Below the pieces are notes generated by a model. The model saw only the letters and a list, made by a program, of their open reading frames with translations. It was not told where the DNA came from and made no database searches. Shown here one piece after another: positions 1-64,000 of a stretch of DNA of 64,000 bases (its first letter is position 1; every line of letters begins with the position of its first letter). The translations under genes and the position numbers were made by a program. The stretch lies in contig NZ_JABVXC010000001.1 in NCBI RefSeq assembly GCF_013349955.1, positions 186,001 through 250,000 on the forward strand. Reading direction: 5' to 3'. The stretch comes from Onishia taeanensis. GTDB lineage: Bacteria > Pseudomonadota > Gammaproteobacteria > Pseudomonadales > Halomonadaceae.

Positions 1-312
1 GGTGGCACTGGCGGCGAGCAGCACCCAGCCGAGCACGCCTTCGGCCAGGCCAAGCCCGTGTACCAGCACCATCAGCACGGCGGCGGCGACGAAGCCGCCG
101 GCGGTGGCCACGTGAGTGTTAGACATCACCTTGTCGCGGGCGACCACATGGTGAAGATCCACCAGATAGCGCCGCGGCATGGCGGCGAGTCCCTTGAGCA
201 GGTCGACCGGGGCGGAGCGCCCCTGGCGCCACAGACGCACACGCCGCCAGGCGCCAATCACCGCCAGCGCCAGGGAGGCGAAGATCAGGATCGGAAGTAA
301 GGTATCGAGCAT
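1..312 (-). CDS. dgcB: Dimethylglycine demethylation protein DgcB, N-terminal part (cut by window edge)
   Basis: The first 104 codons of a membrane-linked Fe-S/heterodisulfide-reductase-like electron transfer protein are visible; the gene continues beyond base 1. The N-terminus has a hydrophobic segment at about residues 3-20, then a short basic stretch (GAWRRVRLWRQGR), the segment YLVDLHHVVARDKVMSNTHV, and a second membrane segment from about residue 68. This pattern matches the start of Pseudomonas DgcB as I remember it. DgcB works with DgcA to demethylate dimethylglycine to sarcosine and probably passes electrons to the respiratory chain. It lies 108 bp downstream of dgcA on the same strand, separated by a palindromic repeat. 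The catalytic Fe-S region is outside the window. Confidence 0.85.
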   Translation of the reverse strand, partial: MLDTLLPILIFASLALAVIGAWRRVRLWRQGRSAPVDLLKGLAAMPRRYLVDLHHVVARDKVMSNTHVATAGGFVAAAVLMVLVHGLGLAEGVLGWVLLAASAT

Positions 313-331
313 CTCGCTCACCTCATCGGCG

Positions 332-415
332 AGCTGGAAGCTGAAAGCCGGAAGCTGGAAGAAAGGGCGAAAAGCGCGGGTTTTCCTTCCAGCTTCAAGC
401 TTCAGGCTTCCAGCT
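332..415. repeat. Intergenic inverted repeat of the 'cttgaag/cttccag' type
   Basis: Bases 332-361 (repeating gctggaag/gctgaaag/gccggaag units) and 385-415 (cttccagc, cttcaagc, cttcaggc, cttccagc) are nearly reverse complements, so the dgcA-dgcB spacer can fold into a long hairpin. No clear T-run follows on the minus strand, so it is not an obvious terminator. It may instead modulate dgcB expression relative to dgcA. Related short units recur near 3.1, 32.6 and 56.9 kb. Confidence 0.7.
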
Positions 416-420
416 AGGGG

Positions 421-2505
421 TTAAAAGTCCTTGCAGAGACGTAGCGCGTCGTAGATCGCCGCATGGGTGTTACGCGGTGCGGTGCAGTCACCGAGCCGGA
501 ACAGCAGCGGCCCCTCACCTTGCTGAGCGTTATCTTCAATCAGGCAAGGCTGCGGCTTGATGGCGTAGAGGGCCTCGAGATCCACCTGCCCCTTGTTGCG
601 GGACCGATCCTTGAGCGCGTAGTAGAGCGCCTCGTCGGGGCGTACGCCGTTCTCGACCACCACCTGGTCGACCACGCGCTCCTCCTGGGTGCCGGTGTAC
701 TCGTTCTCGAGCACCGCAACCAGCGAATCGCCCTCCCGGTAGACCTTGTGGAGCATCATGTCGGAGGTCATGATCACCTCCTTCTGATAGAGGCTGCGGT
801 AATAGGTCGGGAAGGTGGTACCGCCCACCGCCGCTCCGGGTTTGATGTCGTCGGTGACGATCTCGACCTTGGCCCCTTTATCGGCCAGGTAGTCCGCCGC
901 CGACATGCCCGAAAACTCGCACAGCGCATCGTAAATCAACACGTTCTTGCCCGGCTCGACCTTGCCGTTGAGGATGTCCCAGGTGCTGACCACCAGGCTC
1001 TCCTCGGCGTTTTCCGCATAGCCCCACTCCTCGTGCTGTTCGAGGTAGGGCCGCCCTCCCGTGGCCAGCACCACGATGTCGGGACGCAAATCGAGGATAG
1101 TCGCCTCGTCGGCACGGGTGCCCAGGCGCTGATCGACCTTGAGACGGTCCAACTCGAGCTGGAACCAGCGAGTGATGCCGGCAATCTGGTCGCGCTGGGG
1201 CGCCTTGGAAGCGATGGTGATCTGCCCGCCAAGCTGATCTGCCGCCTCGAACAGGATCACCTCATGGCCCCGCTCGGCGGCTACACGGGCCGCTTCCATG
1301 CCGCCGGGGCCACCGCCGACCACCACGACCTTGCGCTGCTTGCCTTCGGTCTGCTCGATGATATGCGGCAGCCCCAGGTACTCGCGCGAGGTGGCAGCGT
1401 TCTGGATGCACAGCACGTCGAGCCCCTGATACTGACGATCGATGCAGTAGTTGGCGCCGACGCACTGCTTGATCTGATCGACCTGGTCCATCTTGATCTT
1501 GGCGATCAGGTGCGGATCGGCGATATGGGCTCGGGTCATGCCGACCAGGTCCACATAGCCGCCCTCGAGGATACGCTCGGCCTGGTTGGGATCCTTGATG
1601 TTCTGGGCGTGGATGACCGGCGCCTTGACCACTTCCTTGATGCCCGCTGCCAGGTGCAGGAAGGGCTCCGGCGGATAGGCCATGTTGGGGATGACGTTGG
1701 CCAGGGTGTCGTGGGTATCGCAGCCCGACCCCACCACGCCGAAGAAGTCCACCTTGCCGGTGGCATCGTAGTAGGCGGCGATCTGCTTCATGTCGTCATG
1801 CGACAGGCCGTCCGGGTGAAACTCGTCGCCGCAGATACGCATGCCGACCACGAAGTCGTCGCCGACTTCGGCGCGCACGGCCTTGAGCACTTCCATACCG
1901 AAGCGCATACGGTTCTCGAAGCTGCCACCCCACTGGTCGGTCCGCTTGTTGACGCGCGGGCTCCAGAACTGGTCGATCAGGTGCTGGTGCACGGCAGACA
2001 GCTCGACGCCATCCAGGCCGCCTGCCTTCGCCCGGCGCGCGGCCTGGGCGAAGTCGCCGATGATGCGCCAGATTTCCTCTTCCTCGATGGTCTTGCAGGT
2101 CGAGCGGTGGACGGGCTCGCGAATGCCGGAGGGTGAGACCAGGGTCGGCCAGTCGAAGCCGTCCCAGCGCGAGCGGCGGCCCATATGGGTAATCTGGATC
2201 ATGATCTTGCCGCCGTGCTTGTGCACCGCGTCGGCGAGATTCTGGAAGTGCGGGATGATCCGGTCGGTGGACAGGTTCACCGAACTCCACCAGCCCTGGG
2301 GGCTGTCGATGGAAACCACCGAGGAGCCGCCACAGATACACAGGCCGCAACCACCCTTGGCCTTTTCCTCGTAGTACTTGACGTAGCGGTCGGTGGTCAT
2401 GCCGCCATCGGTGGCATGCACCTCGGCGTGGGCGGTGCTGACCACGCGGTTGCGGATGGTCAGGTTGCCGATCTGGATCGGTTGGAAGATCGCGTCGAAT
2501 GCCAT
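421..2505 (-). CDS. dgcA: Dimethylglycine demethylase DgcA (old yellow enzyme/TMADH-type flavoprotein)
   Basis: This 694-residue protein has an N-terminal OYE-like FMN barrel (about residues 1-370) and a C-terminal FAD/NAD-binding half with the dinucleotide motif VVVVGGGPGGMEAARVAAERG near residue 390. It resembles Pseudomonas DgcA, which converts dimethylglycine to sarcosine and formaldehyde. In trimethylamine dehydrogenase relatives the linker holds a 4Fe-4S cluster on four cysteines (CxxCxxC...C). Here it reads C348-V-G-A-N-Y-C354 and C366, so the second ligand position is Ala351. The ribosome site TGAGGAGG overlaps the stop codon of the upstream DUF5943 gene, implying translational coupling. 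The gene lies in a four-gene minus-strand set with the dipeptidase-like gene and dgcB. Confidence 0.9.
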   Translation of the reverse strand: MAFDAIFQPIQIGNLTIRNRVVSTAHAEVHATDGGMTTDRYVKYYEEKAKGGCGLCICGGSSVVSIDSPQGWWSSVNLSTDRIIPHFQNLADAVHKHGGKIMIQITHMGRRSRWDGFDWPTLVSPSGIREPVHRSTCKTIEEEEIWRIIGDFAQAARRAKAGGLDGVELSAVHQHLIDQFWSPRVNKRTDQWGGSFENRMRFGMEVLKAVRAEVGDDFVVGMRICGDEFHPDGLSHDDMKQIAAYYDATGKVDFFGVVGSGCDTHDTLANVIPNMAYPPEPFLHLAAGIKEVVKAPVIHAQNIKDPNQAERILEGGYVDLVGMTRAHIADPHLIAKIKMDQVDQIKQCVGANYCIDRQYQGLDVLCIQNAATSREYLGLPHIIEQTEGKQRKVVVVGGGPGGMEAARVAAERGHEVILFEAADQLGGQITIASKAPQRDQIAGITRWFQLELDRLKVDQRLGTRADEATILDLRPDIVVLATGGRPYLEQHEEWGYAENAEESLVVSTWDILNGKVEPGKNVLIYDALCEFSGMSAADYLADKGAKVEIVTDDIKPGAAVGGTTFPTYYRSLYQKEVIMTSDMMLHKVYREGDSLVAVLENEYTGTQEERVVDQVVVENGVRPDEALYYALKDRSRNKGQVDLEALYAIKPQPCLIEDNAQQGEGPLLFRLGDCTAPRNTHAAIYDALRLCKDF

Positions 2506-2517
2506 GGGAGAACCTCC

Positions 2518-3075
2518 TCAGCCCTGCGGATTGTCGTCGAGAGAGTCGAGCGGACGGGTCACGAAGATCCCGACGTCGCATCCTTCCTCGGCGCCGCTCT
2601 GGGTTTGTTCGGCGACGGTGCGCAAGTCGCTGCCACGCGCGGCAAGAATCTGATCCATGGCACCGGCGAACCAGCCGGTGAACATGTATTCGATCTTCCG
2701 GCCGACCTTGCCCATCTGGTAAACGAAGGCGCTGTGCTCCAGGCGAACGCGGCAGGTACCGGCGTCGAGGTCGATGGCATCCACGATGAAGAGTCCCCAG
2801 CCACGCTGAGAGAGGCGCTTCATGTAGTGTTCGAAGACGTCCACACCCTCGAGACCGTGGCACTCGGCCTCTTTCTCGCACCAGTGCCAGGCGCTCTTGT
2901 AGCCGGCAGCGTAAAGAATCTCGGCGTACTTCTCCGCGCCCAGCGCCTCTTCCACGGCGATGTGGTTGTTGATAAAGAAGTGACGCGGCACATACAGCAT
3001 GGGCAAAGCGTCGGTGGTCCAGACACCGGTGTCGGCATCCACTTCAATGGGCAGTGCGGGGGCCATCTTGGTCAC
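2518..3075 (-). CDS. DUF5943 (V4R-like) protein of the dimethylglycine operon
   Basis: This 185-residue soluble protein has no signal peptide or membrane segment. Its sequence (for example FINNHIAVEEALG, GYKSAWHWCEKEAECHGLEG, AFVYQMGKVGRKIEYMFTGWFAGAM) matches the protein that accompanies dgcA in Pseudomonas, a small-molecule-binding V4R/DUF5943-type fold of unknown function. I choose the GTG start at 3075 because AGGA lies 8 nt upstream; the ATG at 3066 is too far from it. Its stop overlaps the dgcA ribosome site, so the two proteins are probably made together. A role as an assembly factor or ligand sensor for DgcAB is inference only. The 22-copy heptamer array lies immediately upstream. Confidence 0.75.
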   Translation of the reverse strand: MTKMAPALPIEVDADTGVWTTDALPMLYVPRHFFINNHIAVEEALGAEKYAEILYAAGYKSAWHWCEKEAECHGLEGVDVFEHYMKRLSQRGWGLFIVDAIDLDAGTCRVRLEHSAFVYQMGKVGRKIEYMFTGWFAGAMDQILAARGSDLRTVAEQTQSGAEEGCDVGIFVTRPLDSLDDNPQG

Positions 3076-3110
3076 GATCGTATTCCTAGAATCTTGTTGA
3101 TTGTTATGGG

Positions 3111-3264
3111 GCTTCGGGCTTCGGGCTTCGGGCTTCGGGCTTCGGGCTTCGGGCTTCGGGCTTCGGGCTTCGGGCTTCGGGCTGCGGGCTGCGGGCTGCG
3201 GGCTGCGGGCTGCGGGCTGCGGGCTGCGGGCTGCGGGCTGCGGGCTGCGGGCTGCGGGCTGCGG
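3111..3264. repeat. Two-block heptanucleotide tandem array (10 x GCTTCGG then 12 x GCTGCGG)
   Basis: Starting at 3111 there are ten exact copies of GCTTCGG, followed from 3181 by twelve exact copies of GCTGCGG, with no interruption in the 7-bp phase. The array lies in the 236-bp spacer between the dipeptidase-like gene and the DUF5943 gene, so it should be transcribed as part of the dgcAB operon mRNA. Exact arrays of this length usually vary in copy number by slippage. The clean split into two blocks differing by one base suggests two separate expansions. Confidence 0.97.
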
Positions 3265-3311
3265 GCGGCATAATGGCTCGCAGCGCTTAGCCCACGGCTC
3301 GTAGCTGGCCG

Positions 3312-4289
3312 TCAGGCGCCCCAGACGTCCTTGAGGGTGCGCACCCAGTTCTCGCCCATGATCTTGCGCACCTGATGCTCGCTCATGCCGCGCCGCAAAA
3401 GCGCCTCAGTGAGGTTCGGGAACTCGCCGATGGTGCGGATACCCTCGGGATTGATGATCTTGCCGAAGCGAGTCAGGCGACGGGCATAGCCCTTGTCGTG
3501 GGTCAGCCACTCGAAGAAGTCGTGACCCTGGCCCTGGGTGAAGTCGGTGCCGATGCCGATGGCATCTTCGCCGACGATGTTCATCACGTACTCGATGGCC
3601 TCGACATAGTCGTCGACGGTGGCGTCGACGCCGGCACGCAGGAAGGGAGTAAACATGGTCACGCCGACGAAACCGCCGTGCTCGGCGATGAAGCGCAGTT
3701 CGGCGTCAGACTTGTTGCGCGGGTGCTCCTTGAGCCCCGACGGCAGGCAATGCGAGTAGCAGACCGGCTTTTCAGAGGCCTCGATGACTTCGCGGGAGGT
3801 GTTCTCGCCGACGTGAGAAAGGTCGCACATGATGCCGACCCGATTCATCTCGGCGACCACCTCGCGGCCGAAGCCGGACAGGCCACCATCGCGCTCGTAG
3901 CAGCCGGTACCCACCAGGTTCTGGGTGTTGTAGCACATCTGCACGATGCCGACGCCGAGCTGCTTGAAGATCTCGACATAGCCAAGCTGGTCCTCGAAGG
4001 CATGGGCGTTCTGGAAGCCATAGATGACGCCGGTCTTGCCTTCCTCCTTGGCCCGTGCGATGTCGGCGGTAGTGCGTACCGGAAGCACCAGATCCGAGCA
4101 CTCGGCCATCAGGGCATTGGACTTGACGATGTTATCGACGGTGGCCTGGAAGCCTTCCCAAACGGACACGGTGCAGTTGGCCGCGGTGAGTCCGCCCTTG
4201 CGCATGTCCTCGAACAGCTCACGGTTCCATTTGGCGATAACGAGACCATCGATGACGATGGCGTCCTGATGCAGCTCTTGGGGGGTCAT
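3312..4289 (-). CDS. M19 (renal dipeptidase-like) protein of the betaine-catabolism operon
   Basis: This 325-residue amidohydrolase-fold protein resembles the dipeptidase-like gene beside dgcA in Pseudomonas. The later metal-binding stretches of M19 enzymes are present: CDLSHVGENTSREVI and KPVCYSHC. The N-terminal HxD metal motif normally in DGHNDL is missing (the text reads VIDGLVIAKWNRE), and the bridging glutamate region reads GFQNAHAFEDQ rather than a GxEGG-type motif. It may therefore bind one metal, use another substrate, or be non-hydrolytic. The start at 4289 has GGAG about 7 nt upstream; an upstream in-frame start would add 18 residues without support. It is first in the run towards DUF5943, dgcA and dgcB. 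Its physiological substrate is unknown. Confidence 0.85.
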   Translation of the reverse strand: MTPQELHQDAIVIDGLVIAKWNRELFEDMRKGGLTAANCTVSVWEGFQATVDNIVKSNALMAECSDLVLPVRTTADIARAKEEGKTGVIYGFQNAHAFEDQLGYVEIFKQLGVGIVQMCYNTQNLVGTGCYERDGGLSGFGREVVAEMNRVGIMCDLSHVGENTSREVIEASEKPVCYSHCLPSGLKEHPRNKSDAELRFIAEHGGFVGVTMFTPFLRAGVDATVDDYVEAIEYVMNIVGEDAIGIGTDFTQGQGHDFFEWLTHDKGYARRLTRFGKIINPEGIRTIGEFPNLTEALLRRGMSEHQVRKIMGENWVRTLKDVWGA

Positions 4290-4393
4290 GACGAGGCTCC
4301 GGAATAATGCGTGAACTTGCCGGCAGCATATCCCCCGGCACACCGGGTTCGGCGCCTGGAAGCGACCGAGAAAATTCCAAAAGCGTCATGACC

Positions 4394-4407
4394 GTCGCGA
4401 TCGCGAC
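4394..4407. promoter_or_regulatory. 14-bp perfect palindrome upstream of the dipeptidase-dgcAB gene set
   Basis: GTCGCGATCGCGAC is a perfect palindrome about 105 bp upstream of the dipeptidase start, in the 140-bp gap after mtgA. That is a sensible place for an activator site serving the betaine genes. A GbdR role is a guess from the gene content. Confidence 0.4.
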
Positions 4408-4429
4408 ATGGCAGGAAATTGGCGTCGAC

Positions 4430-5131
4430 TCAAAGCCGATCGAGGTAGGCGGAACCGCCAAGGTTGCGCATCTGACCACGAATCCAGGCGCTGCGGCGCT
4501 GGGTGTGGGGGCCAGGGCGCGAGGCGCTCCACTCGCGGGGATTGGGGAGGATCGCCGCCAGGCGGCTGGCCTGATCGACATTCAGTCGAGCGGCGCTGAC
4601 GCCGAAGTAGTGCTGGGCGGCGGCCTCCAGACCGAAGACCCCCCGATCCCACTCGACGATGTTGAGATAGACCTCGAGAATGCGCTGTTTGGGCCACAGC
4701 GTCTCGATGAGCAAGGTAAACCAAGCCTCTAGCCCCTTGCGAAGCCAGTTGCGGCCGGTCCACAGAAAGAGGTTCTTGGCGGTCTGCTGGCTGATGGTGC
4801 TGGCACCACGCAGCCCGCCCCCGTTGAGGCTGGACTCGATGGCTTGGCGGATCTGATGGAAATCGAAACCGTGATGCTCAGGAAAACGTTGGTCCTCGGC
4901 GGCTATCACCGCGACCTTGGCGTTGTCGGAGAGTTCCGCCCAGGGACGCCATTGCTGGTCGATATCGATCGGCTCACCGCTGACCCAGGACTCCAGCTTG
5001 CGCTCGACCATCACCATGGAGCCGAACACCGGCACCACCCGGAACAACAGCACCAGCAGGATCGACAAGCCGACCCAGCCCAGCAGCGCAAACCCCAGAA
5101 CCCGCGCTGTGCGACGCACCCACTCAGGCAT
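4430..5131 (-). CDS. mtgA: Monofunctional peptidoglycan glycosyltransferase
   Basis: This 233-residue inner-membrane enzyme polymerises lipid II into glycan strands. One N-terminal membrane anchor lies at about residues 10-33. The GT51 motifs follow: EDQRFPEHHGFDFHQIRQA with the catalytic glutamate, GASTISQQTAKNLFLW, and RKGLEAWFTLLIETLWPKQRILEVYLN. Length and order match stand-alone MtgA, with no transpeptidase domain. It starts 10 bp after the gbdR stop, with GAGG 4 nt before the ATG, so it is likely cotranscribed with gbdR. That pairing looks positional rather than functional. Confidence 0.95.
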   Translation of the reverse strand: MPEWVRRTARVLGFALLGWVGLSILLVLLFRVVPVFGSMVMVERKLESWVSGEPIDIDQQWRPWAELSDNAKVAVIAAEDQRFPEHHGFDFHQIRQAIESSLNGGGLRGASTISQQTAKNLFLWTGRNWLRKGLEAWFTLLIETLWPKQRILEVYLNIVEWDRGVFGLEAAAQHYFGVSAARLNVDQASRLAAILPNPREWSASRPGPHTQRRSAWIRGQMRNLGGSAYLDRL

Positions 5132-5141
5132 CAGGCCTCAC

Positions 5142-6281
5142 TCATGATTTTAAGCGCACGCTGGCATAAGTGGGCTCGCCCTGAGCCTGGGCCAAGGCGC
5201 CCATGGCCGCCGACGGCGGCTCGAGAGACCGCTCCTCATAGGTAGCCGACTGCAGCAGGGCCGCCGGCTCCTTACCCAGGGTCACCGGCAACATCTCTAC
5301 GCTATTCTTCTCCAGGCGCTCGTCCCGAGGCGGAATGCCGAAGTATTCCCGATAGCATTTGGAGAAGTGCGGAGTGGAGACAAAGCCACAGGCCGACGCC
5401 ACCTCGATGATCGACATCGGTGTCTGCTTGAGCAGCTGACGGGCCCGCGTCAGGCGCAGCTTGAGATAGTAGCGCGAGGGTGAGCAGTGAAGGTTCTTCT
5501 GGAAAAGACGCTCGAGCTGGCGGCGTGACACATCCACGTAGTTGGCCAGCTCATCAAGGGTGATCGGCTCCTCGAGGTTGGACTCCATCAGCGCCACGAT
5601 CTCCAAGAGCTTCGGCTGGGTGGTGCCCAACACATGCTTGAGCGGCACCCGCTGCAGATCCTGCTCATTACGGACCCGGTCGTAAATGAACATCTCGGAA
5701 ATACCCGCCGCCAGTTCGCGACCGTGGTCGCGGCCGATCAGGGTCAGCATCATGTCCATGGGCGCGGTGCCACCGGAGGAGGTGGCACGGTCGCGGTCGA
5801 TAGAGAACAAGCGCGTGGAGAGCGCGACCTTGGGAAAGGCTTCTTGCATGGCCGCCAAGCACTCCCAGTGGGTGCTGGTTTCGTAGCCGTCGAGCAGGCC
5901 CGCCTTGGCCAGCGCCCAGCTACCGGTGCAGACCGCCGCCAGGCGCCGCGACAGCCGTGCCTGGGCTTGCAGCCAGCTCAGGTGCTCGCGTTTGACCGCC
6001 CGTTGAGGACCTACCCCGCCGCATACGATCACCGTATCCAGCGTCAGCGCCGTTTGGGTGCCCACATCAGGCGTCACACATAGACCGTCGCTAGCCTTGA
6101 CCACTGCCCCATCCAGACTAATGGTGTACCAACGGTAAAGCTCACGTCCGGCCAGTTGGTTAGCCATGCGTAAGGGCTCGATGGCAGATGCCAGCGAGAT
6201 CAGGGTGAAATTGTCCAGCAACAAAAAGCCGATAGCTTGAGAAGTAGCGGCAGTGCGTGAGGCCTCGGGAGCGGTTGTCAT
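5142..6281 (-). CDS. gbdR: Glycine betaine/dimethylglycine-responsive activator GbdR (GATase1-like AraC family)
   Basis: This 379-residue regulator has an N-terminal DJ-1/GATase-like domain (about residues 15-190, with VCGGVGPQR and AVCTGSWALAKAGLL) and a C-terminal AraC helix-turn-helix pair (about 230-335, with ITLDELANYVDVSRRQLERLF and ASACGFVSTPHFSKCYREYFG). The sequence is close to Pseudomonas GbdR, which activates betaine and dimethylglycine catabolism and, in that genus, lies next to a serine deaminase gene. The surrounding dgcAB, adhC-fghA and sdaA genes support the same role here. GGAG lies 7 nt before the ATG. The 284-bp upstream gap carries repeats that could be operators. Confidence 0.9.
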   Translation of the reverse strand: MTTAPEASRTAATSQAIGFLLLDNFTLISLASAIEPLRMANQLAGRELYRWYTISLDGAVVKASDGLCVTPDVGTQTALTLDTVIVCGGVGPQRAVKREHLSWLQAQARLSRRLAAVCTGSWALAKAGLLDGYETSTHWECLAAMQEAFPKVALSTRLFSIDRDRATSSGGTAPMDMMLTLIGRDHGRELAAGISEMFIYDRVRNEQDLQRVPLKHVLGTTQPKLLEIVALMESNLEEPITLDELANYVDVSRRQLERLFQKNLHCSPSRYYLKLRLTRARQLLKQTPMSIIEVASACGFVSTPHFSKCYREYFGIPPRDERLEKNSVEMLPVTLGKEPAALLQSATYEERSLEPPSAAMGALAQAQGEPTYASVRLKS

Positions 6282-6350
6282 TGGGTACTCCGGCGCTTGT
6301 GTCTTGAACCCTGACTGTCTTGTCTTTGCTTGTGTGATTCAGGGCGTCGA

Positions 6351-6429
6351 GCATGCCGGGAGAACAGACAAAGCGTCGTTATCCGGCATGCACATTACAA
6401 ATGTACCCCGCGTGTCGTTTTCTGGCATG
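6351..6429. promoter_or_regulatory. Inverted and direct repeats upstream of gbdR
   Basis: GCATGCCGG (6351-6359) and CCGGCATGC (6383-6391) form a 9-bp inverted repeat. GTCGTTATCCGGCATG (6375-6390) and GTCGTTTTCTGGCATG (6414-6429) are direct repeats matching at 14 of 16 bases, 39 bp apart, close to four helical turns. They lie 70-148 bp upstream of the gbdR ATG. Autoregulation or a nitrogen/carbon regulator are both possible. Confidence 0.5.
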
Positions 6430-6514
6430 TCAAATTTAGCTATCGCGCGACATCTACCGGTGCAGTGCAATAATCGGGTCGTTCATGAGTATATGCATGC
6501 CACTCCGCCCTTAC

Positions 6515-6550
6515 TTGCAAAGAACCCACGCCGCCTAGGTGACGGCGTGG
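6515..6550 (-). terminator. Rho-independent terminator after fghA
   Basis: CCACGCCG (6526-6533) pairs with CGGCGTGG (6543-6550) around a 9-nt loop. On the minus strand it is followed by a T-rich stretch (GGGTTCTTTG). It lies 15 bp beyond the fghA stop and would end the adhC-fghA transcript. Confidence 0.75.
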
Positions 6551-6565
6551 TCGGTCGCCTCAGGC

Positions 6566-7423
6566 TCAGCGTTTCTTGTAAAGCCGCTCGGCGTGATAGC
6601 GCAGGTGATCCTCGATAAAGCTGGCGATGAAGTAGTAGCTGTGATCATAGCCAGCATGCCGACGCAGGGTCAGCGGGTGGTCGCGCTTTTCGCACGCCGC
6701 CTCCAACCGCTCGGGCATCAGCTGTTCCTCGAGGAAGTTGTCGGCCTCGCCCTGGTCGATGAACAACGGCTGCCGAGAAGCCCCCTTGGCGACCAGTTCG
6801 CAGGCGTCATACTGGGTCCAGGCGCGCTTGTCCTCGCCCAGATAGTGGCTAAAGGCCTTTTGCCCCCAGGAACATTCGATAGGATTGACCACCGGCGCGA
6901 ATGCCGACACGGCCGCGTACTGACCGGGGCGACGCAGCGCCAACACCAGGGCCCCGTGGCCGCCCATGGAGTGCCCGCTGATCGACTCGCGGCCGTTGAC
7001 CGGGAAGTGCTGACGCACCACCGACGGCAGTTCCTCGGCCACGTAGTCGTACATGCGATAGTGCTTGGCCCAGGGCTCCTGGGTAGCGTTCACGTAGAAG
7101 CCGGCGCCGCTGCCGAAGTCGTAGCTGTCATGCTCGCCGGGCAGATCCAGCCCCCTCGGGCTGGTATCCGGGCAGACGATGGCGATGCCGAGCTCAGCGG
7201 CGAAACGCTGAGCGCCGGCCTTCTGCATGAAGTTCTCGTCGGTACAGGTCAGCCCCGACAGCCACCACATCAAGGGCACCCGCTCGCTCTCGGCCTGAGG
7301 CGGCAGGTAGATGGAAAACACCATCTCGCAGTCCAAGGCCCGCGCGTGATGCTTGTAGCGCTTTAGCCAGCCGCCGAAGCTCTTGGTGGCCGATACCAGT
7401 TCCAGGGATTCGGACATGCTCAT
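6566..7423 (-). CDS. fghA: S-formylglutathione hydrolase
   Basis: This 285-residue alpha/beta hydrolase releases formate and glutathione from S-formylglutathione, the second step of glutathione-dependent formaldehyde oxidation. The esterase-D signature GHSMGGHGA carries the nucleophilic serine, and PLMWWLSGLTCTDENF forms the oxyanion region. A late histidine lies in HAGYDHSYYFIASF. The ATG at 7423 is chosen because GGAG lies 8 nt upstream; a further TTG at 7444 is less likely. It starts 17 bp after the adhC stop, so the two steps are cotranscribed. The formaldehyde most likely comes from demethylation of dimethylglycine and sarcosine by the neighbouring pathway. Confidence 0.95.
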   Translation of the reverse strand: MSMSESLELVSATKSFGGWLKRYKHHARALDCEMVFSIYLPPQAESERVPLMWWLSGLTCTDENFMQKAGAQRFAAELGIAIVCPDTSPRGLDLPGEHDSYDFGSGAGFYVNATQEPWAKHYRMYDYVAEELPSVVRQHFPVNGRESISGHSMGGHGALVLALRRPGQYAAVSAFAPVVNPIECSWGQKAFSHYLGEDKRAWTQYDACELVAKGASRQPLFIDQGEADNFLEEQLMPERLEAACEKRDHPLTLRRHAGYDHSYYFIASFIEDHLRYHAERLYKKR

Positions 7424-7440
7424 GAGTGCGTCTCCTTCGC

Positions 7441-8691
<1,251 letters not shown>

Positions 8692-8714
8692 GATCAGGGA
8701 GCGCCGTTTACCAC

Positions 8715-9605
8715 ATGCAACGCTGGGATCGCATCGAAGCCTTCGTCGAGGTAGTTCGCCTGGGCAGTTTTTCCGCCGCGGCGCGAGCGCTCAAGGTGTC
8801 GACCTCGCACGTCAGTCGGTTGGTCGGCCAGCTCGAGAATCAGCTCGGCACCACCCTGCTCTATCGCACCACACGACAACTGCACCTGACCGATGCGGGA
8901 ACCCTCTACTTCGAGCACTGCCGCCACCTGTTCGACGGCTTTCAGGAAGCCGAAGCGGCGGTGCATGACTTTCACGCCCGCCCCAAGGGCGTGCTCAAGC
9001 TGACCTCATCGACCACCTTTGGCGAGCGTTTCATCGCCCCGTTGGTCAACGACTTTCAGCGTCAGCACCCGCAGCTCGAAGTGAACCTCCACTTCACCAA
9101 TCGCCGGGTCGAGCTGATCGATGAGGGCTTTGACGTAGCGATTCGCATGGGCGTGCTCAAGGACTCGACGCTGATCGCGAGACGCCTGTGCGAGCGCCGC
9201 GAGTATGTGGTCGGCTCGCGGGATTACTTCGCCCAGGTCTCCCGGCCGCACTCATTGGCCGAGCTTGCCAATCATGCCTGCCTGCTCGGCTCCCGGGACC
9301 AATGGCTGTTCGAGGTCGACGGCGTCCGCCGCGAGGTCCGCGTCGGCGGCCGCTGGCAGGCCAATTCAGGACCTGCCCTGCTCGATGCCAGCCTCAAGGG
9401 CTTGGGGCTTGCTCAACTGCCGGACTACTACGTCGACAAGCACCTCGCCAGCGGTACGCTGGTCTCGGTACTCGACCACTTTCGTCATAGCGACACCGCC
9501 GTGTGGGCGGTCTATCCGCGCCATCGTCACCTTTCACCCAAGGTACGCCAGTTCGTCGACTACCTGGTCGCGCATATCCATGAGGTGATGCCGGTGCGCC
9601 GCTGA
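8715..9605 (+). CDS. LysR-family transcriptional regulator divergent from adhC-fghA
   Basis: This 296-residue LysR regulator has a winged helix-turn-helix at residues 5-63 (SFSAAARALKVSTSHVSRLVGQLE, TTLLYRTTRQLHLTDAG) and an effector domain from about residue 90 (VLKLTSSTTFGERFIAPLVNDF). It is closest in style to the large AaeR/CrgA-like LysR group. Divergence from the formaldehyde-oxidation pair suggests it controls adhC-fghA, perhaps sensing formaldehyde stress, but the effector cannot be read from the sequence. It ends just before the terminator shared with the convergent sdaA. Confidence 0.9.
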   Translation: MQRWDRIEAFVEVVRLGSFSAAARALKVSTSHVSRLVGQLENQLGTTLLYRTTRQLHLTDAGTLYFEHCRHLFDGFQEAEAAVHDFHARPKGVLKLTSSTTFGERFIAPLVNDFQRQHPQLEVNLHFTNRRVELIDEGFDVAIRMGVLKDSTLIARRLCERREYVVGSRDYFAQVSRPHSLAELANHACLLGSRDQWLFEVDGVRREVRVGGRWQANSGPALLDASLKGLGLAQLPDYYVDKHLASGTLVSVLDHFRHSDTAVWAVYPRHRHLSPKVRQFVDYLVAHIHEVMPVRR

Positions 9606-9652
9606 GCGGAGCACTGGTGGCAAGCTGGCCGAGAAAACGCGCGGGCAGCAAC

Positions 9653-9680
9653 ACAAAAAAAGGCGCCCCACCGGGCGCCC
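9653..9680 (-). terminator. Rho-independent terminator after sdaA
   Basis: GGCGCCC (9662-9668) and GGGCGCC (9673-9679) form a 7-bp stem with a tetraloop. On the minus strand it is followed by a run of seven to eight T, 37 bp beyond the sdaA stop. Confidence 0.9.
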
Positions 9681-9716
9681 AAAGGGTTGATCGTCAGCGG
9701 GCAAAGCCCGCCGGCT

Positions 9717-11096
9717 TCAGCATTCGATGGCGTTGACGGCCAAGCCGCCGCGTGAGGTTTCCTTGTACTTGTCCTGCATGTCGCGGCCGGTGTCGCGCAT
9801 GGTGCGGATCGCCTTGTCCAGCGAGATGAAGTGCTCGCCGTCGCCGCGCAAGGCCATCTGGGCGGCGTTGATGGCCTTCACCGAGGCGATGGCGTTGCGC
9901 TCGATGCAGGGTACCTGCACCAAGCCGCCGACCGGGTCGCAGGTCAGTCCCAGGTTGTGCTCGAGGCCGATCTCGGCGGCGTTTTCCACCTGGCCGATGC
10001 TGCCGCCCATGACCTCGGCGAGCCCCGCAGCGGCCATCGCACAGGCCGAGCCGACCTCGCCCTGACAGCCCACCTCGGCGCCGGAAATCGAGGCATTCTT
10101 CTTGCACAGAATGCCCACGGCACCGGCGACCAGCAGGAAATCGACCACGTCGCGTTCGCAGGCGTCGGGCTGAAACTTCATGTAGTAGTGCAGTACCGCC
10201 GGAATGATGCCCGCAGCCCCGTTGGTGGGTGCGGTCACCATGCGCCCGCCGGCGGCGTTCTCCTCGTTGACCGCCAGGGCGAAAACGTTGACCCAGTCCA
10301 TCGCCGAGAAGGTCGAGGTGATCAGGCTGTGACTGCCCTCCATGGCCACCAGACGACGATGCAACGAGGCGGCCCGCCGCTTGACGTTGAGCCCACCGGG
10401 CAATACGCCTTCGTTGGCGAAGCCGGTCTCCACGCACTCGCACATCGCCTGCCAGATCGTCCATAGGCCATCGCGGATATCCTGCTCACTGCGCCAGGCC
10501 TTCTCGTTCTCGAGCATCAACTCCGAGATGCGCATGTCATGCATGCGACACAGCGCCAGCAGTTCACCGGCACTATTAAAATCGTAGGGCAGCGGCGTGA
10601 TATCGGTGTCCAGCGAACCACCCTGAGCCTGGGCCTCGTCGATCACGAAGCCGCCGCCCACCGAGTAGTAAGTATTGCAGTACAGCTCGTCGCTGTGGCC
10701 GTAAGCGATCAGGCGCATGGCGTTGGGGTGATGCGGCAGGCATTCATCCAATAGCTGCATGTCGCGGCCCCACAGGAAGGGGATGGCCAAGCGGTTGTCG
10801 AGCAGCAGGGTATGAGATTCCAGCAGCTCTTCGATGCAGGGGCCGATAATCGTCGTGTCAATCTTACTCGGCAGCTCCCCCATCAGCCCCATGATCACCG
10901 CCCGATCGGTGCCGTGACCGATGCCGGTGGCCGACAGCGAGCCGTACAAGCGTACTTCGATACGCGCCACCCGCTCCAGCAGGTCATGGGCCCGCAGTTC
11001 CTCGACGAAATCATGAGCGGCCTGCATCGGACCCACGGTGTGGGAGCTCGACGGCCCGATGCCGATCTTGAACAGGTCGAAGACGCTGATGGACAT
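9717..11096 (-). CDS. sdaA: L-serine ammonia-lyase (iron-sulfur type)
   Basis: This 459-residue single-chain L-serine deaminase converts serine to pyruvate and ammonia. The beta domain starts with [21 protein letters not shown]. The alpha domain holds the Fe-S and catalytic cysteines, in contexts such as [42 protein letters not shown] and a terminal NAIEC. In Pseudomonas a serine deaminase neighbours gbdR, because betaine is degraded through sarcosine and glycine to serine. Here it would finish betaine catabolism at pyruvate. It is divergent from a GcvA-like LysR gene. Confidence 0.96.
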
Positions 11097-11257
11097 GGTT
11101 TACCTCATCGCAGTGGAACATGGCGCGGGGCCGGAGCCCTGTTAGGATCAATATGGCTAAAGCCGATTCCCGGCCTGACCAGATGAACCTATAGTGGGCC
11201 GGCGCAGACCCCGATACAATCCAGAAATACTCGCCACGACTTTAGAATAACTAAACC

Positions 11258-12181
11258 ATGAGCCGCTCACTCAACTCGCAGACCCATGCCTGGCTGAAGG
11301 TCTTTTCGGTCAGCGCCCGTCACCTGTCTTTCACCCGTGCCGCCGAGGAACTGCACGTCACCACCGGCGCGGTCAGCCAGCAGATCAAGCAGCTCGAAGA
11401 ACGGCTCGGCTTCAAGCTGTTCCGGCGCCTGCCGCGACGCCTGGAACTCACCGACGAGGGCCTGCGACTGTCACTGGTGGTCGACGACGCCTATCAGGCC
11501 GTGGGGCTCGAGGTCCGCCGACTGCGCAGCGGCGTGATGAGCGGCATTCTCAGGCTGCGTTCGGTGCCATCTTTCCTCGCCAAGTGGTTGATGCCACGAC
11601 TGCCGCGACTGCAGGCCCGCTTTCCGGACATCGAACTTCAGGTGGTCGCCGAGGACAGCAACATCTCGCTGCGCGAGGGCGACTTCGACCTGGCGCTGGA
11701 CCTCAACGACGGCCAGTATCCCGGCCTCGCCATCACGCCGCTGATGGACGAGGTGATCTTCCCCGTCTGCGCACCGAGCCTGTTGCGCGGCAAGCCCCCG
11801 CTACGCAAGCCGGACGACCTGGCCTGGTACCCGCTGCTGCATGACGTCACCGCCTGGCGCGGCAGCAGCGACTATGCGGAATGGGAGCATTTCCTGCGTG
11901 AGATCGACGCCCCCCACGTCAGCGTGCGGCGGGGCTACACTTTCAACCGCAACCAGTTGACCATGGATGCGGCCATCGCCGGCATGGGGGTCGCCATCGC
12001 CCGCCAGACCCTGATCACCAACGAATTGAAGACCGGCGCACTGATCGCCCCCTTCGCCCAACGGGTGGCCACCGGCAAGCGCTACGGCATCGTCCATGTT
12101 CCCGGAGCCCTGGATGACCGGCGGGTAAAAGCGGTACACGACTGGCTGGTCGAGGAGGCGCAGCGGCCGACAGCCCACTAG
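11258..12181 (+). CDS. LysR-family regulator, GcvA-like, divergent from sdaA
   Basis: This 307-residue regulator has an N-terminal helix-turn-helix (residues 10-68: SFTRAAEELHVTTGAVSQQIKQLE, LGFKLFRRLPRRLELTDEG) and a GcvA/AmpR-type effector domain (ILRLRSVPSFLAKWLMPRL). GcvA relatives control glycine cleavage and other amino-acid genes. With sdaA transcribed away from it across a 161-bp gap, control of serine/glycine use is the simplest inference. The start is followed by a standard N-terminus, although no strong ribosome site is visible. Confidence 0.9.
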   Translation: MSRSLNSQTHAWLKVFSVSARHLSFTRAAEELHVTTGAVSQQIKQLEERLGFKLFRRLPRRLELTDEGLRLSLVVDDAYQAVGLEVRRLRSGVMSGILRLRSVPSFLAKWLMPRLPRLQARFPDIELQVVAEDSNISLREGDFDLALDLNDGQYPGLAITPLMDEVIFPVCAPSLLRGKPPLRKPDDLAWYPLLHDVTAWRGSSDYAEWEHFLREIDAPHVSVRRGYTFNRNQLTMDAAIAGMGVAIARQTLITNELKTGALIAPFAQRVATGKRYGIVHVPGALDDRRVKAVHDWLVEEAQRPTAH

Positions 12182-12281
12182 GACGCAGATCGAGTGGTCA
12201 CGACAGTATTGTGTGAGATAAAATAGCGAACTAACTAAATCGCTGTATTTCCGTACCGCCTACAAAGGATCGGCTGCTCGC

Positions 12282-12926
12282 ATGACCCCTGATACCATCG
12301 GCTTCGGCGCCACCTGCCTTCGCGCATTGCTCTATATCCTACTGACCGCCGCCCTTGTGCAGGGGGTCTATCTGGAAGTCCTTTATCTGCCGGATATCCG
12401 GCTCTCCGAGCAAGGCTTCACCGAATATGCCCAATCGGCCCTCCTCGCCACCAGCGTCGCCTTGCTGGCCTACGTCCGTCTCGGGCGGCGCCAGCTGCCG
12501 ACCGTCAGCCTGCTGATGATGGCCTTTCTCGGCGCCTCACTGGTCCGCGAGCAGGATGCCCTGCTCGATACCCACGTCTTCGATGGCGCCTGGCAGGTGA
12601 TCGTCAGCCTGATCGTAGTGCCCAGCCTGTTCGTGGTGATCCGCCGCCGAGCAGCCTTCCTCGTCGAGTTCGAAGGCTATGCCAATAGCTTCTCGTTCGG
12701 CCTGTTTGCCGCCGGTTTCCTGGTCACCTATGTGTTCTCGCGCCTCTATGGCCGCAGCGAGATGTGGATGGCGATCCTTGGCGACGCCTATACGCGGCAT
12801 TTCAAGGATGCCGCGGAGGAAATCACCGAACTGCTCGGCTATGCACTGCTGCTGTTTGCGGTGATCGAACTCGTCCTACTGGTACGGCGTCGAGTGCTGG
12901 CCGCACAGGACTGCAACGCCGACTGA
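12282..12926 (+). CDS. Uncharacterised integral membrane protein
   Basis: I do not recognise this 214-residue protein. It has about six hydrophobic segments (roughly residues 8-30, 45-63, 72-86, 97-116, 127-150 and 181-203), joined by short charged loops such as REQDALLDTHVFDG and RRRAAFLVEFEG. A conserved-looking acidic segment DAYTRHFKDAAEEITELLGY precedes the last helix. There is no signal peptide distinct from the first helix. It stands alone between the LysR gene and rpoD, with AAAGGA about 12 nt before the ATG. The bidirectional terminator after it separates it from rpoD. Confidence 0.8.
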   Translation: MTPDTIGFGATCLRALLYILLTAALVQGVYLEVLYLPDIRLSEQGFTEYAQSALLATSVALLAYVRLGRRQLPTVSLLMMAFLGASLVREQDALLDTHVFDGAWQVIVSLIVVPSLFVVIRRRAAFLVEFEGYANSFSFGLFAAGFLVTYVFSRLYGRSEMWMAILGDAYTRHFKDAAEEITELLGYALLLFAVIELVLLVRRRVLAAQDCNAD

Positions 12927-12968
12927 CCGGGCGCGGACAAGGACGGGATCACGTCCAGCTAGACACGC

Positions 12969-13002
12969 AAAAGCGCCCGCAAGCGAGGCTTGCGGGCGCT
13001 TT
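12969..13002. terminator. Bidirectional terminator between the membrane-protein gene and rpoD
   Basis: AAAGCGCCCGCAAGC (12970-12984) and GCTTGCGGGCGCTTT (12988-13002) form a perfect stem with a 3-nt loop and A/T-rich ends on both sides. It can end both convergent transcripts. Confidence 0.9.
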
Positions 13003-13047
13003 CATGTCCAGCAGCGAGATGGCCGCCTGCGGCGTCCAGCCCGGGTC

Positions 13048-14892
<1,845 letters not shown>

Positions 14893-14964
14893 AGAAACCC
14901 TATCTCGACGAAGAAGAATGAAGCACCCGAACGATCAGGCATGAAAAAATCCATAAAGCCGATC

Positions 14965-14994
14965 AGTATAGCGGTAAGATGGGCTATTCCGCCA
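14965..14994 (-). promoter_or_regulatory. Candidate rpoD promoter
   Basis: On the minus strand TATACT (14970-14965) lies 18 bp after a weak -35 (TGGCGG, 14994-14989), about 73 bp upstream of the rpoD ATG in the 234-bp dnaG-rpoD gap. No other feature was seen in the gap. Confidence 0.35.
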
Positions 14995-15126
14995 GTATTG
15001 CGTTTGCGGTGCCGTTCAGGTGTGTTAGGTTGTTGGGTTGTGCTCGGGATTGAGCATTGCGATACAGCCTTAGATGGTGTTGGTACGCAACAATTCAACC
15101 CCGCCCCACATTTGTGTCGACGCTCG

Positions 15127-16971
15127 TCAGCGGTTGAGTGACATAAGCAACTCCATCAGGCGCTGCTTCTCTTCCCGCGACAGCCGCTGCCCGCCCTTTT
15201 CCTTGGCCAACAAGGCCGCGTACTCGCTTTCCGGCGTCTGACGCGACTGGGCCCGACAAAAGTGCTGCACCAGTCCATCCAGCTCGGTCGCCCGCGCCGC
15301 CGGCGGCATCAAGAGCTCGCGCCGCGCCAGTTGCGCCAGGCGCTCGCCCTCCTGAGTGCCATGAAAGTGCGCCAGTAGCACTTGCACGCTGCGATAGCGC
15401 CCGGCTCGCAGCAGCTTGACCAACGCCTTGAGCAACGCCCCATCGCCGTCTTCCTCGGGACACCAATCCAGTGACTCAGGCAGTCTGTCGACCAGGGTCG
15501 GTTCATGCACCAAGAGCTGCAGCGCCCGGGCTATCAGGCTCATGGCGCCGCTGCGCTTTGCAGCGACGGGCGCGCGCCCTCGGGCTACCTGCCCATCGGA
15601 GCTGTTCCAGGCGTCGGCGGGCATATCGTCCTGCGCCTCCAGGCCATTGGGCTCTGCCGGCGCCTTGGCGGCCAGCAGCGCCGTAAAGCGCGCCTGGTCG
15701 ACGCCGGTGCGCGAGGACAGTTCGCTTAACATCAGCGACTTCAGCACACCCTCCGGCAGCTGTTCGATGGCCCTGAGCACCTGACTGGCATAACGCTCAC
15801 GATCCTCGACGCTTGCCAGGTCGCGTCCGCGGCCGGCCTGTTCGAACAGGAACTCCGACAGCGGGCTGGCGCAGGTCACTCTATCCTGAAAAGCGTCGGG
15901 GCCTTCCCGGCGCACCAGACTATCCGGATCCTCGCCCTCGGGCAGGAACAGGAATCGAGCCTGACGCCCATCGATCATCAACGGCAGCACAGTGGCCAGC
16001 GCTCGGCTGGCGGCCTGGCGACCGGCCTGGTCACCATCGAAGCAGAACACCACTTCGCCGACCATGCGAAACAGCCGTGTCAGGTGCTCCTCACTGGTCG
16101 AGGTGCCAAGCGTGGCCACGGCGTTGCGAATGCCGAACTGGGCAAGCGCCACCACGTCCATATAGCCTTCGACGATCAGCACCCGCTCAAGGTTGCGATT
16201 CGCCTGGCGGGCTTCATAAAGCCCGTAGAGCTCGCGGCCCTTGTGAAACACCGGGCTTTCCGGCGAGTTCAGATACTTGGGCTTGGCGTCGCCGAGCACC
16301 CGGCCGCCAAAGGCAATGGTACGCCCCTTGAAATCGCGAATCGGGAACACGACCCGATCACGAAAGCGATCATAAGTGCGGCCGCTATCCTCGCGATGAA
16401 CGAGCAGACCATACTCGACCTGCACCGCCTCCGAGACACCCTGGCTGGAGAGGTGCCGCTTGAGCGCCTCCCAGTCATCGGGGGCATAGCCGATGGCGAA
16501 CTCCGCCTGCACTTCGGGCGATAAGTCGCGCCTTTCCAGATATCCCCTGGCCTGCTCGGCCTCGGGCATCTTCAGCCGCTCACGGAAGAAACTCGCCGCC
16601 AGCTCCAGAAGATTGACGCCTTCCTTGCGCTTCTGTTCCCGAGCCTGAGCACGAGGGTCGTCGGCACCTTCCCGAGGCACCTCCAACCCCTGGCGCGCGG
16701 CCAACTGCTCGACGGCCTCGGGAAAGCGCAGGTTGTCGTACTCCATCAGGAAGCGCAGCGCGTTGCCGTGCGCCCCGCAGCCGAAGCAGTGATAGAACTG
16801 CTTATCCTGGCTGACGGTGAAAGAGGGTGACTTTTCCTGATGGAAGGGACATAACCCCGCGTGGTTGCGCCCATTCTTCTTGAGCGTTACCCGCTCACCA
16901 ACGACCTCGACCACGTCCACACGGGCGAGCAGGTCATCGATGAAGCGTTGCGGGATCTGGCCCATGGCCAT
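15127..16971 (-). CDS. dnaG: DNA primase
   Basis: This 614-residue primase makes RNA primers at the replication fork. It has the CHC2 zinc domain (LCPFHQEKSPSFTVSQDK then FYHCFGCGAHG, about residues 39-66), the catalytic core with the TOPRIM motif VLIVEGYMDVVALAQ and EDPDSLVRREG, and a C-terminal helicase-binding domain ending LMELLMSLNR. AGGA lies 9 nt before the first ATG; the ATG two codons later is also possible. It lies downstream of rpsU on the same strand as in the classical macromolecular-synthesis operon. Its partner helicase gene dnaB is also in this window, at 58.2 kb. Confidence 0.97.
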   Translation of the reverse strand: MAMGQIPQRFIDDLLARVDVVEVVGERVTLKKNGRNHAGLCPFHQEKSPSFTVSQDKQFYHCFGCGAHGNALRFLMEYDNLRFPEAVEQLAARQGLEVPREGADDPRAQAREQKRKEGVNLLELAASFFRERLKMPEAEQARGYLERRDLSPEVQAEFAIGYAPDDWEALKRHLSSQGVSEAVQVEYGLLVHREDSGRTYDRFRDRVVFPIRDFKGRTIAFGGRVLGDAKPKYLNSPESPVFHKGRELYGLYEARQANRNLERVLIVEGYMDVVALAQFGIRNAVATLGTSTSEEHLTRLFRMVGEVVFCFDGDQAGRQAASRALATVLPLMIDGRQARFLFLPEGEDPDSLVRREGPDAFQDRVTCASPLSEFLFEQAGRGRDLASVEDRERYASQVLRAIEQLPEGVLKSLMLSELSSRTGVDQARFTALLAAKAPAEPNGLEAQDDMPADAWNSSDGQVARGRAPVAAKRSGAMSLIARALQLLVHEPTLVDRLPESLDWCPEEDGDGALLKALVKLLRAGRYRSVQVLLAHFHGTQEGERLAQLARRELLMPPAARATELDGLVQHFCRAQSRQTPESEYAALLAKEKGGQRLSREEKQRLMELLMSLNR

Positions 16972-17032
16972 CGCGAGTCATCCTGAAAAACGACGATAAG
17001 TGCCCGCGACGGGGCGTCCCGAAGCGACCACT

Positions 17033-17062
17033 AGAAAAACAAACGGCCACCGTATGGCGGCC
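17033..17062 (-). terminator. Terminator/attenuator between rpsU and dnaG
   Basis: GGCCGCC and GGTGGCC (minus strand) form a 7-bp stem with one mismatch and an ATAC loop. It is followed by GTTTGTTTTT, 44 bp past the rpsU stop. As in other bacteria, it could lower dnaG expression relative to S21. Confidence 0.8.
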
Positions 17063-17105
17063 GCTTGGCATCCCTCTAGGACGGCATGGCCGCCCTTAGT
17101 ACGGA

Positions 17106-17321
17106 TTAATACAGCCGTTCGAAACGCTTGCGCTCGCGCTGGAGCTTCTTGGCGTGACGCTTGACGGCGGCAGCAGCCTTGCGCTTGCGCTCGGCGGTCG
17201 GCTTCTCGTAGTGCTCGCGACGACGCACTTCGGACAGAACACCGGCTTTTTCGCAGGAACGCTTGAAGCGACGCAGCGCGACGTCGAACGGCTCGTTATC
17301 ACGTACTTTGACAGAAGGCAT
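17106..17321 (-). CDS. rpsU: 30S ribosomal protein S21
   Basis: This 71-residue, highly basic protein begins [20 protein letters not shown] and ends [13 protein letters not shown], the full S21 sequence type. It belongs to the small ribosomal subunit and helps initiation. AGGTGAG lies a few bases before the ATG; a longer reading frame upstream has no ribosome site. It is divergent from tsaD and upstream of dnaG, the standard gammaproteobacterial order. A strong promoter is visible 175-203 bp upstream. Confidence 0.98.
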
Positions 17322-17495
17322 TAAGCACTCACCTACCTTGGAATCATGAGTTCGGTTTGAACGCACGCCTCGAGCCTCATCGCATCGCTTGAAACATAAC
17401 GTCCGAGCCGCCTTGGGGCGACGCAGGGAATCATGAGGAAGAAGCAAGATGCGGGGTGGAACCCGGGCGCACGACCCAGTCATACAGCGCACAGT

Positions 17496-17524
17496 ATTCT
17501 AGTCGTGGCCAGACGACATTGCAA
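17496..17524 (-). promoter_or_regulatory. Sigma-70 promoter of rpsU-dnaG
   Basis: On the minus strand TTGCAA (17524-17519) and TAGAAT (17501-17496) are separated by exactly 17 bp. This is the best match to a housekeeping promoter in the 295-bp rpsU-tsaD gap and leaves a leader of about 170 nt. Confidence 0.6.
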
Positions 17525-17565
17525 ACCTTGATGCCCAGCCAGTGCCCGATGCCGCCCAAAGCACG

Positions 17566-17571
17566 TATAAT
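17566..17571 (+). promoter_or_regulatory. -10 box of a tsaD promoter
   Basis: A consensus TATAAT lies 46 bp before the tsaD ATG on the plus strand. The -35 region at 17 bp spacing (TGCCCG) is weak. With the rpsU promoter it completes a divergent promoter region. Confidence 0.45.
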
Positions 17572-17616
17572 GCGTGGTTTACTGTTAGCCAGATACCATG
17601 AGCCTGGGGCCTTACC

Positions 17617-18648
17617 ATGCGCGTATTAGGGATCGAGACATCCTGCGACGAGACCGGCGTTGCCCTCTTTGACACCGAGCGCGGCCTGGTCGCCGACGCT
17701 CTCTACAGCCAGATCGCCATGCACGCCGATTACGGCGGCGTGGTGCCGGAACTCGCCTCCCGCGACCACACCCGCAAGCTGCTGCCGCTGATCGAGGACG
17801 TCCTGAACGACGCCGGCATGACGCGTGCCGAGCTCGACGGCATCGCCTATACCGCGGGCCCGGGACTGGTTGGCGCCCTGATGGTCGGTGCCTCCACGGC
17901 CCATGGCCTGGCCCGGGCACTGAATATCCCGGTGCTCGGCGTACATCATATGGAAGGCCACCTGCTGGCCCCCATGCTCGAAGATGAGCCGCCGGCGTTT
18001 CCCTTCGTTGCTCTGCTGGTGTCGGGCGGCCACACCCAACTGGTCGAGGTGCGCGGACTCGGCGACTATAAACTACTGGGCGAATCGGTGGACGATGCCG
18101 CCGGCGAAGCCTTCGACAAGGCCGCCAAGATGCTGGACCTCGAGTACCCCGGCGGACCCAACGTGGCGCGCCTGGCCGAACTGGGTGACCCGACGCGCTT
18201 TCGCTTTCCGCGCCCGATGACCGATCGGCCGGGACTCGACTTCAGCTTCTCCGGGCTCAAGACCCATACCCTGACCGCGATTCGCTCGCTCAGGGAAGCC
18301 GACCAGCTCGATGATCAGGCCCGCGCCGATGTCGCCCGAGCCTTCGAGGAGGCCGTGGTCGATACACTGGTGATCAAGTGCCGACGCGCTCTGGATGCCA
18401 CCGGCTTGAAGCGCCTGGTGGTCGCGGGGGGCGTCAGCGCCAACACTCGGCTTCGCGAGCGCCTGGCCGTGGAGACCGACAAGCGCGGCGCCAAGGCCTT
18501 CTATCCCCGCGGGCGCTTCTGCACCGATAACGGCGCGATGATTGCTTATGTGGGCGCCCAACGGCTGCTGGCCGGTGAACGGGACGACCGTGCCATGCGT
18601 GCCGTGCCGCGCTGGCCGCTGGATCAGTTGATGCCGGCCGGGCACTGA
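17617..18648 (+). CDS. tsaD: tRNA N6-adenosine threonylcarbamoyltransferase
   Basis: This 343-residue ASKHA-fold enzyme transfers threonylcarbamoyl to A37 of ANN-decoding tRNAs, working with TsaB, TsaE and TsaC. Motifs include [19 protein letters not shown], the metal-binding HMEGHLLAP region, [13 protein letters not shown], and the C-terminal [14 protein letters not shown] and [16 protein letters not shown]. The length is normal. It is divergent from rpsU as in E. coli. The last 31 codons are repeated three more times immediately downstream as a 134-bp tandem array, so the functional 3' end may have been replaced or added during that process. Confidence 0.98.
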
Positions 18649-19047
18649 CCACGATTCAGCTCCATGATTGCGCTCTTAACGGTTCCGGCGCCCAACGGCT
18701 GCTGGCCGGTGAACGGGACGACCGTGCCATGCGCGCCGTGCCGCGCTGGCCGCTGGATCAGTTGATGCCGGCCGGGCACTGACCACGATTCAGCTCCATG
18801 ATTGCGCTCTTAACGGTTCCGGCGCGCAACGGCTGCTGGCCGGCGAGCGAGACGACAGCGCCATGCGGGCGGTGCCACGCTGGCCGCTGGATCAGTTGAC
18901 GCCAGCCGGGCACTGATCACGGCTCACAGCCATGATCGCGCTCTCTAAGGTTCCAGCGCTCAACGGCTGTTGGCCGGTGAACGGGACGACAGCGCCATGC
19001 GCGCCGTGCCGCGCTGGCCGCTGGATCAGTTGATGCCGGCCGGGCAC
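18554..19047 (+). repeat. 134-bp tandem array of the tsaD 3' end (four copies, last one partial)
   Basis: Copies start at 18554, 18688, 18822 and 18956, exactly 134 bp apart. Each holds the last 31 codons and stop of tsaD plus about 39 bp of downstream DNA; the fourth is cut after about 92 bp. Copy 2 differs from copy 1 by a single base over the coding part. Copy 3 has 11 differences in the coding part, nine at third codon positions, and about as many in the short spacer. Copy 4 is intermediate and lacks the stop after GGGCAC, running on for three codons to TGA. Only copy 1 is joined to the intact gene. Confidence 0.97.
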
Positions 19048-19060
19048 ACCCCAGCCTGAC
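18688..19060 (+). pseudogene. Three detached tsaD C-terminal fragments
   Basis: The 417-bp gap between tsaD and plsY is filled mainly by these fragments, each encoding a variant of the tail ERDD(R/S)[13 protein letters not shown](M/T)PAGH. None has a start codon or upstream domain, so they should not be translated. Copy 4 ends PAGHTPA and may be the oldest end of the gene. They keep mostly synonymous differences, as if they had once been the ends of working genes. Confidence 0.85.
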
Positions 19061-19065
19061 CGGCT

Positions 19066-19686
19066 CTAATCCTCGTCACGGGCGCTATCCGCCGATAGCG
19101 CCTGTTCACCGCCACGACCAAGGCGCTGAATATTCCACACGTGACGCACCAGCACCAGCAGCGCGAAGACGACGATCACACCGCCATACTCCGGCGCCAG
19201 CCACAGGCTGACCAGCGGTGCGAGGGTCGCACTGGCCAGCGACGCCACCGAGGCGGTACGCCCCCGCCAGGCAAGCAGTACCCAGCAGACGGCACTGACC
19301 AATGCCACTCCGGGCGCCAGCACCAGCAACACCCCAAAGGCGCTGGCCACCGCCTTGCCGCCGCGAAAGTGGTGCCAGGGCGGATAGCTGTGGCCCAGCA
19401 GCACGGCAAGCCCCACCATGCCCTGGGCCCAGGGCGTTAGTCCCAGCGCCTGGGCGGCGAACAGCACCGGCATGCCCTTGGCGGCATCCAGCATCAATGT
19501 CGCCAGCGCCAGCCGGGGTCCATAGAGACGCAAGACATTGGAAAACCCCGGGTTGCGCGAGCCGGCCAGGCGCGGGTCGCGCAACCCGGCCAGCCGGCAT
19601 ACGGCCAGCGCGCCCAAGGCGCTGCCGCTAAGATAGCCCAGCGCCAGCAGCGGTCCCAGCACAAGGGCCAGATGACTTGGCGACAT
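19066..19686 (-). CDS. plsY: Glycerol-3-phosphate acyltransferase PlsY
   Basis: This 206-residue inner-membrane enzyme transfers acyl from acyl-phosphate to glycerol-3-phosphate, the first step of phospholipid synthesis. The family motifs are present: SGSALGALAVCRLAGLRDPRL, the SRNPGFSNVLRLYG segment (related to the usual GSGNxGATNxxR), a GHSYPPWHHFRGGKAVAS motif, and about five membrane helices. AGGAGG lies 6 nt before the ATG. The usual glycine-rich motif is diverged (GSRNPGFSN), as in some gammaproteobacteria. It is convergent with tsaD and divergent from folB, the conserved tsaD-plsY-folB neighbourhood. Confidence 0.93.
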   Translation of the reverse strand: MSPSHLALVLGPLLALGYLSGSALGALAVCRLAGLRDPRLAGSRNPGFSNVLRLYGPRLALATLMLDAAKGMPVLFAAQALGLTPWAQGMVGLAVLLGHSYPPWHHFRGGKAVASAFGVLLVLAPGVALVSAVCWVLLAWRGRTASVASLASATLAPLVSLWLAPEYGGVIVVFALLVLVRHVWNIQRLGRGGEQALSADSARDED

Positions 19687-19789
19687 GTGGGTCCTCCTGA
19701 AGGTCGCGGTCAGTCATGATTCTGCCCGCGGACTCACGTACAATCGAGCGCCGGCAATTCTTACAGACCGACAGGTGGGGGATGCATTG

Positions 19790-20146
19790 ATGGATTGCGT
19801 GCTGATCGAGGCGCTCGAAGTAGACACCGTGATCGGAGTCTACGACTGGGAGCGCGACATACTCCAGCGCCTGGTCCTCGACCTGGAGCTGGCTACCGAC
19901 ATTCGCCCTGCCGCGGCCGATGACGATATCGCCAAGACACTCGACTATGCGGCCATCAGCGAGCGCATCGCGACCTTCGCCGGCGAGCATGACTTCGCCC
20001 TGGTGGAGACCTTTGCCGAGCGCCTGGCCGCCACCCTGCGGGAAGAATTCGACATCGCCTGGCTGACCCTCACGGTGCGCAAGCCCGGCGCCGTGGCCAA
20101 TGCCAGCGCCGTTGGCGTGCGCATCACCCGGGGCGAGGCGTCATGA
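19790..20146 (+). CDS. folB: Dihydroneopterin aldolase
   Basis: This 118-residue enzyme cleaves 7,8-dihydroneopterin to hydroxymethyl-dihydropterin and glycolaldehyde in folate synthesis. The N-terminus DCVLIEALEVDTVIGVYDWER is characteristic, followed by KTLDYAAISERIATF, FALVETFAERLAATL and a closing VRKPGAVANASAVGVRITR. The ATG at 19790 fits the family start and has AGGTGG about 12 nt upstream; an upstream in-frame ATG would add 35 non-homologous residues. The stop overlaps the folK start by 4 bp (ATGA), coupling two consecutive steps. Confidence 0.95.
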   Translation: MDCVLIEALEVDTVIGVYDWERDILQRLVLDLELATDIRPAAADDDIAKTLDYAAISERIATFAGEHDFALVETFAERLAATLREEFDIAWLTLTVRKPGAVANASAVGVRITRGEAS

Positions 20147-20664
20147 ACCGCGTTACGGTCAGTATCGGCAGCAATATCGAGCGCGAGCAGCATGTCCGGG
20201 TCTGCCTCGACGCCCTTCACGCCTCCTTCGGTGAGCTTGCCGTGTCGCGGGTCTTCGAAAGCGAGCCGGTGGGTTTCGAAGACGGGCGCAACTTCTACAA
20301 CCTGGTGGCGGCCTTTGACAGCAACGCCTCGGTGGGCGAGCTGCAGGCCTGGTGCAAGCGCCTGGAATTCGCCAATGGCCGAGTGAAGAACAGCGCCAAG
20401 TTCAGCCCACGCACCCTCGATATCGACCTGCTGACGGTGGGCACACTCACCGGCGAGCATGACGGCATCGAACTGCCTCGCGACGAAATCACCGAGCATG
20501 CCTTCGTTCTCAAGCCGCTGGCCGAACTGCTGCCCGAGGCCACCCACCCGCTCAACGGCGAGCGCTATGACCGCCTGTGGCAAGCCTTCGATGCCGGCGA
20601 CCAGCGCCTGTGGCCGGTGGATTTCCACTGGCGACAGCAGTGGATCTCCCGCGCCGACGACTGA
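20143..20664 (+). CDS. folK: 2-amino-4-hydroxy-6-hydroxymethyldihydropteridine pyrophosphokinase
   Basis: This 173-residue HPPK transfers pyrophosphate from ATP to the product of FolB. Motifs are VSIGSNIEREQHVRVCLDAL, ESEPVGFEDGRNFYNLVAAF, the substrate-binding CKRLEFANGR, and FSPRTLDIDLLTVG with the metal-binding aspartates. It carries a short C-terminal extension (after PLAELLPEATHPLNGERY) usual in gammaproteobacterial relatives. It overlaps folB by 4 bp and is convergent with cca across an 89-bp gap in which I see no clear terminator. Confidence 0.95.
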   Translation: MNRVTVSIGSNIEREQHVRVCLDALHASFGELAVSRVFESEPVGFEDGRNFYNLVAAFDSNASVGELQAWCKRLEFANGRVKNSAKFSPRTLDIDLLTVGTLTGEHDGIELPRDEITEHAFVLKPLAELLPEATHPLNGERYDRLWQAFDAGDQRLWPVDFHWRQQWISRADD

Positions 20665-20753
20665 CCCCTTATCTCGGCCTGCCACGAGCGCGGCCTCACC
20701 CGCCGCCCTCTCACTTCCCTTGCCTTTATCCAGGGGCTGCCCCCAGCCCCCGG

Positions 20754-21938
20754 TCAGGTACCGGCGGCCAGCACCTCGGCGATCGCCGCCTGGCGCCGCC
20801 GATCGAGCTCCTCGCCCAACGCCTTGCCCTTGAAGCCTTCCTCGAGCAACACCTTGGGTGCAATCGCCTGGGCTGCCCGATAGGCCGCGCCCAGCGTGCG
20901 GGCGAGCCTGGGCGCGTCCAGCGCCAACAAGGCCAACTGGGGAGCCAGACGCTCGCCGCGCCGCCAGGCATCGATACTGTCATACCAGCCCAGCACCCGG
21001 CGCGCAGTGAGCGGGGCGGCCTCACTGTCCAGGCGCAGCGCTCGGGTGCGGGCAGCCTGGCGTGCCAGGTCAGCGTAGGCCTTGGGCAACTTGAGCCGCT
21101 CGGCGAGCGCGGCCCTGGCGTCGTCGTCGAGGTGCTCGAGGAGCCGCGCCCAGCGCCAGCGGCGCCGGCCGACCGTCATGCTGTCAGCATCACCTTCGGC
21201 CTCGGTCGTCCCATCAGCCTGTGGCGACGGCAGGCAATGCAGCCGCTCCAGGGCGGCGGCCATTGCCTCACGGTCTTCGACCAGCTCCGGCATCAGCACC
21301 GCCAGTGCCCCGCAGTCATCGAGGGACGTGAAGTAGGCCTCGGGGGATGGCTCGCCCAGCGCCTTTTCGGTTTCGGTCCAGACCCGCTCGGCAACCAAGT
21401 GGCCAAGCTCACCGCTATGGGCGAGTTCGCGCATCAGCGCCAGTGTATCCTCGGCGATCTCGAAGCCTAGACCCCGATAGCGGGCCAGAAAACGTGCAGT
21501 GCGCAGCACCCTCAGCGGGTCCTCGACGAAGGCCGGCGAGACGTGACGCAGCCGCCTGGCGGCGAGGTCCCGCTGGCCGTGATAAGGATCAACCAGGGTG
21601 CCGTCGACCGACTCGGCCATGGCGTTGATGGTCAGATCACGCCGCGCCAGATCCTCCTCGAGACTGACATCGGGGCTCGCGTGCACCACGAAGCCGGTAT
21701 AGCCGTGGCCGCGCTTGCGCTCGGTGCGCGCCAGCGCGTATTCCTCGTGGGTGACGGGGTGCAGGAAGACCGGAAAGTCGCGCCCCACTGGCGTGAAACC
21801 GCGCCGGGTCATGTCCTCGACACTTGCGCCCACTACCACCCAATCATGGTCATAGACCGGCCACCCCAGGCGCTCATCGCGCACCGCTCCCCCCACGCAA
21901 TAGACCTCTAGACCGTCAAGGAAACGATCGTCGCTCAT
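20754..21938 (-). CDS. cca: CCA-adding tRNA nucleotidyltransferase, HD domain degenerate
   Basis: This 394-residue enzyme adds or repairs the tRNA 3' CCA end. The catalytic head is intact: [29 protein letters not shown] with the DxD pair, [13 protein letters not shown], and [17 protein letters not shown]. coli Cca carries a C-terminal HD phosphohydrolase domain. Here the corresponding part (after about residue 225) lacks the HD motif and contains an acidic insert ([16 protein letters not shown]), so that activity is probably missing. The start overlaps the glpE stop by 4 bp. Confidence 0.93.
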
Positions 21939-22273
21939 GCCGGCGCCGTGGCCACGCGGGTGGGATGCTGGCCGGCCCAGGCGGTAAAGCCGCCGTCCAG
22001 GCTGTAGACCTGGGAATAGCCCTGACCGGCGAGCCAGGTAGCCGCCTGCTGGCTGGAATGCCCGTGGTAGCAGACCACCACCAGGGCGGCGTCCTTGGGC
22101 GTCTCGTCAAGCAGAGCCCCAACGCTGGTGTTGTCCAGGTGTCGGCTCGCCGGGATATGGCCGCGGGCAAAGCTCATCGGATCACGAATATCGACCAGCG
22201 TCAGCGGCTCACCCTCGTCCAGCCAGGCTTTCAGGGTGGCAATGTCCAGGTGCTCGAAGGGCGTCGCGCTCAT
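21935..22273 (-). CDS. glpE: Single-domain rhodanese (thiosulfate sulfurtransferase GlpE)
   Basis: This 112-residue single rhodanese domain has the persulfide-forming cysteine in the loop [16 protein letters not shown], preceded by [25 protein letters not shown] and followed by [16 protein letters not shown]. The C-Y-H-G-H-S-S loop is typical of GlpE. It would transfer sulfur from thiosulfate to thiol acceptors in the cytoplasm. It lies between apaH and cca, with a 4-bp overlap with cca and a 55-bp gap after apaH, suggesting one transcript. Confidence 0.93.
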
Positions 22274-22328
22274 GGTAACTCCAGGGGAATAGAGGATAAA
22301 AACGGCAAGAAGGAAGAACGCGGGGCAG

Positions 22329-23150
22329 TCAGCCCCGGGCCAGGCTCATTTGACGGATACGCTTGCCAGTGGTTAGGTCCAGCGCGGTCAGGCTGCCCCC
22401 CCACACGCATCCGGTATCCAGTGCCTCGGCGCGCACTCGACTGCCCGGGGTCGCCCCTTCCAGGGCCGCCCAATGGCCGAACAGGATATGGGGGTCGTCC
22501 TCGCGGGCATAGCTGAACCAGGGGGCGAAGCCATCAGGCGCCGAGTCGAGCCCCTCCTTGGCCGAGAAGTCGAGATGCCCGCCGGGGTCGACAAAGCGCA
22601 TGCGGGTGAAGGCGTTGACGATGAAGCGCGCACGCTCGATACCGTCGAGATCATCCTGCCAGCGGTTGGGGCGATTGCCATACATCTGGGCAAGGAAGTC
22701 GCCAGCGTCGGCGGCGAGCCGGGCCTCGACCTCGGCGGCGAGCGCCTGGGCCTTGGCGGCCGACCATTCGGGGAGCAGCCCGGCATGGCACATCACCCTG
22801 TCGCCATCCTGGCGCGGCTCACGCACCATCAGCGGCTGCTGCTGCAACCAGTCGAGCAGCACCTCCCGGTCCGGCGCCTCGAGAATCGGTGCCAGGGTGT
22901 CTGAGCGCTTGGTAGAGGCTCCCCCCCGGGCAACCGCCAGCAAATGCAGGTCATGATTGCCGAGTACCACCTGTACCGAATCCCCAAGCGCCATCACCTC
23001 GCGCAGGCATTCCAACGAACCTGGTCCACGGTTGACCAGATCGCCGGCCAGCCACAGCCGATCGCGGCCCGGCGCGAAGTCGAGCCGCTCGAGCAGCGCC
23101 ACGAACTCCCGGTGGCAGCCCTGCAGATCGCCGATCGCATAGGTGGTCAT
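22329..23150 (-). CDS. apaH: Symmetrical bis(5'-nucleosyl)-tetraphosphatase
   Basis: This 273-residue metallophosphatase hydrolyses Ap4A to two ADP and controls stress-related dinucleotides and RNA caps. The PPP-family metal motifs are visible: TYAIGDLQGCHREF, LAGDLVNRGPGSLECLRE and VVLGNHDLHLLAVARG, with VMCHAGLLPEW later. It is the last gene of the lptD-surA-pdxA-rsmA-apaG-apaH run, an order conserved in E. coli, with a 47-bp gap after apaG. Confidence 0.97.
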   Translation of the reverse strand: MTTYAIGDLQGCHREFVALLERLDFAPGRDRLWLAGDLVNRGPGSLECLREVMALGDSVQVVLGNHDLHLLAVARGGASTKRSDTLAPILEAPDREVLLDWLQQQPLMVREPRQDGDRVMCHAGLLPEWSAAKAQALAAEVEARLAADAGDFLAQMYGNRPNRWQDDLDGIERARFIVNAFTRMRFVDPGGHLDFSAKEGLDSAPDGFAPWFSYAREDDPHILFGHWAALEGATPGSRVRAEALDTGCVWGGSLTALDLTTGKRIRQMSLARG

Positions 23151-23197
23151 GGCATCTCCTGGTTAGGTAGCGAATAAAACGAGTAATAACGCCGCGT

Positions 23198-23596
23198 TCA
23201 ATGCACCTGATGGGGGCCGGCGAGGCGAAAGGGGGCGATGGGCACCTCGATATGCTGCTGAGTCGCGGCATCGACGCAGGTATAGTCACCTTCCATAACG
23301 CCCACAGGCCCATCCAGCACCGCGCGGCTGGTATAGGAAAAGGTCTGGCCGGGGCCGATCATGGGCTGCCTGCCCACCACCCCCTTGCCACGCACTTCCT
23401 GCACCTTGCCGCTGCTCTGGGTGATTTTCCAATGCCGTGCCAGCAGCTGAACGCTGTGGGACGAGTGGTTATGCACGGTAACGGTGTAACTGAACACGTA
23501 GCGGGACTCGGCTTCGTCGGATTCCTCGGCGCGAAAGGCCGGCTCGACATCGACGGAGAGCGCCGCCATCGTCGCCTTGAGGGAACTGTCAGTCAT
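23198..23596 (-). CDS. apaG: ApaG protein (Co2+/Mg2+ efflux-associated family)
   Basis: This 132-residue beta-sandwich protein has the ApaG features ESRYVFSYTVTVHNHSSHSVQLLARHW, VRGKGVVGRQPMIGPGQTFSYTS and GVMEGDYTCVD. Its biochemical role is not settled; in E. coli it neighbours apaH and has been linked to Co2+ resistance. The ATG at 23596 is chosen because it overlaps the rsmA stop (ATGA) and gives the family length; a longer frame upstream is an rsmA shadow. Confidence 0.93.
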   Translation of the reverse strand: MTDSSLKATMAALSVDVEPAFRAEESDEAESRYVFSYTVTVHNHSSHSVQLLARHWKITQSSGKVQEVRGKGVVGRQPMIGPGQTFSYTSRAVLDGPVGVMEGDYTCVDAATQQHIEVPIAPFRLAGPHQVH

Positions 23597-24399
23597 GCGA
23601 CTTCCTCGGCCAGGTGGTCGGCGATGCGAACGAACTCCTCGACGGAGAGGGTCTGCGGGCGCCGGGTCGGATCGATGCCCAGGGCTTCCAGGGCCTCGGC
23701 GGAGACGCGTCCCTTGAGGTTGTTGCGCAGGGTCTTGCGGCGCTGACCAAAGGCCTCGCGGACCAAATCGAACAGCAGGGCCGAATCCTTGGCCGGATGC
23801 GGCAAGGTCCCGTGAGGTGTCAGCCGCACGATGGCCGACTCGACCTTGGGCTGCGGCACGAAGGCCTCCGGCGGCACCACGAACAGCGATTCGACCTGAC
23901 AATGGTATTGCGCCAGCACCGACAGCCGTCCCCAGTGAGTGCTGCCAGGCTCGGCGGCCAGTCGCTCGACCACTTCCTTCTGCAGCATGAAGTGCATGTC
24001 GGCAACCGCCCCAGTGGCCTCGAGCAGGTGCACGATCAGCGGCGTGGATATGTTGTAGGGCAGATTGCCCACCACTCGCAACGCCGGGCCGTCGCCGCGC
24101 AGGTCGGCGAAGTCGAAGGCCAGGGCATCGCCCTCATGAATCACGAAATCAGGATACTGGAAGAACTGCACACGCAGGCCGGGAATCAAGTCGCGATCGA
24201 GCTCGATGACCTCCAGGACGCCGCCGGCAGCCTCGATCAGCGGCTCGGTCAGCGCCCCCTGGCCGGGGCCGATTTCGACCAGGCGCTCGCCGGCACGCGG
24301 GTCGATGGCCCGCACGATGCGCGAGATGATGCCCGTATCGCGCAGGAAGTTCTGGCCGAAGCGCTTGCGGGCCCGGTGCATGGGTGGGCGTGAAGACAT
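23593..24399 (-). CDS. rsmA: 16S rRNA (A1518/A1519-N6) dimethyltransferase
   Basis: This 268-residue SAM-dependent methyltransferase dimethylates two adenines in the 3' end of 16S rRNA. Signature segments are RKRFGQNFLRD, LVEIGPGQGALTEPLI, VIELDRDL, and the N-P-P-Y-like VVGNLPYNISTPLIVHLL. The start at 24399 (MSSRPPMHRARKRF) has AGGA about 11 nt upstream. The next ATG (24381) has none, and a longer frame adds non-homologous residues. It overlaps apaG by 4 bp. Confidence 0.95.
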   Translation of the reverse strand: MSSRPPMHRARKRFGQNFLRDTGIISRIVRAIDPRAGERLVEIGPGQGALTEPLIEAAGGVLEVIELDRDLIPGLRVQFFQYPDFVIHEGDALAFDFADLRGDGPALRVVGNLPYNISTPLIVHLLEATGAVADMHFMLQKEVVERLAAEPGSTHWGRLSVLAQYHCQVESLFVVPPEAFVPQPKVESAIVRLTPHGTLPHPAKDSALLFDLVREAFGQRRKTLRNNLKGRVSAEALEALGIDPTRRPQTLSVEEFVRIADHLAEEVA

Positions 24400-24515
24400 G
24401 CGATGGATGATCCTTTGGTTCTGACAGGAGTTGGCGCTTACCGACAGCGAGTCCAACACCGATTTTCGATGGCAGCCCAGCACGCTTGCGGGAATAAACG
24501 CTCGGTTAAGGCCGG

Positions 24516-25583
24516 CTAGGACAGGGTACCGCAGGCGGCCATCTCGGCCGCCAGATTCAAGGCGACGCGCAGGCTGCCGGCATCCGCGATGCCACGCCCG
24601 GCAAGATCCAGGGCGGTGCCGTGGTCCACCGAGGTGCGTACCAGAGGCAGCCCCAGCGTAATGTTAGCGGCACGCCCGAAGCCTGCGTACTTGAGCACGG
24701 CGAGTCCCTGGTCATGATACATCGCCAGCACCGCATCGGCGTCATCGAGATGGCGCGGAGTGAAGAGGGTATCGGCGGGATAGGGACCACGCACGTCGAG
24801 CCCTTCGGCTGCCAGGCGCTCAAGCGTCGGGGTGATGGTCTCGAGTTCCTCGCGGCCGAGATGACCATCCTCGCCGGCATGGGGATTCAACCCACAGACC
24901 TTGAGCCGCGGCGCGGCGAGGCCGAAATAGCGTTTCAGGTCGGCATCGAGAATGCGCAGCACCCGGCTCAGCCCCTCGGCGGTAATGGCATCGGCGACCT
25001 CGCGCAGTGGCAGGTGCGTCGTAGCCAGTGCTACCCGCAGGGGGCAACGCACCGGACCACCGAGCTGCCCGTGGAGCGCCTGGTCGGTGGCGAGCATCAT
25101 CACCACCTCCTCGACCCCGCAGGCATCGCGCAGGTACTCGGTATGGCCGGTAAAGCCGGTCTGGCCACCCTCGATGATCACGCCCTTGTGCAGAGGCGCG
25201 GTCACCATGCCCTGGGCCTTTCCCTCGCGACAGGCGGCGACGGCCAGGTCCAGCGTTTCGAGTACATAGGCGCCGTTGGCAGGATCGAGCTCGCCGACAC
25301 GGCACGGCGCCTTGAGGGCCACCGGCCACACCGGTAGCACGCCGGTGTGCGGCGCCGGCAGCGACTCGCCAGGCTCCAGCACCTTGACGGTTACGCCAAG
25401 CCCCAGCTTGCGCGCTCGCTCCTGGAGCAGCGAGGGATCCCCCACCGCCACGACGCTGAAACCTGAGGCATCGCCGGCGCCTGGTGCGCCCATCGCGACG
25501 CCCTCGGCGGCCAGCATCAGCGCCAGTTCGGGGCCGACCCCGGCGGGCTCGCCGGTGGTCAGCGCCAGTACCGGCGGATTCAT
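24516..25583 (-). CDS. pdxA: 4-hydroxythreonine-4-phosphate dehydrogenase
   Basis: This 355-residue NAD-dependent enzyme of pyridoxal phosphate synthesis begins LALTTGEPAGVGPELALML. It carries metal-binding histidine contexts in HTEYLRDACG, GLNPHAGEDGHLGREE and AMYHDQGLAVLKYAGFGRAAN, and ends in PLVRTSVDHGTALDLAGRG. It overlaps the surA stop by 4 bp and precedes rsmA, the order seen in E. coli. Confidence 0.96.
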   Translation of the reverse strand: MNPPVLALTTGEPAGVGPELALMLAAEGVAMGAPGAGDASGFSVVAVGDPSLLQERARKLGLGVTVKVLEPGESLPAPHTGVLPVWPVALKAPCRVGELDPANGAYVLETLDLAVAACREGKAQGMVTAPLHKGVIIEGGQTGFTGHTEYLRDACGVEEVVMMLATDQALHGQLGGPVRCPLRVALATTHLPLREVADAITAEGLSRVLRILDADLKRYFGLAAPRLKVCGLNPHAGEDGHLGREELETITPTLERLAAEGLDVRGPYPADTLFTPRHLDDADAVLAMYHDQGLAVLKYAGFGRAANITLGLPLVRTSVDHGTALDLAGRGIADAGSLRVALNLAAEMAACGTLS

Positions 25584-26572
25584 GATGCGCCGGACTCATT
25601 CAAGCGATTATCGATGTAGGCACCGGCGCGAATCTCCTGCAGCCAGACCTCCATCTCATCATTGGCCTTGCGCTGGAAGAGGGTCTGGCGGACCTGGTCG
25701 CGCTGGGTCAGATTGCGGCCCTGGCCGCCTTCGCGGTCGGCAAGTTTGACCAGGTGGAAGCCGCTGGGGCTTCTGATCGGCGCTGAGACCTCGCCCACAT
25801 CCAGAGACGGCACCGCATCGGTGAAGATGCTGGGTATCTCGGCAGCCGCACGCCAACCCAGATCGCCGCCGTCGAGCGCCTGGCCGCCGTCGGACTCGGC
25901 GGCCGCCAGACTGGCGAAATCGGCGCCATTCTCGAGCTGGCGATGCAAGTCCTCAATCTTGGCGCGAGCGTCGTCGATCTGCGCCTGGCTGGGCGACTGG
26001 GGCAGCGCGACCATGATGTGCGACAGGCGATAGCGCACGTCGTCGTTGCCGCCCTGCTGCTCCAGATAGCGGTCCACCTCGCGCTCGCTGACGGTGACCC
26101 GACTGGCCACCCGGCGCTGCTGAAGCTGGCGCATCAGGAGCTCACGGCGCACGTCCTCGCGCACCGCAGCCAACGTCAAGCCATCGGCCTCGAGGGTATC
26201 GGCGAACTGCTCGAGGCTCATGCCGTTATTCTCGGCGATACCGCGAACCGTGCGATTGAGTTCGGTGTCGTCGACGCTCAGGTTGGCATCACGGGCCATC
26301 TGCAGCTGGATTTCCTCGACGATCATGCGATCCAGCACCTGCTGCTCGAGCGCCGCATCGCTTGGCGGTGTAACACCGCGCTGGGAGAGCTGATCACGTG
26401 CCCGGGCGACTCGGCTCTCGAGCTCGCTATACATGATCGCGCCCTCGTTGACGACCGCCACGATATGATCGAGCGGTTTTAACTGCTGGGCCGTTGCCGT
26501 CAGCGGGGCCACGCCCAAGGGCAGGGCCATCATCAGGGCCATGGCCAGCGGGGCGATCAGTCGACTACGCAT
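25580..26572 (-). CDS. surA: Periplasmic chaperone SurA, short form with one parvulin domain
   Basis: This 330-residue periplasmic chaperone for outer-membrane proteins has a signal peptide at residues 1-27 (ending ATAQQ). A SurA N-terminal core follows (LDHIVAVVNEGAIMYSELESR, AALEQQVLDRMIVEEIQLQ). There is one PPIase domain (YRLSHIMVALPQSPS to SGFHLVKLADREGG). E. coli SurA has about 428 residues and two parvulin domains, so this form appears to lack one. The ATG at 26572 has GAGGT 4 nt upstream. It lies 50 bp after lptD, whose product is a major SurA client. Confidence 0.93.
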   Translation of the reverse strand: MRSRLIAPLAMALMMALPLGVAPLTATAQQLKPLDHIVAVVNEGAIMYSELESRVARARDQLSQRGVTPPSDAALEQQVLDRMIVEEIQLQMARDANLSVDDTELNRTVRGIAENNGMSLEQFADTLEADGLTLAAVREDVRRELLMRQLQQRRVASRVTVSEREVDRYLEQQGGNDDVRYRLSHIMVALPQSPSQAQIDDARAKIEDLHRQLENGADFASLAAAESDGGQALDGGDLGWRAAAEIPSIFTDAVPSLDVGEVSAPIRSPSGFHLVKLADREGGQGRNLTQRDQVRQTLFQRKANDEMEVWLQEIRAGAYIDNRLNESGAS

Positions 26573-26622
26573 ATATACCTCATTGACTCGTCTCATGTGT
26601 CGATGCCTTCGCGCCGAGGCGC

Positions 26623-29070
26623 TCAAAAGGCGGTGGAGCGATAGCCTGGAATGGCCTGCTCGAAGTAACTGTCGGCTTCCTGGCCCACTCCGCCGAGGCC
26701 CTTGAAGATGAAGCGCAGGAAGATGCCGCGATCGGTGTAGTCGTCGGCGATGGTGTTGGCGGTGTCGTTGTCCTCGACCCAGTCGCGCCATACCAGCTGC
26801 AGACCATAGCAGCAGTCGTTCCATTGCACACCCGCCAGGCGCTCCAGTGAGCGGCCATTGGTGTTGTCATACAGATAGCGGCCGATCAGGTCGACTTGAT
26901 TGCTGGCTCGCAGCGCAAAGGACACATCGAACTCTTCGCGGTTGTAACCGAGCCTATCCTCGGGGTCGTCGGCAGAGGGGTCAAAGCCCTGCAGCTCCCA
27001 GCGATACCCGAGGTTCAGCACATGGCCGCGGGGATCCCGGTAGGCCAGGTCGATCCCGTTGCGTTCGGTCACTTCCCGCTCGGTGTCATAGAGCCAGGCG
27101 TAGCGAGTGCTCCAGTGATCGCTGATCTGCCAGTCGATCTTCGTCACCAGCGGGGTGCGATCGCGGGTCGCGCGATACCAGGCCGCGTAGTTGGTGTCGC
27201 GATTCGGCAGCGTATCCGGATCGCCGTTCATGTCGATGTAGCGATCTTCGAAGTAAAAGCCCTGGCCGACACCGATATCGAGGCGTTGGCGGCCGCTGTC
27301 ATCCTCGAGGAACCGGGAGCTGAGACCGGCCGACAGGCGGTTGAGATCGCCCACCCGGTCCACCCCGGAGAAGCGATAGGGCGACCACAGCTGCCCCCAG
27401 GAGAAGGCCTGCTCGTTGGTATCGAAGTCCGGGAAGTCCTGCTGATCCTCCGCTGGTACATAGGCGTAGTTGAGGCGCGGCTCCAGGGTCTGTCGGTAGT
27501 CATCACCGAAGGCCGAGAGATCACGCTCGAAGACCAGGCCGCCATCCAGCGAACTGACCGGCACGGTACGCGATAGGGTAGTGTCGCGATCGGTGTTCAG
27601 GTTGCCGTAGTCGAGCTCGTAGGCGGTATGCAGCAGCTCCACCTTGGGCTCCAGGAAGCCCCAGCTGGGATCGGCTCGCCACCCCAGCGCCGGCGCCAGA
27701 TGCACACGGCTACCGGTCGCGGCCTCGCGCAACGGCACTTGCTGCTCGATGACATCACGCCAGAAGTAGGTCGCGTTGGAGCGCCACTGCTGATAGAAGC
27801 CGCTGTCCTGATCCCAGCGAGCATTGGCGGTCAGGCTCGGCAACCGGTAGAACGGCTTGTCACGCTCGGCCAGCGGGTAGTCGAGCCGCTGATACCCCTG
27901 GGCACGGGCCTCGAGCTGCCAGGTCTCGCCGCTGTAGTCGAACAGTGCCAGTCGCGGCAAATAGGCGGTATCGGATTCGCCAAAATCGCGACCGAAATCA
28001 TCGAAGTAACGCCCGTCGCTGGCGGCACCATAGGCGAGCCGGTAATCCATGCGCTGGTTCAACCGGCCTTGATGGCGATAGTCCACATACCAGCGATCCT
28101 CGCCCTCGAAGGCATCGGGCGGATCATTGGGGTTGGATGAACTCTTACCCTGATCATTGGCCAGATAGGCGCCCTCGATCGTGCCGGCATAGCCCTGTTG
28201 CGAAGGGCCCTGCTGCAAATAGCGGAACTCGCCGCCCAGCAGCAAGCCACGATCACTGATAAAGCGCGGCGTCAGGGTCGCGTCGTAATTCGGCGCCAGG
28301 TTGAAGTAATAGGGCTGGGCATAGTCGAGGCCATCGCCGGAGGCACTGAGCACCGGCCACAGGAAGCCACTCTGGCGTCGGTCATCGATCGGGAAGCGTA
28401 CCCAGGGCCAGTAGAAGACCGGTACATCTTGGACCTCGAGGCGAGCATGGGTGGCGGTCCCGAACCCTGCCTCGCGATCCAGCAGGATATCGCTGCCCAC
28501 CAGCCGCCACGCCTGACTGCCCGGCTCACAGGTCGTGAAACTGGCATCGGTCAGCTGATAGCGGCCATCCTCGAGACGGGCCAACCGCTGGGCGTCGCCA
28601 CGCAGGCGCGCCTCGTGGGCCACATAGTGAGCGACATCCACCGAGGCCGCATCGCTTTGCAGTGCCACCTCGGCGGAATCGCCGCGCACCAGCAGCCCCT
28701 GATCACGCAGGGCCAGCGGCCCCGTTACCTGGGCTCGCTCCCGCGCGGGTCCAACCCGCACCTCGGGCGCCTCGACCTGGCTGTTATCGCGGCGCAGCAG
28801 CACCTCGCCGGCCAGACTCACCGAGCCGTCTTCGCCATAGCGGGCTCGGTCCGAGGAAGAACGGACGTCACCGGGAGTATCGGCGGCGGGCAGCCGGTAG
28901 GCCGGCATCACGTAGCGGCCGCGGCACAGCGCATCTGACGGCGCATCATCGCCCCAGGGTTGCCAGTCGAGCTGTTCCGCTGGCAGGGGCGCCGGCGGCG
29001 CTGCCAGGGCATTACCGCCGGCAACGGCGGTAATGCCGGCCAGGGCAGTCCAGTAGAGTCGCTTGCCCAT
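26623..29070 (-). CDS. lptD: LPS-assembly protein LptD
   Basis: This 815-residue outer-membrane protein inserts lipopolysaccharide into the outer leaflet with LptE. A signal peptide (about residues 1-23) is followed by a LptA-like periplasmic domain (GEVLLRRDNSQVEAPEVRV, LTDASFTTCEPGSQAW) and a long beta-barrel (FYWPWVRFPIDDRRQSGFLWP). The four cysteines needed for disulfide rearrangement are at 49, 181 and the adjacent pair near 753-754 (NDCCYG). It is the first gene of the surA-pdxA-rsmA-apaGH run and divergent from amgK-murU. Confidence 0.96.
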   Translation of the reverse strand: MGKRLYWTALAGITAVAGGNALAAPPAPLPAEQLDWQPWGDDAPSDALCRGRYVMPAYRLPAADTPGDVRSSSDRARYGEDGSVSLAGEVLLRRDNSQVEAPEVRVGPARERAQVTGPLALRDQGLLVRGDSAEVALQSDAASVDVAHYVAHEARLRGDAQRLARLEDGRYQLTDASFTTCEPGSQAWRLVGSDILLDREAGFGTATHARLEVQDVPVFYWPWVRFPIDDRRQSGFLWPVLSASGDGLDYAQPYYFNLAPNYDATLTPRFISDRGLLLGGEFRYLQQGPSQQGYAGTIEGAYLANDQGKSSSNPNDPPDAFEGEDRWYVDYRHQGRLNQRMDYRLAYGAASDGRYFDDFGRDFGESDTAYLPRLALFDYSGETWQLEARAQGYQRLDYPLAERDKPFYRLPSLTANARWDQDSGFYQQWRSNATYFWRDVIEQQVPLREAATGSRVHLAPALGWRADPSWGFLEPKVELLHTAYELDYGNLNTDRDTTLSRTVPVSSLDGGLVFERDLSAFGDDYRQTLEPRLNYAYVPAEDQQDFPDFDTNEQAFSWGQLWSPYRFSGVDRVGDLNRLSAGLSSRFLEDDSGRQRLDIGVGQGFYFEDRYIDMNGDPDTLPNRDTNYAAWYRATRDRTPLVTKIDWQISDHWSTRYAWLYDTEREVTERNGIDLAYRDPRGHVLNLGYRWELQGFDPSADDPEDRLGYNREEFDVSFALRASNQVDLIGRYLYDNTNGRSLERLAGVQWNDCCYGLQLVWRDWVEDNDTANTIADDYTDRGIFLRFIFKGLGGVGQEADSYFEQAIPGYRSTAF

Positions 29071-29102
29071 CTTCCTCGCTGTCCTTGACGGGTGAAATCG
29101 GT

Positions 29103-29108
29103 ATTATA
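29103..29108 (-). promoter_or_regulatory. -10 box for lptD
   Basis: On the minus strand a consensus TATAAT lies about 33 bp upstream of the lptD ATG. The -35 at 17 bp spacing (GCAGAC) is poor, so this is tentative. Confidence 0.3.
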
Positions 29109-29257
29109 CAGGCCGAGTCCCGGCTGTCTGCCACCGCTCGGCCGGCGCCGCTTGTCTATCGATGATCCGGCCATTGACGAGCACGGATTTCAGCATGCGT
29201 TGCGCCCCGATGAGCGTCAACAACAACGCCGCGACACGCATCACCACAGGAGAGCCC

Positions 29258-30987
<1,730 letters not shown>

Positions 30988-31117
30988 ATGCCTCGTTTTT
31001 CTTGTGTAGCGCAAGACGCAGCGCCGAACGCCTCGTTAGCGCCAATGACCGCGCACCACCCCATGGGTGACGTGTTCATCCCCTCTTTATATCGATGCCA
31101 GACGGAGAAGATGCCTC

Positions 31118-31537
31118 ATGAAAGCCAGCGTCAAGTGGACCGACGGTCGTCAGTTCGTCGCCGAATCGGGCAGCGGCCATAGCGTGGTGATCGATGGTCC
31201 CCCCGACCACGGCGGCCGCGACACCGGCCCCCGCCCCATGGAGATGATGCTGATGGGGCTCGGCGCCTGCACGTCCTTCGATGTGCTGCAGATTCTCGAG
31301 AAGTCACGCGCCCCGGTCAGCGACTGCGTGGCCAGCGTCGAGGCCGAACGCGCCGACAGCGTGCCCAGCGTCTTCACCAAGATCCATGTGCATTTCACGG
31401 TGACCGGCAAAGGCCTCAAGGAAAAGCAGGTCGAGCGGGCAGTGGCGCTATCGGCGGAAAAATACTGCAGCGCCTCCATCATGCTCACCAACGGCGGCGT
31501 CGAAGTGACACACTCCGTGACTATCGTAGAAGCGTGA
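31118..31537 (+). CDS. OsmC/Ohr-family protein (YhfA-like)
   Basis: This 139-residue OsmC-fold protein carries the usual second-half cysteine pattern: MGLGACTSFDVLQIL and EKYCSASIMLTNGGVEVTHSV. These residues form the thiol peroxidase pair in true OsmC/Ohr proteins. The sequence is closest to the YhfA type, whose substrate is unknown. The ATG at 31118 has GGAG about 10 nt upstream; the 17-residue extension in the longer frame has no homology. A strong GC-rich hairpin at about 31552-31581 follows the stop and precedes speD. Confidence 0.9.
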   Translation: MKASVKWTDGRQFVAESGSGHSVVIDGPPDHGGRDTGPRPMEMMLMGLGACTSFDVLQILEKSRAPVSDCVASVEAERADSVPSVFTKIHVHFTVTGKGLKEKQVERAVALSAEKYCSASIMLTNGGVEVTHSVTIVEA

Positions 31538-31551
31538 CCCAGCAGAAAACT

Positions 31552-31581
31552 CCCCGGAGCGGGTGCGCCCGTGCCCCGGGG
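31552..31581 (+). terminator. GC-rich hairpin between the OsmC-like gene and speD
   Basis: CCCCGG and CCGGGG arms enclose a second inverted pair (CGGG/CCCG). There is no clear T-run, so it may be a weak terminator or a processing structure. Confidence 0.4.
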
Positions 31582-31715
31582 TGTGCATAATACGCGCCTT
31601 TCATGCAGCCCCGGCCTAGGCTCTGTTCGAAAACCACCTGCGCTCGCTGACTTTTCGCGCACCCCCTAGACCGACAGGCATACCACGCACTCAAGCACCT
31701 GAGGGAGGCTCGGAC

Positions 31716-32510
31716 GTGAGCAACAATCTCCGACTCCACGGCTTCAACAACCTGACCAGTTCGTTGAGCTTCAACATCTACGACATCTGCTACGCCAAGA
31801 CCGAAGAGCAGCGTCGGGCCTACATCGACTACATCGATGAGCTCTACAACGCCGAACGGCTGACGCAGATCCTCAAGGATGTCACCAACATCATCGGCGC
31901 CCATGTGCTCAACATCTCGCGTCAGGACTACGAGCCCCACGGTGCCAGCGTGACCATCCTGATCGCCGAGCACGAGCTCGAGGACCCCGCGCCGGAGCAG
32001 ACCGCACCGGGCCCGGGCCCGCTACCCGAAACCGTGGTCGGTCACCTGGACAAGAGTCACGTCACGGTGCACAGCTATCCGGAATCCCATCCGGACAACG
32101 GCATCAGCACCTTCCGTCTGGACATCGACGTCTCGACCTGCGGCATGATCAGCCCGCTCAAGGCGCTGAACTACCTGATCCACAGCTTCGATTCCGACAT
32201 CGTCACCATGGACTACCGGGTGCGCGGTTTCACCCGCGACGTCGACGGCAAGAAGCTGTTCATCGACCACGATATCACCTCGATCCAGGACTACCTGGCC
32301 GAGGACACCAAGAACGCCTATCAGATGGTCGACGTCAACGTCTATCAGGAAAACATGTTCCACACCAAGATGTTGCTGAAGGACTTCGAGCTCGACAACT
32401 ATCTGTTCGGCACCTCACGCCGCGACCTGACCTTCGAGGAGGCCCGCAACATCGAGAGTCGCCTGCGCAAGGAGATGCTCGAGATCTTCTACTCGCGCAA
32501 TATGGACTGA
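31716..32510 (+). CDS. speD: S-adenosylmethionine decarboxylase proenzyme
   Basis: This 264-residue proenzyme makes decarboxylated SAM for spermidine synthesis. It self-cleaves at the Lys-Ser bond in [16 protein letters not shown] to create the pyruvoyl group. The sequence [20 protein letters not shown] and [20 protein letters not shown] is the E. coli type. It starts with GTG; GGGAGG lies 7 nt upstream and no better ATG exists. It is followed by a strong bidirectional terminator and the convergent coq7. The spermidine synthase gene is not in the window. Confidence 0.96.
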
Positions 32511-32511
32511 C

Positions 32512-32610
32512 CCGCGCGCAGCGCGGGAGCCTTGAGCGGTAAGCCTGAAGCGGGAAGACAACGCGAACCCCACCTTGGCAAGACCGAGGTGGGGTTCGCT
32601 TTGTGGGGTT
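32512..32610. terminator. Two hairpins between convergent speD and coq7
   Basis: CCCGCGC/GCGCGGG lies just after the speD stop. A perfect 13-bp stem GCGAACCCCACCT (32563-32575)/AGGTGGGGTTCGC (32587-32599) is followed by TTTGT. Between and after them are 'aagcctgaagcggg' and 'gcttcaagctttcggcttcgag' units of the same family as the other intergenic repeats. Confidence 0.85.
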
Positions 32611-32633
32611 GCTTCAAGCTTTCGGCTTCGAGT

Positions 32634-33275
32634 TCAAAGCTTGTAGACGGATTTGGTCATCAGCTTGGACATCAACCGCATGCCGGCCTTGACCGGCGCC
32701 GGAAACTGGGCGCCGCCGGCTTCGAGCGCCCAGCGTTCGTGGTGGGCCTCGTCTTCGCGCATCTTCTCGAGCACCGCCCGTGAACGGCGGTCGCCCGGCG
32801 GCAATGCCTCGAGATGCTCGTCCAGATGCTTGCCGACCTGCTCCTCGGTGGCGGCGACGAAGCCCAGGCTGACCCGGTCGCCCACCGCGCCGGCCACCGC
32901 ACCGAGGCCGAAGGACGCCCCATAGAAGAGCGGGTTGAGCAGGCTGGTGCGACCATCGAGCTCCTCGAGGCGGGCATCGCACCAGGCTAGGTGATCGATC
33001 TCTTCCTGAGCGGCCTGCTCCATCTGGCTGCGGATATCGGGCAGCTTGGCGGTCAGCCCCTGCCCCTGATAAAGCGCCTGTGCGCAGACCTCGCCGGTGT
33101 GATTGATGCGCATCAAACCCACGGCGTGGGTGCGCTCGACCTCATCGAGCTCGCCGTCCTGTACGCCGGCGGACGGGCTAGGCCGCGACGGCTGGGCGAC
33201 ATGTGGCACCAGGGTGCGCAGAATGGTGTCGAACTGCTGGATCAAGTGGTCATTGCGGGAAAACTGGCGATTCAT
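32634..33275 (-). CDS. coq7: 2-polyprenyl-3-methyl-6-methoxy-1,4-benzoquinone hydroxylase (Coq7)
   Basis: This 213-residue di-iron hydroxylase acts late in ubiquinone synthesis. Metal ligand regions are visible: [40 protein letters not shown], and [12 protein letters not shown] with a closing [17 protein letters not shown]. Pseudomonas and Halomonas use Coq7 where E. coli uses the flavoprotein UbiF. It stands alone and convergent with speD. Confidence 0.96.
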
Positions 33276-33468
33276 GAGGCCCCCGTGGATGTTATCTCTA
33301 GTCTACCCGAGCCGCGACGCATCCAGAAACTGTGGCGACATTCTGACGCGCCAGCTTCCTCACACGGCCAGAACCCCGCGGCCTATCAAGCAGCTAGCGG
33401 TGCCAAGGGGCACTGGCGGGGATGCAGGCGGGGGATATAAGGGTGTTCAGCTCGATGCCCTGAGGCGA

Positions 33469-33810
33469 TTACCCCGCCGGCCAAGTGAAGTCGCGACCGC
33501 CCATCAGGTGCATGTGGACATGATAAACCGTCTGCCCACCCCGCTCATTGCAATTCATCACCACCCGGTAGCCCTCATCGGCGAAGCCCGCCTGCCTGGT
33601 CAGGGTCGCCGCGGTATACTGCAACCGACCGATCAGCGCCAGGTCCTGCTCGGCAATGTCGTTGAGGGTCGGGATATGGCGTTTGGGAATCACCAACTGG
33701 TGGGTCGGTGCCTGGGGGTTGATATCATTGAAGGCCAGCACGTCATCATCCTCATAGACGATGTCGGCGGGAATCTCGCGGTTGATGATCTTGCAGAACA
33801 GGCAATCCAT
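33469..33810 (-). CDS. hinT: HIT-family purine nucleotide hydrolase (HinT-like)
   Basis: This 113-residue histidine-triad protein has CLFCKIINREIPADIVYEDDDV, the nucleotide-binding APTHQLVIPKRHI, and the catalytic triad YHVHMHLMGGRDF. Such proteins hydrolyse purine nucleoside phosphoramidates or AMP-lysine. The ATG at 33810 gives the family length; a longer frame upstream runs into prkB in another frame. It lies 65 bp downstream of prkB on the same strand. Confidence 0.93.
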   Translation of the reverse strand: MDCLFCKIINREIPADIVYEDDDVLAFNDINPQAPTHQLVIPKRHIPTLNDIAEQDLALIGRLQYTAATLTRQAGFADEGYRVVMNCNERGGQTVYHVHMHLMGGRDFTWPAG

Positions 33811-33875
33811 GGCGCCTCTCCCTAGATAACGGTCGGTATGGGTCAATCGGTGATGGTCGCAGCGACAGGCGCAGG

Positions 33876-34748
33876 CTAGCGGAAACGGCGCTGGGCCAAC
33901 AGGTGGCGAACCAGCGGGCCCAGAATCAACTCCATGGCCAGCGGCATACGCGCCCCGGGCACCACCAGGGTATGGGGGCGGCTCATGAAGGCATCCTGAA
34001 TCATCGCCAGCAGATACGGGAAGTCCACCGTGGAGGGGTCGCGAAAGCGAATCACCACGAAGGACTCGGCGTCGGTGGGGATATCCTGCACCTCGAAGGG
34101 GTTGGAGGTATCCACCGTCGGCACCCGCTGGAAGTTGATATGGGTGCGCGAAAACTGCGGCTGGATATAGCGAACGTAGTCGTGCATGCGGCCAAGGATG
34201 GTGTCGATCACCGCTTCCTGGGAGTAGCCACGCAGCTTGGTGTCGCGGTCGATCTTCTGTATCCACTCGAGGTTCATGGTCGGCGCCACGCCCACCAGCA
34301 GATCGACATGGCGAGCGATGTCGTGCTCGGCGGTGACCAGGCCGCCATGCAGCCCTTCATAGAACAGCAGGTCGGTACCGCTAGGCAGCGGCTGCCAGTC
34401 GGTGAAGGTGCCGACCTGGTGGCCGAGCTCGATCATCCGCTTGTCTTCGGCGTGGATGTAGTGACGGAAGGTGCCGGACCCCTGATCACCATATTCCTGG
34501 AACAGCGCCTCGAGATGCTCGAGCAGGTTGGCTTCCACCGCGAAGTGGGACAGCTCGTCGGTGCGCTCGGGCTCTTCGCGGAAGATCCGCGCCAGCTCGT
34601 CCTTGGTGTAGCGATGGAAGGCATCGCCATCCACAGTCGCGGCATGCACGTCTTCGCGGGCGAACATGCGCTCGAAGGTACGCCGCACCGTGGTGGTTCC
34701 CGCGCCGCTGGAACCGGTCACGGCGATGATCGGATACTCCCGGGACAT
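33876..34748 (-). CDS. prkB: Phosphoribulokinase of the heterotroph (PrkB) type
   Basis: This 290-residue P-loop kinase has IIAVTGSSGAGTTTVRRTFERMF, the substrate loop VDGDAFHRYTKDEL, RHYIHAEDKRMIELGHQVGTFTDW, and LLFYEGLHGGLVTAEHDIARHVDLLVGVAPTMNLEW in segments typical of type I PRK. No RuBisCO or carboxysome gene is in the window, and the paired gene encodes a thioesterase. Its physiological substrate in such heterotrophs is unsettled. Its ATG overlaps the stop of the upstream thioesterase by one base. Confidence 0.93.
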   Translation of the reverse strand: MSREYPIIAVTGSSGAGTTTVRRTFERMFAREDVHAATVDGDAFHRYTKDELARIFREEPERTDELSHFAVEANLLEHLEALFQEYGDQGSGTFRHYIHAEDKRMIELGHQVGTFTDWQPLPSGTDLLFYEGLHGGLVTAEHDIARHVDLLVGVAPTMNLEWIQKIDRDTKLRGYSQEAVIDTILGRMHDYVRYIQPQFSRTHINFQRVPTVDTSNPFEVQDIPTDAESFVVIRFRDPSTVDFPYLLAMIQDAFMSRPHTLVVPGARMPLAMELILGPLVRHLLAQRRFR

Positions 34749-35206
34749 CAGGCGCCACCCTCTTGATGAGAGGCCACTGCGGGCAATAGAGCGTCCTGCA
34801 CGCCAGCGGGCACCGGCACCGGCTTGCCCGAGGCGGGGTCAAGCAATACCAGGTTGAGCCGGGCAGTGGCCACAGGCCGCTGGTCATGCTCACGCACCAC
34901 TCGCTGATAGGCGCACAGCGACTTGCCGTCGACGGGGGGGATCGCGGTCTCGACGATCAGCATGTCGGGCCAGGCGGCCTCGCCCTGATACCGGATAGCG
35001 AGGTCCGCGACCACGCTGGGATAGCCACCGAGATCCCACTCCCTGAGCCCGCGGGAGGCCAAAGCCTCGGTTCTCGCTTCATGCAGCAGCGACACCAGGG
35101 CATCGTGGCCCAGGTGGCGGCCGTAGTTCATGTCGGTGATACGTACCGACAGGGAGTGGCGGTGCAGAATGGCATCCGTCGGAAATTCCAAGCGTACTCG
35201 TGACAT
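34748..35206 (-). CDS. Hotdog-fold acyl-CoA thioesterase (4HBT family)
   Basis: This 152-residue hotdog protein has HSLSVRITDMNYGRHLGHDALVSLLHEARTEAL with the acidic active-site region, and AIRYQGEAAWPDMLIVETAI in the central strand. Members cleave 4-hydroxybenzoyl-, short or branched acyl-CoA; the substrate here cannot be assigned. It is translationally coupled to prkB, a pairing worth noting. It lies 134 bp from purD. Confidence 0.88.
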   Translation of the reverse strand: MSRVRLEFPTDAILHRHSLSVRITDMNYGRHLGHDALVSLLHEARTEALASRGLREWDLGGYPSVVADLAIRYQGEAAWPDMLIVETAIPPVDGKSLCAYQRVVREHDQRPVATARLNLVLLDPASGKPVPVPAGVQDALLPAVASHQEGGA

Positions 35207-35340
35207 ATCAACTCCCCGTCGTATCCCGTCCCTGCGCCACGATTCAGGGCCTGCCCCTGATCACGCCGGTTCAAAGGTTTGGCCGCTAGCGCGTGGCACT
35301 GGGGCAATCAAGACAATCCATGAGGCAGCGCGCTCGACAA

Positions 35341-36627
35341 TCAGCTCTCCCGGGCGATGGCGCGAAAGCCGATATCGCGACGGTAGCTCATGTCCTGCCA
35401 GTCGATGGCGGCCACCCCTTCGTAGGCCAGGGCCTGGGCGTTGGCCACCGTGTCTCCCAAGGCGGTTACACATAACACGCGACCACCGCTGGTCGCGACA
35501 CGACCTTGGTCATCCTGGGTGGTACCGGCATGAAACACCCGACAGCCGGTGTCCTCAGCGGCTTCGATACCATCGATCACGTCGCCCTTGCGGTAGCTGC
35601 CGGGATAGCCGCCAGCGGCCAGGACCACGCCGACCGCCGGTCGCTTGTCCCATTCGATGGTCTCACGGTCGAGTGTGCCCTGGCTGCCGGCCAGGCACAG
35701 GGCGGCGAGATCGGACTCGAGACGCATCATGATCGGCTGGGTTTCCGGGTCGCCAAAACGGCAGTTGTATTCGATTACCTTGGGCGCGCCGCTCTTGTCG
35801 ATCATCAGGCCCGCGTAGAGGAAACCGGTATAGGGATGCCCCTCGGCCGCCATGCCCTTGACCGTTGGCAGGATCACCTCGTCCATGATGCGCTGATAGA
35901 CGACATCAGTAACCACCGGCGCTGGCGAATAGGCGCCCATACCGCCGGTATTGGGACCGGTATCGCCGTCTCCCGCGCGCTTATGGTCCTGACTGGTGGC
36001 CATGGGCAGCACGTGCTCGCCGTCGACCATAACGATGAAGCTGGCTTCCTCGCCGTCGAGGAATTCCTCGATCACCACCCGTGCGCCGGCATCACCGAAG
36101 GCGTTGGCCTCGAGCATGTCGCGGATCGCCGCCTCGGCCTCCGCTGCGGTCATGGCCACGATCACCCCCTTGCCGGCGGCCAGGCCGTCGGCCTTGATGA
36201 CGATCGGTGCGCCCTTCTCGGCCAGGTAGGCAAGCGCTGGCTCCACGTCGGTAAAGGTCTGGTAGTCCGCGCTGGGAATCGCGTGGCGGGCCAGAAAGTC
36301 CTTGGTGAAGGATTTCGAGCCTTCGAGCTGGGCGGCAGCCTGGGTCGGCCCGAAGATCGCAAGCCCTGCGGCCTGGAAGCGATCGACAACGCCCTCGACC
36401 AGCGGCGCCTCGGGGCCGACGATGGTCAGGTCAATCGCATGGTCACGGGCGAAGGCTTCGAGGGCCGCCAGGTCGGTAGCCGCGATGTCGACGTTGGAGA
36501 CCTTCGGCTCGACCAGCGTGCCGGCGTTGCCGGGCGCCACGTAGATCGTCTCGACCTGAGGAGACTGAGCGACCTTCCAGGCCAGGGCATGTTCGCGGCC
36601 GCCGCCGCCGATGATCAAAACCTTCAT
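35341..36627 (-). CDS. purD: Phosphoribosylamine-glycine ligase
   Basis: This 428-residue ATP-grasp enzyme joins glycine to phosphoribosylamine in purine synthesis. It starts MKVLIIGGGGREHALAWKV, with ATP-grasp segments IVIKADGLAAGKGVIVAM and EEFLDGEEASFIVMVDG, and metal-binding EYNCRFGDPETQPIMMRLES. The ATG at 36627 has AAGG 6 nt upstream; a TTG two codons earlier is unlikely. It is alone here, without purH beside it. Confidence 0.97.
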   Translation of the reverse strand: MKVLIIGGGGREHALAWKVAQSPQVETIYVAPGNAGTLVEPKVSNVDIAATDLAALEAFARDHAIDLTIVGPEAPLVEGVVDRFQAAGLAIFGPTQAAAQLEGSKSFTKDFLARHAIPSADYQTFTDVEPALAYLAEKGAPIVIKADGLAAGKGVIVAMTAAEAEAAIRDMLEANAFGDAGARVVIEEFLDGEEASFIVMVDGEHVLPMATSQDHKRAGDGDTGPNTGGMGAYSPAPVVTDVVYQRIMDEVILPTVKGMAAEGHPYTGFLYAGLMIDKSGAPKVIEYNCRFGDPETQPIMMRLESDLAALCLAGSQGTLDRETIEWDKRPAVGVVLAAGGYPGSYRKGDVIDGIEAAEDTGCRVFHAGTTQDDQGRVATSGGRVLCVTALGDTVANAQALAYEGVAAIDWQDMSYRRDIGFRAIARES

Positions 36628-36714
36628 CTGCAACCTTGCTCGACTATTGGGTAAGGGGGAATGCGCAATTGGGCGCGCATTATGCCAGAAAGCCGACGGC
36701 CGTGTCGGGAGGGC

Positions 36715-37194
36715 TCAGTCCTTGTCGCGACTTTTGTCGCCGCCCATGTCGTCTTTTTGGCTGTCACCGGGGCCCTGTTGAAAGGTCTTCTGCCAGAAGC
36801 GCATGTTCTCTTCGGCCATCTCGCGCATCATTTCCATTGGCGTGTGCCGCATGGCTTCCTTCCACTGGTCCTGCATGCGCTGCTGCTGCTCCATCATCAG
36901 CTGGGTGCCCTGCTCGAGGTAGCGGGCTAGCGGCAACGGCTGGGCCATATCATAGACACGAATGAACTGGGCCAGCAGATCGTTGGAGAAGACCTCTGAG
37001 TCACCGCCGGACTGCTCCTGTTCGATGATGATCGACAGCAGGATGGTGCGCGTCAGGTCTTCTCCGGACTTGGCATCCTCGACGCGAAACGGCACTTCCT
37101 CGAGAATCAGGCTGCGCAGGTCTTCGAGCGTCACATAGCGGCTCTGTTCGGTATCATAGAGCCTGCGGTTGGCATACTTGCGAATCACGCGCAC
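36715..37194 (-). CDS. phaR: Polyhydroxyalkanoate synthesis repressor PhaR
   Basis: This 159-residue regulator opens with VIRKYANRRLYDTEQSRYVT, the PhaR N-terminal DNA-binding domain. A PHB-accumulation domain follows (LTRTILLSIIIEQEQSGG, FSNDLLAQFIRVYDMA), then a Met/Gln-rich tail. In PHA producers it binds PHB granules and represses phasin genes. The start is GTG at 37194 with AGGAG 8 nt upstream; an alternative GTG is two codons later. It is divergent from rsmE, with start codons 103 bp apart. Confidence 0.92.
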   Translation of the reverse strand: MRVIRKYANRRLYDTEQSRYVTLEDLRSLILEEVPFRVEDAKSGEDLTRTILLSIIIEQEQSGGDSEVFSNDLLAQFIRVYDMAQPLPLARYLEQGTQLMMEQQQRMQDQWKEAMRHTPMEMMREMAEENMRFWQKTFQQGPGDSQKDDMGGDKSRDKD

Positions 37195-37297
37195 GGACGG
37201 TGCTCCTATTATCGGCTTTGCTGGTATTGTGCACCGCGTCTGGCGTTCTAGCCACCGTCGCCGTCCCCTGTCATCCGTTGCGCGCCGCCGAGGCCTC

Positions 37298-38011
37298 ATG
37301 AACCTGATCCTGCTCGACCCTGCCGACCTCACCGACGACCACCACGCCTGGGTGCGTGATCCAAGGCGACTGCGCCATCTGCGAGAGGTGCACCGGGCTC
37401 GCCCCGGCGATGAACTGACGCTTGGCGTGAGAGGCGGGGCCATCGGTCGCGGCCAGCTGGTAAGCCTCGACGACGATGGCGCCCGCTTCGCCCTCGATGC
37501 CCTCGACCAGGCCCCGCCACCAGCCTTGGATATCGAACTCGTGCTGGCCCTGCCGCGACCGCGCATGCTGGCGCGCTCCCTGGAGCACGTCACGGCCCTG
37601 GGGGTGAAGCGCATCACCCTGCTGCACACCCGGCGCGTCGAGAAAAGCTACTGGCAATCCCCCGAGCTATCCGCCGAGAAGATTCACCAGCACCTGGTGC
37701 TGGGCCTGGAGCAGGCCCGCGACACCGTGATGCCGGACGTGGAACTGGAAACCCACTTCAAGCCCTTCGTCGAGGACCGCCTAGCGGGAAGGCTCAGGGA
37801 GCGCAGCGGGCTGCTGGCCCACCCGGGCATGCAAGCCGCCTGCCCTCGCGGCCTTGACGCCCCGGCGACCCTGGTGGTGGGCCCCGAGGGCGGGTTCATT
37901 CCCTATGAGGTAGAGGCGCTATTGGCGGCCGGCTGCCAGGGGATTCACCTGGGCAGCCGAATCCTGCGGGTCGAAACAGCCGTCATCGCTCTGCTGGCGC
38001 GACTCGGCTAG
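37298..38011 (+). CDS. rsmE: 16S rRNA (m3U1498) methyltransferase
   Basis: This 237-residue SPOUT-fold methyltransferase modifies U1498 of 16S rRNA. Markers are RHLREVHRARPGDELTLG, LALPRPRMLARSLEHVTALGV, the knot segments TLVVGPEGGFIPYEVEALL and LGSRILRVETAVIALLARL. The ATG at 37298 gives the family length; the longer frame adds 43 basic non-homologous residues. It is convergent with the lytic transglycosylase gene, 6 bp apart. Confidence 0.95.
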   Translation: MNLILLDPADLTDDHHAWVRDPRRLRHLREVHRARPGDELTLGVRGGAIGRGQLVSLDDDGARFALDALDQAPPPALDIELVLALPRPRMLARSLEHVTALGVKRITLLHTRRVEKSYWQSPELSAEKIHQHLVLGLEQARDTVMPDVELETHFKPFVEDRLAGRLRERSGLLAHPGMQAACPRGLDAPATLVVGPEGGFIPYEVEALLAAGCQGIHLGSRILRVETAVIALLARLG

Positions 38012-38017
38012 CCGACC

Positions 38018-39310
38018 TCACTGCTGCAAACGCTCGAGCAAGGATACCGTGGCGAAACCGTCGGGCGTCAGCCCCTGAGCCGCCTGATAGGCCCGCAGCC
38101 CGGCGCGGGTGTTGGGGCCCATGATACCGTCCGGGGTCCCCGTGGCGAAGCCCCGAGCGTTGAGCGCGCGCTGCAACTCTCGGACCTGCGACCTGGAGAG
38201 CGGCGTTTCCTGGCGCGGCCAGTCGGCGCTAATGCCAGGCTCTCCCGCCACCCGGCGCGCCAAGGTGCCAACGGCCAGCGCATAGCTGGTGGCATTGTTG
38301 TAGCGAAGGATGGCGCGATAGTTGCCGCCGACCAGAAAGGCGGGACCACGCGCACCGGCGGGGGCGAGCACCGATGCCTTGGCAAGTGCCGGCAGCACCT
38401 CGCCATCCGCCGCACGAACGCCCTGTGCCGCCCAGGCCTCGCTCGAGCGCCGAGTGGCCAGTTCTGTCTGGGAATAATCGAAATCCGCAGGCAGCGTCAC
38501 CTCGACGCCCCAGGGCTCGCCGGCCTGCCAACCGGCTCGCGCCAGGTAGTTGGCAGTGGACGCCATCACGTCGGGGATGCTGCCCCAGATATCGCGACGG
38601 CCATCACCATCGCCGTCTTCGGCATAAGCAAGGAAGCTCGACGGCAGGAACTGGGTGTGCCCCATGGCGCCGGCCCAACTGCCGATCATGCGGTCCGGGG
38701 CAATATCGCCATCCTGGATGATCTTGAGCGCAGCGATCAGCTCGTCATGGGCGAAGTCGCGACGACGGCCATCGAAGGCCAGGGTCGCCAGGGAGTCCAG
38801 CGTCGAAAAACTGCCGAAGTTGCTGCCGTAGTTGCTTTCCACCCCCCAGATCGCCACCAGCACCTCCGCCGGCACACCATAGCGATTGGCCATGCGCTCC
38901 GCCGTGACACGGTGCTCGGCCAGGCGCTGGCGGCCATTGGTCACACGGCTCGATGATACGGCCGTATCCAGATACTGCCAGATGGGGCGCACGAACTCGG
39001 GCTGGGAACGATCGTACTCGAGAACCTTGGGTTGGTAGCGCACATCGGCCAGGGCCCGTTCGAGTGTCGACTCGGCAATGCCCTTGGCCCGTGCCTCGCG
39101 GCGGAAACCAGCGAGCCAGGCCTCGAAAGATGCCGGCGACTCGGCCTGCGCGTTGACGTCCTGTCCGGTATCGGCGGCTGGCGCCGTTGCCCGATCACTC
39201 GCCTGGGACGAGGGTTGTGCCGGATCTTGAGGCTGGGCCTTGCTGACCTGGCTGCTCTGGCAGCCGACCAGGGTGCTCAACAACAGCGAGCATATGAGGA
39301 TCCTGCGCAT
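38018..39310 (-). CDS. MltB-type lytic murein transglycosylase lipoprotein with peptidoglycan-binding domain
   Basis: This 430-residue protein begins with a lipoprotein signal (lipobox TLVGCQ, Cys17). A Ser/Gln/Ala-rich linker and an SLT-like catalytic domain follow (SFEAWLAGFRREARAKGI, AIWGVESNYGSNFGSFSTLD with the catalytic glutamate, GAMGHTQFLPSSFLAYAEDG). It ends in a PG_binding_1 domain (LQRALNARGFATGTPDGIMG). It cleaves glycan strands in the periplasm, probably from the outer membrane. The ATG at 39310 is chosen to start the lipoprotein signal; an ATG seven codons earlier is possible. Confidence 0.92.
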   Translation of the reverse strand: MRRILICSLLLSTLVGCQSSQVSKAQPQDPAQPSSQASDRATAPAADTGQDVNAQAESPASFEAWLAGFRREARAKGIAESTLERALADVRYQPKVLEYDRSQPEFVRPIWQYLDTAVSSSRVTNGRQRLAEHRVTAERMANRYGVPAEVLVAIWGVESNYGSNFGSFSTLDSLATLAFDGRRRDFAHDELIAALKIIQDGDIAPDRMIGSWAGAMGHTQFLPSSFLAYAEDGDGDGRRDIWGSIPDVMASTANYLARAGWQAGEPWGVEVTLPADFDYSQTELATRRSSEAWAAQGVRAADGEVLPALAKASVLAPAGARGPAFLVGGNYRAILRYNNATSYALAVGTLARRVAGEPGISADWPRQETPLSRSQVRELQRALNARGFATGTPDGIMGPNTRAGLRAYQAAQGLTPDGFATVSLLERLQQ

Positions 39311-39415
39311 GGCGGGGTGATACTCCATCATCACGGATAAAGGCAAGCATCATCGCGCAGATCGACCCACGCCACCAGCCTTGCCGTCCAACCAGCCTTG
39401 GTAGCACTAGAACAG

Positions 39416-39874
39416 CTACCAAAGCCGCACGATCACCGCCAGGTGGCAGGCCACCACCACCACGGTCAGGATGTTGCGCAGCCCACGATACCAGTCGGGC
39501 AGCCCGGCCATTCCCGTTGCACTAGCCTCATAGCCGCGCACCGCGATGAAACCTAACATCAGCAACAAAGCCCCCGGCGCCCCGCCCCATAGCAATGCCG
39601 GCCAGGCCATCAGGCTGGGCGCCATGCTCAGCAGAACCCGCCCGCGAAATGCCGGGCTCTTTGGCGCATCACGGCCCATGGCGAACCCCCAGTGGATGCC
39701 GCCAAGAAAGGACAGTATCACCGCGCTGTAATAAATGAAGGCATCCAGCGCGAAGGCCTGCCAGGCCGGTGGCGTCCACCAGACGCCCAGGGCCGCGGCC
39801 AAAAAGGGAAGCAGGCCGGCCAGCCCCAGCAGAAAGGGCAAACGACGATCATCAGCAAGGGACAGTAAGGGCAT
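39416..39874 (-). CDS. DUF3429 membrane protein
   Basis: This 152-residue protein has about four or five membrane helices and the family-typical segment YYSAVILSFLGGIHWGFAMG. Function is unknown, but DUF3429 genes are common next to photolyase/cryptochrome genes. Here the ATG overlaps the stop of the Cry-DASH gene by one base (TGATG), with GGAGG 4 nt before the ATG. Translational coupling supports a shared role. Confidence 0.88.
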   Translation of the reverse strand: MPLLSLADDRRLPFLLGLAGLLPFLAAALGVWWTPPAWQAFALDAFIYYSAVILSFLGGIHWGFAMGRDAPKSPAFRGRVLLSMAPSLMAWPALLWGGAPGALLLMLGFIAVRGYEASATGMAGLPDWYRGLRNILTVVVVACHLAVIVRLW

Positions 39875-41343
39875 CACACCTCCTTGGTGGGATCGACATG
39901 AGGGGAGTCGACAGCGGAGGAATCAACGAGCGGCGAGTCGTCAGTCGCGGATGGCAGCGACATCAAGATGTCGTCCCAGGCGTCGGGGCTGACGCAAGGT
40001 ATGGGGAAGGCGTCGGGGGCCGCACGCCAGGGCTGATGGCGAGCATCGCCTTCGGCCAAATACTCAAGCTCGGGTAGCCAGTGGCTGACATAGTCGCCGG
40101 CCGGATCGTAGTGCTGCGCCTGCCAGAGCACATTGAAATAACGCCCGCGTCTCGCCTCTCGACCGACGCCAGCCACATACCCCCAATTGCCCCAGTTGCT
40201 GGCGACGTCGAAATCGATCAGGCAGTGCTCGAACCAAGCCGCCCCCAGACGCCAGTCGACGCCCAGGTCATGTACCAGGAAACTGGCCACATTCTGGCGC
40301 ACCCGATTGGACTGCCAGCCGGTGGCCGCGAGTTCGCGCATGCCGGCATCGATGAAGGGCACGCCGGTCTCGCCGCGACACCAGTCGTGGAAGGCGGGCG
40401 GCGGTTCGGGCAACGCCCGGAGGCCAAAGAGAGCCCCCTTTTCCTTTCGAGCGACCCAGTGAAAGTACTCGCGCCACATGAGTTCGAAGATCACCCAGTA
40501 GCTCGACTCACAGGCGCCATGGTCCAGCTCCCAGGATCGCACTTGGTCGTGGACCTGGCGTGCCGACAGACAGCCGGTCGCCAGCCAGGGCGACAGCCGA
40601 GTCGAGAACTCGGCGCCCAGCAGACCATTCCGTGTCTTTTTATAGCGAGCGATGGCGCCGCTGTGCCAGAGATAGTGATCGAGTCGCATCTGAGCGGCTT
40701 CTTCACCGCCCTGAAAACGGAAGTCACCGCCCGCACCGGGGCGCCAAGCGGCAGCCTCATCGCAGACGTGCTTGAGAGGCGGCAGACCTCTAGGCGCTTT
40801 CTCCGGCCATAGCGGTAGCGTAATCGGCGCGGGCTGCGCTGGCGGTACGCTGCCTTGGGCTTCCATGCGCCGTCGAAAGGCCGAGAAACTGCCCGGCAAC
40901 TCCTCCAAGGCAAAGGGCAGCGCCTGCTCGTCGAACAGGGTGCCGCCCTGGTAGCGGCGCAGTTTGCAGCTTGCGGGCAGTTCTTCGATGAGCCTTGCCA
41001 AATCGTCCGCTTCATCGTGCCCTGCGGTATCGCGCACGTGAACACACAAGACGCCCACTGACGCCACAAGTTCGGCGATCACCTCTGGCGGGTCACCGAC
41101 ACGCACCAGTAGATCCCCTCCCCTTTTCAGCAGCTCGCCACGTAGAGCGATCAAGCTCTGCCACAGAAAGCACAGCCGAGCCGCACCGATGCGCCGCGAC
41201 GACACACCCGACGCAAGGGGCGAAAGCCAACGTTCGTCGAGCACGTAGACGCACATCAGGGAAGCGGGCGGCGAGGAAAAGTGGAACAGCGGGTTATCGG
41301 CCAGGCGCAGGTCGTCACGCAACCACACCAATTCAGGATTCAT
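39874..41343 (-). CDS. Cryptochrome/photolyase, DASH family
   Basis: This 489-residue flavoprotein starts NPELVWLRDDLRLADNPLF. It contains photolyase signatures: SELD/ACESSYWVIFELMWREYFHW, GVPFIDAGMRELAATGWQSNRVRQNVASFL in parts, and the DASH-like WGNWGYVAGVGREARRGRYFN. Cry-DASH proteins repair CPDs in single-stranded DNA and may signal. FAD-binding residues lie in this C-terminal half. The ATG overlaps the DUF2256 stop by 3 bp. Its 3' end is coupled to DUF3429. A second, unrelated photolyase is encoded at 54.9 kb. Confidence 0.9.
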   Translation of the reverse strand: MNPELVWLRDDLRLADNPLFHFSSPPASLMCVYVLDERWLSPLASGVSSRRIGAARLCFLWQSLIALRGELLKRGGDLLVRVGDPPEVIAELVASVGVLCVHVRDTAGHDEADDLARLIEELPASCKLRRYQGGTLFDEQALPFALEELPGSFSAFRRRMEAQGSVPPAQPAPITLPLWPEKAPRGLPPLKHVCDEAAAWRPGAGGDFRFQGGEEAAQMRLDHYLWHSGAIARYKKTRNGLLGAEFSTRLSPWLATGCLSARQVHDQVRSWELDHGACESSYWVIFELMWREYFHWVARKEKGALFGLRALPEPPPAFHDWCRGETGVPFIDAGMRELAATGWQSNRVRQNVASFLVHDLGVDWRLGAAWFEHCLIDFDVASNWGNWGYVAGVGREARRGRYFNVLWQAQHYDPAGDYVSHWLPELEYLAEGDARHQPWRAAPDAFPIPCVSPDAWDDILMSLPSATDDSPLVDSSAVDSPHVDPTKEV

Positions 41344-41492
41344 GCCGACCGCCTGGCGCGACGCGCCTCTCGGCGGCAGCGCTCGCTGCAATGTTGCACC
41401 TCATCCCAGCAGCGGGCCCACTTGCGCCGCCAGCGAAAGGGACGTTCACACTGGCGACAGGTCTTGACGGGAAGCGCAGCTTTGCGTCGCAT
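41340..41492 (-). CDS. DUF2256 zinc-ribbon-like small protein
   Basis: This 50-residue basic protein translates as MRRKAALPVKTCRQCERP followed by FRWRRKWARCWDEVQHCSER and ends CRREARRARRSA. The C-x2-C...C-x3-C spacing and KTCRQCERPFRWRRKW core are those of DUF2256, a family often found next to cryptochromes. AAGG lies 7 nt before the ATG. It is the first gene of the DUF2256-Cry-DASH-DUF3429 operon. Function unknown; the four cysteines suggest zinc binding. Confidence 0.85.
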   Translation of the reverse strand: MRRKAALPVKTCRQCERPFRWRRKWARCWDEVQHCSERCRREARRARRSA

Positions 41493-41530
41493 GCCATTAC
41501 CTTGTCCTTGCCCGGCGACAGGCCCTAAGA

Positions 41531-41567
41531 GTTAGACAAAAAAATTAACAAGTAAAGATATTGTACA
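41531..41567. promoter_or_regulatory. AT-rich operator/promoter region of the Cry-DASH operon
   Basis: The A/T-rich stretch upstream of DUF2256 contains GTTAGAC (41531-41537) and TTGTACA (41561-41567), facing half-sites similar to those before the second photolyase gene. MerR-type light regulators bind related elements in other bacteria, but this assignment is tentative. Confidence 0.35.
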
Positions 41568-41598
41568 TGATAATCGCCCGGCAGAAAGGCATTACCAA

Positions 41599-41622
41599 GA
41601 AGGCCGCCCGAGGGCGGCCTTC
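41599..41622. terminator. Terminator after the minus-strand mrp operon
   Basis: GAAGGCCGCC and GGCGGCCTTC form a perfect 10-bp stem with a 4-nt loop, 30 bp past the mrpG stop. Confidence 0.85.
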
Positions 41623-41651
41623 ATCAGGGCAGGATGCAATAAGAAACCGTC

Positions 41652-42059
41652 TCAGCCGGCTTTATCGGACTCGCCGGAGGCAGGAGCAGCATTGGCCTCA
41701 GTCTCCCGATGGCTGCTGAGCCGATGCGTGACCGAGTCATAATTGGGCCTGAGCTCATCCTTGACCGTACCGCTCCATAGACGCGTGCCGACGAAGTAGC
41801 CTGCCCGCCCGATCACATGGGCGGCCACCGGCGCGGTCAGCAGGATGAAGAGAATGACGCCGAAGGCTCTGGCCACCACAGCCTCGACGGCAAAATGCAG
41901 TGCCACCGCCAGCATGATCAGCGAGACGCCAAGGGTTGCGGCCTTGGTGGTGGCGTGCATGCGGGTCAGCAGGTCGGGCAGTCGCAATACCCCGAGGGCG
42001 GCTACCAGCATGAAAGCGGACCCGGCCAGGATCAGAATGCTCTTGAGCAGCTCAATCAT
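41652..42059 (-). CDS. mrpG: Mrp-type Na+/H+ antiporter subunit G (operon 1)
   Basis: This 135-residue subunit has three membrane helices (ILILAGSAFMLVAALGVLRLPDLLTRMH, AATLGVSLIMLAVALHF, VILFILLTAPVAAHVIGRAGYF). The conserved RLPDxxTRMHAxTKAATLG segment identifies MrpG/PhaG. It has an acidic, hydrophilic tail. It is the last gene of the seven-gene minus-strand operon and overlaps mrpF by 8 bp. Mrp complexes exchange cytoplasmic Na+ for H+ and are important at high salt and pH. Confidence 0.94.
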   Translation of the reverse strand: MIELLKSILILAGSAFMLVAALGVLRLPDLLTRMHATTKAATLGVSLIMLAVALHFAVEAVVARAFGVILFILLTAPVAAHVIGRAGYFVGTRLWSGTVKDELRPNYDSVTHRLSSHRETEANAAPASGESDKAG

Positions 42060-42321
42060 CTCGCGGCCCTCCTCGCTCCAGGAAACGGGCGAAGCCGATG
42101 GTAGCCATGAAGGCCATCAGTGCCATGACGATGGCAACATCGAGCAGGCTCGGGACGTCAGTGGCGATAGCGATCAGACCGATCATGCCGACCAGGATCG
42201 CCGAGAAGAGTTCCAGCGCCACCACCCGGTCAGGCAGACTGGGGCCGCGATAGAGACGGGCGAAGGCCAAGCAAAGCGCCAGCGCCATCATGGCAAGACT
42301 CACAAGGATGATGCTCGACAA
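42052..42321 (-). CDS. mrpF: Mrp antiporter subunit F (operon 1)
   Basis: This 89-residue protein with three helices has the MrpF segment RLYRGPSLPDRVVALELFSAILVG in parts and a conserved aspartate (GPSLPDRV) thought to matter for proton movement. It sits 18 bp after mrpE and overlaps mrpG. Confidence 0.93.
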   Translation of the reverse strand: MSSIILVSLAMMALALCLAFARLYRGPSLPDRVVALELFSAILVGMIGLIAIATDVPSLLDVAIVMALMAFMATIGFARFLERGGPRDD

Positions 42322-42339
42322 GGGACTCTCCTCCCGTCG

Positions 42340-42813
42340 CTAGTGAAACAGGGCTAGGGTGCGGCGCTCCAGCTCGGCCAGACTGCGCCGAAGTGCCGGC
42401 TCATCGTCCAGGAACATGGCATGGATATAGAGCACTTGCCGATCGTCGGACACGTCCAGGCTCAGAGTCCCCGGTGTCAGCGAAATCAGGTTGGCGACGA
42501 AGGCAATCTCGAACTCGGTCTTGGCTTTCAGGGGCATGGCGATCACTCCCGGCGTCATGTACCAGGGCGGCGTCACGATGTCGTAGGCAACCTTGAGGTT
42601 GGCGACCACCAGTTCCTTGAGGAAAAACCCGATAAAACGGATCAGGCGTGGCAGCCGCTGAGCATAGCCGGCCAGCGCCGGCACCTGGGGCTGGATAAGC
42701 GCCAGCGCCAGATAGCCAAAGACCAGACCGGCCAGCAGACTGCCCCCGCTGAAGTCGCCGGTCAGCACCACCCAGGCTAGGCCGAGCAGCAGGTTCCAGG
42801 CGGCTCCCGTCAT
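42340..42813 (-). CDS. mrpE: Mrp antiporter subunit E (operon 1)
   Basis: This 157-residue subunit has two N-terminal helices (LLLGLAWVVLTGDFSGGSLLAGLVFGYLAL) and the characteristic NLISLTPGTLSLDVSDDRQVLYIHAMFLD segment. The ATG overlaps the mrpD stop by 4 bp. The order D-E-F-G is standard. Confidence 0.94.
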   Translation of the reverse strand: MTGAAWNLLLGLAWVVLTGDFSGGSLLAGLVFGYLALALIQPQVPALAGYAQRLPRLIRFIGFFLKELVVANLKVAYDIVTPPWYMTPGVIAMPLKAKTEFEIAFVANLISLTPGTLSLDVSDDRQVLYIHAMFLDDEPALRRSLAELERRTLALFH

Positions 42814-44327
42814 GGCATTTCCTCCCCGTTCGTGCCGAGCACGGCCTGAATATAGCGCTCGGGCGCCAGCAGCTGCCCGGCAGAGGCCTCAGCCAGATTA
42901 TAGAGAGGCTCGGCGTTGAGGCCGATGAACAGCGTACAGAGCGCCAGTCCCACCACCGGCGTGGCCATCAACCACATCTCCCGCTGGCTGACCGCCTTGG
43001 GGGCGCCATCGCCCTCTTCGTCGGGTGGGGCCTTCCAGAACACCTCGGCCCAGATCTTGATCATCGAATACAGCGTGAGAAGTCCCACGAGCAGTGCGAT
43101 GAAGGTGACACCATAGGCCTCGGCTTCGATGCCGGCCCGGATAACGATGAACTTGGCAAAGAAACCGGACAGGGGCGGCATACCGGCAAGCGACAGTGCC
43201 GGAATCAGAAACAGCACGGCCAACCAGGGATGGCTGCGATAGAAGCCGCCGAGTGCCGCGAGCTGATAGCTTCCGCTCACTCGGTGAACAATGCCACTGA
43301 TCAGGAAGAGCGTTGTTTTCACGATGATGTGATGGACGATGTAGAACACCCCCCCGATGATGGCCAGAGGCGTGAATAGGGCCAGACCCAGGAGCATGTA
43401 GCCGATCTGGCTGACGATATGGAACGACAGGATGCGCCGAAATTCGAACTGCGCCGCCGCCCCCAGCACGCCTGACAGCATGGTCAGGCCGGCGCCCCAC
43501 AGCAGAATCTCGTGGGTATAGCCCGGGCTGTGATGAAAGATCAGGGTGAAGACCCGAAATAGCGCATAGACCCCTACCTTGGTCAGCAGGGCGGCAAACA
43601 GCGCCGAGACGGCCACCGGCGGGGTATGGTAGGAAGCCGGCAGCCAGAAAAACAGGGGAAAGGCAGCGGCCTTGATGCCAAAAGCCACCATGAACATCAT
43701 CGCCAGAACATCGGCCATGCCGTCGTCCTCGAGGGTCGCGAGCCGGCGGGCGATGTCGGCCATGTTGAGCGTCCCCACCATACCGTAGAGCAGGCCCACT
43801 GCGACCAGGAAGATCACAGAAGACACCAGGTTAAGCGTGACGTACTTGATCGCCCCTTCCATCTGCGCCTTCTCGCTACCGAGAATCAGCAACGCAAAGG
43901 ACGCGACCAGCATCACTTCAAACCAGACATAGAGGTTGAAGATATCACCGGTGAGAAAGGCACCGGCCACACCGGCCAGCAGCAAATGCAATAGAGGAAA
44001 GTAGCCATAGGCCTCGTGACCGCGGCCGATCGTTGCCAGCGAAAAGAGCGCCACCGCGAAACCGATGATGCCGGTAAGCACGACCATGATCGCGCCCAGC
44101 AGGTCGGCCACCAGGCTGATACCGAAGGGAGCCGCCCAGCCGCCCATGTGCATAACCTGGATGTCGTCGCCTCGCACTGTGGCCAGCAACCACAGGCTGG
44201 TGACCAGCAGGCCAGCCGTTCCAGCCACTGCGATGAATCGCTGCATGCTGCGGGAGCGCCAGAACACCAGTGACACGGCGCCCGCGAACAGCGGAATGAG
44301 AATGGGCAGTGCGACCTGGGGCATCAT
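42810..44327 (-). CDS. mrpD: Mrp antiporter subunit D (operon 1)
   Basis: This 505-residue polytopic protein is homologous to the NuoL/M/N proton-channel subunits of complex I. Conserved regions include [15 protein letters not shown] with the ion-path glutamate, and the central [41 protein letters not shown]. About 14 helices. It overlaps mrpC and mrpE by 4 bp on both sides, so expression is tightly coupled. Confidence 0.95.
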
Positions 44328-44671
44328 GTGTCCGTATCCTTCATCTGATCCAGATCATCGGCGCCCACGATTTCCCAGGCACGACGCACCAGCACCACAG
44401 CGAAGGACAGCACTCCGAAGGCGATGACAATCGCCGTGAGCACCAGCGCCTGAGGCAAGGGGTCGGCCACCGCCGCTTCGGGGGCGGTCATTCCTTTCGG
44501 TACCAGGGGCGGAGCGCCCCGCACCATTCCCGCCGTAGCGAAGATCAAGAGGTTGGCCGCATTCGAGAGCAGGATCAGCCCGATCACCAGTTTGACGATC
44601 GAGCGTCGCAGCATCATGTAGATGGCAGCGGCAAACAGGATGCCGATGGTAATGGCCATCAAGGGTTCCAT
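44324..44671 (-). CDS. mrpC: Mrp antiporter subunit C (operon 1)
   Basis: This 115-residue, three-helix NuoK-like subunit has [26 protein letters not shown] and the conserved [21 protein letters not shown]. It lies 9 bp after mrpB and overlaps mrpD by 4 bp. Confidence 0.95.
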
Positions 44672-44680
44672 GGGGTCTCC

Positions 44681-45160
44681 TTAAACGTCCTGATGGGGCT
44701 GGTCGTGGTCGGTCTTACTGTGACCGGTCGGGTCATGTTCGGTCTGGTCGGTATCGACCAGCGCGGTAATGGCGGTCAATACCGACCCCACCACCACCAG
44801 GTAGACGCCAATATCGAAGATCAGGGGCGTCGAGGCCTTGAAGTCGATGATCGGAATCGTCCACCACTGGGCGGTGAAGAAGGGTTCACCAGCCCACCAG
44901 CCCGGCAGCGTCGAGACCACACCGAATAAGAGCCCCATGCCGATCAGGTCCCGGGGCGACACCTTCAGCATTTCCCCCAACGCATGCCGTCCCTGGGAAA
45001 AGAGGTAGAGCGCGAAGGCGCCCGATGCCACCAGCCCGGCGATGAAGCCACCCCCCGGCTCGTCGTGTCCCCGCAGCAGCAGAAACACCGAAAACAGCAG
45101 TTGCAGCGGCAGCAGCAAGCGTGCCGCCGCATTGAGGATCAGGGTGCCCGATCTAACCAT
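44681..45160 (-). CDS. mrpB: Mrp antiporter subunit B (operon 1)
   Basis: This 159-residue subunit has the MnhB core [34 protein letters not shown] and [18 protein letters not shown], with four helices and a His/Asp-rich tail ([20 protein letters not shown]). The ATG at 45160 overlaps the end of mrpA by 8 bp. In operon 2 the equivalent domain is fused to the end of MrpA instead. Confidence 0.94.
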
Positions 45161-47498
45161 GGTCGTCCTCCGTCGACGCAAGATTGCGTCGTCCCTCACG
45201 GTCAACGCCTTCGCCCGGCGCGGCATGGAAACGCAGCATCGCAAAGACCCCGATGGCGGCCAGGGCCAGCACAAACATCTCCCCCAGCGTATCCAGCGCC
45301 CGGAAATCCACCAGAATGACGTTGACGATATTGTGACCATGCCCCAGCGGCTGGCTATTGGCGACCATGTAATCCGAGATCCGTGGCAGTCGCTCGCCGG
45401 AGAGCACCGCAAGCATCAGCAGCGTGATCAGTCCCCCGGTGAGGCTCGCCACTACCAGGTCGCGCAGACGCTCGATCGGCGTGGACAGGGTGGCGAAACG
45501 TGGCAGGCGAAACAGCACCAGCACCAGCAGGATCACCGTCAGCGTCTCGACCAGCAGCTGAGTAATGGCCAGATCCGGCGCGCTGAAGAGCACGAAGGTC
45601 AGGGCAATGGAGAACCCCATGACGCCGAGCGCAGCCACCGCCGCCAGGCGCGAGCGCATCACGCAGGCGGCCAAGGCACCGGCGATCATAAGGCCGGCAG
45701 TGACGGCCTCGTGAAAGTAGACCGACAGCGCCACATCGGGAGCAAGGCCGTGCCGAAAGAACAGCGCATGCCCGACCAGCCCCACCAGCACCAGAAGGGT
45801 CATCACCAGGTAGTTGCGGATATAGCCGTTCTGCAGAAAGCGGGTCTGGCCGTCCGCCAGGGCCACCAGACCCGCCATCAACGCGTCGTATCCAGCTTCG
45901 GGACCGCGGCGTGTCAGAGGCGCGAGGCGGGCCAGCCCACCGCGCAACCGGTCCCAGAAGCGATAGGCTGTAAGCCCCAGCGCGAGGCTTGCCAGCGATA
46001 GCGCAAGCGGCAGATTGAGACCGTGCCATAGCGCCAGATGAACCTTGGCCTCCGGCGCGCCGATGCCTGCCACGACAGCCCCCACCACCGGATCGAGCAG
46101 CCCCGGCGCCAGACCGAACAGTAGCGACAAGGCGGCCAGCAGACCGGGGCCTGCCAGCATGACACGAGAGGGATCATGAGGGGGGCGGGGGGTCTCTTGC
46201 CGCTTGCCGAAGAAGGGCCGCAGAACAATGATCGCCGCCACCGCCAGAGTCAGGAAAGCCGCCGTGAAGGCCAGCAGCAGAATCAGGAGACGCCAAGAAG
46301 GCGCCTCAAGCACCGACGTCAGCATCAGCTCCTTGCCCACAAAGCCCAACAGGGGCGGCAGGCCGGCCAACGATAGCCCGGCGACCCCGGCAACGATGGC
46401 GGTCACTGGCATGAGGTGGCGCAGCCCGCCCATTGCTGTGACGTCCTTGGTGCCGGTCTCGTGATCGAGGATACCGGCCACCATGAACAGCGCCCCCTTG
46501 TAGAGCGAGTGCGCCAGCAAGAAGACCGCGAAGGCCACCAGAGCTTTCTCGGTACCGATGCCGAGCAGCATGGTCAGGGTGCCAAGCCCCATCACGGTGG
46601 AGTAGGCCAAAAGCTTCTTCACGTTGGTGTGCTGCATCGCCAGGAAGGCGCCCGTGACCATGGTCACAGCCCCGACCAGCGACAGCGTGATCACCCAGCC
46701 CTCCGTGCCCCCCAGGGCCGGGTGCAACCGGGCGAGCAGGTAGACCCCCGCCTTGACCATGGTTGCCGAGTGCAGGTAGGCGGAGACCGGCGTGGGTGCC
46801 GCCATGGCATTCGGTAGCCAGAAGTGGAAGGGAAACTGTGCCGACTTGGTGAAGGCGCCCAGCAGCACGCAGATCAGCAGAGGGGTATAGAGGTCGTGGC
46901 CACGCAGGAGATCGCCGCGCTGGGCGAGTTCGTGCAACGACCAGCTGTCGCCGGCCAGGGCTAACAGCACGAAGCCGGCGAGCAGCGCCAAACCACCGCC
47001 GACGGTGACGAGCAGTCCCTGAAGAGCGGCTTTGCGCGCGGCGAGGTCGGTGTGATTAAAGCCGATCAACAGGTAGGAGGTAACGCTGGTGAGTTCCCAG
47101 AACACGAAGAGCGTGATCAGGTTGTCGGCCAGCACCAAGCCAAGCATCGACATCATGAAGGCGGTGATCACTACCAGGAAGCGCGGCAGATCCCGGTGGC
47201 CGCGCAGATACTCCCCCGAATAGACCAACACCAGGGCGCCGATAACCGTGATCAACATGGCAAACAACCAGGCGAGGCCATCGATCAGGAAGGTCAGAGA
47301 AATATCGAGGCCGGGCACCCAGGCCCATTCAAGCAATAAGACCTCGCCCGCAGCGATCACGGGCCATTGACCGATCAGCCAGGCCGCCAGAAAGGCAGGC
47401 AACAGGGCCATCACCATGGGCGTCCGAGCGCCAAACCAGCGATGAAGCAGCGGGGCCATGGCCGCCACCGCGAAACCTCCCAGCACAGCCAGTTGCAT
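45153..47498 (-). CDS. mrpA: Mrp antiporter subunit A (operon 1, unfused)
   Basis: This 781-residue NuoL-like subunit has the proton-channel region [58 protein letters not shown] in parts, and the C-terminal MrpA segment ([48 protein letters not shown]). The ATG at 47498 has GGAGGTGG 6 nt upstream; the longer frame has no homology. Its end overlaps mrpB by 8 bp. Divergent from the second mrp operon across 243 bp. Confidence 0.96.
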
Positions 47499-47741
47499 GC
47501 AGGTCCACCTCCTTCGCCCATGGCGGAATCCGGCGTGATAGACCCACCGGTTCGCTCGGCTGAGTCTATAGAGGTAACACACTGAAAGGCAAGGAGGCAG
47601 CGAGCGAGCTTGCTTTGAGGTAGAGTGGCACCCTAGCCATGGGACGGCATTCGCCCCGGGGCGGCCATGATCACGGATCACGGGCGTCACTTGGGCGCGC
47701 ATGTCGCTCCTATCTCACGTCCCGTGCAGGAAGACCGATCG
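47499..47741. promoter_or_regulatory. Divergent promoter region between the two mrp operons
   Basis: This 243-bp gap between mrpA of operon 1 and mrpA of operon 2 must hold both promoters. A CTATAGA-type box near 47562-47568 is a weak minus-strand -10 candidate. I see no perfect palindrome or terminator and cannot name a regulator. Confidence 0.45.
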
Positions 47742-50554
<2,813 letters not shown>

Positions 50555-50555
<1 letters not shown>

Positions 50556-50902
50556 TGGAAAGCCTATATGCCATTACCACCGGTATCCTGGCCGCCTGCG
50601 GCCTGTTCCTGACGCTGCGCGGGCGCAGTTTCCCGGTGGTGGTCGGCCTGACGCTGCTGTCCTACGCGGTTAACCTGTTCCTGTTCTCGATGGGCGGGCT
50701 GACCAGCAATGGCGCGGTCATCCTCGATGGCAACGGCAGCTATGCCGACCCGCTACCCCAGGCCCTGGTGCTAACGGCCATCGTCATCGGCTTCGCCATG
50801 ACCGCCTTCGCGGTCATTCTGGCCATGCGGGCACGCGGTGACATGGGCAACGACCATGTGGACGGCCGTCAGATGGACGAGTCGCGAGAGGAGCGCCGCT
50901 GA
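50555..50902 (+). CDS. mrpC: Mrp antiporter subunit C (operon 2)
   Basis: This 115-residue NuoK-like subunit carries FPVVVGLTLLSYAVNLFLFSMG and [29 protein letters not shown]. It overlaps both neighbours by one base. Its C-terminus is long and charged (RARGDMGNDHVDGRQMDESREERR), which differs from the operon 1 copy. Confidence 0.95.
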
Positions 50903-52428
50903 TGCTGGATCACCTGATCGTACTGCCCGTCGTCCTGCCGCTGATCAGCGGCATCCTGCTGCTGATCAGCCGCCACGGCAGCACCTTCGCCAAGCGTCTG
51001 CTGGGCGTCGGCAGCACCGTATTGCTGCTGCTCGTCGCTATTGCCCTGCTTGGTCAGGCAGCCGGTGGCGAGGTGGCCTACTATGCTCTGGGGGACTGGC
51101 AGCCACCCTTCGGCATCGTCATGGTGCTCGATCGCCTCTCGGCGCTGATGATTCTGCTCACCGCAGTGCTGGCGCTGGGCTGCGTGGTCTTTGCCAGCGC
51201 CGGCGATGACGAGCAGGGCAGCAATTTCCATGGCCTCTTCCAGCTACAGCTGATGGGCATCAACGGCGCCTTTCTGACCGGCGACCTGTTCAACCTCTTC
51301 GTGTTCTTTGAAGTCCTGCTGCTGGCCTCCTACGCCCTGCTGATGCACGGCGGCGGCAAGGCGCGCATTCAGGCAGGCCTGCACTATGTGGTGCTCAATC
51401 TGGCCGGCTCGGCGCTGTTCCTGATCGCGGTGGGCGTGCTCTATGGCGCTACCGGCACCCTCAACATGACCCACATGTCGGTGCGCCTGGCCGAGCTCGA
51501 AAGCGAACGCGCGGGGCTGGTCAGCGCCGGCGCCCTCTTGCTGCTGGTAGTCTTCGGCCTCAAGGCCGCCATCCTGCCACTTTATTTCTGGCTGCCGCGG
51601 GCCTATGCCTCGGCGCCAGCGCCGGTAGCCGCGCTATTCGCGATCATGACCAAGGTCGGTATCTACGCGATTCTTCGCGTCTACTCGCTGATTTTCGGCG
51701 ATCAGGCCGGCCCCTTGATGGCCCTCGAACAGCCCTGGGTATGGTGGCTGGCACTGGGCACCCTGGCGGTCTCCGCGGTCGGCGTGCTGGCTGCCCGTGA
51801 TCTGCGCCTGCTGGTGGCCTACCTGGTGCTAGTCTCGGTCGGCACCTTGCTGGCGGGCATCGGCATGGGCACCCCCGAGGCCACCAGCGCCCTGCTCTTC
51901 TACCTAATCCATACCACGCTCGTCACCGGCGGTCTCTTCCTGCTCGCCGAGCTGATCGGGCTGCAACGCGGCAAGGCCGGCACCCGCCTGGTCAAGGGCC
52001 GTCCGCTGCGCAACGGTGGACTGCTGGCCATCCTGTTTCTGGTCGGTGCTGCCGCCGTGGCCGGACTCCCGCCGCTGTCCGGTGGCATCGGCAAGGCCTT
52101 CTTGATGGTCGCCGCCACCCCGGCCCAGCAGCCCTGGTTATGGCCGCTGCTGCTGATCGCCGGGCTCTGCTCGCTGGTGGCCCTGTCTCGGGCCGGCTCG
52201 ACCCTGTTCTGGCGTAGCCACGAGGGCGAGCCCAGTGATCTGCCACTAGGTCGGCGCCAGCTGTTCGGCGTGACTTGGCTGCTGGGGGCTTCCCCACTGC
52301 TGGTGCTCCTGGCGGGGCCGGTCAGTGACTACACTCAGGCCACCGCCGAGCAGCTGAGCTCACCCGCGCCACAGATCCGGGCGCTACTGCCCGACCATGC
52401 CGCTCATGCCAATGGAGGTGACGCATGA
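50902..52428 (+). CDS. mrpD: Mrp antiporter subunit D (operon 2)
   Basis: This 508-residue NuoN/M-like subunit has FFEVLLLASYALLMHGGGKARIQAGLHYVVLN in parts and VVFGLKAAILPLYFWLPRAYASAPAPVAALFAIMTKVGIYAI in parts. It has about 14 helices. Only moderate similarity to the operon 1 subunit is apparent by eye, so the two operons are paralogous lineages rather than a recent duplication. It overlaps mrpE by 4 bp. Confidence 0.95.
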   Translation: MLDHLIVLPVVLPLISGILLLISRHGSTFAKRLLGVGSTVLLLLVAIALLGQAAGGEVAYYALGDWQPPFGIVMVLDRLSALMILLTAVLALGCVVFASAGDDEQGSNFHGLFQLQLMGINGAFLTGDLFNLFVFFEVLLLASYALLMHGGGKARIQAGLHYVVLNLAGSALFLIAVGVLYGATGTLNMTHMSVRLAELESERAGLVSAGALLLLVVFGLKAAILPLYFWLPRAYASAPAPVAALFAIMTKVGIYAILRVYSLIFGDQAGPLMALEQPWVWWLALGTLAVSAVGVLAARDLRLLVAYLVLVSVGTLLAGIGMGTPEATSALLFYLIHTTLVTGGLFLLAELIGLQRGKAGTRLVKGRPLRNGGLLAILFLVGAAAVAGLPPLSGGIGKAFLMVAATPAQQPWLWPLLLIAGLCSLVALSRAGSTLFWRSHEGEPSDLPLGRRQLFGVTWLLGASPLLVLLAGPVSDYTQATAEQLSSPAPQIRALLPDHAAHANGGDA

Positions 52429-52922
52429 TCACGCCCCGCTCCTGGCTGCCCACGCCGCTGCTGTCGCTCCTGCTGCTGGTGGTCTGGCTACTGCTGGTGA
52501 CCAGCATCTCCTTCGGCCATGTGCTGCTGGGGGGCGTGCTGGCCATCGTCATTCCGCTGATCAGTCAGCGTTTCTGGGATGTGCAGCCCAACGTCAAGAA
52601 GCCCGGGATGTTGCTGCGCTATGCTCTACGCGTGCTGGGCGACATCATCCGCGCCAACCTTGAAGTGTCCTGGCTGATCCTCAATCCGCGGCGGCGCATG
52701 CGTCCGACGTTCATCGAATATCCGCTGATGCTCGAAGAGCGCTTCACCATCACCCTACTCGCCAACACCATCACCCTGACCCCGGGCACGGTATCGGCCA
52801 ATCTGCGCATGGACGGTCGCTCCCTGCTGATCCACGCCCTGGATGTCGGCGACGAACAGGCACTGATCGACGAGATACGCGAGCGCTACGAACAGCCGCT
52901 CAAGGAGATCTACGAATGCTAG
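52425..52922 (+). CDS. mrpE: Mrp antiporter subunit E (operon 2)
   Basis: This 165-residue subunit has two N-terminal helices and the family segment LANTITLTPGTVSANLRMDGRSLLIHALDVGD. The equivalent in operon 1 reads LISLTPGTLSLDVSDDRQVLYIHAMF. It overlaps mrpF by 7 bp. Confidence 0.94.
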   Translation: MITPRSWLPTPLLSLLLLVVWLLLVTSISFGHVLLGGVLAIVIPLISQRFWDVQPNVKKPGMLLRYALRVLGDIIRANLEVSWLILNPRRRMRPTFIEYPLMLEERFTITLLANTITLTPGTVSANLRMDGRSLLIHALDVGDEQALIDEIRERYEQPLKEIYEC

Positions 52923-53185
52923 ATACCGCGCTGTGGATCAGTCAGGCGCTGATCCTGATGGCCCTGTCCCTCAACGTCTATCGCATGATCGTGGGCCCCT
53001 CAATGCCCGACCGGCTGTTGGCGCTGGACACCATGTATGTCAACTCCATCGCCCTGATCGTGATGATGGGGCTTTGGTTAAACACCAAGACCTACTTCGA
53101 GGCGGCGCTGCTGATCGCTATGCTCGGTTTCATCAGCACCGTGGCGGTATGCAAGTACTTGCTGCGCGGCGACATCATCGAATAG
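52916..53185 (+). CDS. mrpF: Mrp antiporter subunit F (operon 2)
   Basis: This 89-residue, three-helix subunit has YRMIVGPSMPDRLLALDTMYVNSIALIVMMG in parts, with the conserved GPSxPDR motif. A 14-bp gap with AAGGAG leads to mrpG. Confidence 0.94.
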   Translation: MLDTALWISQALILMALSLNVYRMIVGPSMPDRLLALDTMYVNSIALIVMMGLWLNTKTYFEAALLIAMLGFISTVAVCKYLLRGDIIE

Positions 53186-53199
53186 GCAAGGAGAACCCC

Positions 53200-53592
53200 A
53201 TGAACTGGTACGTGTTTCTGGAGGGCGTGATCTCGGTGCTGCTGATCGCCGGTGGCGCCTTCGCCTTCATCGGCTCGCTGGGTATGGCCCACCTGCGAGA
53301 CTTCTATATGCGCCTGCATGGCCCGACCAAGGCCACCACCCTGGGTATCGGCTGTATCCTCATCGCCTCGATGCTCTATTTCGGGGTCACGGCGGGCCAG
53401 CCGGTAGTGCAGGAGATGCTGATCACCTTGTTCCTGTTCATTACCGCCCCGGTGTCGGCCCACCTGTTGGCCAAGACCGGTCTGCACCTGAAGCTCAAGC
53501 ATGTCGAGAAGACCCGCGGCAAGCCGGTGGAACTCTACCGAGAGGAAGTCGGCGAGAAACCGGTACCGCACCCGGACAGGGGGCACGACTAG
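53200..53592 (+). CDS. mrpG: Mrp antiporter subunit G (operon 2)
   Basis: This 130-residue subunit has SLGMAHLRDFYMRLHGPTKATTLGIGCILIASMLYFGV in parts and ITLFLFITAPVSAHLLAKTGLHLK. It has three helices and a hydrophilic tail. The ATG at 53200 has AAGGAG 7 nt upstream and gives the family length. It is the last gene of operon 2 and convergent with hemH. Confidence 0.94.
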   Translation: MNWYVFLEGVISVLLIAGGAFAFIGSLGMAHLRDFYMRLHGPTKATTLGIGCILIASMLYFGVTAGQPVVQEMLITLFLFITAPVSAHLLAKTGLHLKLKHVEKTRGKPVELYREEVGEKPVPHPDRGHD

Positions 53593-53612
53593 CACCGCCA
53601 GCCGACCAGCAA

Positions 53613-53648
53613 CGAACAGGCCCTGGGCGAACGTCCGGGGCCTGTTCG
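53613..53648. terminator. Hairpin between operon 2 mrpG and hemH
   Basis: CGAACAGGCCC (53613-53623) and GGGCCTGTTCG (53638-53648) form a perfect 11-bp stem. It lies between convergent genes and lacks a strong T-run on either strand. Confidence 0.7.
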
Positions 53649-53690
53649 TGTGCGGCGAGATCATGCGGCACAGCGTCGTTAGCGAAATGC

Positions 53691-54791
53691 CTAGAGCCAG
53701 CCGCCGAGTTCCTGCTTGACGATCGCCGTCAGCACATCGATATGCGCCTCGTCGGCGTTCAGGCAGGGCACATAGGTGAAGGTTTCACCGCCAGCAGCGA
53801 GGAAGGCCTCGCGGATTTCCTGCTGCACCTCCTCGAGGGTCTCGACGCAGTCCGAGGCGAAGGCCGGGGAGATTACCGCGATGTGCTTCTTGCCCGCCCG
53901 GGCAAGCTCAGCCACCTTGTCCACGGTCGCCGGTCCCACCCATTTCTCAGGGCCGAACTTGGACTGGAAGGCAGTCACTATCTCATCGTCTGCCATCTCC
54001 AGATGCTCCTTTACCAGCCGCGTCGTCTTGTGGCATTGGCAATGGTAGGGATCGCCATCGAGCAGGTAGCGCTCGGGCACCCCATGATAGGACGCCACCA
54101 GCACCTCAGGGCGGCCGCCCTGATCGGCCTGGGCCCGGTCATAGGCCACCTGGATCGAGCCACTCAGGGCCGCAATGTAATCCGGGCGATCGAAGTAGGC
54201 CGGCACGGTTCGCAGCGCCGGCTGCCACTTCAGCGTCATCAGGGTACGAAAGACCTCATCGTTGGCCGTGGCGGTCGTCGGCGAGCCGTATTGCGGGTAA
54301 AGCGGAAAGAACAGCAACCGCTCGCAGCCCTGCTCACGCAGCCGGCGAATCACGCTGTCGGTCGAGGGATTGCCATAACGCATGCAGAAGTCGACCACCA
54401 CCTCATCGCCGAAGGCCGCCTCGAGGCGCGTCGCGACCTTTTCGGTCTGTTCGCGGGTGATGGTCAACAGCGGGCTCTCGTCACGCTCGGTGTTCCAGAT
54501 GCTTCGATAGGCTTTGCCGGAAATAAAGGGACGGCGAGTCAGGATGACGCCCTGCAGCAGCGGCTGCCATAGCCAACGCGAATAATCGACTACCCGCTGA
54601 TCGGAGAGAAACTCCGACAGATAGCGGCGCATCGACCAGTAGTCGGTGGCATCCGGGGTGCCCAGGTTGGCCAATACCACGCCCACTTTCTTGCGCGGCA
54701 CCGGCGGATGATCGGCACCGGCATGAGCGAGACGCCCTTCGCCGGGCTGCTCGAGGGTGGCGGACGAACGGGGACTGGCTGCGGACATCAT
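53691..54791 (-). CDS. hemH: Ferrochelatase
   Basis: This 366-residue enzyme inserts Fe2+ into protoporphyrin IX in the last step of heme synthesis. Segments include VGVVLANLGTPDATDYWSMRRYLSEFLSD in parts, MRYGNPSTDSVIRRL, FFPLYPQYGSPTTATANDEV, VASYHGVPERYLLDGDPYHCQCHKT with the catalytic histidine, and SPAFASDCVETLEE. AAGGA lies 4 nt before the ATG at 54791 (a second ATG follows directly). It is divergent from the (6-4) photolyase gene. Confidence 0.95.
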   Translation of the reverse strand: MMSAASPRSSATLEQPGEGRLAHAGADHPPVPRKKVGVVLANLGTPDATDYWSMRRYLSEFLSDQRVVDYSRWLWQPLLQGVILTRRPFISGKAYRSIWNTERDESPLLTITREQTEKVATRLEAAFGDEVVVDFCMRYGNPSTDSVIRRLREQGCERLLFFPLYPQYGSPTTATANDEVFRTLMTLKWQPALRTVPAYFDRPDYIAALSGSIQVAYDRAQADQGGRPEVLVASYHGVPERYLLDGDPYHCQCHKTTRLVKEHLEMADDEIVTAFQSKFGPEKWVGPATVDKVAELARAGKKHIAVISPAFASDCVETLEEVQQEIREAFLAAGGETFTYVPCLNADEAHIDVLTAIVKQELGGWL

Positions 54792-54860
54792 GGAATCCTT
54801 GTGACCTAACCGACTGATGGATCGACAGCTTATCAAAGGGATGCCATCGAGAAGAATGCA

Positions 54861-54888
54861 GTTATACTATCATCCATATTTGTATAAC
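54861..54888. promoter_or_regulatory. Palindromic operator candidate before the iron-sulfur photolyase gene
   Basis: GTTATAC (54861-54867) and GTATAAC (54882-54888) form a perfect 7-bp inverted repeat with a 14-nt spacer, 14 bp before the phrB-like ATG. Its half-site resembles GTTAGAC before the Cry-DASH operon, suggesting a shared regulator. Confidence 0.45.
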
Positions 54889-54901
54889 TTCAGGTCAATT
54901 T

Positions 54902-56521
54902 ATGTCGAAGCCGTTGATCCTGGTGCTGGGTGATCAGCTCAGTTTATCGCTGGCAAGCCTTCAAGACCTGCCAGAAGGCGCCGTGGTGGCGCTTTGCGAG
55001 GTCGATGAAGAAGGCCGCTACGTGCCCCACCACCCGCAGAAGATCGCGATGATGTTCGCTGCCATGCGTCACTTCGCCCGCGAACTCGAGGCATCCGGCT
55101 ATTCGGTGCATTACAGCCGCCTCGACGATGACGACAACCGTCAGCAACTGCTCAAAGAGGCCGAACGCCTGGCCCGGCTGCATGACTGCGACGAAATTCG
55201 CGTGGTTCGCCCCGGGGAGTGGCGGCTCTACGAGGCAATCAAGGCGCGCACGGCTGGCGCCGAGAACGCAGCCCTGCCCTGGCGACTCGTCGAAGACGAT
55301 CGCTTCTTTACCACTCCGGACGACTTCGCCGCCTGGGCCAAGGGCCGCAAGACCTATCGTCTCGAACACTTCTACCGGCATCTTCGCAAGCGCAGCGGGC
55401 TCTTGATGGACGACGGCCAGCCGGTCGGCGGCCAGTGGAACTTCGATCACGATAACCGCGAGCCACTGCCCGATCATCTTGCCTTCCCCACGCCGCCGAC
55501 CCACGAGCAGGATGCCACCACCAAGGCGGCACTGGCGCTGGTGGCGTCCCGGTTCGGGGAGCATTTCGGCTCACTCGAGGCCTTTCACTGGCCGGTGACC
55601 CGGACACAGGCGCTTGTCGAGCTCGAGCATTTTCTCGGCAACTGTCTGCCGGACTTCGGCCGCTACCAGGACGCGCTGAGTGATCAGTCACCTTTTCTCT
55701 TTCACTCGCGCCTGTCGGCGGCGCTAAACCTGGGCCTGCTGTCGCCCCTCGAGGTCTGTGAGGCCGCCGAAGAGGCGTATCGCAAGGGTCGTGCGCCTCT
55801 TAACTCGGTGGAGGGCTTCATCCGCCAGATCCTTGGTTGGCGGGAATACGTGCGCGGGCTGTACTGGACCCGCATGCCCGGCTACAAGCGTGGCAACGGC
55901 CTTTCCGCCACGCGAGATCTGCCGGCATTCTTCTGGACCGGCGACACCGAAATGCGCTGCCTCAAGCGGGCCATCGAGATGACCCGCGATCACGCCTATG
56001 CCCACCATATCCAGCGACTGATGGTCACGGGTAACTTCGCCCTGCTGTGCGGCGTCAAGCCAGAAGCCCTCTGCGACTGGTATCTGGCGGTCTATGCCGA
56101 TGCCTGCGAGTGGGTCGAGCTGCCCAATACCCTGGGCATGGTGCTGCATGCCGACGGCGGGCTGATGGGCTCCAAACCCTACTGCGCCTCGGGAAAGTAC
56201 ATCGACCGCATGGGCGATCACTGCAAGCACTGTCGCTATGACCCCAAGCAGGTCACCGGTACTCATGCCTGCCCCTTCAATAGCCTTTACTGGCACTTCA
56301 TCGAAGAACACCGCGACGTACTGGCCGACAACCCGCGCATGAAGCTGATCTATGGCTCGCTTGACCGCATGAAAGACGACAAGCGGGAGGCCATGCGCCA
56401 GCAGGCCGACGCCTTCCTGGCGCGCCTGGACACGGCGCCGGCCTATGGGCAAGGCCAGCACCTGACAGGCTATCGTGATACCGGCAGCTGGCCCCTCACC
56501 TCCTCCCAGGAGTCTTCCTGA
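54902..56521 (+). CDS. Iron-sulfur bacterial cryptochrome/(6-4) photolyase (PhrB/FeS-BCP type)
   Basis: This 539-residue flavoprotein belongs to the prokaryotic (6-4) photolyase group. It has a deoxyribodipyrimidine-like N-terminal domain (KPLILVLGDQLSLSLASLQDL). An FAD region follows (GFIRQILGWREYVRGLYWTRMPGYK, AYAHHIQRLMVTGNFALLCGV). The four predicted 4Fe-4S ligands are C383, C441, C444 and C457 (CKHC...HACPFN), the same spacing as in Agrobacterium PhrB as I recall it. It repairs (6-4) photoproducts with light. It overlaps the DUF393 gene by one base and is distinct from the Cry-DASH at 39.9 kb. Confidence 0.93.
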   Translation: MSKPLILVLGDQLSLSLASLQDLPEGAVVALCEVDEEGRYVPHHPQKIAMMFAAMRHFARELEASGYSVHYSRLDDDDNRQQLLKEAERLARLHDCDEIRVVRPGEWRLYEAIKARTAGAENAALPWRLVEDDRFFTTPDDFAAWAKGRKTYRLEHFYRHLRKRSGLLMDDGQPVGGQWNFDHDNREPLPDHLAFPTPPTHEQDATTKAALALVASRFGEHFGSLEAFHWPVTRTQALVELEHFLGNCLPDFGRYQDALSDQSPFLFHSRLSAALNLGLLSPLEVCEAAEEAYRKGRAPLNSVEGFIRQILGWREYVRGLYWTRMPGYKRGNGLSATRDLPAFFWTGDTEMRCLKRAIEMTRDHAYAHHIQRLMVTGNFALLCGVKPEALCDWYLAVYADACEWVELPNTLGMVLHADGGLMGSKPYCASGKYIDRMGDHCKHCRYDPKQVTGTHACPFNSLYWHFIEEHRDVLADNPRMKLIYGSLDRMKDDKREAMRQQADAFLARLDTAPAYGQGQHLTGYRDTGSWPLTSSQESS

Positions 56522-56934
56522 TGTCTCCGACCGCTACGTCACCACGGCATGCCGCTTCCCCCGTGACGCTCTTTCACGACGGCCACTGCCCCTTCTGCCA
56601 ACGCGAAGTCGCCTGGCTCGAGCAGCATCCGCGCCGCGAGCGTATCAGGCTGGTCGATATACAAGCCGATGACTTCGATGCCGCCGCCTGGGGGTGCTCG
56701 TTCGAGGCCATGATGGGCCGCCTGCATCTCGCGGATGCCAAGGGTGCCTGGTTCGTGGGTATGGATGCCAGTCGGGCGCTGTATGCCGTGCTGGGCTATC
56801 GACGGCTGGTGGGTCTGACGATGTTGCCGGGCCTGGCCTGGTGCTTCGACCAGAGCTACGCCTGCTTCGCCCGCCATCGAGTCAGGCTGGGGAATTGGTG
56901 GCAAGCAAGGCAACGCCGGCACACCAGAAACTGA
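56521..56934 (+). CDS. DUF393 (DCC-family) thiol-disulfide oxidoreductase-like protein
   Basis: This 137-residue protein starts with the family mark FHDGHCPFCQREVAWLEQ, a thioredoxin-like CxxC site, followed by RIRLVDIQADDFD. Function is not established. It overlaps the photolyase stop (TGATG) and has AGGAG 8 nt before its ATG, so it is coupled to the photolyase. A role in keeping the photolyase FeS cluster or flavin reduced is inference. Confidence 0.88.
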   Translation: MSPTATSPRHAASPVTLFHDGHCPFCQREVAWLEQHPRRERIRLVDIQADDFDAAAWGCSFEAMMGRLHLADAKGAWFVGMDASRALYAVLGYRRLVGLTMLPGLAWCFDQSYACFARHRVRLGNWWQARQRRHTRN

Positions 56935-56945
56935 CTCAATCAAGG

Positions 56946-57015
56946 CTTGAGATCAGAGGCTTGAAGTCAGGGGCTTGAAGTCAGGGGCTTGAAGTCAGGG
57001 GCTTGAAGTCAGGGG
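56946..57015. repeat. 14-bp tandem repeats (cttgaagtcagggg)
   Basis: One degenerate unit (56946-56959) and four exact units of CTTGAAGTCAGGGG (56960-57015) run head to tail. They follow the DUF393 stop by 12 bp and lead directly into the structured stretch beyond 57020. The core cttgaag is shared with the intergenic repeats at 0.3, 3.1 and 32.6 kb. Confidence 0.95.
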
Positions 57016-57019
57016 CTCG

Positions 57020-57277
57020 AGAGCGAGCGGGTTATGAGCGCATGACAAGAGGGAAAGTCCAGCCCTGTCGGTGAGGCTGGCGAGTGCGGGATAACCCACC
57101 ACCGTTGGCATAAGCGCTCTTTCAGGAAGCGAGGTGGTAAGTTAATAGCAGGGTAAGTCAGTGAAACCGGCAATATGCCGGAAGTGCTGATTGAGGCGAA
57201 AAATGAAGCGCGCGATGCGAAGCTCACGGTATGAAGCGGCAGGTCCGCAAAGATGATGCGGAGCCTATCTCTGCCGC
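57020..57277 (+). ncRNA. Structured non-coding segment (possible group II intron domain I remnant or novel RNA)
   Basis: No convincing gene lies in these 258 bp. The plus-strand text folds well by eye. ACCACC/GGTGGT encloses about 35 nt, with an internal cgct..agcg helix. TCAGTG/TGCTGA encloses CCGGC-AATAT-GCCGG. GCGGCAG (57236-57242)/CTGCCGC (57271-57277) encloses TCCGC/GCGGA. It begins near GAGCGCATGACAAGAGGG and runs to the stop codon of the convergent DUF6482 gene. The style resembles the 5' domain of bacterial group II introns, but I cannot confirm it. No reverse transcriptase gene is in the window. Direction is inferred. Confidence 0.35.
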
Positions 57278-57580
57278 CTAGAAGACCAGCGGCATACGCG
57301 AGCTGAGCGCATCATGGTAGTGGGCGTCGCGGCCGATCACCTCGTCGTGGGCCACATACTGCACCAGGTAGGCCCGATGGATGCCGACCCGCTTGAGCTC
57401 GAGATAGATATCATCGAGGGCACGAAAGAGCATCGGCTTGCCGGACTGGGTCAATAGATGGCGTGCGCCCTCGATATCTTCCAGTTCCACTTGGTAGAAA
57501 CGGCTGCCGGCGTGGCTGATGACGCGAATTTCGAAATTGTCGTGTCGCTTGGCAAAGGCCTTGAAGTCTTGCAGTTCCAT
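57278..57580 (-). CDS. DUF6482 small protein
   Basis: This 100-residue soluble protein has MELQDFKAFAKRHDNFEIRV and YLVQYVAHDEVIGRDAHYHDALSSRMPL and looks like the DUF6482 family of gammaproteobacteria; function unknown. The ATG at 57580 has GGAGG 5 nt upstream; an extended frame adds 17 residues. The stop codon adjoins the structured stretch on its 3' side. Its C-terminus should be compared with relatives to see whether it was altered there. Confidence 0.75.
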   Translation of the reverse strand: MELQDFKAFAKRHDNFEIRVISHAGSRFYQVELEDIEGARHLLTQSGKPMLFRALDDIYLELKRVGIHRAYLVQYVAHDEVIGRDAHYHDALSSRMPLVF

Positions 57581-57809
57581 GCCGTCCTCCTGGATAGCGG
57601 GATAGTGGCCGAACGCGTGGCAGCTTGCCATGACGTTCGGTCATTGCGGTTGTCGATATATCAGCGCCCGATAGGCGTGCTCCAGATATACCTGGGGCAC
57701 AGCTTGGCTGTGCCCCATGACGACAATATGACATGTCGCCCTCACCGCTATGACCCTGGCCGCTACGCCATGTTCCGTGCAGACAGCACGTCAAAAAGCG
57801 CCGACGCCA

Positions 57810-58103
57810 TCACTGATAGTCGGCGGGATCGATGGCCTTGCCAAGGGAGTTGCGGTCGACCCAGTTGCCGGCCTTGGTTTCCTTGTAGCGGAAAACCACC
57901 TTATCGCCGACCGCCACTGGAATCTCGGAGTCCTCGGTCTGATAGCTGTAAGTCTCGCCGTCCACCACCAACCGGTAGCGATAGAGGTCGGGCATGCCGA
58001 GCCACTCCTTGAAGGGCCCCTCGCGCTCGACTTCTTGAAGTTCGCCACGCCCCTCGAGTTTTGGGGTCCGCTTGCGGTTGCCGCGTCGAAATCCGCCTGC
58101 CAT
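57810..58103 (-). CDS. Small hypothetical protein (97 aa)
   Basis: I do not recognise this basic protein. The N-terminus MAGGFRRGNRKRTPKLEGR is rich in Arg/Lys, followed by LYRYRLVVDGETYSYQTEDSEIPVAVGDKVVFRYKETKAGNWVDRNSLG. The second half reads like a small beta-barrel (OB- or SH3-like) with an IPVAVGDKVVFRY strand pair, which would suit RNA or DNA binding. It lies between DUF6482 and dnaB, alone on its strand. Confidence 0.6.
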   Translation of the reverse strand: MAGGFRRGNRKRTPKLEGRGELQEVEREGPFKEWLGMPDLYRYRLVVDGETYSYQTEDSEIPVAVGDKVVFRYKETKAGNWVDRNSLGKAIDPADYQ

Positions 58104-58217
58104 AAGCTATCCTCGTTCACCTGACTGATTCATCTGACTGCTTCACTAAACTAAGCCGCGCATTATACGGGGGGCCATTGCAGTCTCAACCATGACTCCG
58201 CGCCTGGACCGGGGCGA

Positions 58218-59606
58218 TCACTCGCCGAAATGCTGACCGTAGCTGTCCGGCGCCAGATCTTCGAAGCGGGTGTACTTGCCGATGAAGGCCATGTGCACCG
58301 TGCCGATAGGGCCGTTACGCTGCTTGCCGATGATCAGCTCGGCAAGCCCCTGGTTATCGGGATTATCTGGATTGTAGACCTCGTCACGATAGACGAAGGC
58401 AATGACGTCGGCGTCCTGCTCGATGGCGCCGGACTCGCGTAGATCCGACATCACCGGGCGTTTGTTGGGACGCTGCTCCAGGGAGCGGTTGAGCTGCGAC
58501 AGCGACACCACCGGGCAACCGAATTCCTTGGCGAGCCCCTTCAGGGAGCGAGAAATCTCGGAAATCTCGCCGGTACGGTTCTCGGAAAAACCGGGAATCT
58601 GCATCAACTGAAGGTAGTCGATCATCACCAGGCCGATATTGCCGTGCTCACGCACCACCCGGCGAATCCGCGAACGCATCTCGTTGGGCGACAGCGCGGC
58701 GGTATCGTCAATAAAAAGCTGCTTGTCCTTCAGTAGGTTGACGGCCGATGTCAGACGCGGCCAGTCCTCGTCCTCGAGCTGACCGGTGCGCACCCGAGTC
58801 TGGTCGATGCGGCCAAGCGACGACAGCATACGCAGCATCAGCGCCTCGGCGGGCATCTCCATGGAGAACACCATCACCGGCTTGTCGCTCGAGATCACCG
58901 CATGTTCAACCAGGTTCATGGCAAAGGTGGTCTTACCCATCGAGGGGCGCCCGGCAATGATCACCAGATCCGAGGGCTGCAGGCCCGAGGTCATGTCGTC
59001 GAGATCGCGAAAACCGGTCGACAGCCCGGTCATCTCGCCTTCCATGTTGAACATCTCGTCGATGCGATCCACTGCCTTGGCCAGCAGGTCGCTCATGCCG
59101 ATGGGGCCACCGGTCTTGGGCCGATCCTCGCTGATCTGGAAGACCAGTCGCTCGGCCTCGTTGACCAGCTCATCGGCCGGCCGTCCCTGGGGCGCGAAGG
59201 CACTCTCGGCGACCTGACTGGCGGCCTGGATCAGTTTGCGCAGCGTGGCCCGCTCGCGCACGATCTCGGCGTAAGCGCGGATATTGCTCGCCGACGGGGT
59301 GTTGCGGGCAAGCTCGGCCAGATAGGCAAGCCCGCCCACGGTATCCAACTGGTCGCGGTTCTCCAACGCCTCGGAGAGCGTCACCACATCCAACGGGTGC
59401 GACCCTTCGGCCAGACCCGCCATGGCATTGAAGATCAGCCGGTGCTCGTAGCGGTAGAAGTCGCCGGCCACCAGCTGCTCGGAGACCGCATCCCAAGCCG
59501 AATTGTCCAGCATCAGACCGCCCAGCACGGACTGCTCGGCTTCCAGCGAATGGGGCGGCACCTTGAGCGCAGCAGTTTCCTGATCGAGCTCGACGGGTTC
59601 GTTCAT
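58218..59606 (-). CDS. dnaB: Replicative DNA helicase DnaB
   Basis: This 462-residue hexameric 5'-3' helicase unwinds the replication fork. The N-terminal collar domain is KVPPHSLEAEQSVLGGLMLDN. The RecA-like motor has the Walker A site IIAGRPSMGKTTFAMNL, VMVFSMEMPAEALMLRML, and GLVMIDYLQLMQIPG (Walker B). DnaB-specific segments follow (VVSLSQLNRSLEQRPNKRPVMSDLRESGAIEQDADVI in parts). I choose the ATG at 59606; a GTG four codons earlier would overlap the AAGG box. It lies downstream of the porin, not directly after rplI as is common. Confidence 0.96.
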   Translation of the reverse strand: MNEPVELDQETAALKVPPHSLEAEQSVLGGLMLDNSAWDAVSEQLVAGDFYRYEHRLIFNAMAGLAEGSHPLDVVTLSEALENRDQLDTVGGLAYLAELARNTPSASNIRAYAEIVRERATLRKLIQAASQVAESAFAPQGRPADELVNEAERLVFQISEDRPKTGGPIGMSDLLAKAVDRIDEMFNMEGEMTGLSTGFRDLDDMTSGLQPSDLVIIAGRPSMGKTTFAMNLVEHAVISSDKPVMVFSMEMPAEALMLRMLSSLGRIDQTRVRTGQLEDEDWPRLTSAVNLLKDKQLFIDDTAALSPNEMRSRIRRVVREHGNIGLVMIDYLQLMQIPGFSENRTGEISEISRSLKGLAKEFGCPVVSLSQLNRSLEQRPNKRPVMSDLRESGAIEQDADVIAFVYRDEVYNPDNPDNQGLAELIIGKQRNGPIGTVHMAFIGKYTRFEDLAPDSYGQHFGE

Positions 59607-59698
59607 GGAGTCGGGCACCTTCGGTGATTCGGTAAGCGGCGCTCATTCTACCCCATCCCTGCGGCGCACCCCATTCTTGACCAGGCTTACCGACAATG

Positions 59699-59728
59699 AA
59701 AAAACCCGCAGGCCGTTAGGCATGCGGG
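59699..59728 (-). terminator. Rho-independent terminator after the porin gene
   Basis: On the minus strand CCCGCATGCC and GGCCTGCGGG form a stem with one mismatch and a 4-nt loop, followed by TTTTTT, 88 bp past the porin stop. It isolates the porin transcript from dnaB. Confidence 0.88.
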
Positions 59729-59815
59729 AAAGGATCGAGACACCGAGCTTAAGACCAGGGCGGGCGTCGCGACACGCCCGCCCTGCCGTTAGATGCAGTA
59801 TGGGTGAGTTTTAGA

Positions 59816-61345
<1,530 letters not shown>

Positions 61346-61347
61346 TT

Positions 61348-61460
61348 ATCGTTTAAGATGGTCGGCGTGAACGGATATTGCCGATACCATCGAATAGCCC
61401 CTGAACGACCCCTTCCGCAAAACAGGAATCATCGTTCAAGGCAGAACTTAATCGTTTAAG
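61348..61460. promoter_or_regulatory. Three 'atcgttTaag' repeats upstream of the porin
   Basis: ATCGTTTAAG occurs at 61348-61357 and 61451-61460, and ATCGTTCAAG at 61431-61440. The last two are spaced exactly 20 bp. The central CG and A/T flanks suit LacI-family sites, in keeping with sugar-responsive control of a carbohydrate porin. The rest of the 414-bp gap between the porin and rplI shows only the rplI terminator. Confidence 0.5.
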
Positions 61461-61607
61461 CCCAGCCTCGCAAAAGGAAATCGACCCTTTTCCGACCAAT
61501 GTCTAAACAAGATAAGGGAGATTCACCCGCCTCACCGTCATCTGCGTGGGCACTGCCATCAGGCGGCGGACTGCCATAGCAAGAAGGCCGAGGGTCAACG
61601 AGCGCGC

Positions 61608-61641
61608 AAAAAAAAGACACACGGGGAAATCCCCGTGTGTC
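61608..61641 (-). terminator. Rho-independent terminator after rplI
   Basis: GACACACGGGGA and TCCCCGTGTGTC (61616-61641) form a 12-bp stem, followed on the minus strand by eight T. It ends the rpsF-rpsR-rplI transcript before the porin. Confidence 0.92.
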
Positions 61642-61708
61642 TCTGCGTGTCCTTCGTCACGTCATGCGCGCACCATCGAAGATGCGGGCTGACGCGCTAG
61701 GCGACGAC

Positions 61709-62155
61709 TTACTCGGCGACGATGACGACGCGCACGCTGGATGCCACTTCGGCATGCAGTTGCAGGTCGATATCGTATTCGCCAGTCCGACGCAGCGGAC
61801 CTTCCGGCATGCGAACTTCGCTCTTGGCGAGGTCGATGCCGGCCTGGGCGATAGCTTCGGCCAGATCGCGCGGACCGATGGAACCGAACAGCTTGCCGTC
61901 TTCGCCAGACTTGGCGACCAGCGACAGCTCGATTTCGGCCAGCTGTGCAGCGCGGGCTTCGGCTTCGGCCTTGCGCTCGGCGGCCTGAGCTTCGAGCTCG
62001 GCACGCTGGGCTTGGAAGGCTTCCAGGTTTTCTTTGGTTGCCGGAACGGCCAGGCCGTAAGGCATCAGGTAGTTACGGCCGTAACCAGGCTTGACGGTGA
62101 CCTTGTCACCCAGGCCGCCCAGCTTGCCAATGTTGTCGAGCAGAATGACTTCCAT
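61709..62155 (-). CDS. rplI: 50S ribosomal protein L9
   Basis: This 148-residue protein shows the L9 N-domain [36 protein letters not shown] in parts, the long helix rich in Ala/Glu ([20 protein letters not shown]), and the C-domain ([19 protein letters not shown]). It lies in the rlmB-rpsF-rpsR-DUF2232-rplI series. Confidence 0.98.
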
Positions 62156-62170
62156 CTCGTGAACCTCTTG

Positions 62171-63022
62171 TCAGACGCTGCGGGCCAGACGCGTGCGGAA
62201 GTCCGCAAACGTATCGATCAGAGCCAACAGCAGCACAATCAGAATCGTGGGCCAAGTCGTGATCAGCAGTACGTAGAAGATCACCAACCAGAGCCCCTTC
62301 ATCCCCTTGAGACCAATAATTCCGTGAATCAGCGCAATGCCCGCGATCAGCAGGGGTACCCAAGCGAGAATCGCCAGTCCCGGCAATGCCAGCAGCGAGC
62401 CGAGGATCCCCAACACCACCAGGGTCACCAGCTCCCGCGGCGCCAACCGCAAAGAGTGAAACTCTTCGCGAAAGCCGCCGGGATTATAGAGCCCGGCTTG
62501 CCAGCCACGCGCCAAGGCCAGGCAGGCCACGGCGAGCAGCAGCACGATGATGCCGCTGACACCACCGACGACGAGGGTCGCGAGTGCCTCGGTGGAGATG
62601 CCCTGTTGGGTCAAATCCTCCAGGATTCGCTGAGCCTCCGTTGAACTCTCGCGGAGCTGGTCGAGCAGTGCCTGACTGCCACCTGGTGGCAGAAAGACGC
62701 CTAGCTGGACCATGGCGGCTCCGGCCAGCGAACCGCTGATCAGCGCCTCTGACCAACGCAGGCGCTCTCTGAGCACCACGCCCATCAGGGTCACCAGCAA
62801 CAGGGTTGCCAGCGGGATCACGTCCCCCTGAACCCACCACCAGCCGGCGGGCAAGCCCGCCGCCAGGATCACCGGCAGCGCCGAGGCCATGCCCTGGCGC
62901 AGAGTCACCAAGCCAGCGATGGCGGCGCTCATCCAGAACAGCCAAGGTACCAGCCCTGCAATCGCCGCCCCTCCGGCAGCGTAGGGCAACCCCCGCATCA
63001 TCCAGCGGGCAATCGTAAGCAT
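62171..63022 (-). CDS. DUF2232/YybS-like membrane protein
   Basis: This 283-residue polytopic protein has about eight helices. In many gammaproteobacteria a DUF2232 gene lies between rpsR and rplI, as here; its function is unknown. The ATG at 63022 follows the rpsR stop by 12 bp without a visible Shine-Dalgarno, hinting at translational reinitiation. A GTG one codon earlier is possible. It ends 15 bp before rplI. Confidence 0.85.
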   Translation of the reverse strand: MLTIARWMMRGLPYAAGGAAIAGLVPWLFWMSAAIAGLVTLRQGMASALPVILAAGLPAGWWWVQGDVIPLATLLLVTLMGVVLRERLRWSEALISGSLAGAAMVQLGVFLPPGGSQALLDQLRESSTEAQRILEDLTQQGISTEALATLVVGGVSGIIVLLLAVACLALARGWQAGLYNPGGFREEFHSLRLAPRELVTLVVLGILGSLLALPGLAILAWVPLLIAGIALIHGIIGLKGMKGLWLVIFYVLLITTWPTILIVLLLALIDTFADFRTRLARSV

Positions 63023-63034
63023 CACGCGAACGGC

Positions 63035-63262
63035 TTACTGGTGGCTATCGGAGTACGGCAGCAGAGCCAGGTAGCGCGCGCGCTTGATAGCGCTGGACAG
63101 CTGGCGCTGGTAGCGTGCCTTGGTACCGGTGATGCGGCTCGGAACGATCTTGCCGGTCTCGGTGACGTAGGCCTTGAGAGTGTCCAGATCTTTATAGTCG
63201 ATCTGCTTCACGCCTTCGGCGGTAAAACGGCAAAACTTGCGGCGACGGAAAAAGCGTGCCAT
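63035..63262 (-). CDS. rpsR: 30S ribosomal protein S18
   Basis: This 75-residue basic protein, [20 protein letters not shown] to [15 protein letters not shown], is the full S18 type. It binds S6 and the central domain of 16S rRNA. No priB gene lies between rpsF and rpsR, unlike E. coli. Confidence 0.98.
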
Positions 63263-63287
63263 GTAAAAATCCTCCTGGCGGTGCGTA

Positions 63288-63671
63288 TCAGTTAGCTTCA
63301 GCGGTTTCGGTACGTTCGCGCGGCTTGTCTTCGCGACGCGGACGCTTTTCTTCCGCCGGCTTCATCATCGGTGAAGCTTCGGTGATGGCTTCCTTGCAAC
63401 GCACGACCAGGCTACGGATGATCGCATCGTTGAAGCGGAAGATATTCTCGATTTCTTCGAGGGTCTCGCCGCTGCACTCGACGTTCATCAGCACGTAGTG
63501 AGCCTTGTGGATCTTGTTGATCGGATACGCCAGGTGACGACGGCCCCAATCTTCCAGACGATGAACGCTGCCGCCGCTCTCGGTAACGAGGCTGGTGTAA
63601 CGTTCGACCATCGCCGGAACCTGTTCGCTCTGGTCCGGGTGGACCATGAACACGATTTCGTAATGACGCAT
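63288..63671 (-). CDS. rpsF: 30S ribosomal protein S6
   Basis: This 127-residue protein has [47 protein letters not shown] in parts, and an acidic/basic C-terminal tail ([21 protein letters not shown]). GGAG lies 5 nt before the ATG at 63671; the longer frame has 10 extra residues without support. It is first in the rpsF-rpsR-DUF2232-rplI series. Confidence 0.98.
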
Positions 63672-63710
63672 AGTGTCTCCTTTCGGTTTGACAGCTTCCA
63701 TAGGGCATGT

Positions 63711-63726
63711 CGAAGGAAAGCCTTCG
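63711..63726 (-). promoter_or_regulatory. Hairpin in the rpsF leader
   Basis: CGAAGG and CCTTCG form a 6-bp stem with a 4-nt loop, about 40 nt before the rpsF start. S6-S18 are known to bind their own leader in many bacteria, but the conserved CCG motif is not clearly identified here. Confidence 0.25.
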
Positions 63727-63813
63727 CAGCACCAGGGGAAGCAAGGAGTGATTTAACGGGTGTGTTGTCTGGCCGCAGTCCGACCAAGCCGGACAATTGT
63801 AGTGACCGCCCGG

Positions 63814-64000
63814 CTAGCTTGCAAGCTGACGCTGTCGCAGCGCCTCGAACAGGCAGATACCAGTGGCCACCGAGACGTTGAGACTCGATACACTGCCCAC
63901 CATCGGCAACTTGACCAGGTTATCGCAGGCTTCGCGGGTCAGCCGCCGCATGCCCTTGCCTTCGGCGCCCATCACCAGCGCGCAAGGACCGCTGAAATCG
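63814..64000 (-). CDS. rlmB: 23S rRNA (G2251-2'-O) methyltransferase RlmB, C-terminal part (cut by window edge)
   Basis: The last 62 codons of a SpoU-family SPOUT methyltransferase are visible: [47 protein letters not shown]. The knot motifs VMGAEGKGM and [15 protein letters not shown] are those of RlmB/TrmH. It is the usual upstream neighbour of rpsF. The N-terminal part is beyond base 64000. Confidence 0.93.

What the first reader, a model, noticed from the sequence alone, without database searches (positions are those of the whole stretch)
57020..57277. Strongly foldable gene-free segment, candidate structured RNA or intron remnant
Three multi-part helices with pairing arms separated by tens of bases, including nested GCGGCAG/CTGCCGC around TCCGC/GCGGA, fill 258 bp between a 14-bp repeat array and the end of the DUF6482 gene. 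No coding signal is evident.
Basis: inference. Interest (0 to 1): 0.6.

Follow-up and report, generated by a model that had tools for sequence, protein, structure and literature searches.

The report
Conserved stem-loop in convergent 3' spacer
The segment is the non-coding tail shared by two genes that face each other in a salt-loving bacterium; it is not an intron remnant, but the RNA copied from its other strand carries a stem-loop kept in nine related species, probably part of how that gene's message ends or is protected.

Summary
The 258 bp lie in the spacer between two convergent genes: a DCC1-like thiol-disulfide oxidoreductase (+, ends 56934) and DUF6482 (-, stop 57278-57280). The window comes from an Onishia-like Halomonadaceae genome. 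The - strand, DUF6482 sense, folds better (z -1.7 and -2.7). No Rfam family, group II introns included, matches; the segment is single-copy and vertically inherited, so it is not an intron remnant. One part is a real conserved RNA element. On the - strand, a 12-nt stem (57133-57144 with 57092-57103) enclosing a small hairpin recurs, once per genome, in nine genomes, always downstream of DUF6482. Its arms stay identical where synonymous sites are near saturation, and its changes (G-C, G-U, A-U) suit the - strand only. The spacer is also C-rich and G-poor on that strand (C/G 1.5-2.0), the most skewed stretch of the window, as expected of a Rho-utilisation region; two relatives carry a hairpin-plus-U-run terminator right after the stop. 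Best reading: the 3' UTR and termination zone of DUF6482 with a lineage-specific stem-loop, whose role is inferred.

The parts
56521..56934 (+). DCC1-like thiol-disulfide oxidoreductase gene, convergent partner on the left
   Evidence: PF04134 E=1.3e-22; syntenic in most Halomonadaceae loci
56944..57017 (.). 14-bp tandem array, 5.3 copies (GGCTTGAAGTCAGG; on the - strand CCTGACTTCAAGCC, C-rich and G-poor)
   Evidence: absent in the nearest relatives, where a 13-bp array or none occurs
56935..57277 (-). C-rich, G-poor 3' spacer downstream of DUF6482, candidate Rho-utilisation/termination zone
   Evidence: C/G 1.68 here, 1.5-2.0 in nine genomes; most skewed 150-340-nt stretch of the window; DUF6482 ranks 2nd of 57 roughly called genes for C>G in the 150 nt downstream
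57236..57277 (-). hairpin directly after the DUF6482 stop codon (GCGGCAG..CTGCCGC around TCCGC/GCGGA); no U-run here
   Evidence: fold; H. salinarum and O. niordana have a hairpin followed by TTTTTT(T) shortly after the stop
57158..57190 (-). second hairpin: TCAG..CCGGC-N5-GCCGG..CTGA
   Evidence: same stem in G002, G005 (with G-U on the - strand), G006 and G161; shorter version in H. smyrnensis and getboli, absent in salinarum/niordana (sequences; by inspection)
57092..57144 (-). conserved stem-loop: P1 arms 57133-57144 and 57092-57103, inner hairpin P2 57127-57131 with 57115-57119
57278..57631 (-). DUF6482 gene whose 3' UTR carries the element (start at 57631 or at an internal ATG near 57580)
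   Evidence: PF20090 E=6.2e-10; ORF 57278-57631

Best explanation
The segment is the 3' untranslated region of the DUF6482 transcript (- strand) in the spacer between two convergent genes. It works as a termination and 3'-end zone. A hairpin sits right after the stop. It is followed by an unusually C-rich, G-poor stretch in which Rho could load and stop transcription before it runs antisense into the oxidoreductase and photolyase-related genes. A conserved 12-bp stem-loop, P1/P2 at 57144-57092, about 135 nt past the stop, most likely serves as a stable 3' end or a barrier to 3'-5' exonucleases for the Rho-terminated or read-through RNA. Shown: convergent layout, strand composition, conservation of P1 in nine genomes, U-run terminators at the same place in two relatives. 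Inferred: Rho dependence, transcript boundaries, and the protective role of P1.
For: P1/P2 found at E 3e-18 to 7e-5 in nine of 275 family genomes, once each, always between DUF6482 and the oxidoreductase gene; the six used to build the model match by construction, but salinarum (G001), niordana (G003) and G161 were not in it. P1 pairs 2-12 are standard in 85 of 88 cells on the - strand; sliding the partner drops paired cells from 90% to about 40%. Six variable pair positions show G-U on the - strand and C-A mismatches on the + strand; P1 pair 7 shows G-C, G-U and A-U. P1 arms are 24/24 identical between G002 and H. salinarum although the window and salinarum agree at only 49-57% of four-fold sites. 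Spacer C/G ratio 1.5-2.0 in nine genomes and the top of the window; the 200 nt downstream of DUF6482 are C>G on average in 79 loci (mean skew 0.19 against -0.03, sd 0.10). U-run terminators just after the DUF6482 stop in L023 and L024.
Against: No transcript data. Covariation is thin: two pairs with changes on both sides, and the shuffle control is not exceeded (219 and 111 of 500 reach the counts of both-sided changes, 65 of 500 the covariation score). P2 alone is not more stable than shuffled sequence in most genomes. C>G skew is only a proxy for rut sites; in loci with short gaps it reflects the antisense of a coding region. One congener (G004) has the spacer but lacks P1. In H. salinarum and O. 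niordana a terminator precedes P1, so there P1 lies only in read-through RNA or in a separate transcript.
Confidence: 0.55

Rival explanations
1. P1/P2, perhaps with the CCGGC hairpin, is the body of a trans-acting small RNA, made by its own promoter or cut from the DUF6482 3' UTR, with C-rich single-stranded parts as seed.
For: Conserved stem with fixed gene context and a C-rich surround; lies past a U-run terminator in salinarum and niordana, so a separate RNA would explain its retention there.
Against: No sigma-70-like promoter found in the spacers scanned and no U-run terminator after P1 in the window; no ectopic copies.
Confidence: 0.2
2. The spacer is essentially neutral: a convergent gap enlarged by tandem duplication, with P1 kept by chance or slow drift.
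For: Most of the spacer is as divergent as synonymous sites (77% against 80-84% at four-fold sites to G005); three different tandem arrays (14, 13, 15 bp) in three lineages; most Halomonadaceae have a gap of 0-60 bp.
Against: P1 arms are 24/24 identical across a divergence where neutral sites keep about half, and the stem survives in nine genomes.
Confidence: 0.15
3. The inverted repeat TGCCACC...GGTGGCA is a DNA site for a dimeric protein rather than an RNA stem.
For: Seven-base inverted half-sites are well conserved in several species.
Against: The distance between half-sites varies (28 to 33 bp), it lies between two gene ends rather than at a promoter, and substitutions follow RNA wobble rules on one strand.
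Confidence: 0.06
4. Group II intron or other mobile-element remnant, as first suggested.
For: Gene-free segment with several helices.
Against: No Rfam match, no copies elsewhere in the genome, none in plasmids or phages, orthologous position in all carriers.
Confidence: 0.01

Closest known systems
Rho-dependent terminators (rut regions) in bacterial 3' UTRs
   Same: C-rich, G-poor untranslated RNA after a stop codon; guards against antisense read-through between convergent genes (role of Rho and overlapping 3' UTRs reviewed in PMC7821165)
   Different: Rho dependence not tested; a conserved stem-loop is not a defining part of a rut site
Intrinsic (Rho-independent) terminators
   Same: Hairpin directly after the stop codon at about the position where two relatives have hairpin plus U-run
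   Different: The window hairpin has no U-run
3'-UTR-derived small RNAs and protective 3' UTR stem-loops
   Same: Conserved stem-loop in a 3' UTR with fixed gene context
   Different: No transcript, processing site, Hfq/ProQ binding or target known
Group II introns (Rfam models)
   Same: Only that several helices are present
   Different: No model match, no reverse transcriptase, single copy at an orthologous site

Membership tests
Group II intron | Match to catalytic-core covariance models (domain V and others) | tested here: not met
   No gathering match in the window; none at E<=10 in 56900-57400
Group II intron | Intron-encoded protein or other copies | tested here: not met
   No such ORF; single copy
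Rho-dependent terminator | C-rich, G-poor untranslated RNA downstream of the gene | tested here: met
   Most skewed stretch of the window; C/G 1.5-2.0 in nine genomes
Rho-dependent terminator | Termination that depends on Rho (bicyclomycin-sensitive) | not testable with these tools
   Needs RNA data
Intrinsic terminator | G+C-rich hairpin followed by U-run | tested here: not met
   No terminator-like match at 57236-57277; met in relatives L023 and L024
Conserved structured RNA element | Stem kept across divergent sequences | tested here: met
   85 of 88 P1 cells paired; 90% against about 40% when slid
Conserved structured RNA element | Significant covariation | tested here: inconclusive
   Two pairs with both-sided change; shuffles reach the observed counts
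Small RNA gene | Own promoter and terminator | tested here: not met
   None by simple consensus scans of this spacer; other sigma factors not covered

The most novel reading that the evidence does not exclude
P1/P2, with the CCGGC hairpin, is an undescribed functional RNA (3'-UTR-derived regulator or 3'-end element) that arose in the common ancestor of Onishia and the Halomonas smyrnensis group when the convergent gap widened.
Probability: 0.25. Interest if true: 0.4.

Novelty: new member of a known kind. Interest (0 to 1): 0.24.

Why it matters
It shows how a spacer between convergent genes can gain a conserved RNA stem while the sequence around it turns over at the neutral rate or faster and is rebuilt by unrelated short tandem arrays. 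If confirmed, it is a compact natural test of how Rho-dependent termination and 3' stem-loops work together in Halomonadaceae, where 3' ends are little mapped. It is of local rather than general importance.

Tried and rejected
Rfam at gathering and at E<=10: nothing. Blastn against plasmids and phages: nothing. Own genome: one copy. Family-wide blastn: only three congeners. CM search in 145 genomes of the order: only the window's own. Weak CM matches in ten further family genomes (E 3e-4 to 0.09) are not next to DUF6482 and look like chance. A + strand RNA was considered and rejected because variable pairs are C-A mismatches there and fold z-scores are weaker in most genomes (G161 is an exception). 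Papers: no mention of DUF6482 and no useful Halomonas 3'-end map; the Rho 3'-end mapping paper PMC6061677 is not held.

Full report
What is there. The 258 bases lie in the 343-bp spacer (56935-57277) between two convergent genes: a DCC1-like thiol-disulfide oxidoreductase on + (56521-56934, PF04134) and DUF6482 on - (stop at 57278-57280, PF20090). The nearest named genomes are Onishia taeanensis strains. The left part of the spacer is a 14-bp tandem array (56944-57017).

Is it more foldable than chance? As + strand RNA, no: z +1.00 and -1.32 for the two halves. As - strand RNA, moderately: z -1.72 and -2.68. The nested GCGGCAG/CTGCCGC helix starts at the base after the DUF6482 stop codon on the - strand.

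What it is not. No Rfam family reaches its gathering score anywhere in the window, and at E<=10 the segment gives three chance matches. It occurs once in its genome, not in plasmids or phages, and similar DNA is found only at the orthologous place in three congeners at 76-77% identity. This does not support an intron remnant or mobile element.

Comparison across the family. DUF6482 and the oxidoreductase are convergent neighbours in most of the 80 Halomonadaceae loci examined, mostly with a gap of 0-60 bp. The gap is 180-343 bp in Onishia, H. smyrnensis and H. getboli; H. litopenaei and a few others also have larger gaps, with unrelated contents. The wide spacers carry different tandem arrays: 14 bp in the window, 13 bp in G002 and G006, and about 15 bp in H. 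litopenaei L044 (the last by inspection).

A conserved stem-loop. Read on the - strand, the spacers share YRACYTRCCACC - 28 to 33 nt - GGTGGYRKGTTN. A covariance model from six of them finds nine genomes in 275 of the family, once each, all between the same two genes. Three of the nine (G001, G003, G161) were not used to build it. P1 pairs 2-12 are standard pairs in 85 of 88 cells. The arms are identical between G002 and H. salinarum, although the window and H. salinarum agree at only 49-57% of four-fold sites. G002 was not itself compared with salinarum at those sites; the window stands in as its close relative. At six positions the variation is G-U on the - strand and C-A on the + strand, and P1 pair 7 appears as G-C, G-U and A-U. 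This points to RNA of the - strand. The formal covariation count is weak: two pairs change on both sides and the shuffle control is not exceeded. Paired cells, however, fall from 90% to about 40% when the partner is slid. The inner hairpin P2 is present in most genomes but is not exceptional in stability. A second hairpin (57158-57190) is shared by a subset (inspection).

Strand composition. On the - strand the spacer is rich in C and poor in G in all nine genomes first compared, G004 included (C/G 1.50-2.02). Its 150-, 250- and 340-nt windows are at the extreme of the 64-kb window. DUF6482 ranks second among 57 roughly called genes for C>G in the 150 nt downstream; that gene call missed the oxidoreductase. 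In 79 loci the 200 nt after DUF6482 are C>G on average (0.19 against -0.03, sd 0.10), though with short gaps this is the antisense of a coding region. C-rich, G-poor untranslated RNA is what Rho prefers (established knowledge, not from a tool). Rho limits read-through, and missing or leaky terminators between convergent genes give overlapping 3' UTRs (PMC7821165). H. salinarum and O. niordana have a hairpin with a U-run just after the DUF6482 stop; the window has a hairpin there without a U-run.

Reading. The most likely account is a DUF6482 3' UTR that serves as a termination zone, with a conserved stem-loop that marks or protects the 3' end. Layout, composition and stem conservation are shown; Rho dependence and protection are inferred. 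A small RNA is the main rival: in salinarum and niordana P1 lies beyond a terminator. No promoter was found in the spacers by a simple consensus scan.

Verdict. It is a lineage-specific conserved 3' element, of modest interest.

Noticed in passing
56944-57017: 14-bp tandem array; at the same spacer there is a 13-bp array in G002/G006 and a 15-bp array in H. litopenaei (L044): independent short arrays at one spacer, C-rich and G-poor on the DUF6482 strand in the window and L044.
   Followed up: partly
3109-3266: GGGCTGC repeated 22.6 times at 99% match, a 7-bp unit that would shift a reading frame; possible phase-variable tract.
   Followed up: no
18553-19047: 134-bp tandem unit in 3.7 copies (91% match) overlapping the end of an ORF.
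   Followed up: no
20665-20753: Another convergent spacer with very strong strand skew (C-G skew 0.41 on +), a second candidate Rho-type region.
   Followed up: no
L018 (G004) 1317-1497: A congener whose spacer of similar composition lacks the P1 stem, suggesting loss.
   Followed up: partly
L044, L046 and L072, gap after DUF6482: A different shared hairpin, about GGGCCCTGGC-N-GCGCCAGGGACTTGT, in the convergent gap of H. litopenaei and H. salina.
   Followed up: no
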